NCBI GenBank assembly: GCA_003105035.1 | Contig: PQAL01000011.1 | Coordinates: forward strand, 1 to 64,000 | Length of the DNA stretch: 64,000 nucleotides | Origin: Anaerolineales bacterium | GTDB taxonomy: Bacteria > Chloroflexota > Anaerolineae > Anaerolineales > UBA4823 | Reading direction: 5' to 3' | Shown here: in pieces, positions 1 through 64,000 of the stretch | Numbering within the stretch: position 1 is the first letter of the stretch | Layout of the letters: the number at the start of each line of letters is the position of its first letter | Notes under the pieces: model-generated | Told to the model about the DNA's origin: nothing | Seen by the model: the letters and a program-made list of their open reading frames with translations, nothing else | The model's database searches: none | Made by a program: the position numbers and the translations under genes

Positions 1-81
1 TACAGAAAGAATGTTACACCAACGGATGGTCCATTCCGTCCATTTACTGAAAAATTACACCGCAAAGATAATTTATTGTCT

Positions 82-1023
82 ATGAGAGACCAAATCCAGT
101 ATAATCAGCTTATGGGAAATGCAACATCGCTCGGGGGGGTTTACGCGGCAGTAGTGACGCCACTCAAGCCTGACCTGACCATAGATATGGATGGAATCAA
201 TCGTATACTCCGATTCCTCGCTGGTCGTGGGTGTCACGGCGCCTTGTTGATGGGGACAACAGGTGAAGGTCCTTCCTTTTCGAGCGGGGAACGCATTTCA
301 TTATTCCAGGCAGCAGCTGAAGTGCGGCAAACATTGCCCGGTTTCAAGCTGCTCGCTGGCACCGGCACTCCAAGCCTCGATGAGACTATTCAGCTCACCA
401 AGAAAGCCTTCGACCTGGGTTGCGATGGTGTGGTAGTCTTGCCTCCTTATTATTACAGAAAAGCTACTGACCAGGGTCTGTATCAATGGTTCGCACAGGT
501 TCTCGATAGAGCAGTGCCTCAGGATGGCAAATTGCTAGGTTACCATATCCCACCTATGACTTCCATGGGATTCTCGCTCGAGCTCCTGGCAAAATTAAAA
601 GAAGTCTACCGCGATCAGTTTGCGGGCATCAAAGACTCATCCGGTGATGTGGCGTGGGCGCGCAAGCTGGGGATCGAATTTGGTAAGGATCTGGTAGTGT
701 TCACCGGCAATGACCGGCTGTTCACCCATGCTTTACGGTCGGGGGCTTCGGGGTGCATCACTGCCATGGCTAACTTGCTCTCTCCCATGTTACGGACAGT
801 GTGGGATAAAGCCCAATCCGGTAACCCGGATGAAGTCATCCAGGATAAACTCAGTGCCGCACGTGAGGTACTGGACCGCTATACCCCGTTCCCTCCCTTG
901 TTAAAAATGATGCTTTCCCGCCTTCACGGATTTGAGTGCTGGAATGTAAAACCGCCTTTATTAGAGTTTGATCCGGCTCGCATAGAAATTGTTATCTCTG
1001 AATTCCTCGCCTCGCTTGAATAG
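82..1023 (+). CDS. Dihydrodipicolinate synthase/N-acetylneuraminate lyase family aldolase
   Basis: Class I aldolase of the DapA/NanA family, 313 aa, close to the usual 290-310. Seen: the TTGE motif (MGTTGEGPSFS, about residue 57), the catalytic Tyr154 in GYHIPPMT and the Schiff-base Lys184 in GIKDSSGD. Members condense or cleave pyruvate with an aldehyde. The substrate here cannot be told, because no lysine-pathway or sialic-acid gene lies nearby, so I do not assign dapA. Start: ATG 82 lies 9 nt after a GATAAT box (67-72) and has no clear ribosome site; TTG 76 or ATG 112 are alternatives. The next gene starts 9 nt after the stop. Confidence 0.85.
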   Translation: MRDQIQYNQLMGNATSLGGVYAAVVTPLKPDLTIDMDGINRILRFLAGRGCHGALLMGTTGEGPSFSSGERISLFQAAAEVRQTLPGFKLLAGTGTPSLDETIQLTKKAFDLGCDGVVVLPPYYYRKATDQGLYQWFAQVLDRAVPQDGKLLGYHIPPMTSMGFSLELLAKLKEVYRDQFAGIKDSSGDVAWARKLGIEFGKDLVVFTGNDRLFTHALRSGASGCITAMANLLSPMLRTVWDKAQSGNPDEVIQDKLSAAREVLDRYTPFPPLLKMMLSRLHGFECWNVKPPLLEFDPARIEIVISEFLASLE

Positions 1024-1032
1024 GCTGCTTCG

Positions 1033-3312
1033 ATGAGTTCAGATCCAACCAAGCCTTCCCCCTACCTGGTTCCCATCCTGCTCATTTTTGCCCTGGCAAT
1101 GTTAGTTTTTTTGGCAGCGTTGATCCTGTATATCACCAACACGCCGACATCAGAGAGCATCACCGAGACGCCTGTATTTGTGACCATCACTTCCGTTCCC
1201 AGCTCAACCCCCTCCAACACGAGCACGATTACCTTCACTCCTCGTCCCACATGGACGTTACGCCCCTCTTCAACAGCCAGCCAAACACCTCTTCCAACCG
1301 ATACAGCTACCCCTACACTGATAAAGACCCTGACCCCTGCCAAAGCCGCCCAATATAACACCTTTTACGAGCTAAAACCCTGGACTCTTGCTGACCAATC
1401 CTACACCATTGAGCTAATGCGAGCTAATGCAACTCTCAAACCCATAGATGCTAATTTCCAGGCACTGGCCTACGCAGAATCGGAGGGGATCTTGCGCTAT
1501 CCAGAAGCACTGGAAGCATCTACCTGGGAGTGGGATCGTGCCTACAATTGGATTCGAATAAATAGCCCGAACGGCATCTCTGCTTACAGCCGGCTGATCG
1601 AATCAGCGATCATATCTGGTCAGGTGCGTACCGGAGATCTGCCTGATTGGTTCGCCAGCCATGAAACTCGCCTTGAGCTTAATGTTACTTCCCAAACCCC
1701 ATTGCCCGGCGAGCTCAGCCGTGCCCTGCTGGAGCTAACTGGTGCAGGTAGTGCTTATCTTTGGCTGGTAGAAACACCCACAGGTACGACCGTTTACTCA
1801 TTAATCAACGACATCGACTACGACCAGCCACATCAAAACAGTTTCCTTTACAGCGACTTGACCGGTGATTCCTCTCCGGAATTGGTGATCTTTCGAGAAC
1901 GAACCCCTGGCGATACATTATTCATTCCCCCTCACATCTTCAGCGTTTCCAATCTGCCTCCCATTGAGCTACCCATCCAGATCCAGCCTCCGATGGACTT
2001 TGGCCTGGAACCAGCCATGCAGGTTGAAACGATTTCCACAACGCTCCAAACCAACGCTTTGCAGGTGACGTCGATGTTGATGCCCTCCTGCCCAGCCTTT
2101 GCCACCCAGCAGTACACCTGGCAGGGCGAAAGCTTTTCTGTCACGCCTTTCGATTACCGGCTTGAGCCAGTCTACGATCTAAGGGCATATTGTGAAGCTG
2201 TCTTGGATGCAGCTTCGGCAGCATGGGGACCGGAGGCAGCCATTATCGTTGCCAATGCGATGCTGGTGATCTGGCCGCCTGACTTGGACACCCAGGGGCA
2301 TCCTTATCCACCAGATGCATATGACCAGCTGCGCTATCGCTTAGGGATCTTATATGCATTGGCAGACCAATCGGATGATGCTGTATCGATGATGTCAGAA
2401 ATAATTGACACGCCCATCGTTGCTGGTTCGAGCTGGGTGACTCCGGCAAATGAATTCCTGCGCATTTACCAGCAACCAGAAGACTTACTGCTCGCTTGTC
2501 AGTCAGCCCAGTATTGCAACCTGCACGATGCACTAACAACTATGACAATATACAGTCAGGCGGAAGACCCAACCAAGGCTTTGCAGTATCTCCAGCAACA
2601 TGGTCTGGTGACTCGCTCCAGCGGCATATTTGACTTTGATGGGGATGGTCAGGATGAACGCTGGATAGTCATCCTGCCAAAAACAGGCGCTAAGCTCGAG
2701 TATTGGATCCTTACCAGCCTGCCAGCTGGTGTGCAGGCAATTTTCGTGAAGGGCATTGAACCGGGTGATGGCCTGCCCTATCCCCATGAACCTGCCGGGA
2801 CAGTTCCGGTGATGCAATTTCAACCTAGAATTGGCTTCATAATGGAGCGCCTGCCTGAGACTGGCGAGGCATATATCGAATGGGTGGATGTGGAGTACGC
2901 TCGTCCGACAGTGATCCTGGATGGATATACTCGTGCTGTCAATGACTTGATGAATGGCGTAAACCCGGAAATCGTGCTTAATTCCTTGACTGAACTTTAC
3001 GATTCTCCACGCTTCAAGGGCGATTGCATCGCCTTCAATATCTGTGATCAATTCCATTACACCATGGCCCTTACGTATGACGTACTCGGTCAACAAGGAA
3101 ATGCCATTGACCAATACTTGTGGGTGTGGCGGAATTATGCACAAAGCCCATACACAACACTGGCGCGCCTGAAATTGGATTACTTCCCTCTCCCGACTTA
3201 TACATTTACTCCGGTACCAACCAGCACCATGGCTCCCACGCGCACCGCGACATCTACCCGGACAATCACACCCACGCCTACCCAAACTGCCACAAAAACA
3301 AGTACTCCTTAA
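1033..3312 (+). CDS. Membrane-anchored surface protein with Thr/Pro-rich linkers at both ends
   Basis: 759 aa, function unknown. One N-terminal membrane segment (about residues 12-34) is followed by a Thr/Ser/Pro-rich linker (about 38-110), a long folded region, and a Thr/Pro-rich tail that runs to the stop. Two short acidic loops, LTGDSSPELVIF and DFDGDGQDERWIV, look like the calcium loops of FG-GAP/VCBS repeats. Helical stretches such as RYRLGILYALADQSDDAVSMM suggest a few TPR-like repeats. It is probably held outside the cell by the N-terminal anchor. No enzyme motif was recognised. The linker composition resembles the sortase-fusion protein at 62210-63796. Confidence 0.75.
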   Translation: MSSDPTKPSPYLVPILLIFALAMLVFLAALILYITNTPTSESITETPVFVTITSVPSSTPSNTSTITFTPRPTWTLRPSSTASQTPLPTDTATPTLIKTLTPAKAAQYNTFYELKPWTLADQSYTIELMRANATLKPIDANFQALAYAESEGILRYPEALEASTWEWDRAYNWIRINSPNGISAYSRLIESAIISGQVRTGDLPDWFASHETRLELNVTSQTPLPGELSRALLELTGAGSAYLWLVETPTGTTVYSLINDIDYDQPHQNSFLYSDLTGDSSPELVIFRERTPGDTLFIPPHIFSVSNLPPIELPIQIQPPMDFGLEPAMQVETISTTLQTNALQVTSMLMPSCPAFATQQYTWQGESFSVTPFDYRLEPVYDLRAYCEAVLDAASAAWGPEAAIIVANAMLVIWPPDLDTQGHPYPPDAYDQLRYRLGILYALADQSDDAVSMMSEIIDTPIVAGSSWVTPANEFLRIYQQPEDLLLACQSAQYCNLHDALTTMTIYSQAEDPTKALQYLQQHGLVTRSSGIFDFDGDGQDERWIVILPKTGAKLEYWILTSLPAGVQAIFVKGIEPGDGLPYPHEPAGTVPVMQFQPRIGFIMERLPETGEAYIEWVDVEYARPTVILDGYTRAVNDLMNGVNPEIVLNSLTELYDSPRFKGDCIAFNICDQFHYTMALTYDVLGQQGNAIDQYLWVWRNYAQSPYTTLARLKLDYFPLPTYTFTPVPTSTMAPTRTATSTRTITPTPTQTATKTSTP

Positions 3313-3342
3313 CCGTTTAAAGTTGACGACAGAATACCAAAC

Positions 3343-4170
3343 ATGCCCTATCCCCATGACCTCTGGCGATTGTTAATTACCCAACCAGCACATGGTGCAT
3401 GGAATATGGCTGTCGATGAAATGCTGTTGGAGTTGATGGAGGACGGACATACTCAGGCATGCCTGAGACTGTACGCCTGGGAGCCCGCCTGCCTATCTAT
3501 TGGCTATGCGCAACCATATTCCGAGATCGACCTTGAGCGCCTCCACCTTCACAACTGGGAATGGGTTCGCCGACCTACCGGCGGGCGTGCCATCTTGCAC
3601 ACCGATGAGCTCACTTATTCCGTGGTAGCACCCAGCTCCGATGCGCGGATGGCTGGAAGTGTGCTCGAGAGTTATCAACGTTTATCCAAGGCACTCCTAT
3701 CGGCCTTGCATTCAATGAATATCCCGGCTCAGGCCCATCCCTTACCCCCATCTATCACCGGGCAGGAAGCTGGGGCTGTGTGTTTTGAAGTCCCGTCTAA
3801 TTATGAAATCATCATCCAGGGGAAAAAGCTGGTTGGCAGTGCCCAGGCACGTCGTAAAATTAGTGTGCTCCAGCATGGCTCTCTACCCCTGGGTGGCGAC
3901 CTCACCCGTATCACACAGGCGCTTCATTATCCTGATGAGATAAATCGGGAGGACGCTGCTGCACGTTTGTTGGCACATGCCACTACTGCAGAAACCGTGC
4001 TTGGGTATCCCCTAAGCTGGGACGCAGTTGCGCAATCCTTTGTGGAGGCTTTCCAGACTGAATTGAACCTTGGATTTGTGGCGAGTGAACTCAGCTGTGC
4101 TGAGCTCCAGAAAGTTGACCAGCTTGTCAGGGAAAAATTTGCTCAACCTGCCTGGCTGGAACGGATCTAG
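3343..4170 (+). CDS. Octanoyltransferase LipM / lipoate-protein ligase A family
   Basis: 275 aa protein of the biotin/lipoate A/B ligase superfamily. Seen: RRPTGGRA at 76-83, the acyl-binding signature, then CFEVPSNYE with Cys147 and GKKLVGSAQARRK at 161-172. A Cys at this place is typical of LipM, which moves octanoyl groups from acyl carrier protein to GcvH through an acyl-Cys intermediate; LplA-type ligases use ATP and lack it. The LplA C-terminal accessory domain is absent. It serves lipoylation of 2-oxoacid dehydrogenases or glycine cleavage, none of which are encoded here. I favour LipM over LplA. Confidence 0.82.
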   Translation: MPYPHDLWRLLITQPAHGAWNMAVDEMLLELMEDGHTQACLRLYAWEPACLSIGYAQPYSEIDLERLHLHNWEWVRRPTGGRAILHTDELTYSVVAPSSDARMAGSVLESYQRLSKALLSALHSMNIPAQAHPLPPSITGQEAGAVCFEVPSNYEIIIQGKKLVGSAQARRKISVLQHGSLPLGGDLTRITQALHYPDEINREDAAARLLAHATTAETVLGYPLSWDAVAQSFVEAFQTELNLGFVASELSCAELQKVDQLVREKFAQPAWLERI

Positions 4171-4187
4171 ATTATACTGGACGACAA

Positions 4188-4475
4188 ATGGCAATTGGAA
4201 TCCTCACCCTTCAATTACAGCTGCCTGGATGCAAGTCTCTCAAGGAAAAGCGGTCGCGATTAAAACCGCTTATTACCCGCTTGCATCGCGAATATAACCT
4301 TTCAGTGGCAGAGATTGATCAGCAAGACCGGTGGGATGAAGCAACCATTGGATGTGCGATGATCAGCAACGAACATAAGTTTCTTGAAAGCTCTTTACAG
4401 ACCGTGATCCACTGGTTAGATAAGAACTGGCCGGATGTGACGCTGGTGGATGATCAAATCGAAATCATTAACTAG
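4188..4475 (+). CDS. DUF503 (YlxP-like) protein
   Basis: 95 aa, full family length. The order L-x-LPGCKSLKEKR, then R-x-KYN-LSVAEID, then W-x-x-A-x-IGCAMIS matches the DUF503 family, typified by Bacillus YlxP, which is often found near translation genes such as rbfA and infB. The biochemical role is unsettled; a ribosome-associated role has been proposed for relatives. It starts 17 nt after the octanoyltransferase stop. A TATACT box (4173-4178) ends 9 nt before the ATG, so it may also be transcribed on its own with a very short leader. Confidence 0.82.
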   Translation: MAIGILTLQLQLPGCKSLKEKRSRLKPLITRLHREYNLSVAEIDQQDRWDEATIGCAMISNEHKFLESSLQTVIHWLDKNWPDVTLVDDQIEIIN

Positions 4476-4484
4476 GATGGGAAT

Positions 4485-5276
4485 ATGGATCTACAGCTGC
4501 GTAATAAACGTGCCTTGGTAACTGGCTCTAGCCGGGGGTTGGGATATGCAATTGCTCATTTACTGGCATCAGAGGGCTGCCGGGTAGCCATCAATAGCCG
4601 CAACGACCAAACCTTGCAGGCTTCTGCCCAGCGCATGGCTGATGAAACGCAGGGCGAAGTTCTCGCCCTGGCGGGTGATATCAGCCAGCTTGAATTTCCT
4701 GATACCCTCATTGCTCAGGTCGTGGAAAAATTTGGCGGATTGGACTTGCTGGTAACCAATGCCGGTGGACCTCCTGCTGGCAAATTTGAAACTTTCGATG
4801 AGCAATCCTGGCAAAAAGCTGTGGATCTCTCGTTTCTCTTGCATGTCCGTCTGATCAGAGCAGCCTTGCCGTACCTGCGCCGGTCAGCTTGCGCCAGCGT
4901 GCTTACGCTCACCTCCTATTCGGTAAAACAGCCAATCCCCAACCTGGTGTTATCTAACAGCGCCAGGGCAGCCACAGTCGGCCTGACTAAAAGCCTGGCA
5001 CTTGAGCTTGGTCCTGAAGGCATCCGTTTTAATTCAATCTTGCCTGGTTGGACTGCCACCGAGCGGGTGATTGAGATCATGTCCTTCCGGGCGCAAGCGA
5101 ATGGAACCACTGTTGATGATGAGATCAACAAACAGGCAAAAGAGGCTGCCTTGGGCCGCATGGCTCGCCCAGAGGAAGTAGCCAATGCAGCTGTATTCCT
5201 GCTATCACCCGCGGCTGCCTATATCACCGGCGTGATGCTCACGGTTGACGGCGGGATATACAAAGGCACACAATAA
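4485..5276 (+). CDS. SDR-family oxidoreductase with non-canonical catalytic site
   Basis: 263 aa Rossmann-fold protein. The cofactor loop TGSSRGLG (13-20) and the NAG motif (92-94) are standard for classical SDRs and 3-oxoacyl-ACP reductases. The usual YxxxK pair is replaced: aligning from the conserved GLTKSLA helix, the stretch reads SNSAR (157-161), so Tyr becomes Ser and Lys becomes Arg. A known subgroup of ketoacyl-reductase-like SDRs has the same imperfect tetrad, so this is probably a functional variant and not decay. Substrate unknown. It follows the DUF503 gene by 9 nt and ends the + strand block. Confidence 0.82.
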   Translation: MDLQLRNKRALVTGSSRGLGYAIAHLLASEGCRVAINSRNDQTLQASAQRMADETQGEVLALAGDISQLEFPDTLIAQVVEKFGGLDLLVTNAGGPPAGKFETFDEQSWQKAVDLSFLLHVRLIRAALPYLRRSACASVLTLTSYSVKQPIPNLVLSNSARAATVGLTKSLALELGPEGIRFNSILPGWTATERVIEIMSFRAQANGTTVDDEINKQAKEAALGRMARPEEVANAAVFLLSPAAAYITGVMLTVDGGIYKGTQ

Positions 5277-5331
5277 TGCGAAATTGCCTAAATAACGGAT
5301 AAATTTAAACCGGAGCTGTATTAAAGCTATC

Positions 5332-5406
5332 GGCAGCTGCCTTATAAACTCATGCAGCTGCCAGTAATCTCCATTGTCATATGCAGCCTGGCCTCCATGG
5401 GCCAGG
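5332..5406. terminator. Two hairpins between convergent genes
   Basis: The gap between the SDR gene (+) and the HTH gene (-) holds two inverted repeats. The first pairs GGCAGCTGC (5332-5340) with GCAGCTGCC (5354-5362). The second pairs CCTGGCC (5387-5393) with GGCCAGG (5400-5406). Neither is followed by a strong T-run, so efficient intrinsic termination is uncertain; the position suggests a two-way transcription boundary. Confidence 0.45.
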
Positions 5407-5432
5407 TGTTGACGATTTATGATTTCCAATAA

Positions 5433-6110
5433 TTAAAGGGTGATTTCCAGCAATCCTTCACCCAGGGCGCGCAGTTTATCAACATTAAGCTCACTAAGCC
5501 TCACTGCCAGCTCGAGATAGGGCTGGTTAATTGGCTTGCTGATGAAGTCTTGAAGCTCAGCAGGTAGACCCAGGAAACCGCTGACGGTTTGTTTTTCAGT
5601 AAACCATTTGCCGACCGGCCCTTGATGATCCTCGAACTCATCGATTGAGCTGTTTAGGACCATGATAAGGGCTTCCAGCTCAGGCAGTGGGATGGATGCT
5701 TCGCCTCGCTCATAAGCTTCCAGGCTGGCAGCAGGGATCCCCGCCTGAGTAGCAAGATCTTCAACCGACTGTGTAGCTGCATTCCGGTTTTGCTGAATAA
5801 GGTAACCAATCGCCTTCTGCCTGATTTGTTTGAGTTGCTCGGGATCATCCACCTTATTACGGTCGACCGACTTTAAAAGCTCATTCTCCCAGAAATGCTC
5901 GAGGGGAATATCCAGGTAAAACGCTAATATCTCCAATTCTGGCAGGGTTGGCGGCCTTTCGCCACTTTCCACTGCAGCCAGCTCATCATTCGAAATGCCC
6001 AAAGCAGCAGCGCATACTTCAACGCTTTTCCCTGATTTTTCCCTGGCATCGCGCATCAAAATACCCAGCTTCTTAGCTCGGATGATCTTTAAAATCGGAT
6101 TTATCGTCAT
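5433..6110 (-). CDS. Double helix-turn-helix (XRE-family) regulator
   Basis: 225 aa with two tandem XRE-type domains, about residues 14-73 (ILMRDAREKSGKSVEVCAAALG ... ESGERPP) and 97-157 (GYLIQQNRNAATQSVEDLA ... ERGEASIP), then a helical tail. Each has the usual order of helices: activation of the domain, recognition helix, and an E-x-G turn. A single chain with two such domains could bind DNA as an intramolecular pseudo-dimer. The start is ATG 6110, 7 nt after AGAGG; a longer frame reaches 6134. It is the last gene of the kinase/regulator operon, 53 nt behind the response regulator, so it may be an output of or partner to that system. Its target is unknown. Confidence 0.82.
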   Translation of the reverse strand: MTINPILKIIRAKKLGILMRDAREKSGKSVEVCAAALGISNDELAAVESGERPPTLPELEILAFYLDIPLEHFWENELLKSVDRNKVDDPEQLKQIRQKAIGYLIQQNRNAATQSVEDLATQAGIPAASLEAYERGEASIPLPELEALIMVLNSSIDEFEDHQGPVGKWFTEKQTVSGFLGLPAELQDFISKPINQPYLELAVRLSELNVDKLRALGEGLLEITL

Positions 6111-6163
6111 CTGATTACCTCTATCAATACACAACCCTGATCTTCTCTGTGAGGGTAAAGGAC

Positions 6164-6862
6164 TTATTTTTCCGGCAATACAGGCATGATATAACCCACA
6201 CCGGAGCGGGTCACAATATGGGTAGGTTCATTCTGATCCCGTTCCAGCTTTTGTCGCAAGCGGGAAATGCTCACCCACAGGATTTCCTTATCTTTTTGAT
6301 ACTCGACGCCCCATACATCCCGCAATAACTGTTCCGAGGGAATTACCGTGCCAATATTTTGGGCAAGCTGGAGCAGGATGCGGTATTCTGTGGCAGATAA
6401 ATAGACCATCTTCCCGTTGAGGAAAACTTCGGCTTTTGCCAGGTCAATATCCATATCGCCATGATGAAAGATCGACGGTGCAGCCATGGGCGCAGGTTTG
6501 GCTGCCCGACGCAGGACAGCCCTCACCCTGGCCAACAATTCCGTCGCTGAAAACGGCTTGACGATATAATCATCGGCTCCCAAATCAAGGCCTCGCACGC
6601 GATCCTTCTCCTCCCCCTTAACGGTGACCATGATGATCGGCACAGTGGAAAACTTTCTGATACGCTCACAGGTTGTAAACCCGTCCAGAACCGGCATCAT
6701 AACGTCCAACAAAACCAGGTCAGGCTTTTCGTTAGCTACTATATCCAGCGCTTGCTGGCCGTTGTATGCCTTGAGCACATCGTAATTGTCCGATATCAGG
6801 TTTGCTTCCATCAGGCGTACATAACGCGGCTCATCGTCGACGATCAAAATCTTCTTAGTCAT
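6164..6862 (-). CDS. OmpR/PhoB-type response regulator
   Basis: 232 aa. The receiver domain (1-120) has the acid pair Asp10/Glu11, the phospho-acceptor Asp53 (LVLLDVMMP), and the conserved Lys in YIVKPF. The C-terminal winged-helix domain (about 135-230) ends in VSISRLRQKLE...TRSGVGYIM, the OmpR DNA-binding signature. All receiver residues are intact, in contrast to the receiver protein at 9387-9800. ATG 6862 is preferred because GGAGG lies just upstream. It overlaps the stop of the GAF kinase by 8 nt, so the two are translationally coupled and probably cognate. Confidence 0.93.
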   Translation of the reverse strand: MTKKILIVDDEPRYVRLMEANLISDNYDVLKAYNGQQALDIVANEKPDLVLLDVMMPVLDGFTTCERIRKFSTVPIIMVTVKGEEKDRVRGLDLGADDYIVKPFSATELLARVRAVLRRAAKPAPMAAPSIFHHGDMDIDLAKAEVFLNGKMVYLSATEYRILLQLAQNIGTVIPSEQLLRDVWGVEYQKDKEILWVSISRLRQKLERDQNEPTHIVTRSGVGYIMPVLPEK

Positions 6863-8117
6863 GGGTTGCCTCCTCTCCCAGTGTAGCAATATCAAGATTA
6901 TCAAACTTGGTCGGTAGGGTTATTGTAAAATTAGTGCCTTGTGATACCACAGAGCTCACGGTTATTTCGCCACCGTGACCATGGATAATTTCCTGAACGA
7001 TATATAGCCCCAATCCGGTACCATGGTTCGCCACGCGAGTCTCAGGCACCCGATAGAATCGTTCAAATAGATGTCCAAGATGTTCTTCAGCGATACCTGG
7101 CCCATGATCTTCCACGGTGATCACACAATTGTCGGTATTATTTTTTAACGTGATCTGTACTTCTGAACCTGGTGCATATTTTACTGCATTGCTCAATAAG
7201 TTATCGAACACCTGTGTAATGCGCGTTGGGTCTGCCATAACGACCACGTCGTGATCGCCCCGCAGTTGGACGGAAAGTGTGGAATAGTGGGTGGTGCTTC
7301 GTACGACGATCTCACGCAGCATCATATCTATGCGTACTGGTTGGAGCTGCATGAACATTGTGCCAGCTTTCAGCCGTGCAGAATCAAGCAAATCTTCAAT
7401 CAGGTTGTGCAAACGGTCTGCTTCTTCATCAATAATAGTCAGAAATTCGCGCCTTGAATTATCATCCCAGGCGGTGTCGTCCCTGAGCAGCGTAGTTGCA
7501 TACCCCTTGATAAATCCAATCGGGGTACGCAGCTCGTGTGAAATCGTGGTGATGAAATCATCCTGCATACGCCTCAGCCAGCGCTCTGCTTCCAGCTTGG
7601 ACACTCGCTCAACCAGATGATGGTTTTCGACAAGCTGAGCAGTCTGGGCAGCGATGAATTCAGCCAGCCGAATTTGATCGGGTGTATAGGGTGGACCACC
7701 GAAGCGGCCAAACACCAAGACCCCCAACACATCTTCGCCAGCCTTTAATGGCAGGCCCAGAAAATCCCGCCAAAACAAGCGGTTATTTTCCCAGCCATCT
7801 AATTTCTCCTGGATGAGGGCTGTCTGCTTGGTCGTATACGCCTGGTTAGCGATTTTTCCTCCCCATTCAATTTCACCTTCGGCATTTTTACCGCGACCTA
7901 CCACCCTGGCGTAGGACGGATCGAGGCCGTTGCCATTTCTTGGGGTGTATAACACCAGGTTATCGAAGATTAATACATGGCGTGTATGCAGCACAATCAG
8001 GTCCATGGCTGAGTCAATGTTTTCAGTCTGGGCAATCGCCAGGCCAATGGCGTATACGGCCTTGATATCCTCAGGCCTCAGGATTACGGCTTCAGTGTTT
8101 TCTAGTGGCAGACTCAT
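6855..8117 (-). CDS. GAF-domain sensor histidine kinase
   Basis: 420 aa soluble kinase, no membrane segment. A GAF-like sensor domain spans about 20-165. The dimerisation domain follows with phospho-acceptor His194 in ISHELRTP. The catalytic domain shows the N box (DNLLSNAVKYAP), G1 (VEDHGPGIA) and G2 (GTGLGLYIV). It should sense a cytoplasmic signal and phosphorylate the adjacent OmpR-type regulator. It overlaps the upstream kinase by 4 nt and the downstream regulator by 8 nt. Confidence 0.92.
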   Translation of the reverse strand: MSLPLENTEAVILRPEDIKAVYAIGLAIAQTENIDSAMDLIVLHTRHVLIFDNLVLYTPRNGNGLDPSYARVVGRGKNAEGEIEWGGKIANQAYTTKQTALIQEKLDGWENNRLFWRDFLGLPLKAGEDVLGVLVFGRFGGPPYTPDQIRLAEFIAAQTAQLVENHHLVERVSKLEAERWLRRMQDDFITTISHELRTPIGFIKGYATTLLRDDTAWDDNSRREFLTIIDEEADRLHNLIEDLLDSARLKAGTMFMQLQPVRIDMMLREIVVRSTTHYSTLSVQLRGDHDVVVMADPTRITQVFDNLLSNAVKYAPGSEVQITLKNNTDNCVITVEDHGPGIAEEHLGHLFERFYRVPETRVANHGTGLGLYIVQEIIHGHGGEITVSSVVSQGTNFTITLPTKFDNLDIATLGEEATHD

Positions 8118-9271
8118 ACCTGATCAGCAACCAGTGCTGGTAATTGGAATGCAATTACTGTGCCTTTCCCCGCTTCTGAAGAGACTTCAACCTTGGAACC
8201 ATGAGCTTCGACGATCTTTTTAACCAGTGCCAGACCCAGACCAATGCCTCCATACCGCCGGGTGCTCGAGCCATCTAGCTGGTGATAGGGCTCGAAGATT
8301 TCATCTAATTTTTCGGGCGATATCCCTATCCCATTGTCAGCGACATGAAATCTAACCAGCTTATCAACTTGCGCCAGTCCCACCGTCACGCACCCGCCAG
8401 GCGGGGTGAATTTAATGGCATTCTCTGCCAGCTCCATCACTACCCACTGGATCTTTTCACTATCCATACGAACCATGCCCGGATCGGTGTCGATCTCAAC
8501 TTTCAGAACCACCGGCCGGGTTGCAGCCTTGATTTTTGCTTGTTTTAGAGCCTGGGAGATTACTTCACTAAAACTCGTCGGTTTCATCTGCAGGGTGAAC
8601 TGCCCGGTTGCTTCCAAAGAAAATTGGAGCATTTTTTCGATCAGCTCTTCCAGGCGCGCCTCAGATCTCAGCATAACGTCCAAGGCAGTCTTCTGCTCAT
8701 CCGACATATTACCCAAGCAGCCATCATTCATCAAGTCTAAATATCCACGGATATGGGTCAGGGGAGTACGTAATTCATGTGAGACGTTGGAAATGAAATT
8801 CGACTTTAGCTGGTTGAGCTCAGCCAGTTTATTCAGCGCGGATTGCAGTTCCTGTGTGCGTTCTTTAACTCTTTGCTCCAATTGGAGATTGGATTGGTGC
8901 AGAGCAGATTGCAGCTGCAGGATTTGTTCAGTGATGACCTGGTCAAGCATCTCCCGGTCGATCAGCTTCAGTTCCAATAGTGCCTGTCCAACCAGACGTT
9001 GATGACCATCCGGACCAGGCTTTTTAGCATAATCAAGGGCTGCCTGCAACCCTTCTTGGGTTAATACCCCCCGATCGATAAGCAGCTCTCCCACACGAGG
9101 GACCAGGATTTCAGGTGTTATGGGAATGGCAGGATTTTCGGAGATGCGTGCGATTACCTGTTGTTCCCCTATCACCGCGGCTAAAGCCAGGTTTACCCCA
9201 CAATGGGGGCATTCCAATACATCTTGGCTCACTGGTTGTCCACAATTGGGGCATGGTAAGTGTATATCCAT
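8114..9271 (-). CDS. Histidine kinase with zinc ribbon and MshEN-like domain
   Basis: 385 aa, soluble. The N-terminal zinc ribbon has Cys7, 10, 21 and 24. Residues 59-117 form two repeats of the pattern R(V)GELLIDRGVLTQEGL...AL and LVGQALLELKLIDREML...Q, which resembles the MshEN domain of type II secretion/pilus ATPases, some of which bind c-di-GMP. A coiled coil (about 117-155) leads to HisKA with His165 in VSHELRTP and a complete ATPase domain (N box ELAENAIKFTP, G1 VADNGIGI, G2 GGIGLGLALV). It is the first gene of the operon. c-di-GMP binding is inference from motif spacing only. Confidence 0.88.
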   Translation of the reverse strand: MDIHLPCPNCGQPVSQDVLECPHCGVNLALAAVIGEQQVIARISENPAIPITPEILVPRVGELLIDRGVLTQEGLQAALDYAKKPGPDGHQRLVGQALLELKLIDREMLDQVITEQILQLQSALHQSNLQLEQRVKERTQELQSALNKLAELNQLKSNFISNVSHELRTPLTHIRGYLDLMNDGCLGNMSDEQKTALDVMLRSEARLEELIEKMLQFSLEATGQFTLQMKPTSFSEVISQALKQAKIKAATRPVVLKVEIDTDPGMVRMDSEKIQWVVMELAENAIKFTPPGGCVTVGLAQVDKLVRFHVADNGIGISPEKLDEIFEPYHQLDGSSTRRYGGIGLGLALVKKIVEAHGSKVEVSSEAGKGTVIAFQLPALVADQV

Positions 9272-9294
9272 ATTAGGCCTGTCTGGTTTGTAAT

Positions 9295-9323
9295 ATCATA
9301 TCCTGACTTACCTTATCACGCAA
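9295..9323 (-). promoter_or_regulatory. Probable sigma-70 promoter of the kinase operon
   Basis: On the minus strand TTGCGT (9323-9318) and TATGAT (9300-9295) are separated by 17 nt, about 25 nt before the zinc-ribbon kinase start. Four of six bases match in the -35 box and five of six in the -10 box. Confidence 0.45.
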
Positions 9324-9386
9324 GCCTATCAATAATGTAATGGTATTATAAGGAAATAATTCAGGATTTAAGGCATAATATAACGT

Positions 9387-9800
9387 ATGACAGTTGCCAT
9401 GCCGATGAGATTACTTATCCTGGATCAGGATTCCCTGGAAGTTAATTTTCTCAAGCAGATTTTAAATCCGAACCAGTTTGAAATCGTCAAGCTAAATTCC
9501 AGTGCTGAAGGTATTCAGGCTACCCAATCCTGGAACCCCGATGTGATTATCATCAACACCATGCAGCCCTCAGATAATGGCTGGAAACTCTGCCGCAGGA
9601 TCCGAGAATACAGCCAGGCACCTATCCTGGTGGTCGCTGCTGTATCCGAACCTAACATGGTGGCACGTTGGCTGGATGCGGGTGCTGATGATTATCTTCC
9701 CCGCCCATTTTCCTCTGAAGTCCTGGTCGCTCACCTTCAAAAGCTCACCCGCCAGCTAAGGCTTACCCAAAACAATCCAATCGCACAACCTGCTCAATAA
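9387..9800 (+). CDS. Stand-alone receiver domain lacking the phospho-acceptor Asp
   Basis: 137 aa with a full CheY-like fold and no output domain. The phosphorylation site is lost: in PDVIIINTMQP the acceptor position is Asn57. The acid pair is changed to Asp13-Gln14-Asp15, the switch Thr is Ala (VVAAV), and the conserved Lys is Arg (LPRPF). It cannot be phosphorylated in the normal way, so it is probably a protein-interaction or decoy module for the divergent kinase operon. A CATAAT box (9374-9379) ends 7 nt before the ATG and there is no ribosome site, which points to a leaderless mRNA. Confidence 0.85.
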   Translation: MTVAMPMRLLILDQDSLEVNFLKQILNPNQFEIVKLNSSAEGIQATQSWNPDVIIINTMQPSDNGWKLCRRIREYSQAPILVVAAVSEPNMVARWLDAGADDYLPRPFSSEVLVAHLQKLTRQLRLTQNNPIAQPAQ

Positions 9801-9818
9801 TTACGCTTGTGAATACCC

Positions 9819-9846
9819 TTGATTCTTTATTTTCTTGGGTTAAAAT
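9819..9846 (+). promoter_or_regulatory. Probable promoter of the small Cys protein gene
   Basis: TTGATT (9819-9824) and TAAAAT (9841-9846) are spaced by 16 nt, 30 nt before the ATG at 9877. The same stretch contains overlapping inverted repeats: CCTTGATT (9817-9824) with AATCAAGG (9844-9851), and AATCAA (9844-9849) with TTGATT (9856-9861). Confidence 0.45.
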
Positions 9847-9876
9847 CAAGGAAATTTGATTCCAAGGAGATAAGAC

Positions 9877-10170
9877 ATGCCAGAAAAAACAGCCGATCAA
9901 TCGTCGAAATACCCACCCTCGCGATTGACTGAACGCACCGACGAGGTATGGGAAACCTCTGAAGCTGCCCAATCTCTAGAGCGCATGCGCGCCAATCCCA
10001 GGATCAAATATGTTGTTATCGTGGTCCCAGAGGATGCTTGCCCAGCCTGCCAAAACCTGACCGGTACTTATCCAAAAGATGAAGTCCCCATGCTTCCCTA
10101 CGGGGAATGTTCCCATCCGCTTGGTTGCCGAGCATATTATCTGCCGTATCTTGACGAATTATTCCCTTAA
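9877..10170 (+). CDS. Small conserved-looking Cys-containing protein, unknown
   Basis: 97 aa, not recognised. The first 40 residues are polar. The rest has a short strand (KYVVIVVPED), a CPAC pair, the segment LPYGECSHPLGCRAYYLPY with two more Cys and a His, and then the end. CPAC is a thioredoxin-like spacing but the fold is too small for thioredoxin; the four Cys and one His could equally bind a metal. AAGGAG lies 7 nt before the ATG, and a good terminator follows, so it is a real single-gene unit. Confidence 0.7.
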   Translation: MPEKTADQSSKYPPSRLTERTDEVWETSEAAQSLERMRANPRIKYVVIVVPEDACPACQNLTGTYPKDEVPMLPYGECSHPLGCRAYYLPYLDELFP

Positions 10171-10189
10171 ACCGGATGGAGCTATCAAG

Positions 10190-10224
10190 GCGGGCTGTCC
10201 CTGGTGGATCAGCCCGCTTTTTTT
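10190..10224 (+). terminator. Intrinsic terminator
   Basis: GCGGGCTG (10190-10197) pairs with CAGCCCGC (10210-10217) across a 12-nt loop and is followed by seven T. It ends the small Cys protein gene. The right arm overlaps the stop codon of the convergent CCA-transferase gene. Confidence 0.85.
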
Positions 10225-11735
10225 ATTTCTTCACTGACTAATTTCTCTGCCAGGCTGATAGCTTCTTGCCTGGTTGTTACTTCATGGCTGAATTGTGCTT
10301 CCTGGATAGCTTCGAGTAGGTCACCGATGAGGGGGCCAGGAGATATATCAAGCTCGGCCATCAGCTCGTTGCCATTAATCAGTGGCGTTGGAAAAATTCG
10401 CTCTTCCTTTGCCTCCCACCATGCTTCCAGCAACATCCGCACCACCTCAAGATGCCTCGACCAACGCTCAGGTGGTAAGATAGGCCCATAGGTAGCGAGA
10501 ACATCTGCCAGTGACAGCAAGCAAATATCCACTCCGGCTGCACCGGTGTCCCGGAAAAATCGGTATACAGCCCGCCTGCCGGGTGGCTCGGCTTCATGAG
10601 ATAACAGCGAAGGGCGCATATGGTTATTGACGATGGTCACAAGTCGCTCGATCTCCAGGCTGCTCAGTCTAAGTGCCTCACCCCGCTGCCTGACCATCCG
10701 CCCGCCAAGTTGTTCATGACCAAGGAACCTGATCTTGCCACACTCATCCGTGCTTTGAGAGGAAGGTTTCCCGATATCATGATAAAGAGCGCTGAGGAAC
10801 AACAACCCACGTTGAGGTCGATCGGGATTTAATGAATTCGTGAAGTGCTCTTTGATCTGTTGGCGGTACCTGCCTAACTTCATCACCACCAACCCCAGCA
10901 GCAGGTTTTCAGCTCTGTCTGGCTCATAGGTTATGCTGAGAACTTCAAGCAAATCTTCCAGGCGGTCAAGTACAGATAGAGTATGATTCCACGCATCCAG
11001 CACATGTGGGCTGGATTGCTGCACTCCCTTGAGCTGGCAAACTTCTGGGAAAGTATGCACTAATATACCCAGTTTGTCGAATATCCTGATCGATGAACCT
11101 GGATGGCGGCTAACAAGAATTCGGAAAAGTTCATCTCGAATTCGCTCTGGCGATACCTCAGGCAGATGATCCACTGCCGCGCGCATCCAACTCAGGGTAT
11201 CGGGCACGATCTTTAGCTCAAGGTTGATCGAGAAACGTACTGCCCGTAAAATCCTAACCGGATCCGAGAGAAAAGCAGAGGGGGAACAGGCGCGCAGTGA
11301 TCTGGATACAAGGTCTGCAGCACCACCCAATGGGTCAATAAGCGCTTGTAAGCGATGGATATCCACTGCCATGGCGTTGATTGTGAAATCCCGCTTACCC
11401 AGGTCCTCTCGTAAATCTGTACCTTGAAAAGCCGAGATGTCTACTCGGATAGCGTGCGCCCCAGCCTCTGCTGCGCCTGTAACCGGGAAGACCACTATTC
11501 GCGCTACGTTTCTGTCACTATCCAGGGGGTAATACGCCGCTCCCAGATCATTGGCCAGGTGGCGAGCAATTTTTAGTGCATCCCCACCCGTAACAAGGTC
11601 CAGGTCATAATTTTGATGATTCAGCAGGGCATCTCTAACCACACCCCCAACTAAATAGATGGGAATATCAGCAGGCAGTAGTGAAATGATCCGTCTCAGC
11701 AACGGCTGGTCAAGGCGTGCTTGCAGCTCTTCCAT
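10209..11735 (-). CDS. CCA tRNA nucleotidyltransferase / poly(A) polymerase family with HD domain
   Basis: 508 aa class II nucleotidyltransferase. Seen: YLVGGVVRDALL and the catalytic carboxylates in YDLDLV at the N terminus, the template-binding region RKRDFTINAMA / DPVRILRAVRFS, and a metal-binding HD domain (LSALYHDIGKPSS, about residue 310). It should repair or add the 3'-CCA end of tRNAs; a poly(A) polymerase role cannot be excluded from sequence. It is the third gene of the tdk-hpt-cca run, 42 nt behind hpt. Confidence 0.88.
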   Translation of the reverse strand: MEELQARLDQPLLRRIISLLPADIPIYLVGGVVRDALLNHQNYDLDLVTGGDALKIARHLANDLGAAYYPLDSDRNVARIVVFPVTGAAEAGAHAIRVDISAFQGTDLREDLGKRDFTINAMAVDIHRLQALIDPLGGAADLVSRSLRACSPSAFLSDPVRILRAVRFSINLELKIVPDTLSWMRAAVDHLPEVSPERIRDELFRILVSRHPGSSIRIFDKLGILVHTFPEVCQLKGVQQSSPHVLDAWNHTLSVLDRLEDLLEVLSITYEPDRAENLLLGLVVMKLGRYRQQIKEHFTNSLNPDRPQRGLLFLSALYHDIGKPSSQSTDECGKIRFLGHEQLGGRMVRQRGEALRLSSLEIERLVTIVNNHMRPSLLSHEAEPPGRRAVYRFFRDTGAAGVDICLLSLADVLATYGPILPPERWSRHLEVVRMLLEAWWEAKEERIFPTPLINGNELMAELDISPGPLIGDLLEAIQEAQFSHEVTTRQEAISLAEKLVSEEIKKAG

Positions 11736-11777
11736 TAAATTTCCCGATTATTTCTGTGCATCCCCAATTGGCAAAGT

Positions 11778-12335
11778 TCACGCATCAGGATCGTATTTCT
11801 CAGCTGCCAGGATCCCGATAAATGGCAAGTTACGATAGTATTCGTCAGCGTCGAGCCCATAGCCAAAAACAAACTTATCGGGAATGATAAATCCATGGTA
11901 ATCGATAGGCACTTCCACTTCCCGCCGTTCAACCTTATCCAGCAATGCACAGACTTTCAAGCTTTTCGGTTCACGGCCACTTAATAGCTCCAGCACAGCT
12001 TTTACGGTGAAGCCGCTGTCGACAATATCCTCGATTAGAAGGACATGCATGTTATGGATATCCGTATTAATGTCTAATGTAATGCGAGATTGTCCTCTGG
12101 ACCGCCGGGCACCCACCCCGTAGGAGGATACAGACATAAAATCGATCATATGTGGGATGGAGATATGGCGCATAAGATCCGTCAGGAACATCACCCCGCC
12201 TCGCAAGATGCACACCAGGAGCAGCTCCTTCCCTTGGTAATCCTGGCTGATCTGCTCACCAAGCTCGGCGATCCGTTTTTGCAGCTCTGCTTCAGAGATC
12301 AATATTTCTTCAAGAAATTCATGATAATCCTGCAT
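11778..12335 (-). CDS. hpt: Hypoxanthine phosphoribosyltransferase
   Basis: 185 aa, normal length. The PRPP-binding loop VLLIEDIVDSGFT and the flexible loop region SSYG (after IDFMSV) are typical of bacterial HPRT, as is DKFVFGYGLDADEYYRNLPFIG near the C terminus. It salvages hypoxanthine, and often guanine, to IMP or GMP in the cytoplasm. The gene starts 3 nt after the thymidine kinase stop, with AAGGAG inside the upstream gene, so the two are translationally coupled. Both are salvage enzymes. Confidence 0.93.
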   Translation of the reverse strand: MQDYHEFLEEILISEAELQKRIAELGEQISQDYQGKELLLVCILRGGVMFLTDLMRHISIPHMIDFMSVSSYGVGARRSRGQSRITLDINTDIHNMHVLLIEDIVDSGFTVKAVLELLSGREPKSLKVCALLDKVERREVEVPIDYHGFIIPDKFVFGYGLDADEYYRNLPFIGILAAEKYDPDA

Positions 12336-12338
12336 GGC

Positions 12339-12911
12339 TTACTCCTTGGGAACTTCGTGGTGCTTCCGGCAGCGCGCTTCGTACATCTCAGCTGCACCGA
12401 TGATCACGATCGGCTCATCATAGCGGGCTGGTTTTCCATTAATTATCCTCTGAGTGCGTGAAGCCGGCTCACCGCACACCATGCAAATCGCCTGGAGCTT
12501 ATCCACGTGTTCTGCCTCAGCCATCAAAACTGGCATCGGGCCAAACGGTTCTCCCCTGAAATCCGTATCCAACCCGGCTACGATTACCCGCAGTCCCCTG
12601 TCGGCAAGTTTTTGGGCAATATCGATGATCTGGTCATCAAAGAATTGGGCTTCATCAATCGCCACCACAGTCGTATCGTCATCCAGGTGGGTGAGAACTG
12701 CGCGAGCATTTTCGATCGGGATGGCTTCGAAGTCGTTTCCTGCATGAGATGTAACTTTACGGATTGCATAGCGGAAATCAACGGCAGGTTTAAAAACCTG
12801 CACTTTCTGGCGAGCGATAGTTGCACGGCGAAGACGCCGGATCAGCTCATCTGTTTTTCCACAAAACATTGAGCCGGTTATGACTTCAATGGATCCAGTA
12901 TGATGCTCCAT
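12339..12911 (-). CDS. tdk: Thymidine kinase (type II)
   Basis: 190 aa. P-loop [14 protein letters not shown] at 13-26, Walker B-like [12 protein letters not shown], the lasso region with Cys pair CMVCGEPAS, and the closing VGGA-like segment [16 protein letters not shown]. The two Cys pairs form the structural zinc site of type II thymidine kinases. It phosphorylates thymidine to dTMP for salvage. GGAGG lies before the ATG. A TATAAT box (minus strand, 12964-12959) stands about 48 nt upstream, just beyond the L31 terminator hairpin, with no good -35 partner. Confidence 0.94.
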
Positions 12912-12967
12912 ACACTCCTCCAGGCCTATCAGAAGTCAGTGACAATAACTACACAGTTATTATAGCA

Positions 12968-12998
12968 AACAGGCAGACGATGATGTCGTCTGCCTGTT
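12968..12998 (-). terminator. Strong hairpin after the L31-fusion gene
   Basis: AACAGGCAGACGA (12968-12980) pairs perfectly with TCGTCTGCCTGTT (12986-12998) over a 5-nt loop, a 13-bp stem. It lies 32 nt beyond the L31 gene. The minus-strand flank TGCTATAATAA is only moderately T-rich, so part of its role may be protecting the mRNA end. Confidence 0.7.
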
Positions 12999-13029
12999 AA
13001 GTTTAACTGAAAACGCTTGCACTGCAAGC

Positions 13030-13503
13030 TTATACGACGATTTCCTCTGCTGCTTCAGGCAGCTCGTATCCAAACTGGCGTAATCGCTTCTTCAAATCAG
13101 CCAGCGATTTTCGGCCGAAGCCATCAATGGCCAGGATCGTCGATTCGCCTTTTGCGAGAAGCTCCATCGCCTGCCCAACCTTGGTGATATTTGCCTTCGC
13201 CAGTGACTCTGTGGCCCGCGTACCGATGCCGAGCTCAGCGATAAGTCGGTCTGGAGATGTGCGGGCTTGCTCTCGAGCGGTTTTGTCATCGATGTATTGC
13301 TGGCGAACCTGTAATTTCTTGTAGAACCGATCAACTTGCCCTTCGGTATCGACAATACGTTGCTCACCGGTAAAGAATGGATGGCATTTAGAACACACAT
13401 CCGTATGAATTACCTTCTTGGTGGAACCGGTAGTCCAGGTGTTGCCACAAGCACAGATGACCTGTGCGTCTGGATAGAATTCCGGGTGAATACCTGCTTT
13501 CAT
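13030..13503 (-). CDS. rpmE: Ribosomal protein L31 fused to an RNA polymerase alpha-CTD-like domain
   Basis: 157 aa; ordinary L31 has about 65-90. Residues 1-65 are a complete zinc-type L31 (bL31): MKAGIHPE start, Cys17, 19, 37 and 40, and CHPFFTGEQ. After a linker, residues 83-148 match the alpha C-terminal domain of RNA polymerase: [18 protein letters not shown], then [15 protein letters not shown], with helix-hairpin-helix spacing. Positions equal to E. coli alpha Arg265, Gly296, Lys298 and Ser299 are kept (Arg96, Gly130, Lys132, Ser133); Asn268 is Glu99. The tail could bind DNA, RNA or polymerase. Third gene of rplU-rpmA-rpmE. Confidence 0.9.
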
Positions 13504-13532
13504 TTTCTCAATCCTTTCACAACAATCAACAC

Positions 13533-13796
13533 TTAGGCTGTTTCAGCCGGTAAAACGCTGACCATCTTGCGATCATCGCGGATGGTTTCGTAAAGCACAT
13601 AACCGTCTATGGTAGCAAATAAGGTGTCATCCTTGCCTACCATCACGTTGTTGCCAGGTTTAATATGGGTGCCATGCTGACGAACAAGGATATTCCCAGC
13701 CCGCACGAATTCACCACCGTACTTTTTTACACCCAAACGTTGCCCCTGGCTGTCGCGCCCATTGCGGCTCGAGCCGCCACCCTTTTTGTGTGCCAT
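13533..13796 (-). CDS. rpmA: Ribosomal protein L27
   Basis: 87 aa, full length. Starts [22 protein letters not shown], the standard bL27 N terminus that reaches towards the peptidyl transferase centre, with no cleavable Firmicutes-type prepeptide. [28 protein letters not shown] is the family signature. It sits 9 nt after rplU, as is usual. Confidence 0.97.
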
Positions 13797-13805
13797 ATCT
13801 ATCTC

Positions 13806-14123
13806 CTACTCTTCAGTGATCGCATCAATGCGAACACGTGTATATTGCTGCCGGTGGCCCGTCTTGGTGCGGATACGTTCCTTGGCTTTATAGCGAAACA
13901 CGACCACCTTGGGACCTTTGACGTGGTTAAGTACCGTCGCTTGGATTTTTGCACCCTTTACAAAGGGGGTTCCAACTTTGACATTCTCACCATCGGAAAT
14001 CAGCAGCACACGATCCATATCGATCTCTTCGCCAATTTCCAATGGATAGCGGTCCACATCGATGGACTCGCCGATGACGGCGCGATACTGTTTTCCGCCA
14101 TCTTCAACAATTGCATACTTCAT
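13806..14123 (-). CDS. rplU: Ribosomal protein L21
   Basis: 105 aa, full length bL21. Starts MKYAIVEDGGKQYR and ends with the signature RYKAKERIRTKTGHRQQYTRVRI. First gene of rplU-rpmA-rpmE, driven by the consensus promoter at 14290-14318. Its 5' leader, about 160 nt, has two hairpins. Confidence 0.97.
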   Translation of the reverse strand: MKYAIVEDGGKQYRAVIGESIDVDRYPLEIGEEIDMDRVLLISDGENVKVGTPFVKGAKIQATVLNHVKGPKVVVFRYKAKERIRTKTGHRQQYTRVRIDAITEE

Positions 14124-14225
14124 AAGCTTCCTCCAAGCTTCACTTCACCAGATTGCCCGCGTAGCATGGTATGATTTGAAATCCTTACCAAACGCCGGCA
14201 CTTTGGGGAAGTTGGGGATATGATT

Positions 14226-14278
14226 ACCAGCTGGGCTGGTACATGATAAATTTATGCCCCAGCAAGGCTCCTGGGGCA
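14226..14278 (-). promoter_or_regulatory. Structured 5' leader of rplU
   Basis: The rplU leader holds two perfect stem-loops. ACCAGC/GCTGGT (14226-14231 and 14235-14240) has a 3-nt loop. TGCCCCAG/CTGGGGCA (14255-14262 and 14271-14278) has an 8-nt loop and lies almost at the 5' end of the transcript. Leaders of r-protein operons often carry autoregulatory structures; that role here is inference. The gap between rplU and the ferredoxin gene (14124-14452) holds this leader, the promoter and a TATAAT-like box for the + strand (14382-14387), and no gene. Confidence 0.5.
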
Positions 14279-14289
14279 ATGCGGGCTGA

Positions 14290-14318
14290 ATTATAATAGG
14301 GATGTTTTTTCCTGTCAA
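14290..14318 (-). promoter_or_regulatory. Perfect consensus sigma-70 promoter of rplU-rpmA-rpmE
   Basis: On the minus strand TTGACA (14318-14313) and TATAAT (14295-14290) are separated by exactly 17 nt, a perfect match to the housekeeping consensus. Transcription should start near 14283, giving a leader of about 160 nt before rplU. Confidence 0.85.
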
Positions 14319-14452
14319 CGGGTTTTTCTAGGTGCTTTTTGTATCTTTCCTTATATGACAGTCTACACTATTAGTTCAGATTATAATAATCCATAATGGT
14401 TACATAAATTAACCAATTTACATGTTGTTTATCATGATTAGGAGGTATGGCG

Positions 14453-14710
14453 ATGCCCGTGAAGGGATGGATTGAAGTCGATGAGATCTTCTGCAAGGGT
14501 TGCGAGCTATGTATCAATGAATGCCCTCAGCATGTGATGGAATTAGACATGGGGAGAATAACTCCTAAAGGTTACCATCCAGTCAGGCTGGCGAAAGACG
14601 GCTGCACGGGTTGTGGGATATGTGCCATCATGTGCCCCGAAGCAGCCTTAGACGTCTTCCGCGAAGCACCGGTAAAGACGGTAAAAACCACCGCAGAAGC
14701 GACATCTTAG
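14453..14710 (+). CDS. 2-oxoacid:ferredoxin oxidoreductase, ferredoxin (delta) subunit
   Basis: 85 aa ferredoxin with two 4Fe-4S motifs: CKGCELCINECPQ and CTGCGICAIMCPE. It carries electrons from the catalytic subunits encoded just downstream. Start: GGAGG at 14441-14445 is 7 nt before ATG 14453 but only 1 nt before ATG 14447, so 14453 is chosen. First gene of a four-gene set in the usual delta-alpha-beta-gamma order. Confidence 0.93.
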   Translation: MPVKGWIEVDEIFCKGCELCINECPQHVMELDMGRITPKGYHPVRLAKDGCTGCGICAIMCPEAALDVFREAPVKTVKTTAEATS

Positions 14711-14720
14711 GAGAATCCCC

Positions 14721-15845
14721 ATGGCAAAAGAATTTCTCGAAGGTAATTTCGCCATGGCCGAAGCAGCCGTGCGCGCAGGCGTGGAAGCCTATTTTGGTTA
14801 TCCCATCACCCCTCAAACGGAAATTTTAGAGTGGATGTCACATCGCATGCCAGAGCTTGGGCGGGCTTTCCTGCAAGCTGAAAGTGAAGTTGCTGCCATT
14901 AATATGGTGTATGGCGCCGCCTGCACGGGAGCACGTGTGATGAGCTCCTCCTCCAGTCCGGGTGTCAGCCTGATGCAGGAAGGCTTATCCTACATCGCTG
15001 GCACTGAGGTGCCCATGGTGCTCATTGATGTTGTACGGGGCGGACCAGGACTGGGCAACATTGCCCCTTCCCAGGGTGACTATAACCAGCTGGTCCATGG
15101 CGGTGGTCATGGTGATTATCACCCCATCGTCCTGGCACCCGCCTCCGTACAGGAAGCCATTGACCTGACCGTTTTGGCCTTCGACCTGGCTGAGAAATAC
15201 CGCAATATTTGTATGATCATGGCGGATGGCTCAATCGGCCAGATGATGGAACCGGCTGAGCTACCGGAGATGCGCCCCCTGCGTACCATCACCCCTGATT
15301 GGGCTACCGATGGATGCCAGGGCCGCGAGCAACGCATCCTCACTTCCATCCTGATCGACCCCACCCTGGAAGAAATCTACAATCATAAGATCCTTGATAC
15401 CTGGTACCGCATCCAAGCTAATGAGATCCGCTACAAGGAGTATTATTTGGATGATGCCGAATACGTGGTCATCGGTTTCGGCACTGCTGGGAGGATCGCC
15501 CTCACTGCGGTTCGCAATGCCCGTGCACAAGGCATCAAGATCGGCTTATTTCGGCCCATTTCCCTCAGCCCCTTCCCATTCCCGCAATTAGAGGAGCTAG
15601 CCAAAACTGCCCAGGGCATCCTGGTCACTGAGATGAACACCGGCCAGATGCTGGAAGACGTCAAGATGGCTGTCAAGGGGCGCGTGCCAATCGAGTTTTA
15701 TGCCCGGGTAGGTGGCATCGTCCCCTACCCCGATGAGATCCTGGGCGAGATCCATCGCCTGGTGCATGAGCCGAAGAATATCGGCGGCGACCCACGCCAA
15801 CGCTGGATGCAGCGTCTCAAAGATGGCGTGATCACCCTCTCTTAA
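14721..15845 (+). CDS. 2-oxoacid:ferredoxin oxidoreductase, alpha subunit
   Basis: 374 aa. Contains the pyrimidine-binding domain ([27 protein letters not shown] ... [11 protein letters not shown]) and the transketolase-C-like domain ([13 protein letters not shown] ... [11 protein letters not shown]). With the beta subunit it forms the TPP site that decarboxylates a 2-oxoacid to acyl-CoA and reduces ferredoxin. The layout resembles KorA/VorB-type enzymes for 2-oxoglutarate or branched-chain 2-oxoacids more than the pyruvate enzyme PorA, but substrate is not settled by sequence. It starts 10 nt after the ferredoxin subunit. Confidence 0.93.
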
Positions 15846-15858
15846 TGTTAAGGAAAAA

Positions 15859-16644
15859 ATGATGGATACCCCTGTTCAAACCGAAGCTCTGACCGTTTAC
15901 TCCCGCCCAGTCTCCTTGTCGCGCACCCCATCACACTACTGCCCAGGCTGCACGCATGGCATCGCACACCGCCTGATCGCAGAAATCCTGGATGAGATGG
16001 ACATCCGCGAGAAGACCATTGGGGTTGCACCCGTGGGTTGCAGTGTGTTTGCGTACAATTACTTCACCTTCGATTGGGTCGAAGCTGCCCACGGCCGCGC
16101 GCCCGCCATGGCCACCGGCATGAAACGCGTCCTACCTGATCGCTTCATCTTCACTTACCAAGGTGATGGTGACCTGGCATCGATCGGCATGAGCGAGATC
16201 ATGCACGTAGCCGGCCGTGGTGAAAATATCACCGTCATATTCATCAACAACGCGATTTATGGTATGACCGGTGGCCAGATGGCACCCACTACCCTTCCAG
16301 GTCAAAAAACCACCTCCTCGCCTCATGGCCGCGATGTGGAGACCATGGGATACCCATTGCACATGGCAGAAGTCCTCTCCAGGATGGATGGTGCCGGGTA
16401 TGTAGTCAGGCGTAGTTTGCATGACCCGAAGAACATCCGTATGGCCAAGAAGGCCATTCGCACAGCCTTCGAAACCCAAAAGCGCGGCCTGGGCTTCTCG
16501 ATGGTTGAGCTGCTCTCCACATGCAACACTAACTGGGGCGTGAGCGTGCAGGAATCGCTGACCTGGCTAGTCGACCATATGATCCCGGTGTACCCAATAC
16601 AAGACTTCAAGGTCTCTCTTGGCCTCGAAGGATTCAAGGCTTAG
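15859..16644 (+). CDS. 2-oxoacid:ferredoxin oxidoreductase, beta subunit
   Basis: 261 aa. Binds thiamine pyrophosphate: the Cys of HYCPGCTHG contacts a cluster or the cofactor in relatives, and [39 protein letters not shown] is the Mg/TPP motif (GDGD...NN). Two adjacent ATG codons (15859, 15862) are possible starts behind AAGGA. The second half of the active site comes from the alpha subunit. Confidence 0.94.
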
Positions 16645-16658
16645 AGGAGGAGCAGATT

Positions 16659-17267
16659 ATGCAGACTGAAGTCATCTTCTCTGGGTTTGGCGGTCAGGGT
16701 GCCCTGTTTGCTGGGCAGGTGCTGGCCTTTGCGGCCATGGATGCCGGTCATGCTGTAACCTGGATGCCCTCTTATGGGCCAGAGATGCGCGGTGGCACCG
16801 CTAATTGCACAGTGGTTATTGCTGATGAAGAAATTGGTTCACCCACCATAAAAAACCCAAAAGCTGCCGTGGTGATGAACCTTCCTTCACTGGACAAGTT
16901 CGAACCCCATATCGTCCCAGGCGGCGTGCTCATTGTTAATTCATCCCTGGTCAACCGCGACCCTGTCCGCACAGACATCACCTGGGTGATGATCCCCGCC
17001 CAGGAGATCGCCGAGACGATCGGACCCAGACGCTTGCTAAACATGGTCATGCTGGGAGCTTTGATCGAAAAATTGCCCATCCTGACCGTGGATGATTTGA
17101 AGGAAGCCCTGAGTCATCATCTACCTGAGCGGCATAAGAAATTATTGCCCAGTAATCTTTCAGCACTGGAACGTGGTGCAGCCTTCGCACGCGGCGAGTT
17201 TACGATCGAGAAGGCAGTATCTAGTAGCCAGGAGCCAGTCGAAACAATCGCCCCGACATCTGTTTAA
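16659..17267 (+). CDS. 2-oxoacid:ferredoxin oxidoreductase, gamma subunit
   Basis: 202 aa. FSGFGGQGALFAGQVLA and SYGPEMRGGTANCTVVIAD are the signatures of the gamma subunit, which binds the CoA. The last 25 residues are polar and not conserved. GAGGAGG stands 9 nt before the ATG. Last catalytic subunit of the operon. Confidence 0.93.
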   Translation: MQTEVIFSGFGGQGALFAGQVLAFAAMDAGHAVTWMPSYGPEMRGGTANCTVVIADEEIGSPTIKNPKAAVVMNLPSLDKFEPHIVPGGVLIVNSSLVNRDPVRTDITWVMIPAQEIAETIGPRRLLNMVMLGALIEKLPILTVDDLKEALSHHLPERHKKLLPSNLSALERGAAFARGEFTIEKAVSSSQEPVETIAPTSV

Positions 17268-17306
17268 AACCAGACCGGGTCTAAATAAACGCAGGAAGGA
17301 GCTCAC

Positions 17307-18023
17307 GTGGCCCAACGAAACCCATCCCTGCGAAAAGTGGGGTTCATCATATTTTCAGTTGCCATTGTTATGGCGGCACTTCTGATTCTAGTTAAGGCTG
17401 TCCCTGACCTCGAATCAACGTTGTATGGGTTCATCAAGTTTAACTACCCGCGTTTGTATTCATTATCCTGCCCGGTATTGATGACTCCTCTGGATCAGCT
17501 GCCAGTAACAATTCGCCTGCATAATTCACTTGATCGGAACTTAAAATGGTTCGTCGAAGCTCAGTTCAGTGCTCCAGGACTGATGGATACCTACGACCAA
17601 ACCCTGGAGTTACAGCCTGGGGAAACCCGCAAGCTGTCATGGCAGGTGGGTAAACAAAATATTGATCTCGGCAATTTTATCTTTGCACGTGTGTTCACTT
17701 CTGCCACCACTGCCTCTGGCATGCAGGAAGCCACCTGCGGGACATTCGTCTTGAAGTTGCCATTCTCTGGTGGGCCGGTTATATATTTCGCCACCCTGGC
17801 TATCACTGTGGTTGCAATTGGTGTGGGTTTCTTCCTATGGAAGCATAATGCAGAGCTGGGCGACCCCGGTCTGACCTCGCGCTTGTGGTGGATGAGTTTT
17901 ATGTGCCTGGTAATAGCGATAGGTTTCATCTCCACTTTGTTAGGCTTCTGGTTCTTGGCATTGGTAATGGTACTATTGATGGTGCTGACCACTGGTGTCT
18001 ATTTAATTCCTCACAAGGAGTAG
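17307..18023 (+). CDS. Membrane protein with external domain, unknown
   Basis: 238 aa, not recognised. One membrane helix at about 12-32, an external beta-rich region (35-150) with a pair of Cys, and three C-terminal helices (about 158-176, 190-212, 213-235). The external part has the look of an immunoglobulin-like domain that packs through LELQPGETRKLSWQV. GTG start with AAGGAG 6 nt upstream. It follows the oxidoreductase operon by 39 nt and may be co-transcribed, but nothing links the function. Confidence 0.7.
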   Translation: MAQRNPSLRKVGFIIFSVAIVMAALLILVKAVPDLESTLYGFIKFNYPRLYSLSCPVLMTPLDQLPVTIRLHNSLDRNLKWFVEAQFSAPGLMDTYDQTLELQPGETRKLSWQVGKQNIDLGNFIFARVFTSATTASGMQEATCGTFVLKLPFSGGPVIYFATLAITVVAIGVGFFLWKHNAELGDPGLTSRLWWMSFMCLVIAIGFISTLLGFWFLALVMVLLMVLTTGVYLIPHKE

Positions 18024-18216
18024 ACGATTATTTGGAGGAATTTTCGACGATCTGATATTTATACTCGCATTTTCATGAGATATCTAATTCGTGCACTAGT
18101 ATCACGTTTGCTTCTGAGCGATATTTGTGCACGATTCGAGGACGGCTTTTCATAATTCCATACCGTCATTTGTTGTAATGTATTCTTTCAACGCCTCCAA
18201 ATCATTTAATAAACAT

Positions 18217-18252
18217 AACAGGCTGCCGATGAGCGATCATCGACAGCCTGTT
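18217..18252 (-). terminator. Hairpin between convergent genes
   Basis: AACAGGCTG (18217-18225) pairs with CAGCCTGTT (18244-18252), continued inward by CGATGA (18227-18232) with TCATCG (18237-18242) across one mismatch; the loop is 4 nt. It lies 25 nt beyond the ppdK stop. The T-rich flank TTATGTTTATT fits minus-strand termination. The rest of 18024-18276 holds nothing I can name. Confidence 0.75.
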
Positions 18253-18276
18253 CTCAATAACTAGGAAAGAATTTTT

Positions 18277-21042
18277 CTACTTATCTTCGGCCAGTGCCTT
18301 TCCACTGTGCTTCAACGCTGCATGTGCTGCTGCCAGGCGAGCTATGGGTACGCGGAACGGTGAGCAGCTCACATAGTTATTCCCGGCAATGTGACAAAAC
18401 TCGATCGAATCAGGGTCGCCACCGTGCTCTCCGCAGATGCCCACCTCAAGCTCAGGGCGAGTCTTACGACCATCATCGATCGCCATCTGCATTAATCGTC
18501 CGACACCACTTCGGTCAATTGTCTGGAAGGGATTCCTGGGTAGAATGCCTTCGGCGATATAGGTCACCAGGAAGTTCCGCTCGGCATCATCTCGGCTGTA
18601 GCCGAAGGTCATCTGGGTCAGGTCATTGGTGCCAAAGGAGAAGAACTCGGCGTATTCAGCGATCTCTCCAGCAGTGACGGCCGCTCGGGGAATCTCGATC
18701 ATCGTGCCGAACTTATAAGTGAAGTTAACCTTCTTTTCTTTCATCACATCATCGGCAATCTTGACCAGGCGCGGCTGGATCCATTTTAGCTCATTAACGG
18801 TACCGGTCAGCGGGATCATCACCTCGGGCTTGACGACCACTTCCTCCAATGCACAGTCTGCAGCAGCTTCAAAGATCGCTCGCACCTGCATCTCGACGAT
18901 CTGCGGCATGTAAATGGATAGGCGTACACCGCGTAATCCCATCATCGGGTTGCTTTCATGCATCCCGCGAATATCAGCCAATAGCTTCTCTTGTTCCGCC
19001 AGGCCTTTCGTGTCACCCTTCACCCTTTTAGTGATCACCTCTTCGAACAGTTCCTCTTCAGGGGGCATAAACTCATGCAGTGGCGGATCAATTAAACGTA
19101 TGATCACCGGGTAGCCGTTCATGGCCCGGAACAGTCCGTCGAAATCGGAGCGTTGGTATGGCAGCAACTCATCCAGGGCAGCTTTACGCGCTTCGGGGGT
19201 TTCCGCCAGGATCATGCGCTGTACAATGGGCAGCCGTTCTTTTTCAAAGAACATATGCTCGGTGCGGCACAGGCCAATCCCCACCGCGCCATAATTTCGT
19301 GCTCTCTGGGCATCTTTGGGATAATCGGCGTTGGCCCACACCTGCAAGCCTTTGGAGGGCCAACCCGGAGCAAATTTCCGCATGCCAGGAATGGCGCAGA
19401 TGTCATCTGCCCATTTGAGCAAAGTCAGCAAGTCGGTCTGTTCTTCCAGGCTGGGAGCTGTGGTGGGGATCTGTCCTAAGAAAACCTCGCCGGTCGTCCC
19501 ATCAACCGAGATCCACTCGCCTTCTTTTACCATCTTTCCATCTACGGTCATCTGGCGAGCGTCCAGGTCGATCTTGATCTGGGAGGCACCCACCACGCAG
19601 GGGATACCAAATTGTCGGGCAACCACAGCTGCATGGGAGGTAGCACCACCTTCACTGGTCAGCACACCCTTAGCGGCAATCATGCCATGCACATCATCCG
19701 GCTTTGTGAACGGGCGGACCATAATGACATCCTGCTTCTCTTGCTTGGCGAATCGCTCAGCAGTATTGGCATCGAAATACACCTGGCCTACAGCCGCGCC
19801 GGGTGAAGCATTTACACCCTTCGCATACAAGCGCCCCGCTTTCTTGGCTTCGTCCTTGGCTTTGGTGTCATATTGCGGGTGTAAAAGGGTGTCCACCTGC
19901 TCAGGTGTCACGCGCAAGATGGCTTCTTCCTTGCTAATAAGACCTTCGTTGGCCATGTCCACGGCAATCTTCACCGCTGCCTTGGCAGTTCGCTTGCCAT
20001 TGCGGGTTTGGAGCATCCACAGCTTGCCGCGTTCGATGGTAAATTCCACATCCTGCATATCATGGTAATGTTTTTCAAGGCGCCCGGTGATTTCCATGAA
20101 TTGCTGATATGCCTCCGGCATATTTTCATTGAGTCGCTCAATTTTTTCGGCATTGCGGATGCCAGCCACCACATCCTCGCCCTGGGCATTGAGCAGATAT
20201 TCACCGAACATTTTCCGTTCACCGGTAGATGGATCGCGTGTGAATGCCACACCCGTACCCGAGTCATCTCCCATGTTGCCAAACACCATCGTGACGATGT
20301 TAACTGCGGTACCAAGATCATCTGGAATTCCGGTTGCTTTGCGGTAATCCACCGCACGCTTGCCATTCCAGCTCTTGAAGACTGCTTCCGTCGCCAGCTT
20401 GAGCTGTTCCTGTGGATCCTGAGGGAAATCAAAGCCTTTTTCCTTCTTAACCACGTCGCTAAATATCTTCGTGATGGCCTTCCAATCCTCAGCGGTCATA
20501 TCGGTATCTAGCTTATATCCCTTCTTGTGCTTATATTCAGCCAGTGGCTCTTCAAAGGCTTCATCAGCAATCCCCAAAACCACAGTGCCGAACATCTCTA
20601 CCAATCGGCGGTAAGAGTCGTACACGAAGCGCGGGTTATTGGTCAGCTTGACCAAACCTTCGGCAGTCACATCGGTTAATCCAATGTTGAGCACGGTGTC
20701 CATCATCCCGGGCATTGAAAACTTAGCGCCTGAGCGGCAGGAAACCAGCAGGGGGTTCTTCGGGTCCCCAAATTTCTTACCCGTCTGACGCTCCACCTTG
20801 CGCATGGCTTCCAGTTCCTGCTCCCACATGCCAGCTGGGAACTTACCCTCGGCCTGGTAGGAATTACAGGCCTCTGTAGTCACCGTGAACCCTGGTGGTA
20901 CCGGCACACCTGCACGGGTCATGTCGGCTAGCCCAGAACCCTTACCGCCCAATAAACCACGCACACCTTCCCAGCTGCCACTCAAATACTGCTCTGCCAG
21001 GTTTACTTCATCGAATGAATAAACCCACTTCTTTTCCGTCAT
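18277..21042 (-). CDS. ppdK: Pyruvate, phosphate dikinase
   Basis: 921 aa, standard length. N-terminal ATP-grasp nucleotide domain (GGKGSGLADMTRAGVPVPPGF at about 32, with FGNMGDDSGTGVAFTRDPSTGE), the central phosphohistidine domain with catalytic His in GGATSHAAVVARQFG (about 465), and the C-terminal PEP/pyruvate TIM barrel with GICGEHGGDP. It interconverts pyruvate + ATP + Pi with PEP + AMP + PPi. In anaerobes it works in gluconeogenesis or in PPi-linked glycolysis. It stands alone, with a 6-4-6 nt palindrome (21069-21084) just upstream of unknown role. Confidence 0.96.
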   Translation of the reverse strand: MTEKKWVYSFDEVNLAEQYLSGSWEGVRGLLGGKGSGLADMTRAGVPVPPGFTVTTEACNSYQAEGKFPAGMWEQELEAMRKVERQTGKKFGDPKNPLLVSCRSGAKFSMPGMMDTVLNIGLTDVTAEGLVKLTNNPRFVYDSYRRLVEMFGTVVLGIADEAFEEPLAEYKHKKGYKLDTDMTAEDWKAITKIFSDVVKKEKGFDFPQDPQEQLKLATEAVFKSWNGKRAVDYRKATGIPDDLGTAVNIVTMVFGNMGDDSGTGVAFTRDPSTGERKMFGEYLLNAQGEDVVAGIRNAEKIERLNENMPEAYQQFMEITGRLEKHYHDMQDVEFTIERGKLWMLQTRNGKRTAKAAVKIAVDMANEGLISKEEAILRVTPEQVDTLLHPQYDTKAKDEAKKAGRLYAKGVNASPGAAVGQVYFDANTAERFAKQEKQDVIMVRPFTKPDDVHGMIAAKGVLTSEGGATSHAAVVARQFGIPCVVGASQIKIDLDARQMTVDGKMVKEGEWISVDGTTGEVFLGQIPTTAPSLEEQTDLLTLLKWADDICAIPGMRKFAPGWPSKGLQVWANADYPKDAQRARNYGAVGIGLCRTEHMFFEKERLPIVQRMILAETPEARKAALDELLPYQRSDFDGLFRAMNGYPVIIRLIDPPLHEFMPPEEELFEEVITKRVKGDTKGLAEQEKLLADIRGMHESNPMMGLRGVRLSIYMPQIVEMQVRAIFEAAADCALEEVVVKPEVMIPLTGTVNELKWIQPRLVKIADDVMKEKKVNFTYKFGTMIEIPRAAVTAGEIAEYAEFFSFGTNDLTQMTFGYSRDDAERNFLVTYIAEGILPRNPFQTIDRSGVGRLMQMAIDDGRKTRPELEVGICGEHGGDPDSIEFCHIAGNNYVSCSPFRVPIARLAAAHAALKHSGKALAEDK

Positions 21043-21251
21043 TGATTGCCTCCATTAGCAAATAAGCTCTACAGAATACTGTAGTAAATTTCACATGATT
21101 GGAACAAACACAACCGCATAGTTTACCACAATCACTTTGAATCCTGATAGGAACATTGCGTTTTTTAAAATAGAATATATTATTAGCTTATCTTTATATT
21201 TGAATCGCTGGCTATTCCAATAAAAGCTCTTCCAGGATTAGGAGGTTGCGT

Positions 21252-21650
21252 ATGCCTGGCATAATTGATCCTGAAACTATAAATGTGATGGCTATACCGG
21301 GAATATGGTCACCGGTGCAATGGGAATTAACGGAAGAAGAACGTATTAATGAGCTGGAAGCCCAGACCGTGGCTGGATTGTTATGGTCAGTGGATATTCC
21401 CGAAGCAATCCTTCGCCTCTTGCTTCAGGAGGCGGAAATCACGCGTATCTTCGAGCCCCCTGAGAATTATGACCCTGAAATACAGGGAGAGTGGAACCCT
21501 GAGATAACCGCCAATGGTTTTAGAAATCCGATTGAGTTAGTGAAGGTTGAGCGTGAAACGAATTATCTCTATTTAGAATACAAATTGGGAGACTCAGCTT
21601 ATTGGTATATTGAGATCGAACCAGAAAAGGTAACCATTGCCAGGTTTTAA
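21252..21650 (+). CDS. Hypothetical acidic protein
   Basis: 132 aa, not recognised, acidic and without membrane segment or known motif. A helical first half (LTEEERINELEAQTVAGLL ... AILRLLLQEAEI) leads to a beta-rich second half (LYLEYKLGDSAYWYIEIEPEKVTIARF). AGGAGG lies 6 nt before ATG 21252, so this start is preferred over TTG 21246. Single gene between divergent ppdK and convergent mutS. The good ribosome site supports a real gene. Confidence 0.65.
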   Translation: MPGIIDPETINVMAIPGIWSPVQWELTEEERINELEAQTVAGLLWSVDIPEAILRLLLQEAEITRIFEPPENYDPEIQGEWNPEITANGFRNPIELVKVERETNYLYLEYKLGDSAYWYIEIEPEKVTIARF

Positions 21651-21725
21651 AAAATTTCGCCCTACAATGCACTACCATGGTAGGACGGTATTCTCCTGGT
21701 AAATGTTGAGAACTGAGCGAATCAG

Positions 21726-24338
21726 CTATTCATCTTCCAGGAATCTTTTTCTCCATTCATACAGCTTATTCAGGGCTTCAATCGGAGAAAGTCCATTAAT
21801 GTCCAGCTTTTTCAGCTCGTCCAGCAAGGGGTTGGTCTCCGGGAACAGCGCCATCTGGTGCGGCAGCTCGGGGTCGATTTTGACCGCCTTGCCGGATGAT
21901 TTTTCGAGCTGGAGCAGTATTTGCTCTGCCCGCTGCACCACCGGAGATGGCAGTCCGGCTAACTGGCCGACATGAATACCGTAAGATCGATCGGCACCTC
22001 CGGGGATGATCTTATGCAGAAAAACCACCTGCCCCCCACTCTCATTGACCGCCACGTTGTAATTTCGCACCCCAGGCAACAAGTCTGAAAGCTGCGTCAG
22101 CTCGTGGTAGTGAGTGGCAAACAGCGTCTTGGCGCGCAGTGCCGGATGGTTGTGGATGTACTCAACAACAGCCCAGGCAATTGATACCCCATCATAAGTG
22201 CTGGTTCCCCGGCCGATTTCATCCAGTATCAGGAGTGATCGATTACTGGCATGGTGCAGGATATTGGCGGTCTCGACCATCTCGACCATGAAGGTGGACT
22301 GGCCGGAATAGATCTCGTCCTGGGCACCGATGCGGGTGAAGATGCGGTCCACCAGGCCGATGCGGGCAGAAGCCGCAGGCACAAAACTGCCCATCTGGGC
22401 CATGAGCACGATCAGGGCTACCTGGCGCAAAAAAGTGCTTTTCCCCGACATATTGGGGCCAGTCAGGATGCGGATACGCTCACCTTCTTCGAAGATAGCG
22501 TCGTTGCTTACGAACCGCTCAGCCTTCAAGAAGTGCTCAACGACGGGATGCCGTCCTTCATGGATCTCGAGCAGGTCGTCGCTGACTACCTCGGGAAGCA
22601 CGTAAGACCCAAACGCGGCGACCTCTGCCAGGGAAGCCAGCACATCCAGCTCTGCCAGGGCGCGGGCAGTGCTTAATAATCGTCCGGAAGAAGCAGCCAG
22701 CTGCTCACACACCTGGTGGAACAGGCGGGCTTCGATATCGTGGATGGTTTCTTCCGCATTGAGCACCAGGGCTTCATATTCTTTCATCTCTGGTGTGATG
22801 TAACGTTCAGCGTTCACCAGGGTTTGCTTGCGGATATATTCGGGTGGCGCATTAACCGCATTGGCCCGCGAGATTTCAAGATAATAGCCAAAAATCTTGT
22901 TATACCCCACCTTGATGGTTTTAATGCCCGTGCGCTCGCGCTCCACCGTTTCAAGATTAGCGATCCATTCACGTGCATGCCTGGAGCGCTCAATCACTCC
23001 ATCTAATTCAGCCGAGAAACCATCGCGAATGACACCCACATTTTGTAAGGTTGCGGGAGGGTCATCTGCGATTGAGGTCTGGATCAACTTCAGCTCTTCC
23101 ATACAAGGGTCGAGAGTCTTCAAGACACAGGAAAGAGAGTTTTCCAGGACCCCAGATGTTGTTGGATCTGCACCTTTCTCTCCAACACCAAAAATATCAA
23201 GGATGCCCGGCAGGCGTTGCAGCGTTGAGCGCATGCCCACCAGGTCGCGTGGCTGGGCTGATCCACTCACCAGGCGGGTGGTCAGCCGTTCGAGATCGTT
23301 GAGCGGTTTCAGGGCTGCGCGCAGCTCCGCCCGCAACATGCCTTGGTTGAAGAGGTAATTGACGCCTTGCTGCCTGACACGAATGGCATCCACCTCCAGG
23401 AGCGGCTTGCTCACCCACTGGCGGATCTGACGTTTGCCCATGGGTGTAACGCAGCGGTCCAATTCACCCAACAGACTGCCTTGTACACTTCCATCACGGA
23501 TCGTTTCAGTCAGCTCCAGGTTGCGCCGGGTGGATGCATCCAGGGTCATGAACTCGGACGTCGCATATGTGTTTAGGTTCGAGAGCAAATTAAGCGCTGA
23601 CGCCTGGGTTTCCTTGAGATACTGTACGATCGTACCCGCTGCCATGATCGCCAGGGACATGCCGCGCAGACCAAATCCATCCAGTGAGGCCACTCGGAAG
23701 TGTTGCAGTAACGCATCCTGGCAGCGATCGAGCTCAAACCGCCACGGCTGCCAGGCGGTCAGATGACCAATCAGGTTGTCTGGAAGGATCAGGTTTTCAG
23801 GATAGATGATCTCTGCAGGGTGTAATCTGGTCAGCTCTGCCCGAAGAGCGATCTGGATATCGTCACTACTCAGCTCGGTCACCGCAAATTCGCCAGTGGA
23901 GATATCTGCGTAGGCTACACCGGCCAGGTCACCTTGGATCTGAACACAAGCCAGGTAGTTGTTTGCATCGCCAGGCAACAAGCCTGACTCGGTAACCGTG
24001 CCAGGTGTGACCACCCTGACGACCTGGCGAGGAAATATCCCCTTGACAGGTTGGTCTCCCACCTGTTCGCAGATGGCCACATGAAAACCGCGCTCGATCA
24101 GGCGTGCCAGGTAGTTCTCAGCCGCGTGGTGAGGTATGCCAGCTAGTGGAACCCGCACACCCTTACCAACGGGGCGGGAGGTCAGCACAATATCCAATTC
24201 CCTGGCCGCCACTTCGGCATCCTGGTCGAATGTCTCGTAAAAATCGCCCAACCTGAAGAACAGAATGGCATCGGGATACTGCCGCTTTATTTCCAGGTAT
24301 TGCTTGCGGATGGGGGTGATATCTTCAGTCTTGACCAT
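21726..24338 (-). CDS. mutS: DNA mismatch repair protein MutS
   Basis: 870 aa. The mismatch-contact Phe-X-Glu lies in FFRLGDFYETF near residue 25, followed by connector, lever and clamp domains, and the ATPase with Walker A GPNMSGKSTFLRQ, LILDEIGRGTSTYDG and ATHYHEL. It recognises mispairs and recruits MutL, which is encoded at 47828-49648. Start ATG 24338 is chosen because the longer N terminus to 24383 adds Arg-rich residues not seen in the family and AGAGG precedes 24338. Confidence 0.96.
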   Translation of the reverse strand: MVKTEDITPIRKQYLEIKRQYPDAILFFRLGDFYETFDQDAEVAARELDIVLTSRPVGKGVRVPLAGIPHHAAENYLARLIERGFHVAICEQVGDQPVKGIFPRQVVRVVTPGTVTESGLLPGDANNYLACVQIQGDLAGVAYADISTGEFAVTELSSDDIQIALRAELTRLHPAEIIYPENLILPDNLIGHLTAWQPWRFELDRCQDALLQHFRVASLDGFGLRGMSLAIMAAGTIVQYLKETQASALNLLSNLNTYATSEFMTLDASTRRNLELTETIRDGSVQGSLLGELDRCVTPMGKRQIRQWVSKPLLEVDAIRVRQQGVNYLFNQGMLRAELRAALKPLNDLERLTTRLVSGSAQPRDLVGMRSTLQRLPGILDIFGVGEKGADPTTSGVLENSLSCVLKTLDPCMEELKLIQTSIADDPPATLQNVGVIRDGFSAELDGVIERSRHAREWIANLETVERERTGIKTIKVGYNKIFGYYLEISRANAVNAPPEYIRKQTLVNAERYITPEMKEYEALVLNAEETIHDIEARLFHQVCEQLAASSGRLLSTARALAELDVLASLAEVAAFGSYVLPEVVSDDLLEIHEGRHPVVEHFLKAERFVSNDAIFEEGERIRILTGPNMSGKSTFLRQVALIVLMAQMGSFVPAASARIGLVDRIFTRIGAQDEIYSGQSTFMVEMVETANILHHASNRSLLILDEIGRGTSTYDGVSIAWAVVEYIHNHPALRAKTLFATHYHELTQLSDLLPGVRNYNVAVNESGGQVVFLHKIIPGGADRSYGIHVGQLAGLPSPVVQRAEQILLQLEKSSGKAVKIDPELPHQMALFPETNPLLDELKKLDINGLSPIEALNKLYEWRKRFLEDE

Positions 24339-24413
24339 TCTGCCTCTGGCTCTCATTCTAGTATGAGCCACCGAAATAGGCAAGGAAATGGAAGATTTTA
24401 ATCTCGCAGGTGA

Positions 24414-24442
24414 TTGTAATAATTGAGCGGCGAAGATATAAT
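24414..24442 (+). promoter_or_regulatory. Probable promoter of the MalK-type ATPase gene
   Basis: TTGTAA (24414-24419) and TATAAT (24437-24442) are 17 nt apart, 36 nt before the ATG at 24478. A second TATAAT (24451-24456) has no -35 partner. Confidence 0.55.
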
Positions 24443-24477
24443 TACTTCACTATAATCTACCGAAAGGAGAAAATCTG

Positions 24478-25578
24478 ATGGCTAGTGTCACGTACGATAA
24501 AGTATTTAAGCGGTTCGGTGAAGTCACCGCAGTGAACAATCTTAACCTTCAGGTCGCAGATAAGGAATTCCTGGTATTGGTGGGTCCATCCGGTTGCGGA
24601 AAAACCACTGCCCTGCGCCTGCTGGCAGGTCTGGAAGAGATCAGCGAAGGGCAGATCCTGATCGGTGACCGTATCGTAAATGATGTCGCCCCGAAAGACC
24701 GCGACATCGCCATGGTGTTCCAATCCTACGCACTCTACCCCCATATGACTGTGTATGACAACATGGCGTTCGGATTGAAATTACGCAAGACCCCTAAAGA
24801 AGAAATAAAGAAGAGAGTCACCCAGGCAGCAGAAACCCTGGGTATTCAGAACTTGCTGGACCGCAAGCCCCGCCAGCTATCTGGTGGACAACGCCAGCGT
24901 GTGGCGGTAGGTCGAGCTATCGTGCGTGAGCCAAAGGTTTTCCTCTTCGATGAGCCACTCTCCAACCTGGATGCGAAGCTACGCGTAGAAACTCGCGCAA
25001 ATCTCAGTAAGCTCCACCAGCAACTCCAGACGACGTTCATATACGTCACCCATGACCAGATCGAAGCTATGACCATGGCCTCCAGGATCGCGGTGATCAA
25101 CAAGGGCCTCCTCCAGCAAGTGGATACCCCTCAAATGCTCTATGATCACCCTGATAACCTCTTTGTTGCGGGCTTTATAGGCTCTCCTGCAATGAACTTC
25201 TTTAAAGCAAGGCTGGTTCAGGGTGATGGAAAATTATTCGTCGACGGCACATCTTTTAAGGTTGAAGTCCCTGATTCACGCAAAGAAGCTTACTCAAAGT
25301 ATGTTAATAAAGAGGTCATCATGGGAGTACGCCCTGAAGACATTCAGGATCCCAACTTCCTGCCACCGGGTATCATCCCTCAGCCCGTGGAAGGCAAGGT
25401 GGATGTAACTGAGCTGATGGGTAACGAGATCCAGCTATACATCACCAGCGGTGAGCACAGCTTTGTGGCCCGCGTTGACCCGCGCACCAAAGCCACAATG
25501 GGCCAGGAGCTTCAGGTGGTGTTCAATATGGGCAATATGCACCTGTTCGACCCTGAAACTGAGCAGGCGATTCGGTAA
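24478..25578 (+). CDS. ABC transporter ATPase, MalK/UgpC (CUT1) family
   Basis: 366 aa. Nucleotide domain with Walker [10 protein letters not shown] (38-46), signature [15 protein letters not shown], Walker [14 protein letters not shown], and the C-terminal TOBE/OB regulatory domain (about 240-360) seen in MalK and UgpC. Such ATPases drive uptake of sugars or glycerol phosphate. No permease or binding-protein gene is adjacent; in several bacterial groups one MalK-type ATPase serves several importers encoded elsewhere, and that is the likely case here. Confidence 0.92.
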
Positions 25579-25606
25579 TCTATCGAAAAGCTCAATATAT
25601 TACTTC

Positions 25607-25666
25607 AACGTCTCCCTGCAAATTCCTATCCGCTGTATCGGATCGGAAATAAAGCTCGGAGACGTT
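25607..25666. repeat. 9-bp inverted repeat between the ATPase gene and gpmA
   Basis: AACGTCTCC (25607-25615) is repeated inverted as GGAGACGTT (25658-25666) across 42 nt, with a small inner repeat CCG/CGG. It fills most of the 116-nt gap. It may fold into a long hairpin at the end of the upstream transcript or in the gpmA leader. Confidence 0.4.
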
Positions 25667-25694
25667 TATTATGTCAAGAAAAGGAAAACAATAA

Positions 25695-26450
25695 ATGAAC
25701 CCTACACATAAATTAGTATTGATACGGCATGGCCAAAGCACATGGAACCTGGAAAACCGGTTCACTGGTTGGACAGATGTAGGCCTGACTGCCCAGGGCG
25801 AAACTGAAGCCCATGAAGCCGGCAAGCTTTTGCGCGAAGGTGGATATTCTTTCGACCTAGCATACACCTCGGTGCTCAAACGGGCTATTAAGACCCTGTG
25901 GATCGTTATGGAAGAGATGGACCTGGAATGGCTCCCGGTGATCAATGCCTGGCAGCTGAACGAACGCCATTACGGGGCCTTGCAAGGTTTGAACAAGGCA
26001 GAAATGGCTGCCAAATTTGGCGAAGCTCAGGTAAAAATCTGGCGCAGAAGTTATGACATCCAGCCACCGGCCTTGGAATTGGATGACCCCCGCCATCCAA
26101 GGTTTGATCGTCGTTACGCAGGTCTACCTGCAGATCAATTACCACGCGCAGAATGCCTGAAGGATACCGTTGCCCGTATGCTACCCTATTGGCACGCTAC
26201 CATTGCCCCGACGGTAAAATCAGGGAAACAGGTAGTCGTCTGTGCGCACGGGAATAGCTTGCGCGCCCTGGTTAAATACCTGGATAATATCCCCGATAAC
26301 GAGATCGTTGAGCTGAATATCCCCACCGGGATTCCTTTGGTATACGAGCTTGATCAGGATTTGCGCCCTCTCAATCATTATTACCTGGGAGATCCTGAAG
26401 CTGTAAAAAAAGCTGCAGAAGCGGTGGCGAACCAGGGGAAAGCGAAATAG
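25695..26450 (+). CDS. gpmA: 2,3-bisphosphoglycerate-dependent phosphoglycerate mutase
   Basis: 251 aa. The catalytic His is in [18 protein letters not shown], the second His in [16 protein letters not shown], and [12 protein letters not shown] is the signature of the cofactor-dependent dPGM type, with the insert typical of tetramer or dimer forms. It interconverts 3- and 2-phosphoglycerate in glycolysis and gluconeogenesis. AGGA precedes the ATG. The gene is alone. Confidence 0.95.
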
Positions 26451-26527
26451 CTGATTGTCTCATAGTTACAGCACACCAAAGCTCAGACGAAGTTGATTCG
26501 TATTACAACTGAGTGTTATTTATCAAA

Positions 26528-26556
26528 GTAAGGGCGTAGCGACGCTACATCCTTAC
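26528..26556. repeat. REP-like palindromic hairpin after gpmA
   Basis: GTAAGG-gc-GTAGC-gac-GCTAC-at-CCTTAC forms a near-perfect 29-nt hairpin with one 2-nt internal bulge on each side. It lacks a T-run on either strand, so it is not a classical terminator. Its shape is that of a small interspersed palindromic unit. It lies in the 190-nt gap between convergent genes. Confidence 0.45.
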
Positions 26557-26640
26557 TCTATCTGGACAGATTTGCAATATGACTTATTTCTGCCTTGGGT
26601 ATATTCGCTTGGCTCAGATTTTGTTATATTACAGCTTGGA

Positions 26641-27381
26641 TCAATTTTCTGGCGATTCCGCAAGGCTCGGATCAATCTTCCTGCGTAAAATCCACCTGGA
26701 TCCGAAATAAAACAATAACGCCAGGGCTGCAGTTAGACCTCCTACCATCAGGAAGGTGTCCTGCCAAAAACGCTCAGGGAACAGACGAATCAATGTATCG
26801 CTAAATAGGAAGGTCCAGGTGCCGGCTTTAAAAAAGATCTCATGGAAAATCACAAACAGGTAATTAAACGCAACCAGGACAAATAGGATGATCAAGCCCA
26901 TCAAAGCCAGGGTGAGCAACCCACCACGCTGCAACCCTTTGAGATATAGAGGCATCCACTTGCCAAGCCAGGCCCAAATTGCCAATAATACCAGTGCAAT
27001 GAGACCGATCAACAACACTTTCAACGCCTCCTGGACAACATTCTTGACATCCAGCATATGCTGGAGCTCACGATCATTATACAGGCGGGTGCAGTCGGTC
27101 ATCTCCAGGCAGGTGGGCGGAGGGGCTTGTTGTCCCTCGGGGAAGCGCAGATCACCCAGGAAGGAAATTCCGGCAGAATTTACCAGGTATTCAACTGCCA
27201 GACGCCCATATTTGAGGCGATCCTGCAGCGTGAAGCCGTAAGGATCAGCGGGGAAACCAGGTGTGTGATATTCAAACTGCAAATACCATGGATTAATCAC
27301 GAACCTAACCACCGACAAGACAATCACCACCGGCAGGATGATCGCTACCAGCCAGGAAAGTACCTTATAAAGAACTTTCAT
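26641..27381 (-). CDS. TIGR01906/DUF1461-type integral membrane protein
   Basis: 246 aa. One N-terminal membrane helix (about 7-27), an external region of about 100 residues containing PWYLQFEY and DRLKYGRLAVEYL, and three C-terminal helices (about 113-133, 145-168, 195-220). The layout and the external motif match a family of Gram-positive integral membrane proteins with no known function. Start ATG 27381 has GAGGG 7 nt upstream. It lies 31 nt after the spermidine-synthase-like gene. Confidence 0.7.
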   Translation of the reverse strand: MKVLYKVLSWLVAIILPVVIVLSVVRFVINPWYLQFEYHTPGFPADPYGFTLQDRLKYGRLAVEYLVNSAGISFLGDLRFPEGQQAPPPTCLEMTDCTRLYNDRELQHMLDVKNVVQEALKVLLIGLIALVLLAIWAWLGKWMPLYLKGLQRGGLLTLALMGLIILFVLVAFNYLFVIFHEIFFKAGTWTFLFSDTLIRLFPERFWQDTFLMVGGLTAALALLFYFGSRWILRRKIDPSLAESPEN

Positions 27382-27411
27382 ACCCATACCCTCATTGACT
27401 GACTCATCCCC

Positions 27412-28995
27412 TTAATGTCCAATTTCTCCAAGATCACCAAACATTACATATCCCAGCACCATGCGGTTGGTCACCCATTCGATAGGTGACCAGTCATCGG
27501 TGTACACCACATCCACAGGTGGCGTGGGTTGAACGTGGTCCAACGCAGTCCGGATCGAATCTAACAACAGGTTCGATGCACCCCCCGCTGTTATCAATTG
27601 ATCATAATTCGCCTGCAAGTTGGAAAACTGTGTCGGTTGCTTTGTGGCATAGATCATGGTGTTATAAGACCCAGGCACATCCACGATGTACACGGAGGGA
27701 AAAACGGTCTGAATAGTACTGGCCATCTGATTTATCAGGGTACGGTCGACTGGTGACCTGCCGACATTGACCACCAGCACGCCAGCCTCTGTAAGATGCT
27801 CCTTGGTAGTTTGGAAGAATTCCTGGGTGGTCAGATGTGGTGGTATATACGGTGGGCGGTATGCATCCACCGCGATCATGGAATAGGTCTTGTCGCTGTG
27901 CTCCAGTCCCACCCGACCATCTTGAGGGATGGCATTCAGGTTGGGCAGGTCCATCCCGAAATATATTTTTCCCACATCGATGATCGCCGGGTCGATCTCA
28001 AAACCGTCGATGGGGATATCGCCAAAGACCGCGCTGGCCTGACGGGCGACTGTCCCGGCAGCTAAACCGATGATGGCGATATTTTTTACCTGGCTGGTCG
28101 GATAGGGTGGCTGGTTAAAAAATGAACCAACCAGGAACTCTTGCCATGGCCCTCCATAATTAAGCTCGGTGGGGTGCCACATTGAGTGGATTCCCTGGCC
28201 CTCATTCAAACGCAGGTAGCGGTAGCCATCCTGCTCGATAACCTGGATATAGTTGTAGGCTGATTCCTTCTCGAAAATCTCACCCGCGGTCTGCTTAATC
28301 GGTCCTCGACCCCAGGCAATTCCCAGGCCGACCAGGACAATCGGCATCCAGATCCACATCAGGGCTTTCTTCCAACCGGCTGATTTCCACATCCCAATGA
28401 TCGCCACCGACACCAGGAAAACACTAAATATGAGGAAGGTATATGTGGTACCAACGAGGGGTATGAGCACCAGCACAGGCAGGAAAGTGCCAATGAATGA
28501 TCCCAGTGTAGATATGGCATAGATCTGTCCCGAGATACGCCCGGCCTGGCGGGAATCAACAATAGCCAGGCGGATCGCGAACGGAGATATCGTGCCCAGA
28601 ATGGTCACCGGGACGATGAACAAGACCAAAACCGCAGTGAAGGAACCAAGCAGGATTCCCACCTGCAGCTGGTCGAACGCATCAGCAGCAGCCAGCAGCA
28701 CCGGGCGCGCCACAAAAGGAACCAGACCTGCCGTAAAACCTCCCCAAGCCAGGATCGCATACATCGTCTGCGGTTTGGGCGAGCGGTCGGCCCAGATCCC
28801 ACCGATGAAATACCCGGCCGTCAGGTAAATCAGGATCAAGCCAATAATGCTAGCCCACACCAGGTTGCTTGTCCCAAAGATGTTACCCAGTAAACGTGAT
28901 GCGCTAAACTCGATCGCCAGGCTGGTCATCCCCGCACAAAACACGGCGAAATACAGGTAGCTTTTTGAGACGCTTGCGCTAGAAAATGTTTTCAT
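27412..28995 (-). CDS. Fused membrane (MFS-like) / spermidine synthase-like protein
   Basis: 527 aa. The first 230 residues hold about seven membrane helices; the C-terminal part is a methyltransferase-like Rossmann domain (NIAIIGLAAGTVARQ, then DGFEIDPAIIDVGK, DGRVGL and IAVDAYRPPYIPPHL) of the polyamine synthase fold. Such fusions are common in environmental bacteria. Transfer of an aminopropyl group to putrescine is possible but unproved, because the putrescine-site residues cannot be confirmed here. Start at ATG 28995 follows the family; an in-frame GTG at 29031 sits too close to the -10 box. Confidence 0.82.
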   Translation of the reverse strand: MKTFSSASVSKSYLYFAVFCAGMTSLAIEFSASRLLGNIFGTSNLVWASIIGLILIYLTAGYFIGGIWADRSPKPQTMYAILAWGGFTAGLVPFVARPVLLAAADAFDQLQVGILLGSFTAVLVLFIVPVTILGTISPFAIRLAIVDSRQAGRISGQIYAISTLGSFIGTFLPVLVLIPLVGTTYTFLIFSVFLVSVAIIGMWKSAGWKKALMWIWMPIVLVGLGIAWGRGPIKQTAGEIFEKESAYNYIQVIEQDGYRYLRLNEGQGIHSMWHPTELNYGGPWQEFLVGSFFNQPPYPTSQVKNIAIIGLAAGTVARQASAVFGDIPIDGFEIDPAIIDVGKIYFGMDLPNLNAIPQDGRVGLEHSDKTYSMIAVDAYRPPYIPPHLTTQEFFQTTKEHLTEAGVLVVNVGRSPVDRTLINQMASTIQTVFPSVYIVDVPGSYNTMIYATKQPTQFSNLQANYDQLITAGGASNLLLDSIRTALDHVQPTPPVDVVYTDDWSPIEWVTNRMVLGYVMFGDLGEIGH

Positions 28996-29035
28996 AGATG
29001 GAGTCTGTTCTAACCATAACAGCACTAACACGGGG

Positions 29036-29064
29036 ATTATATCCTACGCTTCACCTTCACACAA
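29036..29064 (-). promoter_or_regulatory. Probable promoter of the spermidine synthase-like gene
   Basis: On the minus strand TTGTGT (29064-29059) and TATAAT (29041-29036) are 17 nt apart. Start of transcription would fall near 29029, leaving a leader of about 34 nt with no clear ribosome site before ATG 28995. Confidence 0.5.
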
Positions 29065-29207
29065 ACCACGGGTTTCCTAAAAATTTTTCTGAAAGCCTCT
29101 CACGGTGAATAGTGGTGGCACGGCGCATTAGCGCTTTGTTAATCATTAATCCCCATTCTTGCGTATAATTGGCACATCTATGCGTTTAATATAAGGAGGA
29201 AAATTCT

Positions 29208-29636
29208 ATGCTAAAGGAATTCAGGGATTTCGCTCTAAAAGGAAATGTTGTCGACCTGGCTTTTGCGGTGATCCTGGGAGCCGCATTCGGAGCCATCGTG
29301 TCCTCCCTGGTGAATGACATGGTCATGCCGGTCATTGGCTACGCGCTGGGAGGTGTTAATTTCAACGATCTATTTTTCTCCCTCAACGGCGTAGCTTATG
29401 CATCCCTGGCAGATGCTAAGGCAGCTGGAGCACCAACCATCAACTACGGCGTGTTCATCAATACCATAATAACCTTCATCATCGTCGCCTTTGTCCTTTT
29501 CTTGCTAGTGCGTGGTATGAATCGCATGAGGAAGGCACCTGCTCCAGCAGCACCCACCACGAAGGAATGCCCGCATTGCTTCACCCAGATACCCATCCCA
29601 GCCACACGCTGCCCGAATTGTACATCGGAGCTATAG
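29208..29636 (+). CDS. mscL: Large-conductance mechanosensitive channel with C-terminal zinc ribbon
   Basis: 142 aa. The N-terminal half is Msc[41 protein letters not shown] gives the amphipathic N helix and pore helix, and residues 80-102 the second helix. The usual C-terminal helical bundle is replaced by an Ala/Pro linker and a zinc ribbon with Cys121, 124, 135 and 138. The channel opens on membrane tension to relieve osmotic downshock. AAGGAGG lies 8 nt before the ATG and a TATAAT box lies at 29164-29169. Confidence 0.93.
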
Positions 29637-29651
29637 CACCCTGGATAACGA

Positions 29652-32396
29652 ATGAACCCCAATAAGCCAACAGGTGCGGAGGTCCGCCAAACATTCATCG
29701 ATTTTTTTGTTGAGCACGGTCACACATTTGTCCCATCTGCCCCTCTCGTTCCAGGAGGTGACCAGACCCTACTGTTTACCAATGCCGGCATGGTCCAATT
29801 TAAAGATGTCTTCCTCGGCCTGGATAAACGGCCTTATACACGCGCCACCGATTCGCAGAAGTGCATGCGCGTGGCGGGCAAGCACAATGATCTGGAGGAT
29901 GTTGGCAGGGATAATATCCACCATACCTTCTTCGAGATGCTGGGGAATTGGTCATTTGGTGATTACTACAAAAAGGAAGCCATTACCTGGGCCTGGCAGC
30001 TATTGACCGATGTATGGGGTTTGCCCAGGGAAAACCTGTGGGCTACCGTCTTCCAGGATGAGAATGGGCTCATCCCGCCTGACGATGAAGCCGCCGAATA
30101 TTGGAAGCAGATACCTGGGATAGATCCGGCGCATGTGCTGTATTTCGGTCGCAAGGATAATTTTTGGGAGATGGCAGAGACCGGTCCATGCGGGCCATGC
30201 AGCGAGATACACCTGGACCGCGGTATACGCTATTGTGACAAGCAAGACATTGCTGGGCACGTTTGCCGGGTGAATGGCGACTGCCTGCGTTTCCTCGAGC
30301 TGTGGAACCTGGTATTCATCCAGTACAACCACCTGAGCCCCACCCAGCTCGAACCGTTGCCTGCTAAGCACGTGGACACAGGCATGGGTTTTGAGCGTAT
30401 TGTCTCGGTGCTCCAGGGAGTGGATTCGAACTACCGCACCGACCTGTTGTGGCCTTTGATCCTCACCACCCAAAAGCTTAGCGGGCACACCGATGAGCAG
30501 CGCGAAGAACAGTTTACTCCCTATCGCGTAATTGCCGACCATGCCCGCGCAGCGGCATTCCTGATTGCCGATGGCGTGGTCCCCGGCAATATGGGCCGGA
30601 ACTACGTCACGCGCATGATCATCCGCCGAGCGTACCGATTTGGTGGCAAGATAGGTTTAAATGAACCCTTCCTATCCAAAGTGGCAGAAAAGGTCATCCA
30701 ATCCTATGGAGATTTCTACCCTGAGCTGAAACGCAATCAAAAAGCGATCCTGATCGATATCCGCCTCGAGGAAGAGCGCTTCCAGCGTACCCTGGACAGG
30801 GCAACCACCCATCTCGAAGCACTACTTGATGATGTGGAAAAAACTAACCAGAAAACCCTGGATGGTGTCTTGGCAGCAGACCTGTATACCACCTATGGCT
30901 TACCTTTTGAAATTACTCGCGATATTACCCGGGAGCGTGGTCTGGATGTTGATGAAGCCAGTTACACGCTGGCCAGGGAAGAACACCGCCAGGCATCGGG
31001 TGCTGGCAAAGCGTTCGGTGACCAGGGCGGTGAGGATGTCGAGGTGTATCGCCAGCTGGCTAATAAGCTGATCAGCCAGGGAGATTTGCCCGAGAAGGGT
31101 GTTCTCTACGACCCCTATAATCGCCTGGAGGTATCCGGCCAGGTATTGGCTTTGGTCCAATCTGGCAAGCCGGTCAAGGTTGCCATGCCGGGGGATAAAG
31201 TCGATGTCACCCTGCCTGAAACCTGTTTCTATATCGCATCCGGCGGGCAGGTATCCGATACCGGGTGGATCCATGCGGCGGATGATGCCTGGTCGATTGA
31301 AGTTTCTGACATGCGGAAACCTGTTGCCGGTTTACTCGTGCATGTGGGCAAGGTAACCCGTGGACAACCAAAGATAGGCGATGAAGCGATTGCCTCTGTG
31401 GATGCTTTACGGCGCCGGGACATCATGCGTAACCATACCGCTACACATCTGCTGCATGCGGAGTTGCGCAGGGTGTTGGGCGAGCATGCCCGCCAGGCAG
31501 GCTCATTGGTTGCCCCTGACCGACTGCGATTCGACTTCAACCACCCTGAAGCGGTGACCTATGCACAGCTGCGTGAGATCGAAGCTGGCGTAAACCGGCA
31601 CATCCTGGGAGATTACCCCCTGCGGATCACAAACAAACCCCTACAACAAGCGATTGATGAAGGGGCGATGGCCTTATTCGGAGAAAAATACAGCGAGACC
31701 GTGCGAACCATCACCATCGGGGGTGAAAAACCATTCTCGTACGAGCTGTGTGGTGGGACACACGTGCGCGAGACTGGCGATATTGGCGTGTGCCTCATCA
31801 CCAGCGAGGGCAGTGTGGCGGCGGGCATCCGTCGCATAGAAGCCGTCACCGGGCGTAAAGCCTATGAGCTAATCCAAAACCACTTTGAGCTATTAAATCG
31901 CACGGCCAGCTTGCTTGAGAGCACGCCTGAACAGATTCCGGAGAAGACGACCACCCTGCTGGATGAGCTGAGTGTTGCCCGTAGACAAATTGCCACCCTC
32001 AGGCAAGGCCAGGTCGCAGCCGAGTTCAGCCAGAAATTGCACACCGTTCAGGAGCAGCATGGTGTGAGGATCTTAGCCGTGAAGCTGAACGATGCCGGTG
32101 CGGAAGTGCTCCGCCAGATGGTGGACCGCTTCCGTCAGCAATTCCCAGTTAGGGGAGTAGTTGTGCTGGGTAGCGTCAATGATGGACGACCAATCGTGGT
32201 AGCGGGTGTCACCGAAGACCTCGTCGCGCGAGGCATTAATGCGGTTGAGTTAATTCGATACGTCGCAGCTCCCATCGGAGGTGGTGGTGGCGGTAAACCT
32301 ACCCTGGCGCAATCGGGTGGAAAAGACACCAACCAGCTGGAAGCTGCACTGAACACCGTTGAAGCCTGGGTAAAGGATCATTTAAAAAGCAATTAG
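29652..32396 (+). CDS. alaS: Alanyl-tRNA synthetase
   Basis: 914 aa, near the usual 870-900. Class II catalytic core at the N terminus (TNAGMVQFKDVFLG, KCMRVAGKHNDLEDVG, FFEMLGNWSFGDYYKKEAI), tRNA-recognition domain, editing domain with zinc-binding HTATHLLHAEL and CGGTHV, and the C-terminal DHHA1 domain ending GGGGGGKPTLAQSGG. It charges tRNA-Ala and clears mischarged Ser/Gly. It begins 15 nt after mscL, so the two may share a transcript. Confidence 0.97.
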   Translation: MNPNKPTGAEVRQTFIDFFVEHGHTFVPSAPLVPGGDQTLLFTNAGMVQFKDVFLGLDKRPYTRATDSQKCMRVAGKHNDLEDVGRDNIHHTFFEMLGNWSFGDYYKKEAITWAWQLLTDVWGLPRENLWATVFQDENGLIPPDDEAAEYWKQIPGIDPAHVLYFGRKDNFWEMAETGPCGPCSEIHLDRGIRYCDKQDIAGHVCRVNGDCLRFLELWNLVFIQYNHLSPTQLEPLPAKHVDTGMGFERIVSVLQGVDSNYRTDLLWPLILTTQKLSGHTDEQREEQFTPYRVIADHARAAAFLIADGVVPGNMGRNYVTRMIIRRAYRFGGKIGLNEPFLSKVAEKVIQSYGDFYPELKRNQKAILIDIRLEEERFQRTLDRATTHLEALLDDVEKTNQKTLDGVLAADLYTTYGLPFEITRDITRERGLDVDEASYTLAREEHRQASGAGKAFGDQGGEDVEVYRQLANKLISQGDLPEKGVLYDPYNRLEVSGQVLALVQSGKPVKVAMPGDKVDVTLPETCFYIASGGQVSDTGWIHAADDAWSIEVSDMRKPVAGLLVHVGKVTRGQPKIGDEAIASVDALRRRDIMRNHTATHLLHAELRRVLGEHARQAGSLVAPDRLRFDFNHPEAVTYAQLREIEAGVNRHILGDYPLRITNKPLQQAIDEGAMALFGEKYSETVRTITIGGEKPFSYELCGGTHVRETGDIGVCLITSEGSVAAGIRRIEAVTGRKAYELIQNHFELLNRTASLLESTPEQIPEKTTTLLDELSVARRQIATLRQGQVAAEFSQKLHTVQEQHGVRILAVKLNDAGAEVLRQMVDRFRQQFPVRGVVVLGSVNDGRPIVVAGVTEDLVARGINAVELIRYVAAPIGGGGGGKPTLAQSGGKDTNQLEAALNTVEAWVKDHLKSN

Positions 32397-32426
32397 CAAC
32401 CCTTAACGGGCAGCCAGCAAACCTTC

Positions 32427-33935
32427 GTGAAAACCCAAATCATCCAGCTTAACCAAAAGGAAGATACAATCTCGGTCAGGGATAAGATCAGCTGGGCGCA
32501 AACTGAGCGCGTCCTGCTGGTCTGGCCGGATTCTGGAAAGGTACTCAATCATAAGCTGGATCTGATCCTGTTGAAGAGGTACACAGCTTCGCTAGGCTCA
32601 CAGCTGGCCCTGGTGACCCAGGATGCCGAGGTGCGTTTTTATGCAAATCAAATAGGGATCTCAGCCTTTGATACCATCCGGCAGGCCCAGGAACAGGCAT
32701 GGGTAGTTGAGAAACCTGGTCAACTTCTGGCTGGAACCACCGCTAAACACCCTGACCTGGCTCAAATGCGAGTTGCATTAAAAACCAAAAGAGCTGCCTG
32801 GCTGGAGCACCCAGTCACCCGCTATGTGTGCCTTAGTTTTTGCGTGTTAGCTGTGCTCAGCCTCGTGCTCTTATTCTTACCTGGGGCAAAGGTGGTTATC
32901 AACCCAAAGGAAGTTGTCCAATCCGTCAAGATAAATCTATCAGCAGATCCAGGCGCGAGCACGGTAAATATTTCCACCGGCAGCCTGCCAAGTTACACCT
33001 TCGCCACTACCATCGAAGGCAACGCGGTGATCACAGCCACGGGGAGCATCCCCATCCCTGGAGAAGCGGCTGTTGGCAGCCTGCAATTCACGAATAAATC
33101 CAAGAAGACGATCACCATCCCCCCTGGAACAATTGTCAATACTTTTGGCAGCAACCCGGTACGATTCACCACGCTCTCACCTGAAGCAGTGCAGGTAAGG
33201 TCGAATAGATCGGCTCTCATTGATGCCCGGGCGATTAAACCGGGATCAGCAGGTAATCTGCCTGCCGGAAGCCTGGTGGTCATAGAAGGTGAGAAGATCC
33301 AGGGACTATCCGTCACCAATCCAGATGCCACCCACGGGGGAAGCAATATCATGATCCCCTCACCCAGCCTGGGCGATCTGGACGATTTGCGTGAGCAATT
33401 GAGCAACCAATTAAACCAAGCTGGGCTGGCTCAAATTAAATCTCAATTACCCACAGGAGACACCCTCCTGGAACCATCGTTGAAAATCGTCGAAACATTA
33501 GAAGAGGTCTTCAGCCCTGAAATTGGCCAGCCTGCAAAGCACCTCAAACTCTTCTTGCGGGTTCGCCTCGAAGCACAGGTAGTAGCAAGCGAGACGTTAC
33601 ACAGCCTGGTGATACCTATCCTGGAGGCCAGCGCCCCTCCCGGTTTCACTGCCCAGCCGAACACCTTGATGATCGAACAAGTGGATAGCCCATCACTCGA
33701 TGCAGACGGGAAAATCCATTGGCAGGTCAATGCCACACAAATGCTAGAAGCAGAGGTTCCCGTTGGGTTGGTCGCTGAGTCGGTTAAAGGACTCAAGGTA
33801 GACCTTGCCCAAGAACGGTTATCAAACCGTTTGGATCTGGATGAATCTGCCCAGATCATTCTATCACCACGCTGGTGGCCGAGGTTACCCTTCCTGGCTA
33901 TGCGCATAAATGTCGTCCCGGCTGGTTATCAATGA
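32427..33935 (+). CDS. Membrane-anchored baseplate J/gp47-like protein
   Basis: 502 aa. A cytoplasmic-looking N-terminal domain (1-125), one membrane helix (about 131-150, VCLSFCVLAVLSLVLLFLPG), then beta-rich domains with SLQFTNKSKKTITIPPGTIV ... RFTT ... SNRSALIDARAIKPGSAGNLPAGSL, the pattern of the baseplate J/gp47 family of phage and contractile machines. No phage gene is near: the neighbours are alaS, ruvX and mltG. It is probably a domesticated, housekeeping envelope protein. GTG start; stop overlaps ruvX as ATGA. Confidence 0.72.
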   Translation: MKTQIIQLNQKEDTISVRDKISWAQTERVLLVWPDSGKVLNHKLDLILLKRYTASLGSQLALVTQDAEVRFYANQIGISAFDTIRQAQEQAWVVEKPGQLLAGTTAKHPDLAQMRVALKTKRAAWLEHPVTRYVCLSFCVLAVLSLVLLFLPGAKVVINPKEVVQSVKINLSADPGASTVNISTGSLPSYTFATTIEGNAVITATGSIPIPGEAAVGSLQFTNKSKKTITIPPGTIVNTFGSNPVRFTTLSPEAVQVRSNRSALIDARAIKPGSAGNLPAGSLVVIEGEKIQGLSVTNPDATHGGSNIMIPSPSLGDLDDLREQLSNQLNQAGLAQIKSQLPTGDTLLEPSLKIVETLEEVFSPEIGQPAKHLKLFLRVRLEAQVVASETLHSLVIPILEASAPPGFTAQPNTLMIEQVDSPSLDADGKIHWQVNATQMLEAEVPVGLVAESVKGLKVDLAQERLSNRLDLDESAQIILSPRWWPRLPFLAMRINVVPAGYQ

Positions 33936-34348
33936 GAATCATGGCCATAGACCCTGGTGAAAAACGCATCGGGGTGGCAATCAGTGACCCGACTGGCACG
34001 ATCGCATCCTCACTCACCGTGTTGGAGCATGTCGCCAGGGTAATCGATGCAGCCACCATTGCCGAACTAGCCCGGCAACACGAAGTCAAGCTGATTGTCA
34101 TCGGCAAGTCAACCGACGGAGAAGGATTGCCAACCCCAGCCAGCCGACGGGCTGACCGCCTTGAGCAAGCCATTCACCAGCAATGTGTTATCCCAACCAC
34201 ATCCTGGGACGAGAGCTTTAGCACACAGGAAGCTCGCCAGGCGCAACTTGAAATGAAGACTCCCCGCAAAAAACGCAGTGGGCACCTGGATCAGTGGGCT
34301 GCAGTGGTCATTCTGCAATCATACCTGGATTCATTGGAGAATGGTTGA
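33932..34348 (+). CDS. ruvX: Putative pre-16S rRNA nuclease / Holliday junction resolvase-like YqgF
   Basis: 138 aa, full length. RNase H-like fold with AIDPGEKRIGVAISD at the N terminus, VIGKSTDGEG, TSWDESFSTQEA and a C-terminal DQWAAVVILQSYL: the acidic residues of the active site (Asp7 in DPG, Glu in WDE, Asp in DQWAA) are all present. The family trims the 5' end of 16S rRNA and was first described as resolvase-like. The longer frame from 33875 lies inside the baseplate-like gene; ATG 33932 overlaps its stop (ATGA). Confidence 0.93.
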   Translation: MRIMAIDPGEKRIGVAISDPTGTIASSLTVLEHVARVIDAATIAELARQHEVKLIVIGKSTDGEGLPTPASRRADRLEQAIHQQCVIPTTSWDESFSTQEARQAQLEMKTPRKKRSGHLDQWAAVVILQSYLDSLENG

Positions 34349-35495
34349 ATGCATGCCAGATAAGCGGGTAAACTCAAAAGCGAATGGCTGCCTGCTGGGA
34401 ATGATCGTCCTGGTCGGCCTGCTAATCATTGCTGCCCTGCTAGTACCGCAGTTGATCATTTCCAGGGCCGAAAACAGGTTCGGACCCGGTTCTGCAGAGC
34501 TAAGCTCGAAACAAAAACTATATTTTTCTACACTGGTTTTGGCACAATCCAGGGACCTGACAGAGCCTGTTGACCTCAATGGTGGTGATGTAGATTTGAC
34601 CATCGAGCCCGGCGAGTCGGTTCCATCCATTGCAAAAAAACTATGGCAGGCTGGCCTGATTCCGAACCAGGCAGCTTTTCGCAACTACTTGCTTTACACG
34701 GGGATGGATACCAGCCTGAAAGCTGCAACATTCACCCTCAGCCCGGCGATGTCTCCGGTCGAGATCGCCCTGGCAATCCAGTCGTCCGTCACGGCAGACG
34801 TTACTCTGAGTATTCTACCGGGCTGGCGCATCGAAGAAATCGCCAATAGCTTGCCCACCTCCGGGTATAGTATCACCCCCGCAGAATTCATCTCATCCAC
34901 CTCCACGATCCCAGATGGTTATAGTTTTACGAGCTGCATCACAGGCGGTTCCCTTGAAGGCTATCTCTACCCGGGCAGCTATATCCTGCCACGTGAAACC
35001 GGTATAAATGAGCTCCTGTCACAAATCCTGATGGCTTTTGAGACGCAAGTGACCCCCGAGCTTAGAAATGGGTTCACCGCTCATGGCCTGGACTTGTGCC
35101 AGGCGGTGACCCTGGCCTCGATCGTTGAGCGCGAAGCCATGCAAGAAGATGAAATGCCGTTCATTGCCTCCGTGTTTTACAACCGCCTGCGGAATGGTGC
35201 TGTTCTCGCCTCCGACCCGACCGTCCAATACGCCCTCGGTTACAACCCGGCGCAGGCTACCTGGTGGACCAACCCACTTTCCGTCCAGGATTTACAAGTC
35301 GATTCACCCTATAACACGTACGTTTATGTTGGTCTCCCGCCAGGACCGATCGCCAGTCCAGGTCCTGCAGCGCTGCGGGCCGTCGCATTCCCAGCGCAGA
35401 GCCCCTATTATTACTTCAGGGCTGCCTGCGATGGATCGGGGCGGCACCTGTTCGCAGAGACCTATGAAGAGCATGTGTCAAATGCTTGCCCCTAA
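34341..35495 (+). CDS. mltG: Endolytic murein transglycosylase MltG
   Basis: 384 aa. N-terminal membrane helix (about residues 21-42, LLGMIVLVGLLIIAALLV), then a LysM-like domain (GGDVDLTIEPGESVPSIAKKLWQAGLI) and the YceG/MltG catalytic domain with LEGYLYPGSYILPRE, SIVEREAMQEDEMPFIASVFYNRL (catalytic Glu in the first part) and LASDPTVQYAL. It cleaves nascent glycan strands in the membrane and ends chain growth. The ruvX-mltG pair is common. Start ATG 34341 or ATG 34353; ribosome-site spacing does not decide. Confidence 0.93.
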   Translation: MVECMPDKRVNSKANGCLLGMIVLVGLLIIAALLVPQLIISRAENRFGPGSAELSSKQKLYFSTLVLAQSRDLTEPVDLNGGDVDLTIEPGESVPSIAKKLWQAGLIPNQAAFRNYLLYTGMDTSLKAATFTLSPAMSPVEIALAIQSSVTADVTLSILPGWRIEEIANSLPTSGYSITPAEFISSTSTIPDGYSFTSCITGGSLEGYLYPGSYILPRETGINELLSQILMAFETQVTPELRNGFTAHGLDLCQAVTLASIVEREAMQEDEMPFIASVFYNRLRNGAVLASDPTVQYALGYNPAQATWWTNPLSVQDLQVDSPYNTYVYVGLPPGPIASPGPAALRAVAFPAQSPYYYFRAACDGSGRHLFAETYEEHVSNACP

Positions 35496-35498
35496 CTC

Positions 35499-36314
35499 AT
35501 GAACCTGGCTATCAATTATTCACCTCCAGCAGCCAGGCTGCTGAGCGCTGGCAATATACGTATTGACCTGTTTAAAACCCCCGATTGGAATTGGTTGGTG
35601 GATGAAGCCCTCAAGCTACGTCCAGTAGCCGTTCATTTCACGTTGGATTCTGGCAATGGTGACATAGACGGCACTGATTGGGAGGCAGTCGCCGACCTTT
35701 TGGAGAAGACCCGTACACCTTTCGTAAATCTCCACCTCGATTCACGCCGGGACTACTATCCTGATATCCCTTTGGATTCAACCAGGTCACTCGACCGTAA
35801 ACGCATTACTGAAACCCTGATCTCCGATGTTACAAGCGTTGTGGAACGCTTCGGCTGTGAGCGTGTGATCGTCGAAAATTCCCCCTACCGTGTGGAGGCG
35901 GGTTCCACGCTTAGAGCTTGTGTGGAACCCGAGATTATTACACAGGTCGTGGAAGAGACCGGTTGTGGGTTGCTTTTAGACATATCCCACGTCCTGCTCT
36001 CTGCATATTACATGGGCATGGCTCCGGAGATTTACTTCTCCCGGCTGCCAGTCCGTCACATCAAGGAACTGCACTTCGCTGGTGTTCAAAAGATCGACGG
36101 CGTGTTCACGGATCACCTGCCGGTTACCGAGTCTGACTGGGTTTGGTTAGATTGGGGGCTGGAAAAGATCCGTTCCGGTGAATGGAGCAAACCCTGGCTG
36201 CTGGCTTTTGAATATGGGGGAGTGGGACCAGAATTGGCATGGCGTACTGATACCGCGGTCATTAATAAGCAGGTCCCCCAGCTAATCGAGCATCTGGATA
36301 AGCTGGGTATATGA
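35499..36314 (+). CDS. DUF692-like TIM-barrel protein (multinuclear iron oxidase family)
   Basis: 271 aa. Shape of the DUF692/MbnB-TglH-ChrH family: ENSPY (126-130), CGLLLDISHVLLSAYYMG with Asp161 and His164, VRHIKELHFAG with His192, and TDHLPV with Asp205/His206, spaced as the metal ligands of the family. Known members use iron to modify Cys or other residues of small precursor peptides, usually with a partner and a precursor gene nearby; none are here. The N-terminal third is divergent, so an isomerase-like TIM-barrel sugar enzyme is the alternative. It starts 3 nt after mltG and probably shares its transcript. Confidence 0.55.
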   Translation: MNLAINYSPPAARLLSAGNIRIDLFKTPDWNWLVDEALKLRPVAVHFTLDSGNGDIDGTDWEAVADLLEKTRTPFVNLHLDSRRDYYPDIPLDSTRSLDRKRITETLISDVTSVVERFGCERVIVENSPYRVEAGSTLRACVEPEIITQVVEETGCGLLLDISHVLLSAYYMGMAPEIYFSRLPVRHIKELHFAGVQKIDGVFTDHLPVTESDWVWLDWGLEKIRSGEWSKPWLLAFEYGGVGPELAWRTDTAVINKQVPQLIEHLDKLGI

Positions 36315-36315
36315 C

Positions 36316-37743
36316 CTAAATTCGCTTAAGAATATAATAGGTTGACTTCTTGTCCCCCACTTTGATAAGGATACCCCGTGTTACCAGGTCTGCCAGGTCA
36401 CGACGCAATGTCTCGGAATGCACATCCGGGCATAGAGCCTGGTAATCATGGCTGCTGATGCGTGCATGAAGGCTCACTTGGGCCAACGCCAGCTGCTGAC
36501 GGGGGTTCAGGTCAAGCGAAGCATAAGCAGATAAATCAGGGAAACTGCCACCTTCACAGCCGCCAACCTGGCTGGCATATAACGTCACCCGGAAGGTCCC
36601 CGAAGTTTCCTCAAATTGGGGAGGCAGCAATCCCGCAGCGCGCGTTACTTCGACAACCCGATCCAATCCGTACCCAAGCCGTTCAACATACCCTAAGTCG
36701 GACAAAACCTGAGAGATCACCGCATTACGAGCGAAGCGCGCTTCCAACAGGTTCTTTATCGTCACAGGTCCTGGCAGGCTGCCAGGTGAAGTGATCTCCA
36801 GCCGGTCAGAGAAAATATTAAGGTGGATATTATCACCTTGCAGGTTGTAATCACGGTGGGCGATCGCATTGACCAGCAGCTCACGTACAGCTTCAAAAGG
36901 ATATTCTAGAGTTTCCTGATGCTGTAGACCCACCAGCCTGACTGTTGTCCTCAAGTTCGTGCGGATGAATGCCTCTGCCTGCTGCAATTGCTGAGGCAAG
37001 CTACCCGTGATTTCTTTTTTGATATATTCACCGGTGAGTGCCCTGCCTGGGAAGCGCCCAGCCAGAATGGTGGCATTGGGCAGCCACTGTTGCGGGAAAC
37101 GGCCGAATAGCAGCACGGCAGCGTTGGTGAGCTTCAGCATGTCATCCACCTGCTTTAGGCATCCTCGGCGGAGCAGAAATTCATGGCCATTTTCCAAATC
37201 ATCCGTGGCGATATTACCGCTTATACCGGCATATTCCATGACCTGTTCCTGATCCAGGTCTTCGAGAGAGGCATCAGGCACCAGCCGCGATTCGAACTGT
37301 ACCGAACTCCGCTGCGCAAGCAGCTGGTATAGCTGACGAGCGGACAATGGATTGTTCTGGCTACCCTCCCGGCCTAAATAACGGCCTTCCAGGCAGTATA
37401 CATAAGGCAGCCCATCGGGTACCGTAACCAAAACGAGGTCGACCGAGTTTCCTGTGATCGTGTTCTTCACCTTCACCAGGCGAGGTATGGGCAGGACCAG
37501 GGTTGGCTCAACCAGTAAAGCAGATTGAAATACCCGATCACAGGCAGCTTGATAATTCTTAACTCCCACCAGCTCACCTACCCTTGGAGAGACGCCTAAA
37601 AGTACCAAGCCCCCTATTGCGTTGGCCATCCCAACCAGCGTGGTTGCTAAAATAGAGATGGATACCTCCTCGGGGAACCAGTGCAGGGTTTGACCCATCC
37701 CTTCAGCCAGCAATGCATGGATCTGATCCGAGTTATCAAGCAT
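36316..37743 (-). CDS. AlbA_2 (Schlafen-type) domain and HATPase_4 regulator
   Basis: 475 aa. N-terminal AlbA_2 putative nucleic-acid-binding domain (about 12-130, ETVSISILATTLVGMANAIGGLVLLGVSP-type start), a middle domain, and a RecG-like GHKL module (about 265-395) with ELLVNAIAHRDYN and SPGSLPGPVT. The last 60 residues look like a winged helix (DLADLVTRGILIKVGDKKSTYYILKR). This architecture is widespread and mostly uncharacterised; it is commonly annotated as an ATP-binding transcriptional regulator. No adjacent target is obvious. Gene alone. Confidence 0.8.
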   Translation of the reverse strand: MLDNSDQIHALLAEGMGQTLHWFPEEVSISILATTLVGMANAIGGLVLLGVSPRVGELVGVKNYQAACDRVFQSALLVEPTLVLPIPRLVKVKNTITGNSVDLVLVTVPDGLPYVYCLEGRYLGREGSQNNPLSARQLYQLLAQRSSVQFESRLVPDASLEDLDQEQVMEYAGISGNIATDDLENGHEFLLRRGCLKQVDDMLKLTNAAVLLFGRFPQQWLPNATILAGRFPGRALTGEYIKKEITGSLPQQLQQAEAFIRTNLRTTVRLVGLQHQETLEYPFEAVRELLVNAIAHRDYNLQGDNIHLNIFSDRLEITSPGSLPGPVTIKNLLEARFARNAVISQVLSDLGYVERLGYGLDRVVEVTRAAGLLPPQFEETSGTFRVTLYASQVGGCEGGSFPDLSAYASLDLNPRQQLALAQVSLHARISSHDYQALCPDVHSETLRRDLADLVTRGILIKVGDKKSTYYILKRI

Positions 37744-37778
37744 TACAATACCTAATCCTCCTGACGCTATCCAAATAA

Positions 37779-37820
37779 AATCTGGTAAAGGCTGCTTTGC
37801 ATATCAACCCTTACCAGATT
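37779..37820 (-). terminator. Terminator hairpin after lon
   Basis: AATCTGGTAA (37779-37788) pairs perfectly with TTACCAGATT (37811-37820). On the minus strand the right-hand side is followed by TTTTATTTGG, a usable U-tract. It lies 35-76 nt beyond the lon stop. The rest of the 37744-37854 gap shows no other structure. Confidence 0.7.
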
Positions 37821-37854
37821 ATTTTATAGCGAATCTGATATATTCAGTGCTTCT

Positions 37855-40380
37855 TTACGTATTGATTTGCTCGATTAGGGTATCTGCAACATGTTCAGCA
37901 TCTGCCTCACCCTTCAGCTTAGTTTTTTTTGCGATACGCTTCCTTGGGGTAGCCTGGGTCTTGGCAGGTTTTAAAGCCACCTCCAGCACCTGGTCGATAT
38001 GATCAACCAGCACGAGGTGGAGCTCGTTACGAGCTCGCCTGGGTACATCCAGGAGGTCCTTGGCGTTACGCTTGGGCAGGATGACGGTTTTAAGACCAGA
38101 CCGATGTGCCGAAAGGACCTTCTCACGGACGCCACCTACCGGCAGCACGTGTCCGCGTAAGGTGATCTCACCGGTCATGCCCACATCCTTTCTTACTTCA
38201 CGCCCGGTATAGGCAGAAACAAGAGCGGTGCAGATCGTTATCCCTGCGCTGGGTCCATCTTTAGGGATGGCACCTTCGGGGATGTGAATATGGATATCCA
38301 GGTTTTCGTAAATCCCGGGGTCGAGGTTGAACTGGCGAGAGCGTGACTTGAGGTAAGAGAGCGCTGCCTGAGCAGATTCCTGCATCACATTCCCGATCTG
38401 GCCGGTGATCTGCAGGTTACCCTTACCATCCATCAGCAGCACCTCGACTGGCATGATCTCACCGCCATTTTCCGTCCAGGCAATGGCGGTTGCCACACCA
38501 ACTTCATCCTGCCGCTCAGCTTCCTGGTCGAAGAATTGCGGTGGACCCAGGTATTTTTCTATACTTCCAGCTGTGACCAGCCTGGGGTAGGTCTTCCCTT
38601 CCGCCTTGACCCTGGCAACTTTCCTGCAGATCATCCCAATCTCACGCTCAAAGTTGCGTACACCGGCCTCATATGTATATTCACGGACGATTCGTTTTAG
38701 CGCCTGCTCCTGGAAGCGAATTTTATCGTCGTCCAACCCGGCTTCTTCCAATTGGCGGGGTAGCAGGAATCGGTGAGCAATCTCGATTTTTTCTTCCTCG
38801 ATATAGCCCGGGAATTCGATCACTTCCATGCGGTCTATTAAAGCAGATGGGATGGGGCCGGTGTAATTGGCAGTCGTGATAAACATGACCTTCGACAGGT
38901 CATATGCCAGCTCGAGGTAGTGGTCGGAAAAGGCATGGTTCTGCTCGGGGTCGAGCACTTCCAGCAAGGCTGAGGAGGGATCACCGCGAAAGTCCTGCCC
39001 AAGCTTGTCGACCTCATCCAGCATGAACAGCGGATTGATGGTCCCAGCCCGTCGCATGGTTTGTAGGATGCGCCCAGGCAGGGCACCGATGTACGTACGG
39101 CGGTGCCCGCGGATCTCGGCTTCGTCTCGCACACCCCCGAGCGAAAGCCGGACGAACTTGCGTCCCAATGCCTCAGCGATGGAACGTCCCAGGGAGGTCT
39201 TGCCAGTACCTGGAGGGCCAACAAAACACAGGATGGGTTGCTTGGAACGTTTGGGCTTGAGGCTTCGCACGGCAATATATTCCAGGATGCGGTCCTTTGC
39301 CCGGGGTAACCCATAGTGGTACTGCTCCAGGACCTTTGCCGCGTGGTGTACATCCAGGTTATCGTCGGTCATCGTCGTCCAGGGAAGATCCAGGATCCAA
39401 TCAATGTACGTACGGATGATGCCCACCTCGGGAGACATTGGCATCATCTGGTTCAGGCGGTCGAGCTCCTTGATGGTGCGCAGCATAACCTCCTCGGGCA
39501 AGCCAATGCCTTCGATCCGTTTTCGCAAATCGGAGATTTCTCGGGTCCATGCATCAGCTTCGCCCAGCTCGGTCTGGATAACACGCATCTGCTCGCGCAG
39601 GTAGAACTCACGTTGGGTGCGGTCGACCTCACTCTGCGCCCGGGTATGGATCTGATCTTCGAGCTCGAGTACGTCAGCTTCTTGAGCCAGCAATGCCACC
39701 ACCTGTTTCAAACGTTCAGCAGGATTTAATGATTGCAGCAGCTTTAAGCGCTCATCCAGAGGTGGAGAAATGGTTGTGACGATCATGTCTGCCAGCCAAC
39801 CAGGTTCCTCAATGTTTAAGGCATATAGATAGGCTTCATCGGGCAGGCTGCGGTTGAGCTGGACGCACTTTTGGAATAGCTCGAGGGCGGTACGCATGGT
39901 CGCATCAATCTCACGGTTTACATGCGTGGTTTCCGTTAGGGGACGGGCCTTGGCGATCATAAACGGGTCGTGCTGGGTGAACTCGACGATTTCCACCCGC
40001 CTACGTCCTTGAGCCAAGGCAGAGCTTGAGCCATCCGGCATGCTCACCAGCCGACCCACGGCTAACTCTACCCCTAAAGTGAGGAAGTCACTAATTTTCG
40101 GATTGTCAACAGAAGAATCGCGTTGAGTCAAGGCGATCACCGTATGATTATCCATCTGGGCTTCCTCGATCGCCAATAAGGAACCTTCCCGCCCTACGAA
40201 GACCGGTGCAACCATATGGGGGAAAATCACCAGGTCACGTAGGGGTAAGACAGGGCATTCGATCAATCCATCATCATCAGGAATCGCATCGGGCACCTTG
40301 TAAAGCTCTTCCGTCCGGCGATGCACGGCCTCGCCGAATTCTTCATCATCATCATGGTAATACCAATCACTATCCTTCAT
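37855..40380 (-). CDS. lon: ATP-dependent Lon protease
   Basis: 841 aa. LAN substrate-binding domain (LIECPVLPLRDLVIFPHMVAP), AAA module with Walker A GPPGTGKTSLGR and Walker B LFMLDEVDKLG, and the protease domain with the catalytic Ser in PKDGPSAGITI and Lys in RGHVLPVGGVREKVLSA. It degrades misfolded and regulatory proteins in the cytosol. The C-terminal 30 residues are Lys/Thr-rich. ATG 40380 is chosen: AGGAG is 6 nt upstream and it overlaps the folC stop by one base. Confidence 0.97.
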   Translation of the reverse strand: MKDSDWYYHDDDEEFGEAVHRRTEELYKVPDAIPDDDGLIECPVLPLRDLVIFPHMVAPVFVGREGSLLAIEEAQMDNHTVIALTQRDSSVDNPKISDFLTLGVELAVGRLVSMPDGSSSALAQGRRRVEIVEFTQHDPFMIAKARPLTETTHVNREIDATMRTALELFQKCVQLNRSLPDEAYLYALNIEEPGWLADMIVTTISPPLDERLKLLQSLNPAERLKQVVALLAQEADVLELEDQIHTRAQSEVDRTQREFYLREQMRVIQTELGEADAWTREISDLRKRIEGIGLPEEVMLRTIKELDRLNQMMPMSPEVGIIRTYIDWILDLPWTTMTDDNLDVHHAAKVLEQYHYGLPRAKDRILEYIAVRSLKPKRSKQPILCFVGPPGTGKTSLGRSIAEALGRKFVRLSLGGVRDEAEIRGHRRTYIGALPGRILQTMRRAGTINPLFMLDEVDKLGQDFRGDPSSALLEVLDPEQNHAFSDHYLELAYDLSKVMFITTANYTGPIPSALIDRMEVIEFPGYIEEEKIEIAHRFLLPRQLEEAGLDDDKIRFQEQALKRIVREYTYEAGVRNFEREIGMICRKVARVKAEGKTYPRLVTAGSIEKYLGPPQFFDQEAERQDEVGVATAIAWTENGGEIMPVEVLLMDGKGNLQITGQIGNVMQESAQAALSYLKSRSRQFNLDPGIYENLDIHIHIPEGAIPKDGPSAGITICTALVSAYTGREVRKDVGMTGEITLRGHVLPVGGVREKVLSAHRSGLKTVILPKRNAKDLLDVPRRARNELHLVLVDHIDQVLEVALKPAKTQATPRKRIAKKTKLKGEADAEHVADTLIEQINT

Positions 40381-41723
40381 CAATATCTCCTGATATTTGC
40401 CTTCTTCTCCCAATATTTGCGCGCTTCAGCCACCACAAAGATACTTCCGGTGACCAGCACAAGGCTATCGTCATCCACCAACTCAAGGGCTTTTTCAACT
40501 GCCTGTGGGATATTCTCCACCAGTTCAACTACATGCCCATAGGTCATCGCCATACCAACCAGCTTCTCTGGTTCGATGGCCCGGGGATGGAAGGATTTTA
40601 CCGCAATTAGCTCCTTCACCAATGGCATTAGCTCAGCCAGCATCCCATCGATATCCTTGTCTTCTGATGCACCAAAGACCAGGACCACACTCTTCTCTGG
40701 GTAGTATTCAGACAGCGTGTTGCTTAGCTTCAAAGCAGAATCACGGTTGTGGGCACAATCAAGGATCACTGGTGGATCGTCTTGGATGATCTCAAAACGA
40801 CCAGGCCAGAACGCCTTGGAAAACCCACGCTGAAGCGCTCGCAGGTCTACTTTTAGCCCAACCTGATCAAACACCTTCAAGCAGGCATAAGCGGTAGCTG
40901 CATTGGCCGCCTGGTGAGATCCTAATAATGGGATGGTAATTTCCACTGGGTTTGCAAGCTCACTCTCCGACCAAACCGAGATGGTCTGACCGGCCCGTGA
41001 ATGAGAAATCTCCGTATACAAAATATCTCGGCCCACCTGGATCAGTGTGGTACCGCGTTGCTGCGCGATTTGTTCGATCACCATCCGCACTTCTTCGACC
41101 TGTGGAGACGAGATCACCGGCACATCTGTTTTGATGATGCCAGCCTTCTCTCCCGCAATCTCTGTGAGCGTATTGCCCAATAGCAACGTATGATCATAGG
41201 ATATTGAGGTGATTACGCTAACCTGCGGGCTGACTACATTGGTTGCATCCAGGCGCCCACCCAGGCCCACTTCAATCACGGCGGCATCCACCTTCTGTTT
41301 TGCGAAGTATAGAAATGCCAGGGCCGTGGTGATCTCGAAAGTAGTCAGCTCTGGGATGGCTGCCACATGCGGTTTGATCTGTTCGACCATTTCCACCAGG
41401 TGTGCATGCGGAATGAATTCACCGTTGATCTGGATCCGCTCGGCGTAGTCATCCAGGTGGGGTGAAGTATACAACCCTACTTTATAGCCTGCTTCATTCA
41501 AAGCCGCAGCACACAAGATGCACACCGAACCTTTGCCCTTCGTACCAGCCACATGGATGGTCGGATAGGTATTCTGTGGATTTCCCAGCGAGGCGACCAA
41601 TTCCTGCATGCGTTCCAGTTTGAATCGTTCAGGCGAGTAAGTAACAGCCTTCTGCATGCTGAAATCGACAAAACTATATAAGTATTCCAGTGCATCCTTG
41701 TAGGCTTCTTCGTCGTTTGTCAT
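40380..41723 (-). CDS. folC: Folylpolyglutamate synthase / dihydrofolate synthase
   Basis: 447 aa. Mur-ligase fold with P-loop GTKGKGSVC, TSPHLDDYAERIQING (folate loop), EVGLGGRLDATN and the central ATP/Glu residues (ISYDHTLLLG, AGIIK), and a C-terminal domain with LDCAHNRDSA. It adds Glu to folates and may add Glu to dihydropteroate. Cotranscribed with lon (TGATG overlap), an association that has no known functional meaning. Confidence 0.94.
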   Translation of the reverse strand: MTNDEEAYKDALEYLYSFVDFSMQKAVTYSPERFKLERMQELVASLGNPQNTYPTIHVAGTKGKGSVCILCAAALNEAGYKVGLYTSPHLDDYAERIQINGEFIPHAHLVEMVEQIKPHVAAIPELTTFEITTALAFLYFAKQKVDAAVIEVGLGGRLDATNVVSPQVSVITSISYDHTLLLGNTLTEIAGEKAGIIKTDVPVISSPQVEEVRMVIEQIAQQRGTTLIQVGRDILYTEISHSRAGQTISVWSESELANPVEITIPLLGSHQAANAATAYACLKVFDQVGLKVDLRALQRGFSKAFWPGRFEIIQDDPPVILDCAHNRDSALKLSNTLSEYYPEKSVVLVFGASEDKDIDGMLAELMPLVKELIAVKSFHPRAIEPEKLVGMAMTYGHVVELVENIPQAVEKALELVDDDSLVLVTGSIFVVAEARKYWEKKANIRRY

Positions 41724-41834
41724 AGTCCAGGGATTGTAACCCCTTGGGTGCCTAACGGGAAGAGGATACCAACGTGAATTTTACCAGCACGGTATGAAGA
41801 TCGCCCCTAAATCTGTTCATGGTAGAATAGCCGG

Positions 41835-42497
41835 GTGCTAAGCAGAGCGCTAAAGATCGTCCTCAGGTTCATAAAAGTCGTCGTGATGGTTGGAGCAGCT
41901 GCATTCCTTCTCCCCAGGCTGATCACAGCCCTTTATACGTTGCCACGCCGGTTCACCCCTCAAAATGTTCCACCTGCTTCAGTAGCCATCGTGTTCGGGG
42001 CTGGTTTGTGGCGGGATGGCACGCCTACGACAGTTCTCAGGGATCGCATCAATACAGCTGCCCAGTTATATTCGTCAGGAAAAGTCCAAAAGATCTTGAT
42101 GAGCGGTGATAACAGCTATATCGATTACAATGAACCGGGGGCCATGCGGGAATATGCGCTCAAACTTGGTGTGCCGGAAGATGCCATCGTGCTGGATTAT
42201 GCTGGGAGGCGCACTTATGATACCTGCTACCGGGCACGCCAGATCTTCGGGATTGACGACGCCATCCTGGTTACCCAGGGATTTCACCTGCCGCGTGCCT
42301 TGTACACGTGCAATGCCCTTGGATTAAAAGCCTCCGGCGTGCCATCCGACCAGCATGATTATCGGCTTTTCTCACGCCTGTACTGGAACCTGAGGGAGCT
42401 CCCCGCAACCTTGACTGCTATTCTCGATGTGCACGTATTCAAACCTGAACCGATCCTGGGACAGCCGGAACCGATCTTCCCGGCGACAGGTCAGTAA
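41835..42497 (+). CDS. SanA/YdcF (DUF218) membrane-linked protein
   Basis: 220 aa. One N-terminal membrane segment (about residues 12-34), then the DUF218 domain: AIVFGAGLWRDGTPTTVLRDRINTA, KILMSGDN, EPGAMREYA, RTYDTCYRAR, and LVTQGFHLPRAL. SanA of E. coli is linked with vancomycin resistance at high temperature and envelope barrier function; the activity is unknown. GTG start. TAGAAT at 41823-41828 ends 6 nt before the GTG and there is no ribosome site, so the mRNA is probably leaderless. Confidence 0.82.
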   Translation: MLSRALKIVLRFIKVVVMVGAAAFLLPRLITALYTLPRRFTPQNVPPASVAIVFGAGLWRDGTPTTVLRDRINTAAQLYSSGKVQKILMSGDNSYIDYNEPGAMREYALKLGVPEDAIVLDYAGRRTYDTCYRARQIFGIDDAILVTQGFHLPRALYTCNALGLKASGVPSDQHDYRLFSRLYWNLRELPATLTAILDVHVFKPEPILGQPEPIFPATGQ

Positions 42498-42519
42498 TAG
42501 ATTATCAATTGGAGCCAGC

Positions 42520-43089
42520 ATGGAACGAACACAAGCCCTAAATATCGTGCATGAATATGTGAAAAATGAAAACCTGATCCGCCACATGCTGGCCGTGGAA
42601 GCTGCCATGCGCTTTTATGCTGCCAGGATGGGTGAAGACCAGGACTTGTGGGGTATTACGGGTATCCTGCACGATTTCGACTGGGAAATTCACCCCACAC
42701 TCGAAGAACACCCGCTTGCAGGGGCACCGATCTTACGGGCGCGCGGCGTACCCGATGTGGTTGTACGTGCTGTTCTCAGTCATGCGGACCATTCTGGCAT
42801 CCCACGTACTACTCCGATGGAAAAAGCGCTGTATGCCTGTGATGAGATCACGGGCTTGATCACGGCAGTCGCCCTGGTACGGCCTTCTCGGTCACTTTAC
42901 GATCTTGAAGCTGCCTCGGTAAAGAAGAAGTGGAAGGACCGCGCCTTTGCAGCCGGTGCTAACCGGGATGAAATTGCCAGATCTGCCGAAGAATTTGGCG
43001 TTGAGCTGTGGGAGCACGTGGGTAATGTGATTCTCGCCATGCGTACAATCGCTCCTAAGTTGGGTCTGGAAGGCAATCTAACCGCCTAA
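42520..43089 (+). CDS. HD-domain (HDIG-type) hydrolase
   Basis: 189 aa. HD superfamily: H-x-x-AVEAAMR start, GILHDFDWEIHP with the HD pair, ILRARGVPDVVVRAVLSHADHSG and the helix around ALYACDEITGLITA. This is the layout of the TIGR00277-like HDIG hydrolases. Activity on a nucleotide or RNA is likely, target unknown. The frame extends upstream to 42427, but GGAG at 42511-42514 fits ATG 42520. It starts 22 nt after the SanA-like gene. Confidence 0.85.
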   Translation: MERTQALNIVHEYVKNENLIRHMLAVEAAMRFYAARMGEDQDLWGITGILHDFDWEIHPTLEEHPLAGAPILRARGVPDVVVRAVLSHADHSGIPRTTPMEKALYACDEITGLITAVALVRPSRSLYDLEAASVKKKWKDRAFAAGANRDEIARSAEEFGVELWEHVGNVILAMRTIAPKLGLEGNLTA

Positions 43090-43171
43090 GCAATCACTTG
43101 AAATAGAATAGTCAGGTCGGGTAGAGCACGAATATCAGTGTGCATTCCCGGCTTGATTAAGTGCTTCTCAT

Positions 43172-43204
43172 CCTATTGACAATGGCAATAGGATCATGTA
43201 TACT
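43172..43204 (+). promoter_or_regulatory. Promoter with overlapping palindromic operator
   Basis: TTGACA (43176-43181) and TATACT (43199-43204) are spaced by 17 nt, a near-perfect sigma-70 promoter for the recombinase-like gene. A perfect 7-bp inverted repeat, CCTATTG (43172-43178) and CAATAGG (43186-43192), covers the -35 box, as a repressor operator would. Confidence 0.7.
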
Positions 43205-43255
43205 ATACGAAATTGACTATGCGAAAATCCTATACGCAACCCAAGTGAGGAGATT

Positions 43256-44161
43256 ATGCCAACTGAAACCAAGCTCCCTGCCCACATCACTGCCCACACC
43301 TCGCTCGTCCCAGCCATCAATGCCTGGCGCATCTACCTGAACGACCAGGGCAAGAGCCCCCATACCGTCAAAGCTTTTATCGCCGATATGAACCTGCTGG
43401 CAGCTTACCTGCCTCCGGACCGCCCCCTGGGTGCCATTACCACCAATGAGCTAAATAACTTCCTGGACTGGATGCAGAAACAACGCGGGGTCCCCTGCAG
43501 CCCCAAGACCCTTTCACGCCGGATTACTTCTATCAAGGCCTTCTTTCGCTGGCTGACCCATTATGGCGTGATTGTCGTTGACCCAGGTGAAAAGGTGCTG
43601 CAGCAGTCGGTGATCAGCCCCCTACCAAGCGTATTGACCGATGAGGAGCGAGATGTTGTGCTGTCTGTGGCTAATAAATACCGCCTGGCAGCCCACCCAG
43701 ATGCACGTTACTTCACCCTATTAGAACTGCTGCTCGAAACCGGCATCAAGAAAAGCGAATGCCTGGCGCTCAGCCCCAACCATATCGACCGGGAAGCGCC
43801 GGGTGGACCTTTCTTATTCGTCCGTTATGCCAGCCCTCAGCACCGTTATAAAGAACGCAAGATCGCCCTATCAACCGATTGGGTCGAAGCATATGACGAA
43901 TACAAGGGGCAGTACCAGCATACCGATCGCATTTTTCCCTGGTCACAACGCCGCCTGGAATATTTACTGGAAGATATCGGTGAGGAAGCAGGCATCTCCA
44001 AGCACTTGTCGTTCGAGATGTGCCGCTGGACGTGTGCGCTTAACGACCTCAAGGCAGGCACCGAGGCAAACAAAGTACGTCAGAAGATGGGCCTCTCGAA
44101 AATCCAATGGAGAGAGGTGAGATCTAAATTGCAAAAGCTAGGTGCTGAGCTTCCTGACTAA
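43256..44161 (+). CDS. Tyrosine recombinase-like protein without the catalytic residues
   Basis: 301 aa with the XerC/D layout: an N-terminal SAM-like core-binding domain (about 17-105, INAWRIYLNDQGKSPHTVKAF, FFRWLTHYG) and a C-terminal catalytic-domain-like part. The first catalytic Arg of TGxRxSE is Lys165 (TGIKKSEC), box II reads SFEMCRWTCALNDLKAG, and no Tyr nucleophile is found in the closing MGLSKIQWREVRSKLQKLG. So DNA breakage is unlikely; a DNA-binding role is the best guess. Own promoter and operator upstream, GAGG before the ATG. Its 3' end overlaps the convergent tilS by 24 nt. Confidence 0.82.
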   Translation: MPTETKLPAHITAHTSLVPAINAWRIYLNDQGKSPHTVKAFIADMNLLAAYLPPDRPLGAITTNELNNFLDWMQKQRGVPCSPKTLSRRITSIKAFFRWLTHYGVIVVDPGEKVLQQSVISPLPSVLTDEERDVVLSVANKYRLAAHPDARYFTLLELLLETGIKKSECLALSPNHIDREAPGGPFLFVRYASPQHRYKERKIALSTDWVEAYDEYKGQYQHTDRIFPWSQRRLEYLLEDIGEEAGISKHLSFEMCRWTCALNDLKAGTEANKVRQKMGLSKIQWREVRSKLQKLGAELPD

Positions 44162-45571
44162 TATCAGGTGGGCGATTGAGGTGCTCTGCTTATCTATCGT
44201 TGCCAGTCCGCTCTGGCGGTATCCTGGTACCCATACGATTTTATCCCCACAACAAATCAGTGGCCAGTTCTTGCGCGCTCTCAGGGGCAATTTTTGATTG
44301 ATCATCAGGTCAGAAATCTTGATCGAGTGACCATCCATACCGGCTGGATGGATGCGGTCACCACTCTCTCTGGACCGTAAAACCAGGGGTAATGAAATCT
44401 TATCCATATCGAACCAGGCTTGATAGCGATCGTTATTCCGCTTTTCTTGCTCGATAGCCTGCTTATTATCGGCTACCATCTCAGTCTCAAGGACCCAGCT
44501 ATTTTTCAAAAGTGATCTCCCTGGGATGGGTATAGCGATTGTCTCATCAGGTTTGAGCTGAGGGTAAGCTGAGATTGGTAGGTCATCGCCAGATGTCAGC
44601 CAAAATACATCGACGTCACGGATAAGCCTCATCCCATCCAGGAGGTCTACCTGACCGGAAGGTTTATTCTCCGCGATAAACTTACGCCCTCTCTCGATGC
44701 ACTCAAAACCCACGTCCGTCAAGCCGGGGACAAATCCTTCGATCGCCCGGCGCAACAGATAACGCTGAACAGATGGCAGTTGGCGCTCGAAATTGGGGCG
44801 GTGAAAAGCCAGGTATCCCTGCTCATGGTTGAGCAGGCAGATAGTCCAGGCAATATCCACCTGCCTCTGGATGAGCTGATAATCATCGCTCAGGATCTGG
44901 CCAAGACGTAGCAGGTTCTGGCGTAGGCGAGGGGCATACTCTTCCAGCTGGGGAAGCAGGTCATATCGAACCCGGTTCCGATAGTAAGCAGTGTCCAGGT
45001 TGGTTTGATCGAAAGCAGGCTGGATCTGTTTTTCAGCCAGGTATTGCAGGATGTCTGACCGCCAGGTGAATAGCAAGGGACGCACCAGCGGAATATGCTC
45101 GCTCCATGAATTGGGCAGTGTGCAGGTTTGCATGCCGCGCAACCCCACCAGGCCAGAACCGCGTAACAGGTGCATGAGAATTGTCTCAACCTGGTCATCT
45201 GCAGTATGGCCAACGAGTACTGCGCTGGCGCTGCGCTGCTGTGCTTGATCGAAGAGGTGCTGGTATCTCAGCCTGCGGGCAGCTTCCTCAATGGCAATCT
45301 TGTGCTTTTCCGCAAAACCGAGTACATCCACCTCCCACACCACGCAGTCAACCCCAATTTGTGCCGCAGCTTGCCTTACGTACTGTGCTTCTTCATCAGC
45401 TTCTGGCCGAAGCTTGTGGTTTATATGAACCACTACCAGGTTATAACCGCACTCATATAAAACATTCAGCAGGAAAAGGCTATCGGGTCCTCCCGAAACA
45501 CCCACAATGAGGAGTCCCTGCTCGTGGATTTTACAATCCTGTTGTAAAATATTAACAACCTGTTCGATCAT
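44138..45571 (-). CDS. tilS: tRNA(Ile)-lysidine synthase
   Basis: 477 aa. PP-loop motif VGVSGGPDSLFLL near residue 23, VVHINHKLR, VGHTADDQVETILMHLLRGSG, and a C-terminal TilS substrate-binding domain. It modifies C34 of the tRNA-Ile anticodon CAU to lysidine so that AUA is decoded as Ile, an essential step. The frame runs upstream to 45637; ATG 45571 fits the family start. There is no ribosome site, and a TATAAT box (minus strand, 45587-45582) ends 10 nt before the ATG, so the leader is very short. Confidence 0.94.
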   Translation of the reverse strand: MIEQVVNILQQDCKIHEQGLLIVGVSGGPDSLFLLNVLYECGYNLVVVHINHKLRPEADEEAQYVRQAAAQIGVDCVVWEVDVLGFAEKHKIAIEEAARRLRYQHLFDQAQQRSASAVLVGHTADDQVETILMHLLRGSGLVGLRGMQTCTLPNSWSEHIPLVRPLLFTWRSDILQYLAEKQIQPAFDQTNLDTAYYRNRVRYDLLPQLEEYAPRLRQNLLRLGQILSDDYQLIQRQVDIAWTICLLNHEQGYLAFHRPNFERQLPSVQRYLLRRAIEGFVPGLTDVGFECIERGRKFIAENKPSGQVDLLDGMRLIRDVDVFWLTSGDDLPISAYPQLKPDETIAIPIPGRSLLKNSWVLETEMVADNKQAIEQEKRNNDRYQAWFDMDKISLPLVLRSRESGDRIHPAGMDGHSIKISDLMINQKLPLRARKNWPLICCGDKIVWVPGYRQSGLATIDKQSTSIAHLILVRKLST

Positions 45572-45677
45572 AGCAAATAAAATTATAGCGTATAATGAAT
45601 TATCGAGGAATTTTATAGATTTATCCTGTATGATCAAGTAACTTCAAAAAATTGGATAAAACCACGGAGTAGGATAC

Positions 45678-46844
45678 ATGGCTGAAAAAATCCTCGTCGT
45701 CGATGATGATCTGGATACTCTGAGATTGGTCGGTTTAATGCTGCAGCACCAGGGCTACGAGATTGTAGCTGCCAGCAATGGCCTTCAGGCAATCTCCCTG
45801 GCGCAATCAGAAAAACCTGAACTAATCCTGCTCGATATCATGATGCCTGAAATGGATGGGTATGAAGTGGCTCGTAAGCTGCGCCTCGATCCGGCCACCA
45901 ATGCCATCCCCATCATCATGTTTACTGCCAAGACCCAGGTGGATGACAAGGTGGCAGGGTTTGAAGCTGGTGCGGATGATTACCTGACCAAACCAACCCA
46001 ACCCCGTGAGCTATTTGCCCACGTAAAAGCGGTGATTGCCCGTGGTAAGAAAACCTCCCTGCCAGTACCACCTCCATCAGCATCCAGGACGCGTGGTCAT
46101 GTGATCGGCGTAGTGGGGGTAAAAGGCGGTTTAGGCATTTCCACCCTCGCTCTGAACCTGGGCATTTGCCTGCAAGATCGCAGTAAAAAGAATGTCATCA
46201 TCGCCGAATACCGACCTGGACTGGGCTCGATGGGCCTGGATCTGGGTTTTCTCAATCCTCAAGGAATGACCAGGCTTTTACAGGTTTCCCCTGAAGAGAT
46301 CAGCGAGACCGCCATCGATAACGAGATGTATTACCATAAATCAGGGGTGAGGTTGCTGTTAGCCTCCTATGTGCCTAGTGACGCAAAATTCCTGACTGCT
46401 GTACCCCATTTCGAGGCCATCACCAGGTTCTTGGCGTTCATGGCCTCCTATATCATTATTGACCTGGGAGCAGGCATCACCCCCATCAATGACCGCATCC
46501 TGACTTATTGTGACGAGATCATCGTAGTACTGGAACCCAACCCCAATACGATCATCCGCACCTCTGGATTGGTAGATGAGCTGGCTAAGAAGGGTTTCAA
46601 TGAAGACAGGATCAATACAGTGCTGTACAATCGTCAACGCACCGAAATGCAGTACTCGCTGACCCAGGTGCAGGTGGAATACCAGCATCCCATCAGTGTG
46701 GTTTTCACGGCTGCACCAGAGCTAACTTACCAATCCGCCAGGGCGAACCTCCCACTGGTGATGCAGCATCCCGACAATCTGACATCCCAGCAGTTCTTCA
46801 AACTTGCCGATAGTATTCTCAAACGTGTGCGAGATAAAGAATGA
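45678..46844 (+). CDS. Receiver domain fused to TadZ/CpaE-like MinD-type ATPase domain
   Basis: 388 aa. Receiver (1-120) with intact Asp9/10, phospho-acceptor Asp53 and Lys105; a Pro-rich linker; and a ParA/MinD-like domain from about 140. The deviant Walker A is VKGGLGIST (148-156): the signature Lys149 is kept but the P-loop Lys is Ile154, so ATP hydrolysis is doubtful. Receiver-MinD fusions of this type are the CpaE/TadZ pilus-localising proteins; no tad pilus genes are in the window. GGAG lies before the ATG. It overlaps the sirtuin gene by 4 nt (ATGA). Confidence 0.85.
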   Translation: MAEKILVVDDDLDTLRLVGLMLQHQGYEIVAASNGLQAISLAQSEKPELILLDIMMPEMDGYEVARKLRLDPATNAIPIIMFTAKTQVDDKVAGFEAGADDYLTKPTQPRELFAHVKAVIARGKKTSLPVPPPSASRTRGHVIGVVGVKGGLGISTLALNLGICLQDRSKKNVIIAEYRPGLGSMGLDLGFLNPQGMTRLLQVSPEEISETAIDNEMYYHKSGVRLLLASYVPSDAKFLTAVPHFEAITRFLAFMASYIIIDLGAGITPINDRILTYCDEIIVVLEPNPNTIIRTSGLVDELAKKGFNEDRINTVLYNRQRTEMQYSLTQVQVEYQHPISVVFTAAPELTYQSARANLPLVMQHPDNLTSQQFFKLADSILKRVRDKE

Positions 46845-47641
46845 GTGAACCAGCTCTGGTAAACCTCGAAACGATCACTCTTGCCGCACAACTCATCACA
46901 CAATCGCATAAAACCGTCACTCTGACTGGTGCGGGTATCTCGACCAGGTCTGGGATTCCTGATTTCCGCAGCCCAGGCACAGGTCTATGGCAGCGCGTTG
47001 AGCCGATGGAGGTCGCCTCCCTATCTGCTTTTCGGCACAACCCAGAGATGTTCTTCGAATGGTTTCACCCACTGGCGGTGATGATGTACGCTGCCAAGCC
47101 CAATCCTGCCCATATCGCCCTTGCCAAGCTTCAAGCAGCTGGGTACATGTCGGAGATTATCACCCAGAACATTGATGGTCTGCATAGTCGGGCAGGTGCA
47201 GAGAATGTGCTCGAAGTCCATGGATCGCTGAGGAGCATGTCGTGTACGAATTGCTACCTCCAGGTACCTTCAGCTACCATCCTGGAAGATTACCTGATGA
47301 AGTGTACCATCCCTACCTGCCCTGATTGCGGGAGTATCTTGAAACCAGATGTCATCCTCTATGAAGAGCAGCTGCCGGTTAAAACATGGATCAAGGCAGA
47401 AGAAGCTTGTAAGCACTGCGAGTTATTGCTTGTGGCCGGCACATCACTGGAAGTCATGCCATCAGCCAAATTACCGGTTCAAGCTCTGGAACACGGCTCA
47501 AAATTGATCATCATCAATAATGCCCCCACCTTCATGGATGTACGTGCTGACCTGGTCATCCGTGCCGATGTAGCGGAGATCTTGCCAAAAATCCAGGAAG
47601 AAGTATTAAACACAGGATTTATTCCCCAGGGGCGGATATAA
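46841..47641 (+). CDS. NAD-dependent protein deacylase, sirtuin (Sir2 family)
   Basis: 266 aa. NAD site GAGISTRSGIPDFRSPGTGLW, TQNIDGLHSRAG, catalytic His in EVHGSL, and four zinc Cys in CTNC and CPDC. It removes acyl groups from Lys with NAD. The start ATG shares bases with the stop of the receiver-TadZ gene (ATGA overlap), so the two are translationally coupled. Confidence 0.94.
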   Translation: MSEPALVNLETITLAAQLITQSHKTVTLTGAGISTRSGIPDFRSPGTGLWQRVEPMEVASLSAFRHNPEMFFEWFHPLAVMMYAAKPNPAHIALAKLQAAGYMSEIITQNIDGLHSRAGAENVLEVHGSLRSMSCTNCYLQVPSATILEDYLMKCTIPTCPDCGSILKPDVILYEEQLPVKTWIKAEEACKHCELLLVAGTSLEVMPSAKLPVQALEHGSKLIIINNAPTFMDVRADLVIRADVAEILPKIQEEVLNTGFIPQGRI

Positions 47642-47673
47642 CGATTTTCTAACAAACAAGTTTTGGTTGGAAG

Positions 47674-47835
47674 ATGAGAATATCACCCCTGACTTTGATA
47701 GCTGACGGGCGAAGCCTGCTCCCCGCTAGCATTCTCCCGCCAGGCCAGCCATTGTGTTATTTCTTACCTGAATGCCTTGAAAAAATGTTGATCGAAGCCA
47801 CCAAGCATTTAACTAATGGCAGGATCTTCATCTAG
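47674..47835 (+). CDS. Possible 53-aa peptide, uncertain
   Basis: An ATG-to-TAG frame of 54 codons lies in the 186-nt gap after the sirtuin gene, with GGAAG directly before the start. The protein begins MRISPLTLIADGRSLLPA and ends with a helical KMLIEATKHLTNGRIFI. It overlaps the mutL stop by 8 nt. No family recognised; it may be chance, or a broken remnant. Confidence 0.25.
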   Translation: MRISPLTLIADGRSLLPASILPPGQPLCYFLPECLEKMLIEATKHLTNGRIFI

Positions 47836-49648
47836 CCCCTCTTCGCCCAAATTGGCGTTCAAGCAGGTCAACCGAAAGATGGATCATGGTTGGGCGACCA
47901 TGCGGGCAGGTACGCGGCGACTGGCAAGCTTCAAGATCACCCAGCAGCCTGGTTTGTTCGTCAAGGGTGAGGGACTGACCGGCTTTGACGGCTGCCCGCT
48001 TACACACCCTGGCAATGATCCTGGCTTCCGATTCCGCCTGCAGTGGGGTTTCATCTTCTTCGAAATCTTCCACGATGACTGCCAAGGCAGCCCCAGGATC
48101 CATACCGGTCAATATGGCCGGGATGGCACGGACAAGATAGCTGCCCCTGCCGAAAAGTTCGACCTGAAAGCCAAGCTGGTTCAATGTGGGTAGCTCCGTT
48201 TCTATCAAACGGGCACTGGCAGGCGGTAGATCGACAGTTACCGGTTGCAGTAAAGTTTGGGAGGGTATTCGTGGAGTCCGTTTCTCCAACGAATCCTGTC
48301 TGGCCTCATGCCACATGGTCATGAAGCTCTCAAATAGCACGCGTTCATGAGCGGCATGCTGGTCGATCAAGTACAAGCCATCCGGTCCCTCAGCCACCAG
48401 GTAAGTGGATGCAATCTGACCTACCAGACGAAGGAGGGGCATGCTTGCTCCGACCAGCCCAGGCTGCTTCGCGGGAGGTGGTATCGTTTGTCCAAGTCCA
48501 GGCGAAACAGACGATAAAGCATCTTCTTTCGTATCTGCCGAAAAGCCCCAAGCTGGATCAATCTGTCTGGCTGAGGCTCCGTTTGTGGAAGGTGGCATCC
48601 AGTGGATCGAACCGCCGAGTGAGGGAATTGGGGTGTGCGCCAGGAGCGCTCGCCTGACTGCCCTCTGGATTGCACGAAATATCCGATCGGCATCTTTAAA
48701 TCGCACTTCAGCCTTGGTTGGATGAACATTGACATCCACCGTATCGGCTGGTAAATGCAGAAACAACATCGCCAATGGATAACGTCCAACCATCAGCAAT
48801 GTGTGGTACGCCTGAACGAGAGCTGACCCCAGAGCCGGGTCATGGACAGGACGTCCATTGACGAAGAATACGATTTCTCGCCTGTTGGAGCGCGTCAGGC
48901 TGATTGGACTGATAAAACCGTCGATCGAGGCTTCATCTTCCTCCGCTAAAACTTCCAGCATCTGTCGGGCAACTTCCACACCGTATAGCCCTGCCAGGAT
49001 CTCACGCCGGTTGCCATTCCCGCTGGTCATTAACACCGGACGTTCGTCCTGGTACAGCTGGAACTTCACCTTAGGGTACGCCATAGCATAACGTGTAACC
49101 AGCTCATCAATATGACGCCGTTCTGTGCTTGGGTGCTTCAGGAACTTCAAACGCGCTGGGACGTTGAAAAATAGGTTTTCCACCGTGACCAGCGTCCCAG
49201 CTGGTATCCCCACCTGTTTTAGTTCACCAGCTACGCCAGCTTCGACAAGCAAACGGCATCCCATTTCCGCGCCACTGGAACGGGAACTTATGGTCAGGTG
49301 CGAGACGGAACCAATCGATGCCAGGGCTTCACCTCTGAAACCCAGGGTCTCAATCCTGAACAGGTCATCTGCAGAGCTGAGCTTGCTGGTGGCATGCCTC
49401 TCCACCGATAATAGCAGCTCATCAGCTGAGATACCACAGCCATTATCAGCAACTTGCACCAGGCGCGTACCAGCTTCCCTGACATGGATAGTGATCTGGT
49501 TGGCACCCGCATCCAGGGAATTTTCGATTAGCTCTTTTACCACGGAGGCAGGTCTTTCGACTACCTCTCCAGCCGCGATCTGGGAGGCAATTTCTGGGGG
49601 CAAGAGGTGAATGGGCACCCGGATATTATATATCAAAGGCTTATCCAT
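47828..49648 (-). CDS. mutL: DNA mismatch repair protein MutL
   Basis: 606 aa. GHKL ATPase at the N terminus: LIENSLDAGANQITI, VADNGCGIS, ERHATSKL, and FRGEALASIGSVS, followed by the transducer domain (FVNGRPVHDP) and a C-terminal dimerisation domain with LIDQHAAHERVLFE and ACQSPRTCPHGRPT. The QHAAHERxxxE and CPHGRP motifs mark the endonuclease type of MutL, which nicks the daughter strand. It works with the MutS encoded at 21726-24338. Confidence 0.96.
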   Translation of the reverse strand: MDKPLIYNIRVPIHLLPPEIASQIAAGEVVERPASVVKELIENSLDAGANQITIHVREAGTRLVQVADNGCGISADELLLSVERHATSKLSSADDLFRIETLGFRGEALASIGSVSHLTISSRSSGAEMGCRLLVEAGVAGELKQVGIPAGTLVTVENLFFNVPARLKFLKHPSTERRHIDELVTRYAMAYPKVKFQLYQDERPVLMTSGNGNRREILAGLYGVEVARQMLEVLAEEDEASIDGFISPISLTRSNRREIVFFVNGRPVHDPALGSALVQAYHTLLMVGRYPLAMLFLHLPADTVDVNVHPTKAEVRFKDADRIFRAIQRAVRRALLAHTPIPSLGGSIHWMPPSTNGASARQIDPAWGFSADTKEDALSSVSPGLGQTIPPPAKQPGLVGASMPLLRLVGQIASTYLVAEGPDGLYLIDQHAAHERVLFESFMTMWHEARQDSLEKRTPRIPSQTLLQPVTVDLPPASARLIETELPTLNQLGFQVELFGRGSYLVRAIPAILTGMDPGAALAVIVEDFEEDETPLQAESEARIIARVCKRAAVKAGQSLTLDEQTRLLGDLEACQSPRTCPHGRPTMIHLSVDLLERQFGRRGAR

Positions 49649-49664
49649 TTATTCCAATATCCCG

Positions 49665-49670
49665 TATAAT
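49665..49670 (+). promoter_or_regulatory. -10 box of a probable leaderless transcript
   Basis: TATAAT ends 7 nt before the GTG of the HAD gene, so transcription would start at or next to the start codon. The -35 region is weak (TTATCC, 18-nt spacing). Confidence 0.55.
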
Positions 49671-49677
49671 AACCCCC

Positions 49678-50328
49678 GTGCATTTCGAGAGCTTATATTT
49701 TGATCTGGATGATACCCTTTACCCGGCTAGCAGCGGCCTATGGGATGCTATCCGCGGGCGAATGAATATTTACATGCAAAAATTCATCGATCGTCCCGTG
49801 GATGAGATCGCGAAAATACGCCAGCAATACCTTGAACAGTATGGCACGACCTTACGAGGCCTGCAAGCGTACTATGAGGTAGATACAGAAGAGTACCTGG
49901 CTTTCGTCCATGATCTTCCTCTGGAAGAATTTATTAAGCCTGACCCCCAACTCCGCCAGTTAATCCTTAGCCTTCCACAAAAGAGATGGATATTCACTAA
50001 TTCTGACCGTAACCATGCGAGCCGGGTGTTAAAAATCCTGGGTCTGGATGATTGTTTCGACGGAATCATCGATATCCTGGCGGTAGAATTTGCCTGCAAA
50101 CCTGATAAGGCTGCTTACCAAAAAGCGTTACAAATAGGCAGAGATGACGATCCTCAGCGGTGTGTGATTTTCGACGACTCGCTTCGCAATCTTGCTCCCG
50201 CTCGAGAGCTGGGGTTCTTTACCATCCTGGTGGGTAAAAATGGCTCAGATCCACAAGTCGACCGGGTGATACCTAGTTTACACGAGCTCACCCACCATCT
50301 GCCTGAATTATGGGAAAAGGCGAGATAA
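49678..50328 (+). CDS. HAD-superfamily phosphatase, pyrimidine 5'-nucleotidase type
   Basis: 216 aa. HAD motif I FDLDDTLYP, motif II FTNSDR, motif III region CKPDKAAY and motif IV FDDSLRNL. The short helical cap and the sequence FDLDDTLYPASSGLW resemble the Phm8/SDT1-like pyrimidine nucleotidases that act on UMP/CMP or lysophosphatidate. Substrate cannot be fixed. GTG start, no ribosome site, probable leaderless mRNA. The stop overlaps the reading frame of the CoA-transferase, which begins 12 nt later. Confidence 0.85.
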   Translation: MHFESLYFDLDDTLYPASSGLWDAIRGRMNIYMQKFIDRPVDEIAKIRQQYLEQYGTTLRGLQAYYEVDTEEYLAFVHDLPLEEFIKPDPQLRQLILSLPQKRWIFTNSDRNHASRVLKILGLDDCFDGIIDILAVEFACKPDKAAYQKALQIGRDDDPQRCVIFDDSLRNLAPARELGFFTILVGKNGSDPQVDRVIPSLHELTHHLPELWEKAR

Positions 50329-50339
50329 CCGGAGTTAGC

Positions 50340-51146
50340 ATGAAAAGCAAGCTGATCACCATGGAAGAGGCAGCTTCAATCGTCCAGAGTGGGAATATGC
50401 TGGCGTTGGGCGGCATGACCCTATACCGCCGGCCGGTAGGATTTGCTCGCACTTTGATCACACGCTTTCAGGAAAGCGCTTCACCGGTAGATCTTACGCT
50501 GATGGCTTTTACAGCCGGCTACGAAAGTGACCTTCTGGTAGGCGCTGGCATGGTTAGCCATGTCCGTAGTTGTTATTTTGGCCTGGAGATCTTCGGTTTT
50601 GCCCCCATGTTCACCAACCGCGCAAGTCAAGGCTTGATCGAGGTCATCGAAGAGACCGAGACAAGCCTATCTATGGGGTTGCGGGCACAGATGGCCTCGG
50701 TTGGGTTCATGCCAGGGCTTGGTTGGCTTGGCACCGACCTACCCCGCCTACGCCCGGACGTGCGCACCGTGATCGACCCATACAGCGGGGAAGAGATGAT
50801 GGCTTTCCCGGCGATTAGCCCGGATGTGGCCGTGATCCATGCATTAACGGCGGATCAAGATGGAAATGCCCTGATTGGCGATAACAAAGGCGTCGATATT
50901 GAGCTCAGCCTGGCGTCAAAAATAGTGATCATCACCGCAGAAGAACTGGTAGCCGAGCTTGACAAGGCAGATATTGTTGCCCCGTGTGTTGATGCAGTCG
51001 TGTATGCTCCCAGAGGTGCTGCCCCCACTTCCTGCCACCCATTGTATGGCCTGGATGCGAGCGCAATCCTGGATTATGCCGAGAACGTCAGCGACCAGGA
51101 TTCATTTGACCGTTACTTATACCAGGCGGGGATTAAGAGCTCTTAA
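50340..51146 (+). CDS. CoA-transferase subunit A-like protein, unpaired
   Basis: 268 aa. Class I CoA-transferase alpha-type: IVQSGNMLALGGMTLYRRP (the oxyanion/CoA loop), GLEIFGFAPMF, and PDVAVIHALTADQDGNALIGD. These enzymes work as alpha-beta pairs in which the beta subunit gives the catalytic Glu. No beta gene lies next to it. It may act with a distant partner, or have another task such as acyl-CoA hydrolysis. Start ATG 50340 with GGAG 5 nt upstream is preferred to 50310. Confidence 0.8.
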   Translation: MKSKLITMEEAASIVQSGNMLALGGMTLYRRPVGFARTLITRFQESASPVDLTLMAFTAGYESDLLVGAGMVSHVRSCYFGLEIFGFAPMFTNRASQGLIEVIEETETSLSMGLRAQMASVGFMPGLGWLGTDLPRLRPDVRTVIDPYSGEEMMAFPAISPDVAVIHALTADQDGNALIGDNKGVDIELSLASKIVIITAEELVAELDKADIVAPCVDAVVYAPRGAAPTSCHPLYGLDASAILDYAENVSDQDSFDRYLYQAGIKSS

Positions 51147-51209
51147 CCCAAATATGATAATCTTTATATATTAATTGTATAAACTTACTTTCTGAGCGTG
51201 GAGAAAATC

Positions 51210-52439
51210 ATGGAATCCAATCGTAATCTGAGTAAGATTCTTATTGGCTGTGGTGTAGCTTTCCTTCTAGTCATCTTCCTGGCGATTGGTCTGGTTGGTG
51301 GATATGCTGGTCATGACCTGCTGAATAATTTACCATTATTAGCAAATGTAACTCAACCGCAGAACTCGACCACCACTCCCAATACAGATGAATTATTTAT
51401 ACCCTTCTGGGAAGCCTGGTCAATCGTTCACAACCAATTTATCGACCAGCCTGTAGATGATGAAAAGATGATGCAGGGTGCCATTCGAGGCATGATGGAC
51501 TCCTTGGGTGATCCTCATTCCGGTTATATGGATCCCGTGGAATATAGTGATGCCCAGGCTCCCCTGGAAGGTTACTCAGGCATAGGCGCCTGGGTGAACA
51601 CCGAAGGAGAATACCTGACGATTACTGAGCCCATCAAAGACTCTCCCGCTGAAGCTGCTGGTCTGAAGAGCGGTGACCAGATCATCGCCATTGATGGTGT
51701 AGATATGACCGGGACGTTGGCTGAGTTGGCTAGGCAGAAAGTACTTGGGCCAGCAGGTACACAGGTGCTTCTCACCATCCGCCGCGAAGGTGTGGAAGAG
51801 CCATTCGATATCCCTATCACCCGCGCCCAGATTACGATTCCCAGTACTGAATACAAGATGCTGGAAAATAACATTGCCTATGTTCGCTTGAATGCCTTCA
51901 GTAGCACCACAGGAGATGAGCTGCGTTCAGCCTTACAGGACCTGATGGCTCATAACCCGCAAAGCCTGATCCTCGACTTGCGTTATAACGGAGGTGGCTA
52001 CCTCGATGAGGCAATCCAGGTCGGCTCAGAATTCCTGGCGGATGGGGTTGTGGCCTATGAAGAATTCGGTGATGGCACGCGCAATACATTTACTGCCAGT
52101 GGCGATGGGATCGCTACGAAAATCCCGATGCTCGTCTTAGTGAATGAGTGGTCTGCTTCAGCTTCTGAAGTAGTTGCAGGAGCATTACAAGACCGGGGAC
52201 GGGCTCAGTTAGTGGGCGTCACCACCTTTGGGAAAGGAACTGCACAGAATTGGATTGCTTTATCGGACAACGAGGGTGCCGTCCGGGTAACCATGGCGCG
52301 CTGGCTAACGCCTAACATGCGCAATGTGAGCGGTACCGGGTTGACACCGGATGTGGAAGTGAGTATTCCGGATACCGATGCACAGGCAGGTGTGGATACA
52401 CAACTGAATAAAGCCATAGAGATCTTATCTCAACCTTAG
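51210..52439 (+). CDS. Carboxy-terminal processing protease (S41, CtpA/Prc family)
   Basis: 409 aa. N-terminal membrane anchor (about 12-34, IGCGVAFLLVIFLAIGLVGG), tail-binding region, PDZ domain (about 115-195, GYSGIGAWVN ... GLKSGDQIIAIDGVDM), and the S41 core with LDLRYNGGGYLDEA, catalytic Ser in NEWSASASEVVAGAL and Lys in GVTTFGKGTAQ. It trims or degrades secreted or membrane proteins from the outside. The ATG at 51210 has GGAGA at the right distance. Confidence 0.93.
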   Translation: MESNRNLSKILIGCGVAFLLVIFLAIGLVGGYAGHDLLNNLPLLANVTQPQNSTTTPNTDELFIPFWEAWSIVHNQFIDQPVDDEKMMQGAIRGMMDSLGDPHSGYMDPVEYSDAQAPLEGYSGIGAWVNTEGEYLTITEPIKDSPAEAAGLKSGDQIIAIDGVDMTGTLAELARQKVLGPAGTQVLLTIRREGVEEPFDIPITRAQITIPSTEYKMLENNIAYVRLNAFSSTTGDELRSALQDLMAHNPQSLILDLRYNGGGYLDEAIQVGSEFLADGVVAYEEFGDGTRNTFTASGDGIATKIPMLVLVNEWSASASEVVAGALQDRGRAQLVGVTTFGKGTAQNWIALSDNEGAVRVTMARWLTPNMRNVSGTGLTPDVEVSIPDTDAQAGVDTQLNKAIEILSQP

Positions 52440-52503
52440 TACATGCAACTTAATGGTATGTTTTACATTTAATAGTAAGGATTGAGTTTACAGGAGGTAC
52501 ATT

Positions 52504-53199
52504 ATGTTTTTATTGGATCCAACATATTTGCTGTTTATGCTCCCAGCATTTATATTAATGATCATTGCACAAAGTTATGTGAGCGGTGCATACAAAAAAT
52601 GGAGCAAGGTGCCGGCTCAAAGCCGATTTACAGGTGCCCAGGCTGCCGAACGACTGATTACATATGGCGGTCTGGATGTCTCGGTTGACGGTGTGCGTGG
52701 GAAGTTAACTGATAATTATGACCCACGTGTGAAGACGCTGCATCTCTCTGAAGGCGTTTACAACAGCTCATCAGTCGCTTCGCTGGCAATCGCTGCCCAT
52801 GAGCTTGGGCATGCCATGCAGGACCGGGATGGCTACTTCCCGCTACGATTACGGGCGGCCCTGGTCCCTGCGGTAAACATTGGCTCCTATTTAGGATGGA
52901 TCCTCATCCTCATTGGCATGCTCTTGCGGCAGACGCAGCTTGCCTGGCTGGGTGTGATTGTCTTTTCGGGTGGAGCAATCTTCGCCCTGGCAACTTTACC
53001 GGTAGAGCTTAATGCCTCCTCACGGGCAAAAGCACTGCTAACCAATACGGGGATGATCATTGGAGAGAATGAGCAGCGTGGGGTTAACAGTGTTCTAAAT
53101 GCTGCAGCCCTGACCTATGTCGCTGGTCTCGTAACCGCAGTTTTACAGCTGTTGTATTTCGTAACTATGGTTGGTGGGGCAGGTGGACGAAGACGCTAG
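52504..53199 (+). CDS. YugP-type zinc metallopeptidase
   Basis: 231 aa membrane protein. One N-terminal helix (about 7-26), then an active-site helix AAHELGHAMQDRDGYFPLRLR with HEXXH (HELGH), followed by further helices (about 122-165 and 203-225). The match is to the putative neutral zinc metallopeptidase family (YugP, Zn_peptidase_2). Function is unknown; relatives are membrane proteases. AGGAGG stands 5 nt before the ATG. Confidence 0.9.
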   Translation: MFLLDPTYLLFMLPAFILMIIAQSYVSGAYKKWSKVPAQSRFTGAQAAERLITYGGLDVSVDGVRGKLTDNYDPRVKTLHLSEGVYNSSSVASLAIAAHELGHAMQDRDGYFPLRLRAALVPAVNIGSYLGWILILIGMLLRQTQLAWLGVIVFSGGAIFALATLPVELNASSRAKALLTNTGMIIGENEQRGVNSVLNAAALTYVAGLVTAVLQLLYFVTMVGGAGGRRR

Positions 53200-53258
53200 G
53201 ACAGATCTACCATTTTCCTTCGCGGTGGTGGACAGCAAATAACCGCCGCGAAGGTTGG

Positions 53259-53264
53259 TATAAT
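53259..53264 (+). promoter_or_regulatory. -10 box of a probable leaderless transcript
   Basis: TATAAT ends 7 nt before the ATG of the flippase-like gene, which has no ribosome site. No good -35 element is visible at 17 nt spacing. Confidence 0.5.
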
Positions 53265-53271
53265 CCATCCT

Positions 53272-54306
53272 ATGCGGAAATTTATCTTCGCAATCATCAT
53301 ATTTCTTGGGTTTATCTTCATTATTGGTCGACTCACAGAAATACAATCAATCGTAGAAACCTTACAAAGGGGAAATATTTGGTTTATATTTTTAGCCCTC
53401 GTCATTGAATTCCTTTGGACGCTTAATTGTGGCTTGTCATTCCGTTCCATCTACCGCGGAATGGGAATTGAAGAGCGCGTTGGGACGTTATCCCTTATCG
53501 TTTCCGCCGCAAATTTTGTGAATGTTATCGCCCCCTCAGGAGGGGTGAGTGGCATGGCAATTTTCGTCAGTGAAGCCCGCCGCCGAAATTACTCTGCTGC
53601 CCGAGCGGCTGCAGCAGGTGTGCTTTACTTATTATTCGATTACCTGGGATTGATCGCCATTCTGGCGGTTGGGCTGGTAATCTTGATCAGGCGAAATGAC
53701 TTATCTTTAGTGGTGATCCTGGCTTCCGCTGCCCTTGTTGCACTGGCAATGTTGTTTACATATTTAATCAACCTTGGCATGCAGTCCGCAGTTTCCTTCG
53801 GTAATGCCCTGGCCAAGTTATCCAGGTTGGTTAACCGCATCCTGCGTCCTTTTATCCACCGCGATTATCTCTCTGAAGCGAAAGCCCATGAGTTCGCCCA
53901 TGATGCTGCCGAGGGATTAATCTTGATCCGCAACAAACCGCGCAACATCCTTGCACCTTTGCTGTTTGCCGTAACGAACAAGATTGCCCAGATACTTATC
54001 CTGATATTGGTTTTCCTGGCATTTAAAATCCCAATCTCAATTGGGACGGTTATCGCCTGTTTCAGCATTGGCACGTTATTCGTGATCATTTCACCTACTC
54101 CTGCCGGAATCGGTGTGGTCGAAGGTGCACTAACTTTAGCTCTTACTTCTATGTATATCTCACTCGAGGATGCTGCAGTCATCACCCTCAGCTATCGCGG
54201 GATTACCTTCTGGATACCCATGGTTGTTGGTGCAATATCTCTACGAGTGCTGGAAAAGGTGGGAATTGAACCAAATTCCACGAATCATGTCCAATCAGAT
54301 GTTTGA
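53272..54306 (+). CDS. Flippase-like membrane protein (UPF0104 / LPG synthase TM family)
   Basis: 344 aa with about eight membrane helices. It matches the lysylphosphatidylglycerol-synthase transmembrane (AglD/UPF0104) family: NFVNVIAPSGGVSGMAIFVSEARRR, YLLFDYLGLIAILA and ISPTPAGIGVVEGALTLAL. The family moves or modifies lipid-linked molecules in the envelope; MprF also carries such a domain. Substrate unknown. It ends 80 nt before rpmH. Confidence 0.85.
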   Translation: MRKFIFAIIIFLGFIFIIGRLTEIQSIVETLQRGNIWFIFLALVIEFLWTLNCGLSFRSIYRGMGIEERVGTLSLIVSAANFVNVIAPSGGVSGMAIFVSEARRRNYSAARAAAAGVLYLLFDYLGLIAILAVGLVILIRRNDLSLVVILASAALVALAMLFTYLINLGMQSAVSFGNALAKLSRLVNRILRPFIHRDYLSEAKAHEFAHDAAEGLILIRNKPRNILAPLLFAVTNKIAQILILILVFLAFKIPISIGTVIACFSIGTLFVIISPTPAGIGVVEGALTLALTSMYISLEDAAVITLSYRGITFWIPMVVGAISLRVLEKVGIEPNSTNHVQSDV

Positions 54307-54331
54307 CCAAACCTTCTCCATCGTGTATAAT
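54303..54331 (+). promoter_or_regulatory. Sigma-70 promoter of the rpmH block
   Basis: TTGACC (54303-54308) and TATAAT (54326-54331) are 17 nt apart, 54 nt before rpmH. The -35 box overlaps the end of the upstream gene. It drives rpmH-rnpA-yidD and probably yidC-jag. Confidence 0.7.
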
Positions 54332-54385
54332 CGGAATTCGTCTTAGAGACCAGAACATTTATACAAAGGATTTAGGTAATTCAGA

Positions 54386-54562
54386 ATGCCAAAGCGAACT
54401 TATCAACCCAAAATTCGGCGCCGTGTGCGTGTGCATGGATTTCGAAAGCGAATGTCGACCGCTGATGGTAGGAAAGTATTAAAAGCTCGCCGGCTGAAAG
54501 GCCGCTACCGTCTTACTGTCAGCATGAATAATCACGTCAAGAAGATCAACTGGCGTGGGTGA
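54386..54562 (+). CDS. rpmH: Ribosomal protein L34, with a C-terminal extension
   Basis: 58 aa. [23 protein letters not shown]...[20 protein letters not shown] is bL34, but the usual protein ends at LTVS-K, about 44-47 residues, and here 12 more follow ([12 protein letters not shown]). A basic tail of this kind can reach into rRNA. Its stop overlaps the rnpA start (GTGA), so the two are coupled. It is below the length where automatic ORF calls are dependable. Confidence 0.93.
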
Positions 54563-54921
54563 AACGCAATTTCCGACTGACACGATCAACCGATTTCAAG
54601 CGGGTGAGGCGTTTTGGAAAGTCTTATGCCCACCCGTTTATTGTGTTGGTTGCTCTGCCAGCGGAAGGAGAACGAACATTAATCGGTGTGAGCGCGGGCC
54701 GTTCCGTGGGAAGTGCAGTGGATAGAAACAGAGCTAAAAGGTTGATTCGTGAAGCAATCCGCCCATTCTTGCCCGCCCTGCAGCCCGGTTGGAACATCCT
54801 GTTGCTCGCCCGAAAACCTATCCTTCAAGCACAATTTACGGAGATCCAAAGTAGCTTACAAACACTCCTCACCCGAGGGCAAATCTTGAATGGCAACAAC
54901 GAACGACCAGCCACTGCATGA
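54559..54921 (+). CDS. rnpA: Ribonuclease P protein component
   Basis: 120 aa. [26 protein letters not shown] and the RNR motif [21 protein letters not shown] are the family signatures. It binds the RNA subunit and helps mature tRNA 5' ends. GTG start that overlaps the rpmH stop by 4 nt; overlaps yidD by 32 nt. Order rpmH-rnpA-yidD is the classic one. Confidence 0.96.
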
Positions 54922-55192
54922 GCATACAAGCACACCGGAACCTCGCTTGCGTGATCTGCCTGTAACCATTTGGAACCTGCCACGTATACCATTATTGGCA
55001 CTCATTCGCTTGTATCAGATGACTCTTTCACGCACATTACCGGAAGGCACCTGCCGCTTTTATCCCACCTGTTCACATTATGGCTACCAGGCGATCTATA
55101 AGTATGGGGCCATCAAAGGCAGCTTAATGGCCACCTGGCGGGTGATCAGGTGTAACCCATTTAATCCGGGTGGCTTTGATCCAGTACCTTAG
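54890..55192 (+). CDS. yidD: Membrane protein insertion efficiency factor YidD
   Basis: 100 aa. A 25-residue polar N-terminal extension precedes the core [31 protein letters not shown] ... [18 protein letters not shown], the YidD signature with three Cys. It aids YidC-dependent membrane insertion. It overlaps rnpA and is followed 12 nt later by the propeller lipoprotein. Confidence 0.95.
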
Positions 55193-55204
55193 AAAAGATA
55201 AACG

Positions 55205-56299
55205 ATGAAATCAAAAAAAATCCTACTCATCAGTACTTTTTTTCTTCTCACCATTCTTCTTTCAGCTTGTAGTGCAGGTGTAACTGCCTCCACCAGCTGG
55301 CATGGCGTATCCACGGATGCTAACCTGGCTTATCTAGCCGCTGGAACCCAGGTCTATGGCGTTGACCTCAACACAGGTGCCCAGAAATGGAAATTCCCTG
55401 CTGATAAGCCGAACGTAAAGGGATTTTACGGCACACCAGTACTGACTGCGGATGGTCAGTTGTTACTGGTCCCCGGATATGATGGCTACCTGTATTATGT
55501 GAATCCCGCGACTGGCGCGGAGATAACGAAATTTTCGGGCTCAGCCTACAAGCTGATCGCCAGCCCGTTGATAATCGACAATATGATCTACCAGCCATCC
55601 ACCGATGGCACAGTCTATGGTCTCGATTTTCAAGGAAATGAAGTGAAGTCTTATCAAACTTCCGGCCAGCCCCTATGGGCACAGCCCGCCACATCCACGG
55701 ATTGCGGTTGTATTTATATCTCTTCCATGGATCATAGCGTTTACTCCTTTGATATAAGTACGGGTAGCCAGCTTTGGAAAACCCAGGATCTTGCGGGTTC
55801 AGTAGTTGGGAAGCCAGCAGTTGGAGCTGATGGTACATTATATGTTGGTACTTTTGGCAGCGAGCTGGTTGCACTGGATGGCACCAACGGGTCGGTCAAA
55901 TGGCGCTTCGGCACAGAAGATTGGGTATGGGCTGGACCAGCTTTGGACAATGACATCCTTTATTTCGGCGACCTGAAAGGTTACCTGTATGCCGTGAATG
56001 CTGCTGATGGCACCCAGGTATGGCGTATCCAACCGAACAATACCATCGTTGATACTCCACTCATATCGGGCGAAAATCTCTACCTGACCACGAAATCAGA
56101 TACGATGTATACCATCAGCACTGCAGGTCAGATCGTGAACTCAACTGTTGTCGGTGGTGACTTTATATACTCCTCGCCTGTGATTGCTGGTGATAAAATC
56201 CTGGTCACACCCCTCAATTATGATAAGAACCTGCTGGTAGCTCTGAGCCTTGAAACTCCCAATGCTGCCCAAAAATGGCTTTTTGTTCCGGCCAAATAG
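55205..56299 (+). CDS. Lipoprotein with PQQ-type beta-propeller
   Basis: 364 aa. N-terminal lipobox LLSACSAG (Cys22) after a hydrophobic signal, so it is lipid-anchored outside the membrane. About seven repeats of the pattern YAVNAADGTQVWRI / VYSFDISTGSQLWK / LVALDGTNGSVKWRF make a PQQ-like propeller. This is a BamB-type fold, but BamB belongs to the outer membrane machine, and there is no sign of an outer membrane in this window. Its place between yidD and yidC suggests a role in membrane-protein biogenesis or quality control. Confidence 0.85.
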   Translation: MKSKKILLISTFFLLTILLSACSAGVTASTSWHGVSTDANLAYLAAGTQVYGVDLNTGAQKWKFPADKPNVKGFYGTPVLTADGQLLLVPGYDGYLYYVNPATGAEITKFSGSAYKLIASPLIIDNMIYQPSTDGTVYGLDFQGNEVKSYQTSGQPLWAQPATSTDCGCIYISSMDHSVYSFDISTGSQLWKTQDLAGSVVGKPAVGADGTLYVGTFGSELVALDGTNGSVKWRFGTEDWVWAGPALDNDILYFGDLKGYLYAVNAADGTQVWRIQPNNTIVDTPLISGENLYLTTKSDTMYTISTAGQIVNSTVVGGDFIYSSPVIAGDKILVTPLNYDKNLLVALSLETPNAAQKWLFVPAK

Positions 56300-56332
56300 T
56301 GATAGAAACCAATCACGGAGATTATCCATAGA

Positions 56333-57136
56333 ATGAACGAAATATGGAACACCATAATTCTTACCCCCATGGTCAACGTGTTGATCTGGATTTACAACAT
56401 CCTTTTTCACAATTTTGGCCTGGCAGTTATCCTGTTTACTGTTTTAATCCGCCTGATCACCTATCCTTTGACTGCCCAGCAGATGAAGAGCCAGGCGAAA
56501 ATGCAGGAATTAAACGCTTCCAACAAGATGAAAGATATCCAGAAAAAGTACAAGGATGACAAGCAGAAACAACAGGAAGCAACCATGGCGCTGTACAAAG
56601 AAATGGGTATCAACCCACTGGGTGGTTGTTTACCTCTTCTGATCCAATTTCCAATCATGATCGGACTTTACCAGTCCATCTCCCTGGCTCTGGCTCAGGC
56701 TCCCATCCAGCTGCTCAATCTCAAACAGAGCATTGCAGCATTCCTCCCAGCAGCTGCACTGATCCCACTAAATTCCCAGTTTTTATGGCTTGACCTGGCA
56801 TTACCTGAATCGCAAACCCCGATTTTCGGTTTTCTCATCCCAGGCATTAATATTGGCATCCCGATTTTGACAATCATCGTGGTTGTAACGACCTGGCTGC
56901 AATCAAAAATAATGACGCCTGCATCTACCAATCCGAATGACCAGAGTTCAGCCATGGCGAGGCAGATGAACCTGTTCATGCCGCTGATGATGGGCTGGAT
57001 CTCGTGGACACTTTCCTCCGGGCTGGCTCTTTATTTTATTGTGAGCAACCTGCTGGGGATTGCCCAATATGCTTTTCTTGGCAAGGTTAATTGGGCCAAC
57101 CTGCTTCCAAGAGCTAAACCCGCCAAGGCGAAGTAA
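56333..57136 (+). CDS. yidC: Membrane protein insertase YidC/Oxa1
   Basis: 267 aa. Short Gram-positive-type YidC with five membrane helices: WNTIILTPMVNVLIWIYN, GLAVILFTVLIRLITYPLT-QQMKSQAKMQEL (the hydrophilic groove Arg and the coiled-coil C1 loop), GGCLPLLIQFPIMIGLYQ, then the last two helices. It lacks the large periplasmic domain of diderm YidC. It inserts membrane proteins with or without SecYEG. 33 nt after the lipoprotein gene. Confidence 0.95.
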   Translation: MNEIWNTIILTPMVNVLIWIYNILFHNFGLAVILFTVLIRLITYPLTAQQMKSQAKMQELNASNKMKDIQKKYKDDKQKQQEATMALYKEMGINPLGGCLPLLIQFPIMIGLYQSISLALAQAPIQLLNLKQSIAAFLPAAALIPLNSQFLWLDLALPESQTPIFGFLIPGINIGIPILTIIVVVTTWLQSKIMTPASTNPNDQSSAMARQMNLFMPLMMGWISWTLSSGLALYFIVSNLLGIAQYAFLGKVNWANLLPRAKPAKAK

Positions 57137-57172
57137 AGAGTATCATAGGGGATACAACCAAAGAAAAATACT

Positions 57173-57949
57173 ATGAATTCACAACGAACGACAATCGAAA
57201 TTATCGCTCCGACGATTAATGAAGCGATCGAAAAAGGATTAGCCGACCTGGAATTAACCCGGGAGGACGTGGAGATCGAAATCCTGGATGAAGGCAGCCG
57301 AGGCATATTCGGACTTGGCGCTCATCAGGCGCGTGTACGCCTGGCTGTTAAGCAAGGGTCAGATCAGCAGAGCGATGAGCTGCTCAAGAATGTTCAGGTG
57401 GAATCTTCCTATCCTGTATCTGCTGAGCAAGAACCATTACCTGCCCCCGTACGCATCCCACCTGCCAATGCCAAGGAAGAGATTCCCCTGCACGTGGCAC
57501 AGGAAACGGTCAGTGAGCTGTTAATCAAGATGCACATTCAGGCTGAAGTCAAGGCATCTTATGGTGAAGTAGATGAAGACCATGATTCCCGCCCGATCCT
57601 GGTGGATATCACTGGAAAAGACTTAAGCATCCTGATCGGGAAACGCTCCGAAACCTTGAATGCGCTGCAGTACATCTCCAGGCTGATCGTGAGCAAAGAG
57701 CTTGGTGAAAACATCACGCTGATCATCGATGTGGAAGGTTACCGAACACGCCGGGAGCGCCAGCTGCGCCAATTAGCACACCGTATGGCGGAGCAGGCGG
57801 TAAAGACCGGGCGCAAACAAGTATTGGAACCCATGCCTGCCAATGAACGACGCATTATCCACATGGAGTTGCGGGAAGATGCCCAGGTGACCACCGAAAG
57901 TTTTGGGGAAGAACCACATCGCAAGGTGACCATCATACCCAAAGCATAA
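57173..57949 (+). CDS. jag: Jag/KhpB RNA-binding protein (Jag-N, KH, R3H)
   Basis: 258 aa. Jag_N domain (about 5-60), an acidic/Pro-rich linker (65-110), a KH domain (about 115-190, with LIGKRSETLNALQYISRLIV) and a C-terminal R3H domain (RREKQLRQLAHRM-type helix, then PANERRIIHMELREDAQVTTESFGEEPHR). Jag/EloR binds RNA and links to cell-wall growth in Firmicutes. It lies next to yidC in many bacteria. Confidence 0.93.
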   Translation: MNSQRTTIEIIAPTINEAIEKGLADLELTREDVEIEILDEGSRGIFGLGAHQARVRLAVKQGSDQQSDELLKNVQVESSYPVSAEQEPLPAPVRIPPANAKEEIPLHVAQETVSELLIKMHIQAEVKASYGEVDEDHDSRPILVDITGKDLSILIGKRSETLNALQYISRLIVSKELGENITLIIDVEGYRTRRERQLRQLAHRMAEQAVKTGRKQVLEPMPANERRIIHMELREDAQVTTESFGEEPHRKVTIIPKA

Positions 57950-58005
57950 TTTTCAACACCCTGGATGCTGTCCGACCCCTCGAACGGCATCCTTTTTATT
58001 TCAGG

Positions 58006-58011
58006 TATAAT
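58006..58011 (+). promoter_or_regulatory. -10 box of a probable leaderless transcript
   Basis: TATAAT ends 6 nt before the ATG of the PfkB gene; no ribosome site is present and no -35 element is clear. Confidence 0.5.
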
Positions 58012-58017
58012 TCAGCC

Positions 58018-58866
58018 ATGTTCAGCCTTTCCCCGCTGGAACCGATAAATTATTTGCTCATCGGTCACCTGACCCGTGACCTCACGCCACAAGGCCCAAG
58101 GATCGGAGGCACAGCAGCCTATGCAAGCCTGACTGCCCACGCTCTAGGATTGCGCGTTGGGATTGTCACCTCTTGGGGGGCAGAAATTCCCCTTGGCAAT
58201 TTGAAGCACATCCCCATCATCAGTTATCCTGCCGATAGCTCAACAACTTTTGAAAACATTTACTCACAAAAAGGAAGGATTCAAGTTCTCCATACCGTTG
58301 CTGCCCGATTAGATTACCACCTTATTCCCGAACCCTGGCGCCAGGCGCCGATTGTCCACCTCGGGCCGGTCGCCCAGGAAGTTGAGCCCGGGTTGGTGCG
58401 GCATTTCCCCAGCTCGCTGGTCGGTGTGACTCCCCAGGGCTGGCTACGCGCATGGGACACCCAGGGTCATGTTCATCCTACTGAGTGGCCTGAAGGAGCC
58501 TTTATCCTGCAGAATTCTGGTGCAGCAATTCTGAGCATTGAAGATGTCCAGGGGGATGAAGCTCGTATTGAAGAAATGGCATCTGCCTCCCGTATCCTGG
58601 TTGTGACTGAAGGCGCAGCCGGGGCACGCGTGTATTGGAATGGTGATGTTCGGCGTTTCAGGCCACCGAGTGAGCTGGAACTCGACTCTACAGGTGCTGG
58701 AGATATTTTTGCAGCAGCGTTCTTTACCCGCCTATACCTAACCAGGGATCCCTGGGAATCAGCCCGCTTCGCAAACCAAATTGCAGCAACATCGGTTACA
58801 CGACAGGGGTTGGATGGCATCCCTACTGCTGAGGAAATCCAGGAATACTTGATTGAGGTTTTGTGA
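58018..58866 (+). CDS. PfkB/ribokinase-family carbohydrate kinase
   Basis: 282 aa. The N-terminal PfkB motif (GGTAAYASLTAHALGLRVGIVTSWG) and the ATP motif DSTGAGDIFAAAFFTRLY mark a ribokinase-fold sugar or nucleoside kinase. Substrate unknown. It stands between jag and parA, and its stop overlaps the parA ATG (TGATG), so kinase and partition genes are coupled. Confidence 0.88.
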   Translation: MFSLSPLEPINYLLIGHLTRDLTPQGPRIGGTAAYASLTAHALGLRVGIVTSWGAEIPLGNLKHIPIISYPADSSTTFENIYSQKGRIQVLHTVAARLDYHLIPEPWRQAPIVHLGPVAQEVEPGLVRHFPSSLVGVTPQGWLRAWDTQGHVHPTEWPEGAFILQNSGAAILSIEDVQGDEARIEEMASASRILVVTEGAAGARVYWNGDVRRFRPPSELELDSTGAGDIFAAAFFTRLYLTRDPWESARFANQIAATSVTRQGLDGIPTAEEIQEYLIEVL

Positions 58867-59675
58867 TGGGGCGAATTTACACCATTGCCAACCAAAAAGG
58901 CGGAGTAGGTAAAACCACCACCGCGGTAAACCTGGGTGCTTTCTTGGCGAGCTTTGGCCAGCGTACCCTGCTGGTAGACCTTGACCCCCAAGCTAACGCA
59001 ACCTCCTGCCTGGGAATTGACAAACGCACCATTAAAAACAGCATATATGACGTCATCATTGGCGAAACTCCAGCAATTAAGAATACTTTATACAACCAGC
59101 GCCTTAATTTGTCCCTACTACCCTCCTCACCTGCCTTGGCTGGTGCAGAAGTTGAGCTCGTCTCTGTGATCGCCAGGGAGACAAAGCTGAGAGAGGCTCT
59201 CCAGACAATCATCGACCGTTATGACTATATCCTGATCGATTGCCCACCTTCATTGGGATTACTTACCTTGAATGGTGTGGTCGCGGCTAAGGATGGAGTC
59301 ATCATCCCGGTTCAATGCGAATACCTGGCATTGGAAGGGATCGGGCAGCTTAACCAAACCCTGGCACGTATCCGGGCGGCATTATTCCCGGATTTGCGCG
59401 TGCGAGGAGTGGTCCTGACGATGTTCGATGTTCGTACCAAGCTCAGTGCCGATGTAGTCCAAGAGATTAATCAGCATTTCCCCAACCAGGTCTTTAATAC
59501 ACTCATACCCAGGTCGGTGCGACTTGCTGAAGCGCCGTCTTATGGGCAACCGATCTCGATTTATGCCCCTGGATCGACAGGTGCCATCGCTTATTCCAAC
59601 CTGGCGCGTGAGATCCTGGTGGGTGATGGTGTGCTGCAACCCGAACCCTTTGAGACTTTAGTGAGAACAGAATGA
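58866..59675 (+). CDS. parA: Chromosome-partitioning ATPase ParA (Soj)
   Basis: 269 aa. Deviant Walker A KGGVGKTTTAVNLG, Walker A' DLDPQANATSCLGI, and ILIDCPPSLGLLTLNG. Its N terminus MGRIYTIANQKGGVGKTT is typical of chromosomal Soj. With ParB it moves the origin region. The start at ATG 58866 is preferred over the GTG three bases earlier. Intact P-loop, unlike the fusion protein at 45678-46844. It overlaps parB by 4 nt (ATGA). Confidence 0.95.
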   Translation: MGRIYTIANQKGGVGKTTTAVNLGAFLASFGQRTLLVDLDPQANATSCLGIDKRTIKNSIYDVIIGETPAIKNTLYNQRLNLSLLPSSPALAGAEVELVSVIARETKLREALQTIIDRYDYILIDCPPSLGLLTLNGVVAAKDGVIIPVQCEYLALEGIGQLNQTLARIRAALFPDLRVRGVVLTMFDVRTKLSADVVQEINQHFPNQVFNTLIPRSVRLAEAPSYGQPISIYAPGSTGAIAYSNLAREILVGDGVLQPEPFETLVRTE

Positions 59676-60550
59676 CAAAGAAGACCGGCTTAGGCAGAGG
59701 GCTTGATGCCCTTATCCCCGCAGGGGATTTTGCACCTGAAAGCGAAACTCCCCTTCCCAGCCGCGGCTTTGAAATGTTGCCGATACGCAGCATTAGCCGC
59801 AACCCACGCCAGCCTCGCTCTCAGATGGATCAGGAAGAGCTGACTGAGCTTTCAGCATCCATCAAGGAAAACGGCATTCTCCAACCATTGATCGTGACCC
59901 CCTCCGGAGAACCTGGTCGATACACCTTGATCGCTGGTGAGCGCCGTCTACTCGCTGCAGGCATGGCTGGCCTAGACAGTGTGCCGGCAATTATCCGGGA
60001 AGCCTCAGAGCAAGAACGGCTCGAGCTGGCATTGATCGAGAACGTCCAACGCGCTGATCTCACTCCCCTGGAGGCCGCTGAAGCCTACCGCCAGCTAGCT
60101 GACGATTTCAGCCTGTCTCATGAACAGATCGCCCAACAGCTGGGAAAAAGCCGGGTGGCAATCACCAATACGTTACGCCTGCTCAAACTTCCGGATGATG
60201 TACGCCAGGCACTCGCTGATGGTGTGATCAGCGAAGGGCATGCCCGCGTCCTGCTCAGCTTGCCGAGTGAAGCAGCCCAATCGGCAGTGCTGCAGGCAAT
60301 CATCAAACACGAGCTGAATGTGCGCAAAACAGAAGACCTGATCCGAAAGTACCTGGGTCAACGTCCTTCTACGCCGACAAAGCCTGTCCCAAAGCCAGAC
60401 GTAACTTTCCTCGAGGAGCGCCTGCGAGAACGCCTTGGAACGCGTGTCAGCCTTCATCCGCGAAAAAAGGGTGGAACCATGGTGATCCATTATTATTCTG
60501 AAGAAGAATTGGATGCCCTGGTCATCCGCATCCTGGGCAAGAGCAGTTGA
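59672..60550 (+). CDS. parB: Chromosome-partitioning protein ParB (Spo0J/Noc type)
   Basis: 292 aa. LGRGLDALIP start, the CTP-binding motif region GERRLLAAGMAGLDSVPAIIR and ENVQRADLTPLEAAEAYRQL, and the HTH (SHEQIAQQLGKSRVAITNTLRLLKLP), then a dimerisation tail. It binds parS and loads SMC. I did not see a parS palindrome in this window. Confidence 0.94.
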   Translation: MTKKTGLGRGLDALIPAGDFAPESETPLPSRGFEMLPIRSISRNPRQPRSQMDQEELTELSASIKENGILQPLIVTPSGEPGRYTLIAGERRLLAAGMAGLDSVPAIIREASEQERLELALIENVQRADLTPLEAAEAYRQLADDFSLSHEQIAQQLGKSRVAITNTLRLLKLPDDVRQALADGVISEGHARVLLSLPSEAAQSAVLQAIIKHELNVRKTEDLIRKYLGQRPSTPTKPVPKPDVTFLEERLRERLGTRVSLHPRKKGGTMVIHYYSEEELDALVIRILGKSS

Positions 60551-60559
60551 GCTGTTTCA

Positions 60560-62155
60560 ATGCTCGTTATCTACAACGCGCATCTCTATACTCATGAGCT
60601 TTATCAACCTGTGGCGACTGCCATTGCAATCGATCATGGCAGGATCCTGGCTGTCGGCAACGACGACCAGATTTTGGCCTCATTCTCCACCGCGAACATA
60701 ATTAATGCTGACGGGCGCACCGTCATGCCGGGGCTGATTGACGCGCATATCCACCTGGAAGATTTCGCCTTGGGCTTACGAAAAATTGACTGTGAGACGG
60801 ACAGCCTGGATGAATGCCTGCAACGCGTGGCCTTGCGTGTGATCACCACCCCGCCTGGTGAGTGGGTTTTAGGCCATGGCTGGAATCAGAATAATTGGGA
60901 TGAAGGTTATGGAACCGCCTCCATGCTGGATGAGATTGCCCCCAACAATCCGGTCTACCTGACCCATAAATCGCTGCATTGTGCCTGGGCCAATTCTACC
61001 GCCCTGCATTTGGCAGGAATCACACCCGACACATCCGATCCTGTAGGCGGAAGAATTAGCCGGTTACCAGACCGGCAACCCGATGGGATCCTGTTCGAAT
61101 CAGCAATGGGAGTACTCGAACAAGCCTTGCCGGAACCCAATCTGGAACAGGTGACAGAAGCGCTTCGCGCAGCCATCCCCCTATTGTGGAAGATGGGCCT
61201 TACCAGTGTACATGACTTCGACGGTATGCGCTGTTACTCAGCTTTGCAGGTGCTACACCAGCGCCATGAGCTGAATTTTCGGGTCCATAAAGCAATCCAC
61301 CTGGAGGACTTACCTGGCACGGTTGCTGCAGGATTACACTCCGGATCTGGTGACGATTTCCTTCAGCTCGGTCCTTTGAAAATGTTCTCAGATGGAGCCT
61401 TAGGCCCACATACAGCAGCCATGCTGGCGCCCTATGAGGACGAACCTGGTTCCGGGGGAATGCTGATGCTGGATGCTGCAGCTGTTTTTGAACACGGCCG
61501 TATAGCAGTGGAAAATGGGATCCATTTAGCTATCCACGCCATCGGAGATCGTGCCAATCGGGAGGTGCTCAATGGACTTGCCAAGCTCCGTGACCTTGAG
61601 GCTTCCCGAAATGCTTACGGGCAAAGTCGGTTACGCCACCGAATTGAGCACGTGCAGGTAGTTCATCCGGATGAGCTCTCAAGATTCAACGGGTTGGAAG
61701 TCATCGCATCCATGCAACCAATTCATGCCACCTCCGATATGCACATGGCTGATCTATGTTGGGGAAAACGATCGGCATATGCCTATGCCTGGCGAAGCCT
61801 GGCTGCTAACCAGGCGAAGCTGATCTTCGGCTCAGATGCACCGGTTGAAACGCCTAACCCATTCCTGGGCTTGTATGCAGCAGTCACGCGCCGCCGGGCA
61901 GATGGAACTCCATCGCCCGAAGGCTGGTACCCTGACCAGCGCCTAAGCATCACCGAAGCATTACAGGCTTACACCACGGGTCCGGCATACGCTGCCGGTA
62001 TGGAAGACCGTCTCGGCAAGTTATTGCCCGGATACTTGGCCGATCTTATCATCATCAATGACAATCCCTATACCTGCTCGCCCGAAGAGTTTCTACTGAT
62101 GCATCCTTCGGCAGTTATGGTCAGCGGTGAATGGGTCTTCTCTGAACTCGATTAA
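60560..62155 (+). CDS. YtcJ-like amidohydrolase
   Basis: 531 aa. Metal-dependent hydrolase with VMPGLIDAHIHLEDFALG (HxH), the YtcJ-type insert, DGALGPHTAAML, HAIGDRANREVL, RHRIEHVQVV and FGSDAPVETPNPFLGLY (Asp). The family (Amidohydro_3) cleaves C-N bonds of unknown substrates; exact function unassigned. It lies 9 nt after parB and ends before a hairpin. Confidence 0.88.
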   Translation: MLVIYNAHLYTHELYQPVATAIAIDHGRILAVGNDDQILASFSTANIINADGRTVMPGLIDAHIHLEDFALGLRKIDCETDSLDECLQRVALRVITTPPGEWVLGHGWNQNNWDEGYGTASMLDEIAPNNPVYLTHKSLHCAWANSTALHLAGITPDTSDPVGGRISRLPDRQPDGILFESAMGVLEQALPEPNLEQVTEALRAAIPLLWKMGLTSVHDFDGMRCYSALQVLHQRHELNFRVHKAIHLEDLPGTVAAGLHSGSGDDFLQLGPLKMFSDGALGPHTAAMLAPYEDEPGSGGMLMLDAAAVFEHGRIAVENGIHLAIHAIGDRANREVLNGLAKLRDLEASRNAYGQSRLRHRIEHVQVVHPDELSRFNGLEVIASMQPIHATSDMHMADLCWGKRSAYAYAWRSLAANQAKLIFGSDAPVETPNPFLGLYAAVTRRRADGTPSPEGWYPDQRLSITEALQAYTTGPAYAAGMEDRLGKLLPGYLADLIIINDNPYTCSPEEFLLMHPSAVMVSGEWVFSELD

Positions 62156-62161
62156 ATAACA

Positions 62162-62191
62162 AAACGCCGAGATAGATTCATCCCGGCGTTT
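62162..62191. terminator. Bidirectional terminator between convergent genes
   Basis: AAACGCCG (62162-62169) pairs with CGGCGTTT (62184-62191), extended inward by GAT/ATC. On the minus strand it is followed by TTGTTATTT, a fair U-tract; on the plus strand by TAATCAAG, a weaker one. Confidence 0.7.
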
Positions 62192-62209
62192 AATCAAGTT
62201 AGTGGTGAT

Positions 62210-63796
62210 TCAAGGTGCCATGCCGATCGTAACAGGTTCGGAGCGGACCAGGTCAGCGTAGACTACCAGGCGTTTCAGATAGGTACGGCTTTCGTCATCC
62301 CATTCCACGCATGTGATCAGTGAGATTTGCGCATTATCCGTGGGCAAAACAACCGACAGATCCCCATCATCGGTCACTTTGCTCTCCCGTACCTGGTAGG
62401 TATAGATATTATTCTCTGTGTAAAGCAGAACCAGCTCACCCCCTGGCAGCTCGTCCAGATGGCGGAAAGGACCGTCCCCCATCCCTGCGACAGTCACATG
62501 GCCGGCAAAGCCTGTATTGCTCCCCAATCCAGGCCAGGAGGTATTGCCCATCCAGGCGACTTCCTGCTTCAAGCCTGAGATCAACCAGGTCACCCCGTCA
62601 AACGGCACGTACTTAACCACTGTATCCAGCATCAGTGCTGGGATAACGATACGGGTCACAGAACTTGTATCCGGACCGACCTCACCCGGCTGAGGGGTCA
62701 CTGTGATGACCGGGGTTGGAATGGGATAATCGGGTAAGGTTTCCAGCTGATCATACGTATCCGGAGTTGAAAATGCTGAGGCGGGTTTATGAACCAGGGT
62801 TGTCGCAGAAGGTTCCTGCACAGCGAGGTTGCCATTCGTCGGAGTAGATTGGTAGACTACAACCTGCTCTTCTGTAGTGAAGATACCGAAGCTGATCGCT
62901 CCGAGGATAAAACCCAAAACAATTAAAGAAGCGCTTCCAATAATCAATCCAAGCTTATATTTCGACTCGCGTAGCTTGGTCCAAATTACTACTGTGAGTA
63001 ATAGGATCGCGCCGAGGATAATCAGGATGAAACCTGGGATCATCCCAGAATTTTGTAGTTTACTTTCACGCCAGTTCAATGGTAGTTCACCTGTTCCGGG
63101 TAGAGTCTGGTAAATCACCTGATAGCTGACACTGGCGGTTTTCGAGAAGACCTCATTGTAAGTTAGAGCTACGATATTGGTGATAGTTTCGGTGCGGGTG
63201 AGAGTCGAGTTAACCCTGACGGTTGCCACGATAGTGACGAGCCCACCTGGTCTTATGTCTCCGATTGAGACAATGAATGAATGAGTCTGTTTGTTTACCG
63301 AACCCTGGGTCGTTGTGACGGTCAGGACATCCAGGTAAGTAGGATATGAATTCACAACGATGTTATTCTGGGTAGGACCTGTTCCTGTATTTCCAACCTT
63401 AATCGTGAAAACAAAATTTTCTCCAATTCTCGCTGAAGTGGGAGAAACTGTCACAGCCAAGGCTGGTACTGGGGTTAATGTGCCGGTAAAGGTAGGTGAG
63501 GGAGTCAGGGTATTGGTTGGTGAGGGCCCTGCAGTATTGGTTTTTGTGGCAGTCGGCTGCGTTCCGGTGAGCGTTGCCGATGGACTGGGTGTAATTGTAT
63601 CGGCGGGTCCTATTTTTACATTATTTAAAACAATAGGTAGATATGGGTCGTAGGGTTTCGGATCTATTACCTTGGCAGATGACGCCAGTTTGGGGATAAG
63701 CAAGGACCCACTCAACAACCCGAGGACCAGGATGGAAATCAACATCCTGGTGATAGTTTTTGAAGAAATCCGCCACCCCGACCGTAAGTTTTTCAT
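62210..63796 (-). CDS. Surface protein fused to its own sortase: DUF11-like domain, LPGTG module, sortase
   Basis: 528 aa. Order: signal anchor (17-37); Thr/Pro-rich linker (65-112); DUF11-like beta domain (113-226); LPGTG (232-236) followed by a membrane helix (251-273) and a basic patch (274-281), the exact layout of a sortase cell-wall sorting signal; a second membrane helix (282-304); a linker; and a sortase domain (380-518) with His433 in AGHV, Cys496 in LITCVEW and Arg509 in YLKRLVV, the complete catalytic triad. Sortases cut LPXTG between Thr and Gly and join it to an amine. A possible self- or neighbour-processing protein. The sortase class is not decided. Confidence 0.85.
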   Translation of the reverse strand: MKNLRSGWRISSKTITRMLISILVLGLLSGSLLIPKLASSAKVIDPKPYDPYLPIVLNNVKIGPADTITPSPSATLTGTQPTATKTNTAGPSPTNTLTPSPTFTGTLTPVPALAVTVSPTSARIGENFVFTIKVGNTGTGPTQNNIVVNSYPTYLDVLTVTTTQGSVNKQTHSFIVSIGDIRPGGLVTIVATVRVNSTLTRTETITNIVALTYNEVFSKTASVSYQVIYQTLPGTGELPLNWRESKLQNSGMIPGFILIILGAILLLTVVIWTKLRESKYKLGLIIGSASLIVLGFILGAISFGIFTTEEQVVVYQSTPTNGNLAVQEPSATTLVHKPASAFSTPDTYDQLETLPDYPIPTPVITVTPQPGEVGPDTSSVTRIVIPALMLDTVVKYVPFDGVTWLISGLKQEVAWMGNTSWPGLGSNTGFAGHVTVAGMGDGPFRHLDELPGGELVLLYTENNIYTYQVRESKVTDDGDLSVVLPTDNAQISLITCVEWDDESRTYLKRLVVYADLVRSEPVTIGMAP

Positions 63797-63950
63797 CTAT
63801 CCTGTCTATTAATGCTGATTTTAAAACACGCTTCTTGAATATTATAACATCTCAGATAAGTAGCACATTAATATTATGTGTAACTAACCACGGGCGTCTG
63901 CATCTAACGATTGTAATAAAAATTCCTCAGAACCAAAGTTAAGGAGAATT

Positions 63951-64000
63951 ATGCAGTCAAGAATACTAAATGATGAGATCAGTGCGCAGATTCAACAGAT
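63951..64000 (+). CDS. Start of a gene cut by the window edge
   Basis: AAGGAGAA stands 2-9 nt before an ATG at 63951, and the frame is open to the edge (16 codons, MQSRILNDEISAQIQQ). The strong ribosome site supports a real gene. Product cannot be named from this length. Confidence 0.55.
   Translation, partial: MQSRILNDEISAQIQQ

Follow-up and report, generated by a model that had tools for sequence, protein, structure and literature searches.

A DUF11 domain, an LPxTG sorting motif and a sortase in one predicted membrane protein of Anaerolineales: a candidate self-processing module

The locus studied here raises the question of whether a sortase may act on a sorting signal carried in its own chain. 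The cell wall sorting signal of Gram-positive surface proteins consists of an LPXTG motif, a helix and a basic tail, and to our knowledge sortases and their substrates are separate proteins. In the window (the whole stretch of 64,000 nucleotides analysed, from an Anaerolineales bacterium), an earlier note made from the letters alone had described one 528-aa frame with several parts, among them such a motif and a sortase domain. Pfam matches, hydropathy and motif positions bear out this single frame and place it on the minus strand, where it runs from 63796 to 62210 and from ATG to TGA; frame 1 of the plus strand at 62210-63796 has many stops. The residues that the note had named were all found as given (LPGTGELP at 232-239, KLRESKYK, which occupies 273-280, His433, Cys496 and Arg509). 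The features are listed below.

62210..63796, minus strand: whole ORF, cargo-LPGTG-TM-loop-TM-sortase, 528 aa plus stop
63695..63763, minus strand: predicted N-terminal signal peptide or signal anchor, residues 12-34 (hydropathy; helix 12-28 in the model)
63464..63601, minus strand: Thr/Pro-rich linker, residues 66-111 (sequence; low pLDDT to about residue 100)
63158..63460, minus strand: DUF11 (CLIPPER) surface domain, residues 113-213 (Pfam PF01345; strands, pLDDT mostly >90)
63089..63103, minus strand: sorting motif LPGTG, residues 232-236, predicted cut after Thr235 (conservation in 24 rows)
62981..63043, minus strand: transmembrane helix 1 (TM1), residues 252-272 (hydropathy 2.94 over 19 residues; within model helix 240-275)
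62957..62980, minus strand: basic loop KLRESKYK, residues 273-280, predicted cytoplasmic (loop charge in proteins of the same layout, layout A)
62891..62950, minus strand: transmembrane helix 2, residues 283-302 (hydropathy 2.37; model helix 281-302)
62660..62890, minus strand: flexible outside linker of 77 residues, 303-379 (pLDDT 34-41 at 311-350; 303-351 poorly conserved)
62711..62737, minus strand: conserved island LPDYPIPTP in this linker, residues 354-362 (P355 in 24/24 rows, L354 and P362 in 22/24)
62234..62659, minus strand: sortase catalytic domain, residues 380-521 (Pfam PF04203; 8 strands; Z up to 17.9)
62498..62500, minus strand: catalytic His433 (24/24 rows)
62309..62311, minus strand: catalytic Cys496 (24/24 rows)
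62270..62272, minus strand: catalytic Arg509 (24/24 rows)

The nearest upstream gene is divergent and starts about 150 bases from the ORF, the gene downstream is convergent, and a short inverted repeat followed by T was seen in the sequence past the stop codon. The flanking genes, named by eye (amidohydrolase, parA/parB, yidC, thioredoxin, rho and DNA polymerase I), look like housekeeping genes, and no linked substrate gene was seen among them. A family search gave no match for the 549-aa neighbour of the ORF; it identified a LysM/M23 peptidase gene a few kb outside the window (L121:5988-7142), which fits a peptidoglycan wall.

The cargo part of the protein contains a DUF11 domain (PF01345 at 113-213, E = 1e-10, 42.3 bits against a cut-off of 24.6), behind which LPGTG (232-236), a hydrophobic helix (252-272) and basic residues (273-280) follow in the same order as in the Gram-positive cell wall sorting signal. 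Whereas that signal is placed at the C-terminus, the one found here is internal, with 292 residues after the motif and a second helix and the enzyme behind it, and PF00746 had no match over the cut-off in the whole genome, the window protein included. In 28 of the 31 proteins with layout A (motif-helix-helix-sortase), the residues that join the two helices carry a net positive charge. According to the positive-inside rule net-positive loops are cytoplasmic, so the LPxTG and the sortase domain are predicted to lie on the same outer side of the membrane. Judged from the sequence, the LPGTG-helix-basic part is predicted to be a sorting signal whose basic tail re-crosses the membrane into the enzyme.

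The C-terminal domain belongs to the sortase family (peptidase C60, PF04203 at 385-517, E = 2.1e-19, 69.9 bits against a cut-off of 26.6). Cys496 stands in LITC, a TLxTC-like strand, and His, Cys and Arg of the active site are invariant in the 24 aligned rows, as a working enzyme would require. Comparison with NCBIfam revealed scores below the cut-offs of all the classes listed (class C 18.3 bits against 160, class D 38.7 against 165, class E 37.6 against 160, class F 33.8 against 166 and class GN 31.1 against 158.25), so that no class was given to this sortase; class A and B families were absent among the matches listed. The AlphaFold2 model (24 rows, mean pLDDT 74, pTM 0.56) has eight strands in the domain, from 380-385 to 505-521, and its best structural match is 7cfj_A (Z 17.9, rmsd 2.1, 137 residues aligned, VIA-align); the eight-stranded sortase fold, whose lack in a structure prediction was to refute the earlier note, is thus present in the prediction. 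Foldseek and VIA-align matched the model to class A, C, D, E and F sortases. With classes A, D, E and F the domain shares the common fold and catalytic residues, with high Z to SrtA, SrtE and SrtF structures; these classes are free enzymes that are not known to carry a motif of their own.

Conservation of the motif was analyzed in 22 own-family relatives (L006-L027) picked by homology alone, 21 of which have a strict LPxTG, while L026 has LACTG. T235 and G236 are each present in 24/24 rows, the P in 23/24 and the L in 22/24. LPxTG has a mean majority fraction of 0.93, compared with 0.40 before it, 0.29 in the spacer after it, 0.42 in TM1 and 0.66 in the sortase domain; the motif is thus more conserved than its flanking helix, a comparison by which the note's reading was to be judged. 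Tens of extra residues separate motif and helix in L021, L023 and L025, and the motif is kept in all three. The insert of L023 and L025, SPLGRG(V/E)RGEG between LPGTG and TM1, resembles a translated short genomic repeat. Alignment A1 was made without L017 and L027 (masked letters) and without L035 and L036 (near-copies of the G028 and G025 loci), alignment A3 without L066 (a copy of L034) and L086, and alignment A2 comprises 16 of these proteins.

A motif this short might be a chance or relic LPGTG that has no function in a linker, and in the own genome the LPxTG-coding DNA pattern occurs at 333 sites against 286 for the reversed pattern, which is no clear excess. The retention of the motif in nearly all homologues amid a divergent linker argues against such an origin, and so does a shuffling test, in which 28 of the 31 layout A proteins (some of them picked by motif, and L082 standing outside the count) had a strict LPxTG in a 100-aa stretch against 0.25 expected when each stretch was shuffled. 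We regard a functionless motif as very improbable.

The position of the motif relative to the active site was considered in the model. Of 50 listed matches to solved structures, 12 (Bacillus anthracis SrtA and 11 sortases of class C) have an alignment that starts at 228-232, in the LPGTG segment, and continues across the hairpin; for the remaining rows of classes A, D, E and F the start is at residue 353 or later. Exceptions within class C are 3re9 and 4d7w, which start at 362 and 360, and 4g1j, 2w1k and 3rbj, which start at 121-125, in DUF11. In B. anthracis SrtA and in the class C (pilin) sortases an N-terminal segment overlies the active site, and that of the window protein may do so too; it is with the lid of the class C sortases that its LPGTG is aligned in the model. 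As given in the available part of one report (PMC3166054), the lid is Asp49-Pro50-Tyr51 in Streptococcus agalactiae SrtC1 (3rbk) and Asp58-Pro59-Trp60 in Streptococcus pneumoniae SrtC1 (2w1j), and L232 would fall on the lid Asp and P233 on the lid Pro of both, if the alignment is gap-free after its first aligned residue. With a pLDDT of 72 for the LPGTG block and a pTM of 0.56, the model seems, at modest confidence, to place the motif along the catalytic groove of the same chain, with the hairpin intervening. An IPNTG placed in a class C lid was disordered in the crystal, according to the same part of that report (PMC3166054), which calls for caution with the motif-in-groove reading.

The same alignment, with the lid numbering of that source, could instead mean that LPGTG is an uncut pseudo-substrate that shuts the active site like a class C lid, a role that might also fall to LPDYPIPTP, which is conserved ahead of the sortase domain. 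However, class C lids use DP(W/F/Y) and not LPxTG in the part of PMC3166054 available. Moreover, the invariant positions of the motif are the scissile Thr and Gly, which a lid would not need, and the helix and basic loop behind it match a sorting signal. A latch of this kind appears unlikely to us.

Matches to the window protein were detected in 45 of 61 genomes (E up to 1e-10). The same layout is present in 23 of 37 own-family genomes, a 24th having only a contig-end fragment (L028), and a contig search found it in two further loci, of MAGs labelled Anaerolinea thermophila and Anaerolineales bacterium. Among the matches listed for 249 genomes of the class, those reaching back to the motif come from G000 (the own genome), G221, G185, G165, G299 and G279, and thus the domain order that the earlier note proposed to seek in Anaerolineae occurs across the own family and in further families of the class. 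In 301 genomes of the phylum, a motif-reaching match was obtained only from the own genome at E up to 1e-18, a threshold that weaker or divergent ones would escape.

Three layouts were found among the sortases read. Besides layout A, there are sortases with LPxTGF about 20 residues ahead of the domain and no helix between (layout B) and sortases without a motif ahead of the domain (layout C), and the own genome has all three, in the window protein (A), L002 (B) and the housekeeping sortase L001 (C). The note's 'built-in sortase system' in this lineage stands as to the layout, but it is neither the sole sortase, with two more in the genome, nor confined to this genome. In L002:1492-2739 (G000:C1), DUF7507 repeats are followed by LPSTGFAPG and the sortase with no membrane helix between, and the contig end cuts the ORF. 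Since the motif served to define type B, its count in that type is not independent evidence, and long motif-free sortases exist too, for example in L096. The region that includes L096 and L097 (G045:C134 10500-27500) is a 17-kb cluster of six or more sortase genes; some of these are long, and an LPxTG-like motif is present in part of them. The model of type B was unusable for docking (pLDDT 33 in the motif block); its alignments starting at 120-129 are mostly with class C sortases. A search of 150 class genomes for LPxTGFAP found 17 sites in 12 genomes, against 5 for the reversed control; 9 of the 17 lie directly before a sortase domain and 8 in no sortase ORF.

A tree was built from 153 sortase domains (148 columns), with identical copies, domains of <100 residues and one row with masked letters left out, and many of its forks are unresolved. 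The own-family A sortases form one group (23 rows and the fragment L028, support 97/76), which adjoins four free single-helix sortases (L029-L032), and 33 B rows together with one short C row form another well-supported group. The other A rows are L134 and L138-L140, near B; L033 and L093 (G045); L133; and L082, among C-type sortases. The label A changes seven times on the tree, each change being a gain or a loss, and six of the changes are forced by well-supported branches. In L082 the cargo is different: its 1075-aa frame (L082:278-3502) has a subtilase (S8; PF00082, E = 2.9e-52), followed by LPTTG-helix-basic-helix-sortase.

The genomes were also searched for LPxTG signals outside sortases. 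A family of free-standing two-helix proteins (profile A5, whose matches include L206, L208, L212, L222, L225 and L234-L243) has a single match per genome in 54 of the 61 relatives (weakest E = 2e-5), and most of its open frames measure about 190-260 codons. Copies were read in 31 genomes, and 29 of them end in [LIV]PxTG-helix-basic, usually [LI]PxTGFADEVG or near it; those of G004 and G008 (L247, L255) have LPxGG in place of LPxTG. The search for LPGTG-helix-positive proteins elsewhere in the genome, which the earlier note had recommended, gave one such protein, the own copy of this family at G000:C43 13151-13777 (L244:352-978), which ends in LPGTGIADELG-helix-VRKLRTAL. The proposition that the own genome has no free substrate was rejected on this finding.

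Two other profiles were used. That of the fused signals had matches in 29 of 37 genomes, and in the own genome the window match alone covers the motif start; ten other matches were read, and one (G013) is a free-standing sorting signal. It belongs to a protein that is cytochrome-like by eye (L199, G013:C60 165400-167000) and ends in LPPTGEVP-helix-RRDNKP. Another free-standing signal, IPTTG-helix-RFRK, ends a 4014-aa open frame in L227 (G045:C459 142-249), in a genome with 15 sortase matches. TIGR01167 proved unspecific, being over its cut-off in 9 of 14 control genomes, and its hits included the conserved free-standing family.

LPxTG seems to be a real sorting motif in this lineage, and the free-standing protein is likely a client of the L001-type housekeeping sortase. 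Given such use of the motif, the possibility that another sortase cuts the window protein in trans competes seriously with self-processing. Under this explanation, the LPGTG-helix-basic part would be an ordinary signal for an L001-type sortase and the fused domain would be a passenger or would serve other proteins. It is consistent with the presence of L001 in the genome, with the like signal of the free-standing family in most relatives and in the own genome, with the similarity of type B motifs (LPxTGFA) to that signal, and with G016 and G017, which have no sortase match and no free-standing protein either; the free-standing protein is also missing in G002, G005, G009, G040 and G046, which have sortases. 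On the other hand, in G015, G005 and G026 (completeness 84% in one contig, 56% and 77%) the fused sortase was the only one found, an observation that counts for self-processing; since the free-standing LPxTG protein is present in G015 and G026 too, the fused sortase of these two may act on clients beyond its own chain. A further difference lies just behind the motif, which is followed by ELP, FGP, QGE, GME and others in type A, but by FAD in 15 of 21 typed free-standing copies, though F also follows in 8 of 31 type A proteins (for this tally the second LPxTG of L008 was used, and the free-standing copies of the G004/G008 re-check are among those left out). Furthermore, G004 and G008 pair housekeeping sortases with the LPxGG form of the free protein, so the pairing is loose, and trans cutting leaves unexplained why the motif lies beside a sortase on several branches. 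We consider it a possible but rather doubtful account of the fusion.

The explanation that we favour, by a slight balance of probability, is that the protein is a natural cargo-sorting signal-sortase module whose sortase would act, on the outer side of the membrane, on the LPxTG of its own chain. This reading is preferred because the predicted topology has motif and catalytic domain facing the same side. Support may also be seen in the conserved LPxTG amid divergent flanks, the invariant catalytic residues, the layout on several branches, the subtilase cargo, the sister type B, the alignment with the class C lid and the self-cutting of engineered fusions. Besides the modest confidence of the model and the low pLDDT of the motif in type B, two points count against it: the separate housekeeping sortase of this genome and of most relatives could cut in trans, and immediate self-cutting would give the fusion no evident need. 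The interpretation in the earlier note, self-processing or an enzyme tied to its substrate, is supported in part: LPxTG conservation and the predicted fold agree with it, and the two further sortases of the genome and its free-standing LPGTG protein make trans cutting possible.

If the protein processes itself, the chain would be exported, with DUF11 cargo, LPGTG and sortase domain all outside, as sequence and model suggest, and the two-helix hairpin between LPGTG and the enzyme would be inserted in the membrane. Cys496, of the same chain or a neighbouring copy, would attack the Thr235-Gly236 bond, a thioester with Thr235 would form, and the DUF11 cargo would be handed to an envelope amine, possibly of a peptidoglycan precursor. 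The remnant would be a two-helix membrane sortase beginning Gly236-Glu237, which might process other LPxTG proteins, for example the free-standing one.

The order of the parts is familiar from engineered proteins. Sortase-tag expressed protein ligation is reportedly an engineered system with cargo, LPxTG, linker and sortase in one chain. In the available part of a report on autocyclases (PMC9985607), engineered target-LPGTG-linker-SrtA fusions, whose linkers span 7-19 residues, undergo unimolecular self-cleavage, and they have the same one-chain order as the window protein, cargo, LPxTG, linker and sortase, with the motif N-terminal to the enzyme. The autocyclases are man-made and have short linkers, whereas the window protein is natural, has a two-helix hairpin and a 77-residue linker, and its self-cutting is a prediction.

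Among natural proteins, DUF11 occurs in surface proteins with sorting domains, as described in the available part of PMC12617251, and the window protein likewise has the DUF11 stalk domain of the fibrillar (CLIPPER) surface proteins. However, the motif of the window protein lies inside the chain, whose C-terminal part is the sortase, while that survey, so far as the same part describes it, took sortase motifs from the last 50 residues only, so it would miss a protein of this kind. A surface fibre with 49 DUF11 domains is described from Litorilinea (Caldilineae) (PMC13319060), and the word sortase is absent from the part of that source available; for a sortase-like Chloroflexus protein, a 2006 report states, in the part available, that evidence of sortase action is lacking (PMC1586193). 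No description of a natural cargo-LPxTG-sortase chain was found in the available open-licence literature, a weak absence with subscription papers mostly outside it.

Somewhat short of an even chance, in our estimate, is the broader proposal that Anaerolineae have a natural self-anchoring class of proteins, in which one chain would combine cargo, signal and sortase, with self-acylation, transfer to the envelope, exchangeable cargo (DUF11 stalk, subtilase), an origin on several sortase branches and a helix-free second form (LPxTGFAP). A conserved single-chain form would be the natural version of the engineered self-cleaving sortase fusions. It would offer a ready test for covalent anchoring of surface proteins in Chloroflexota, and new LPGTG enzymes for protein ligation would follow.
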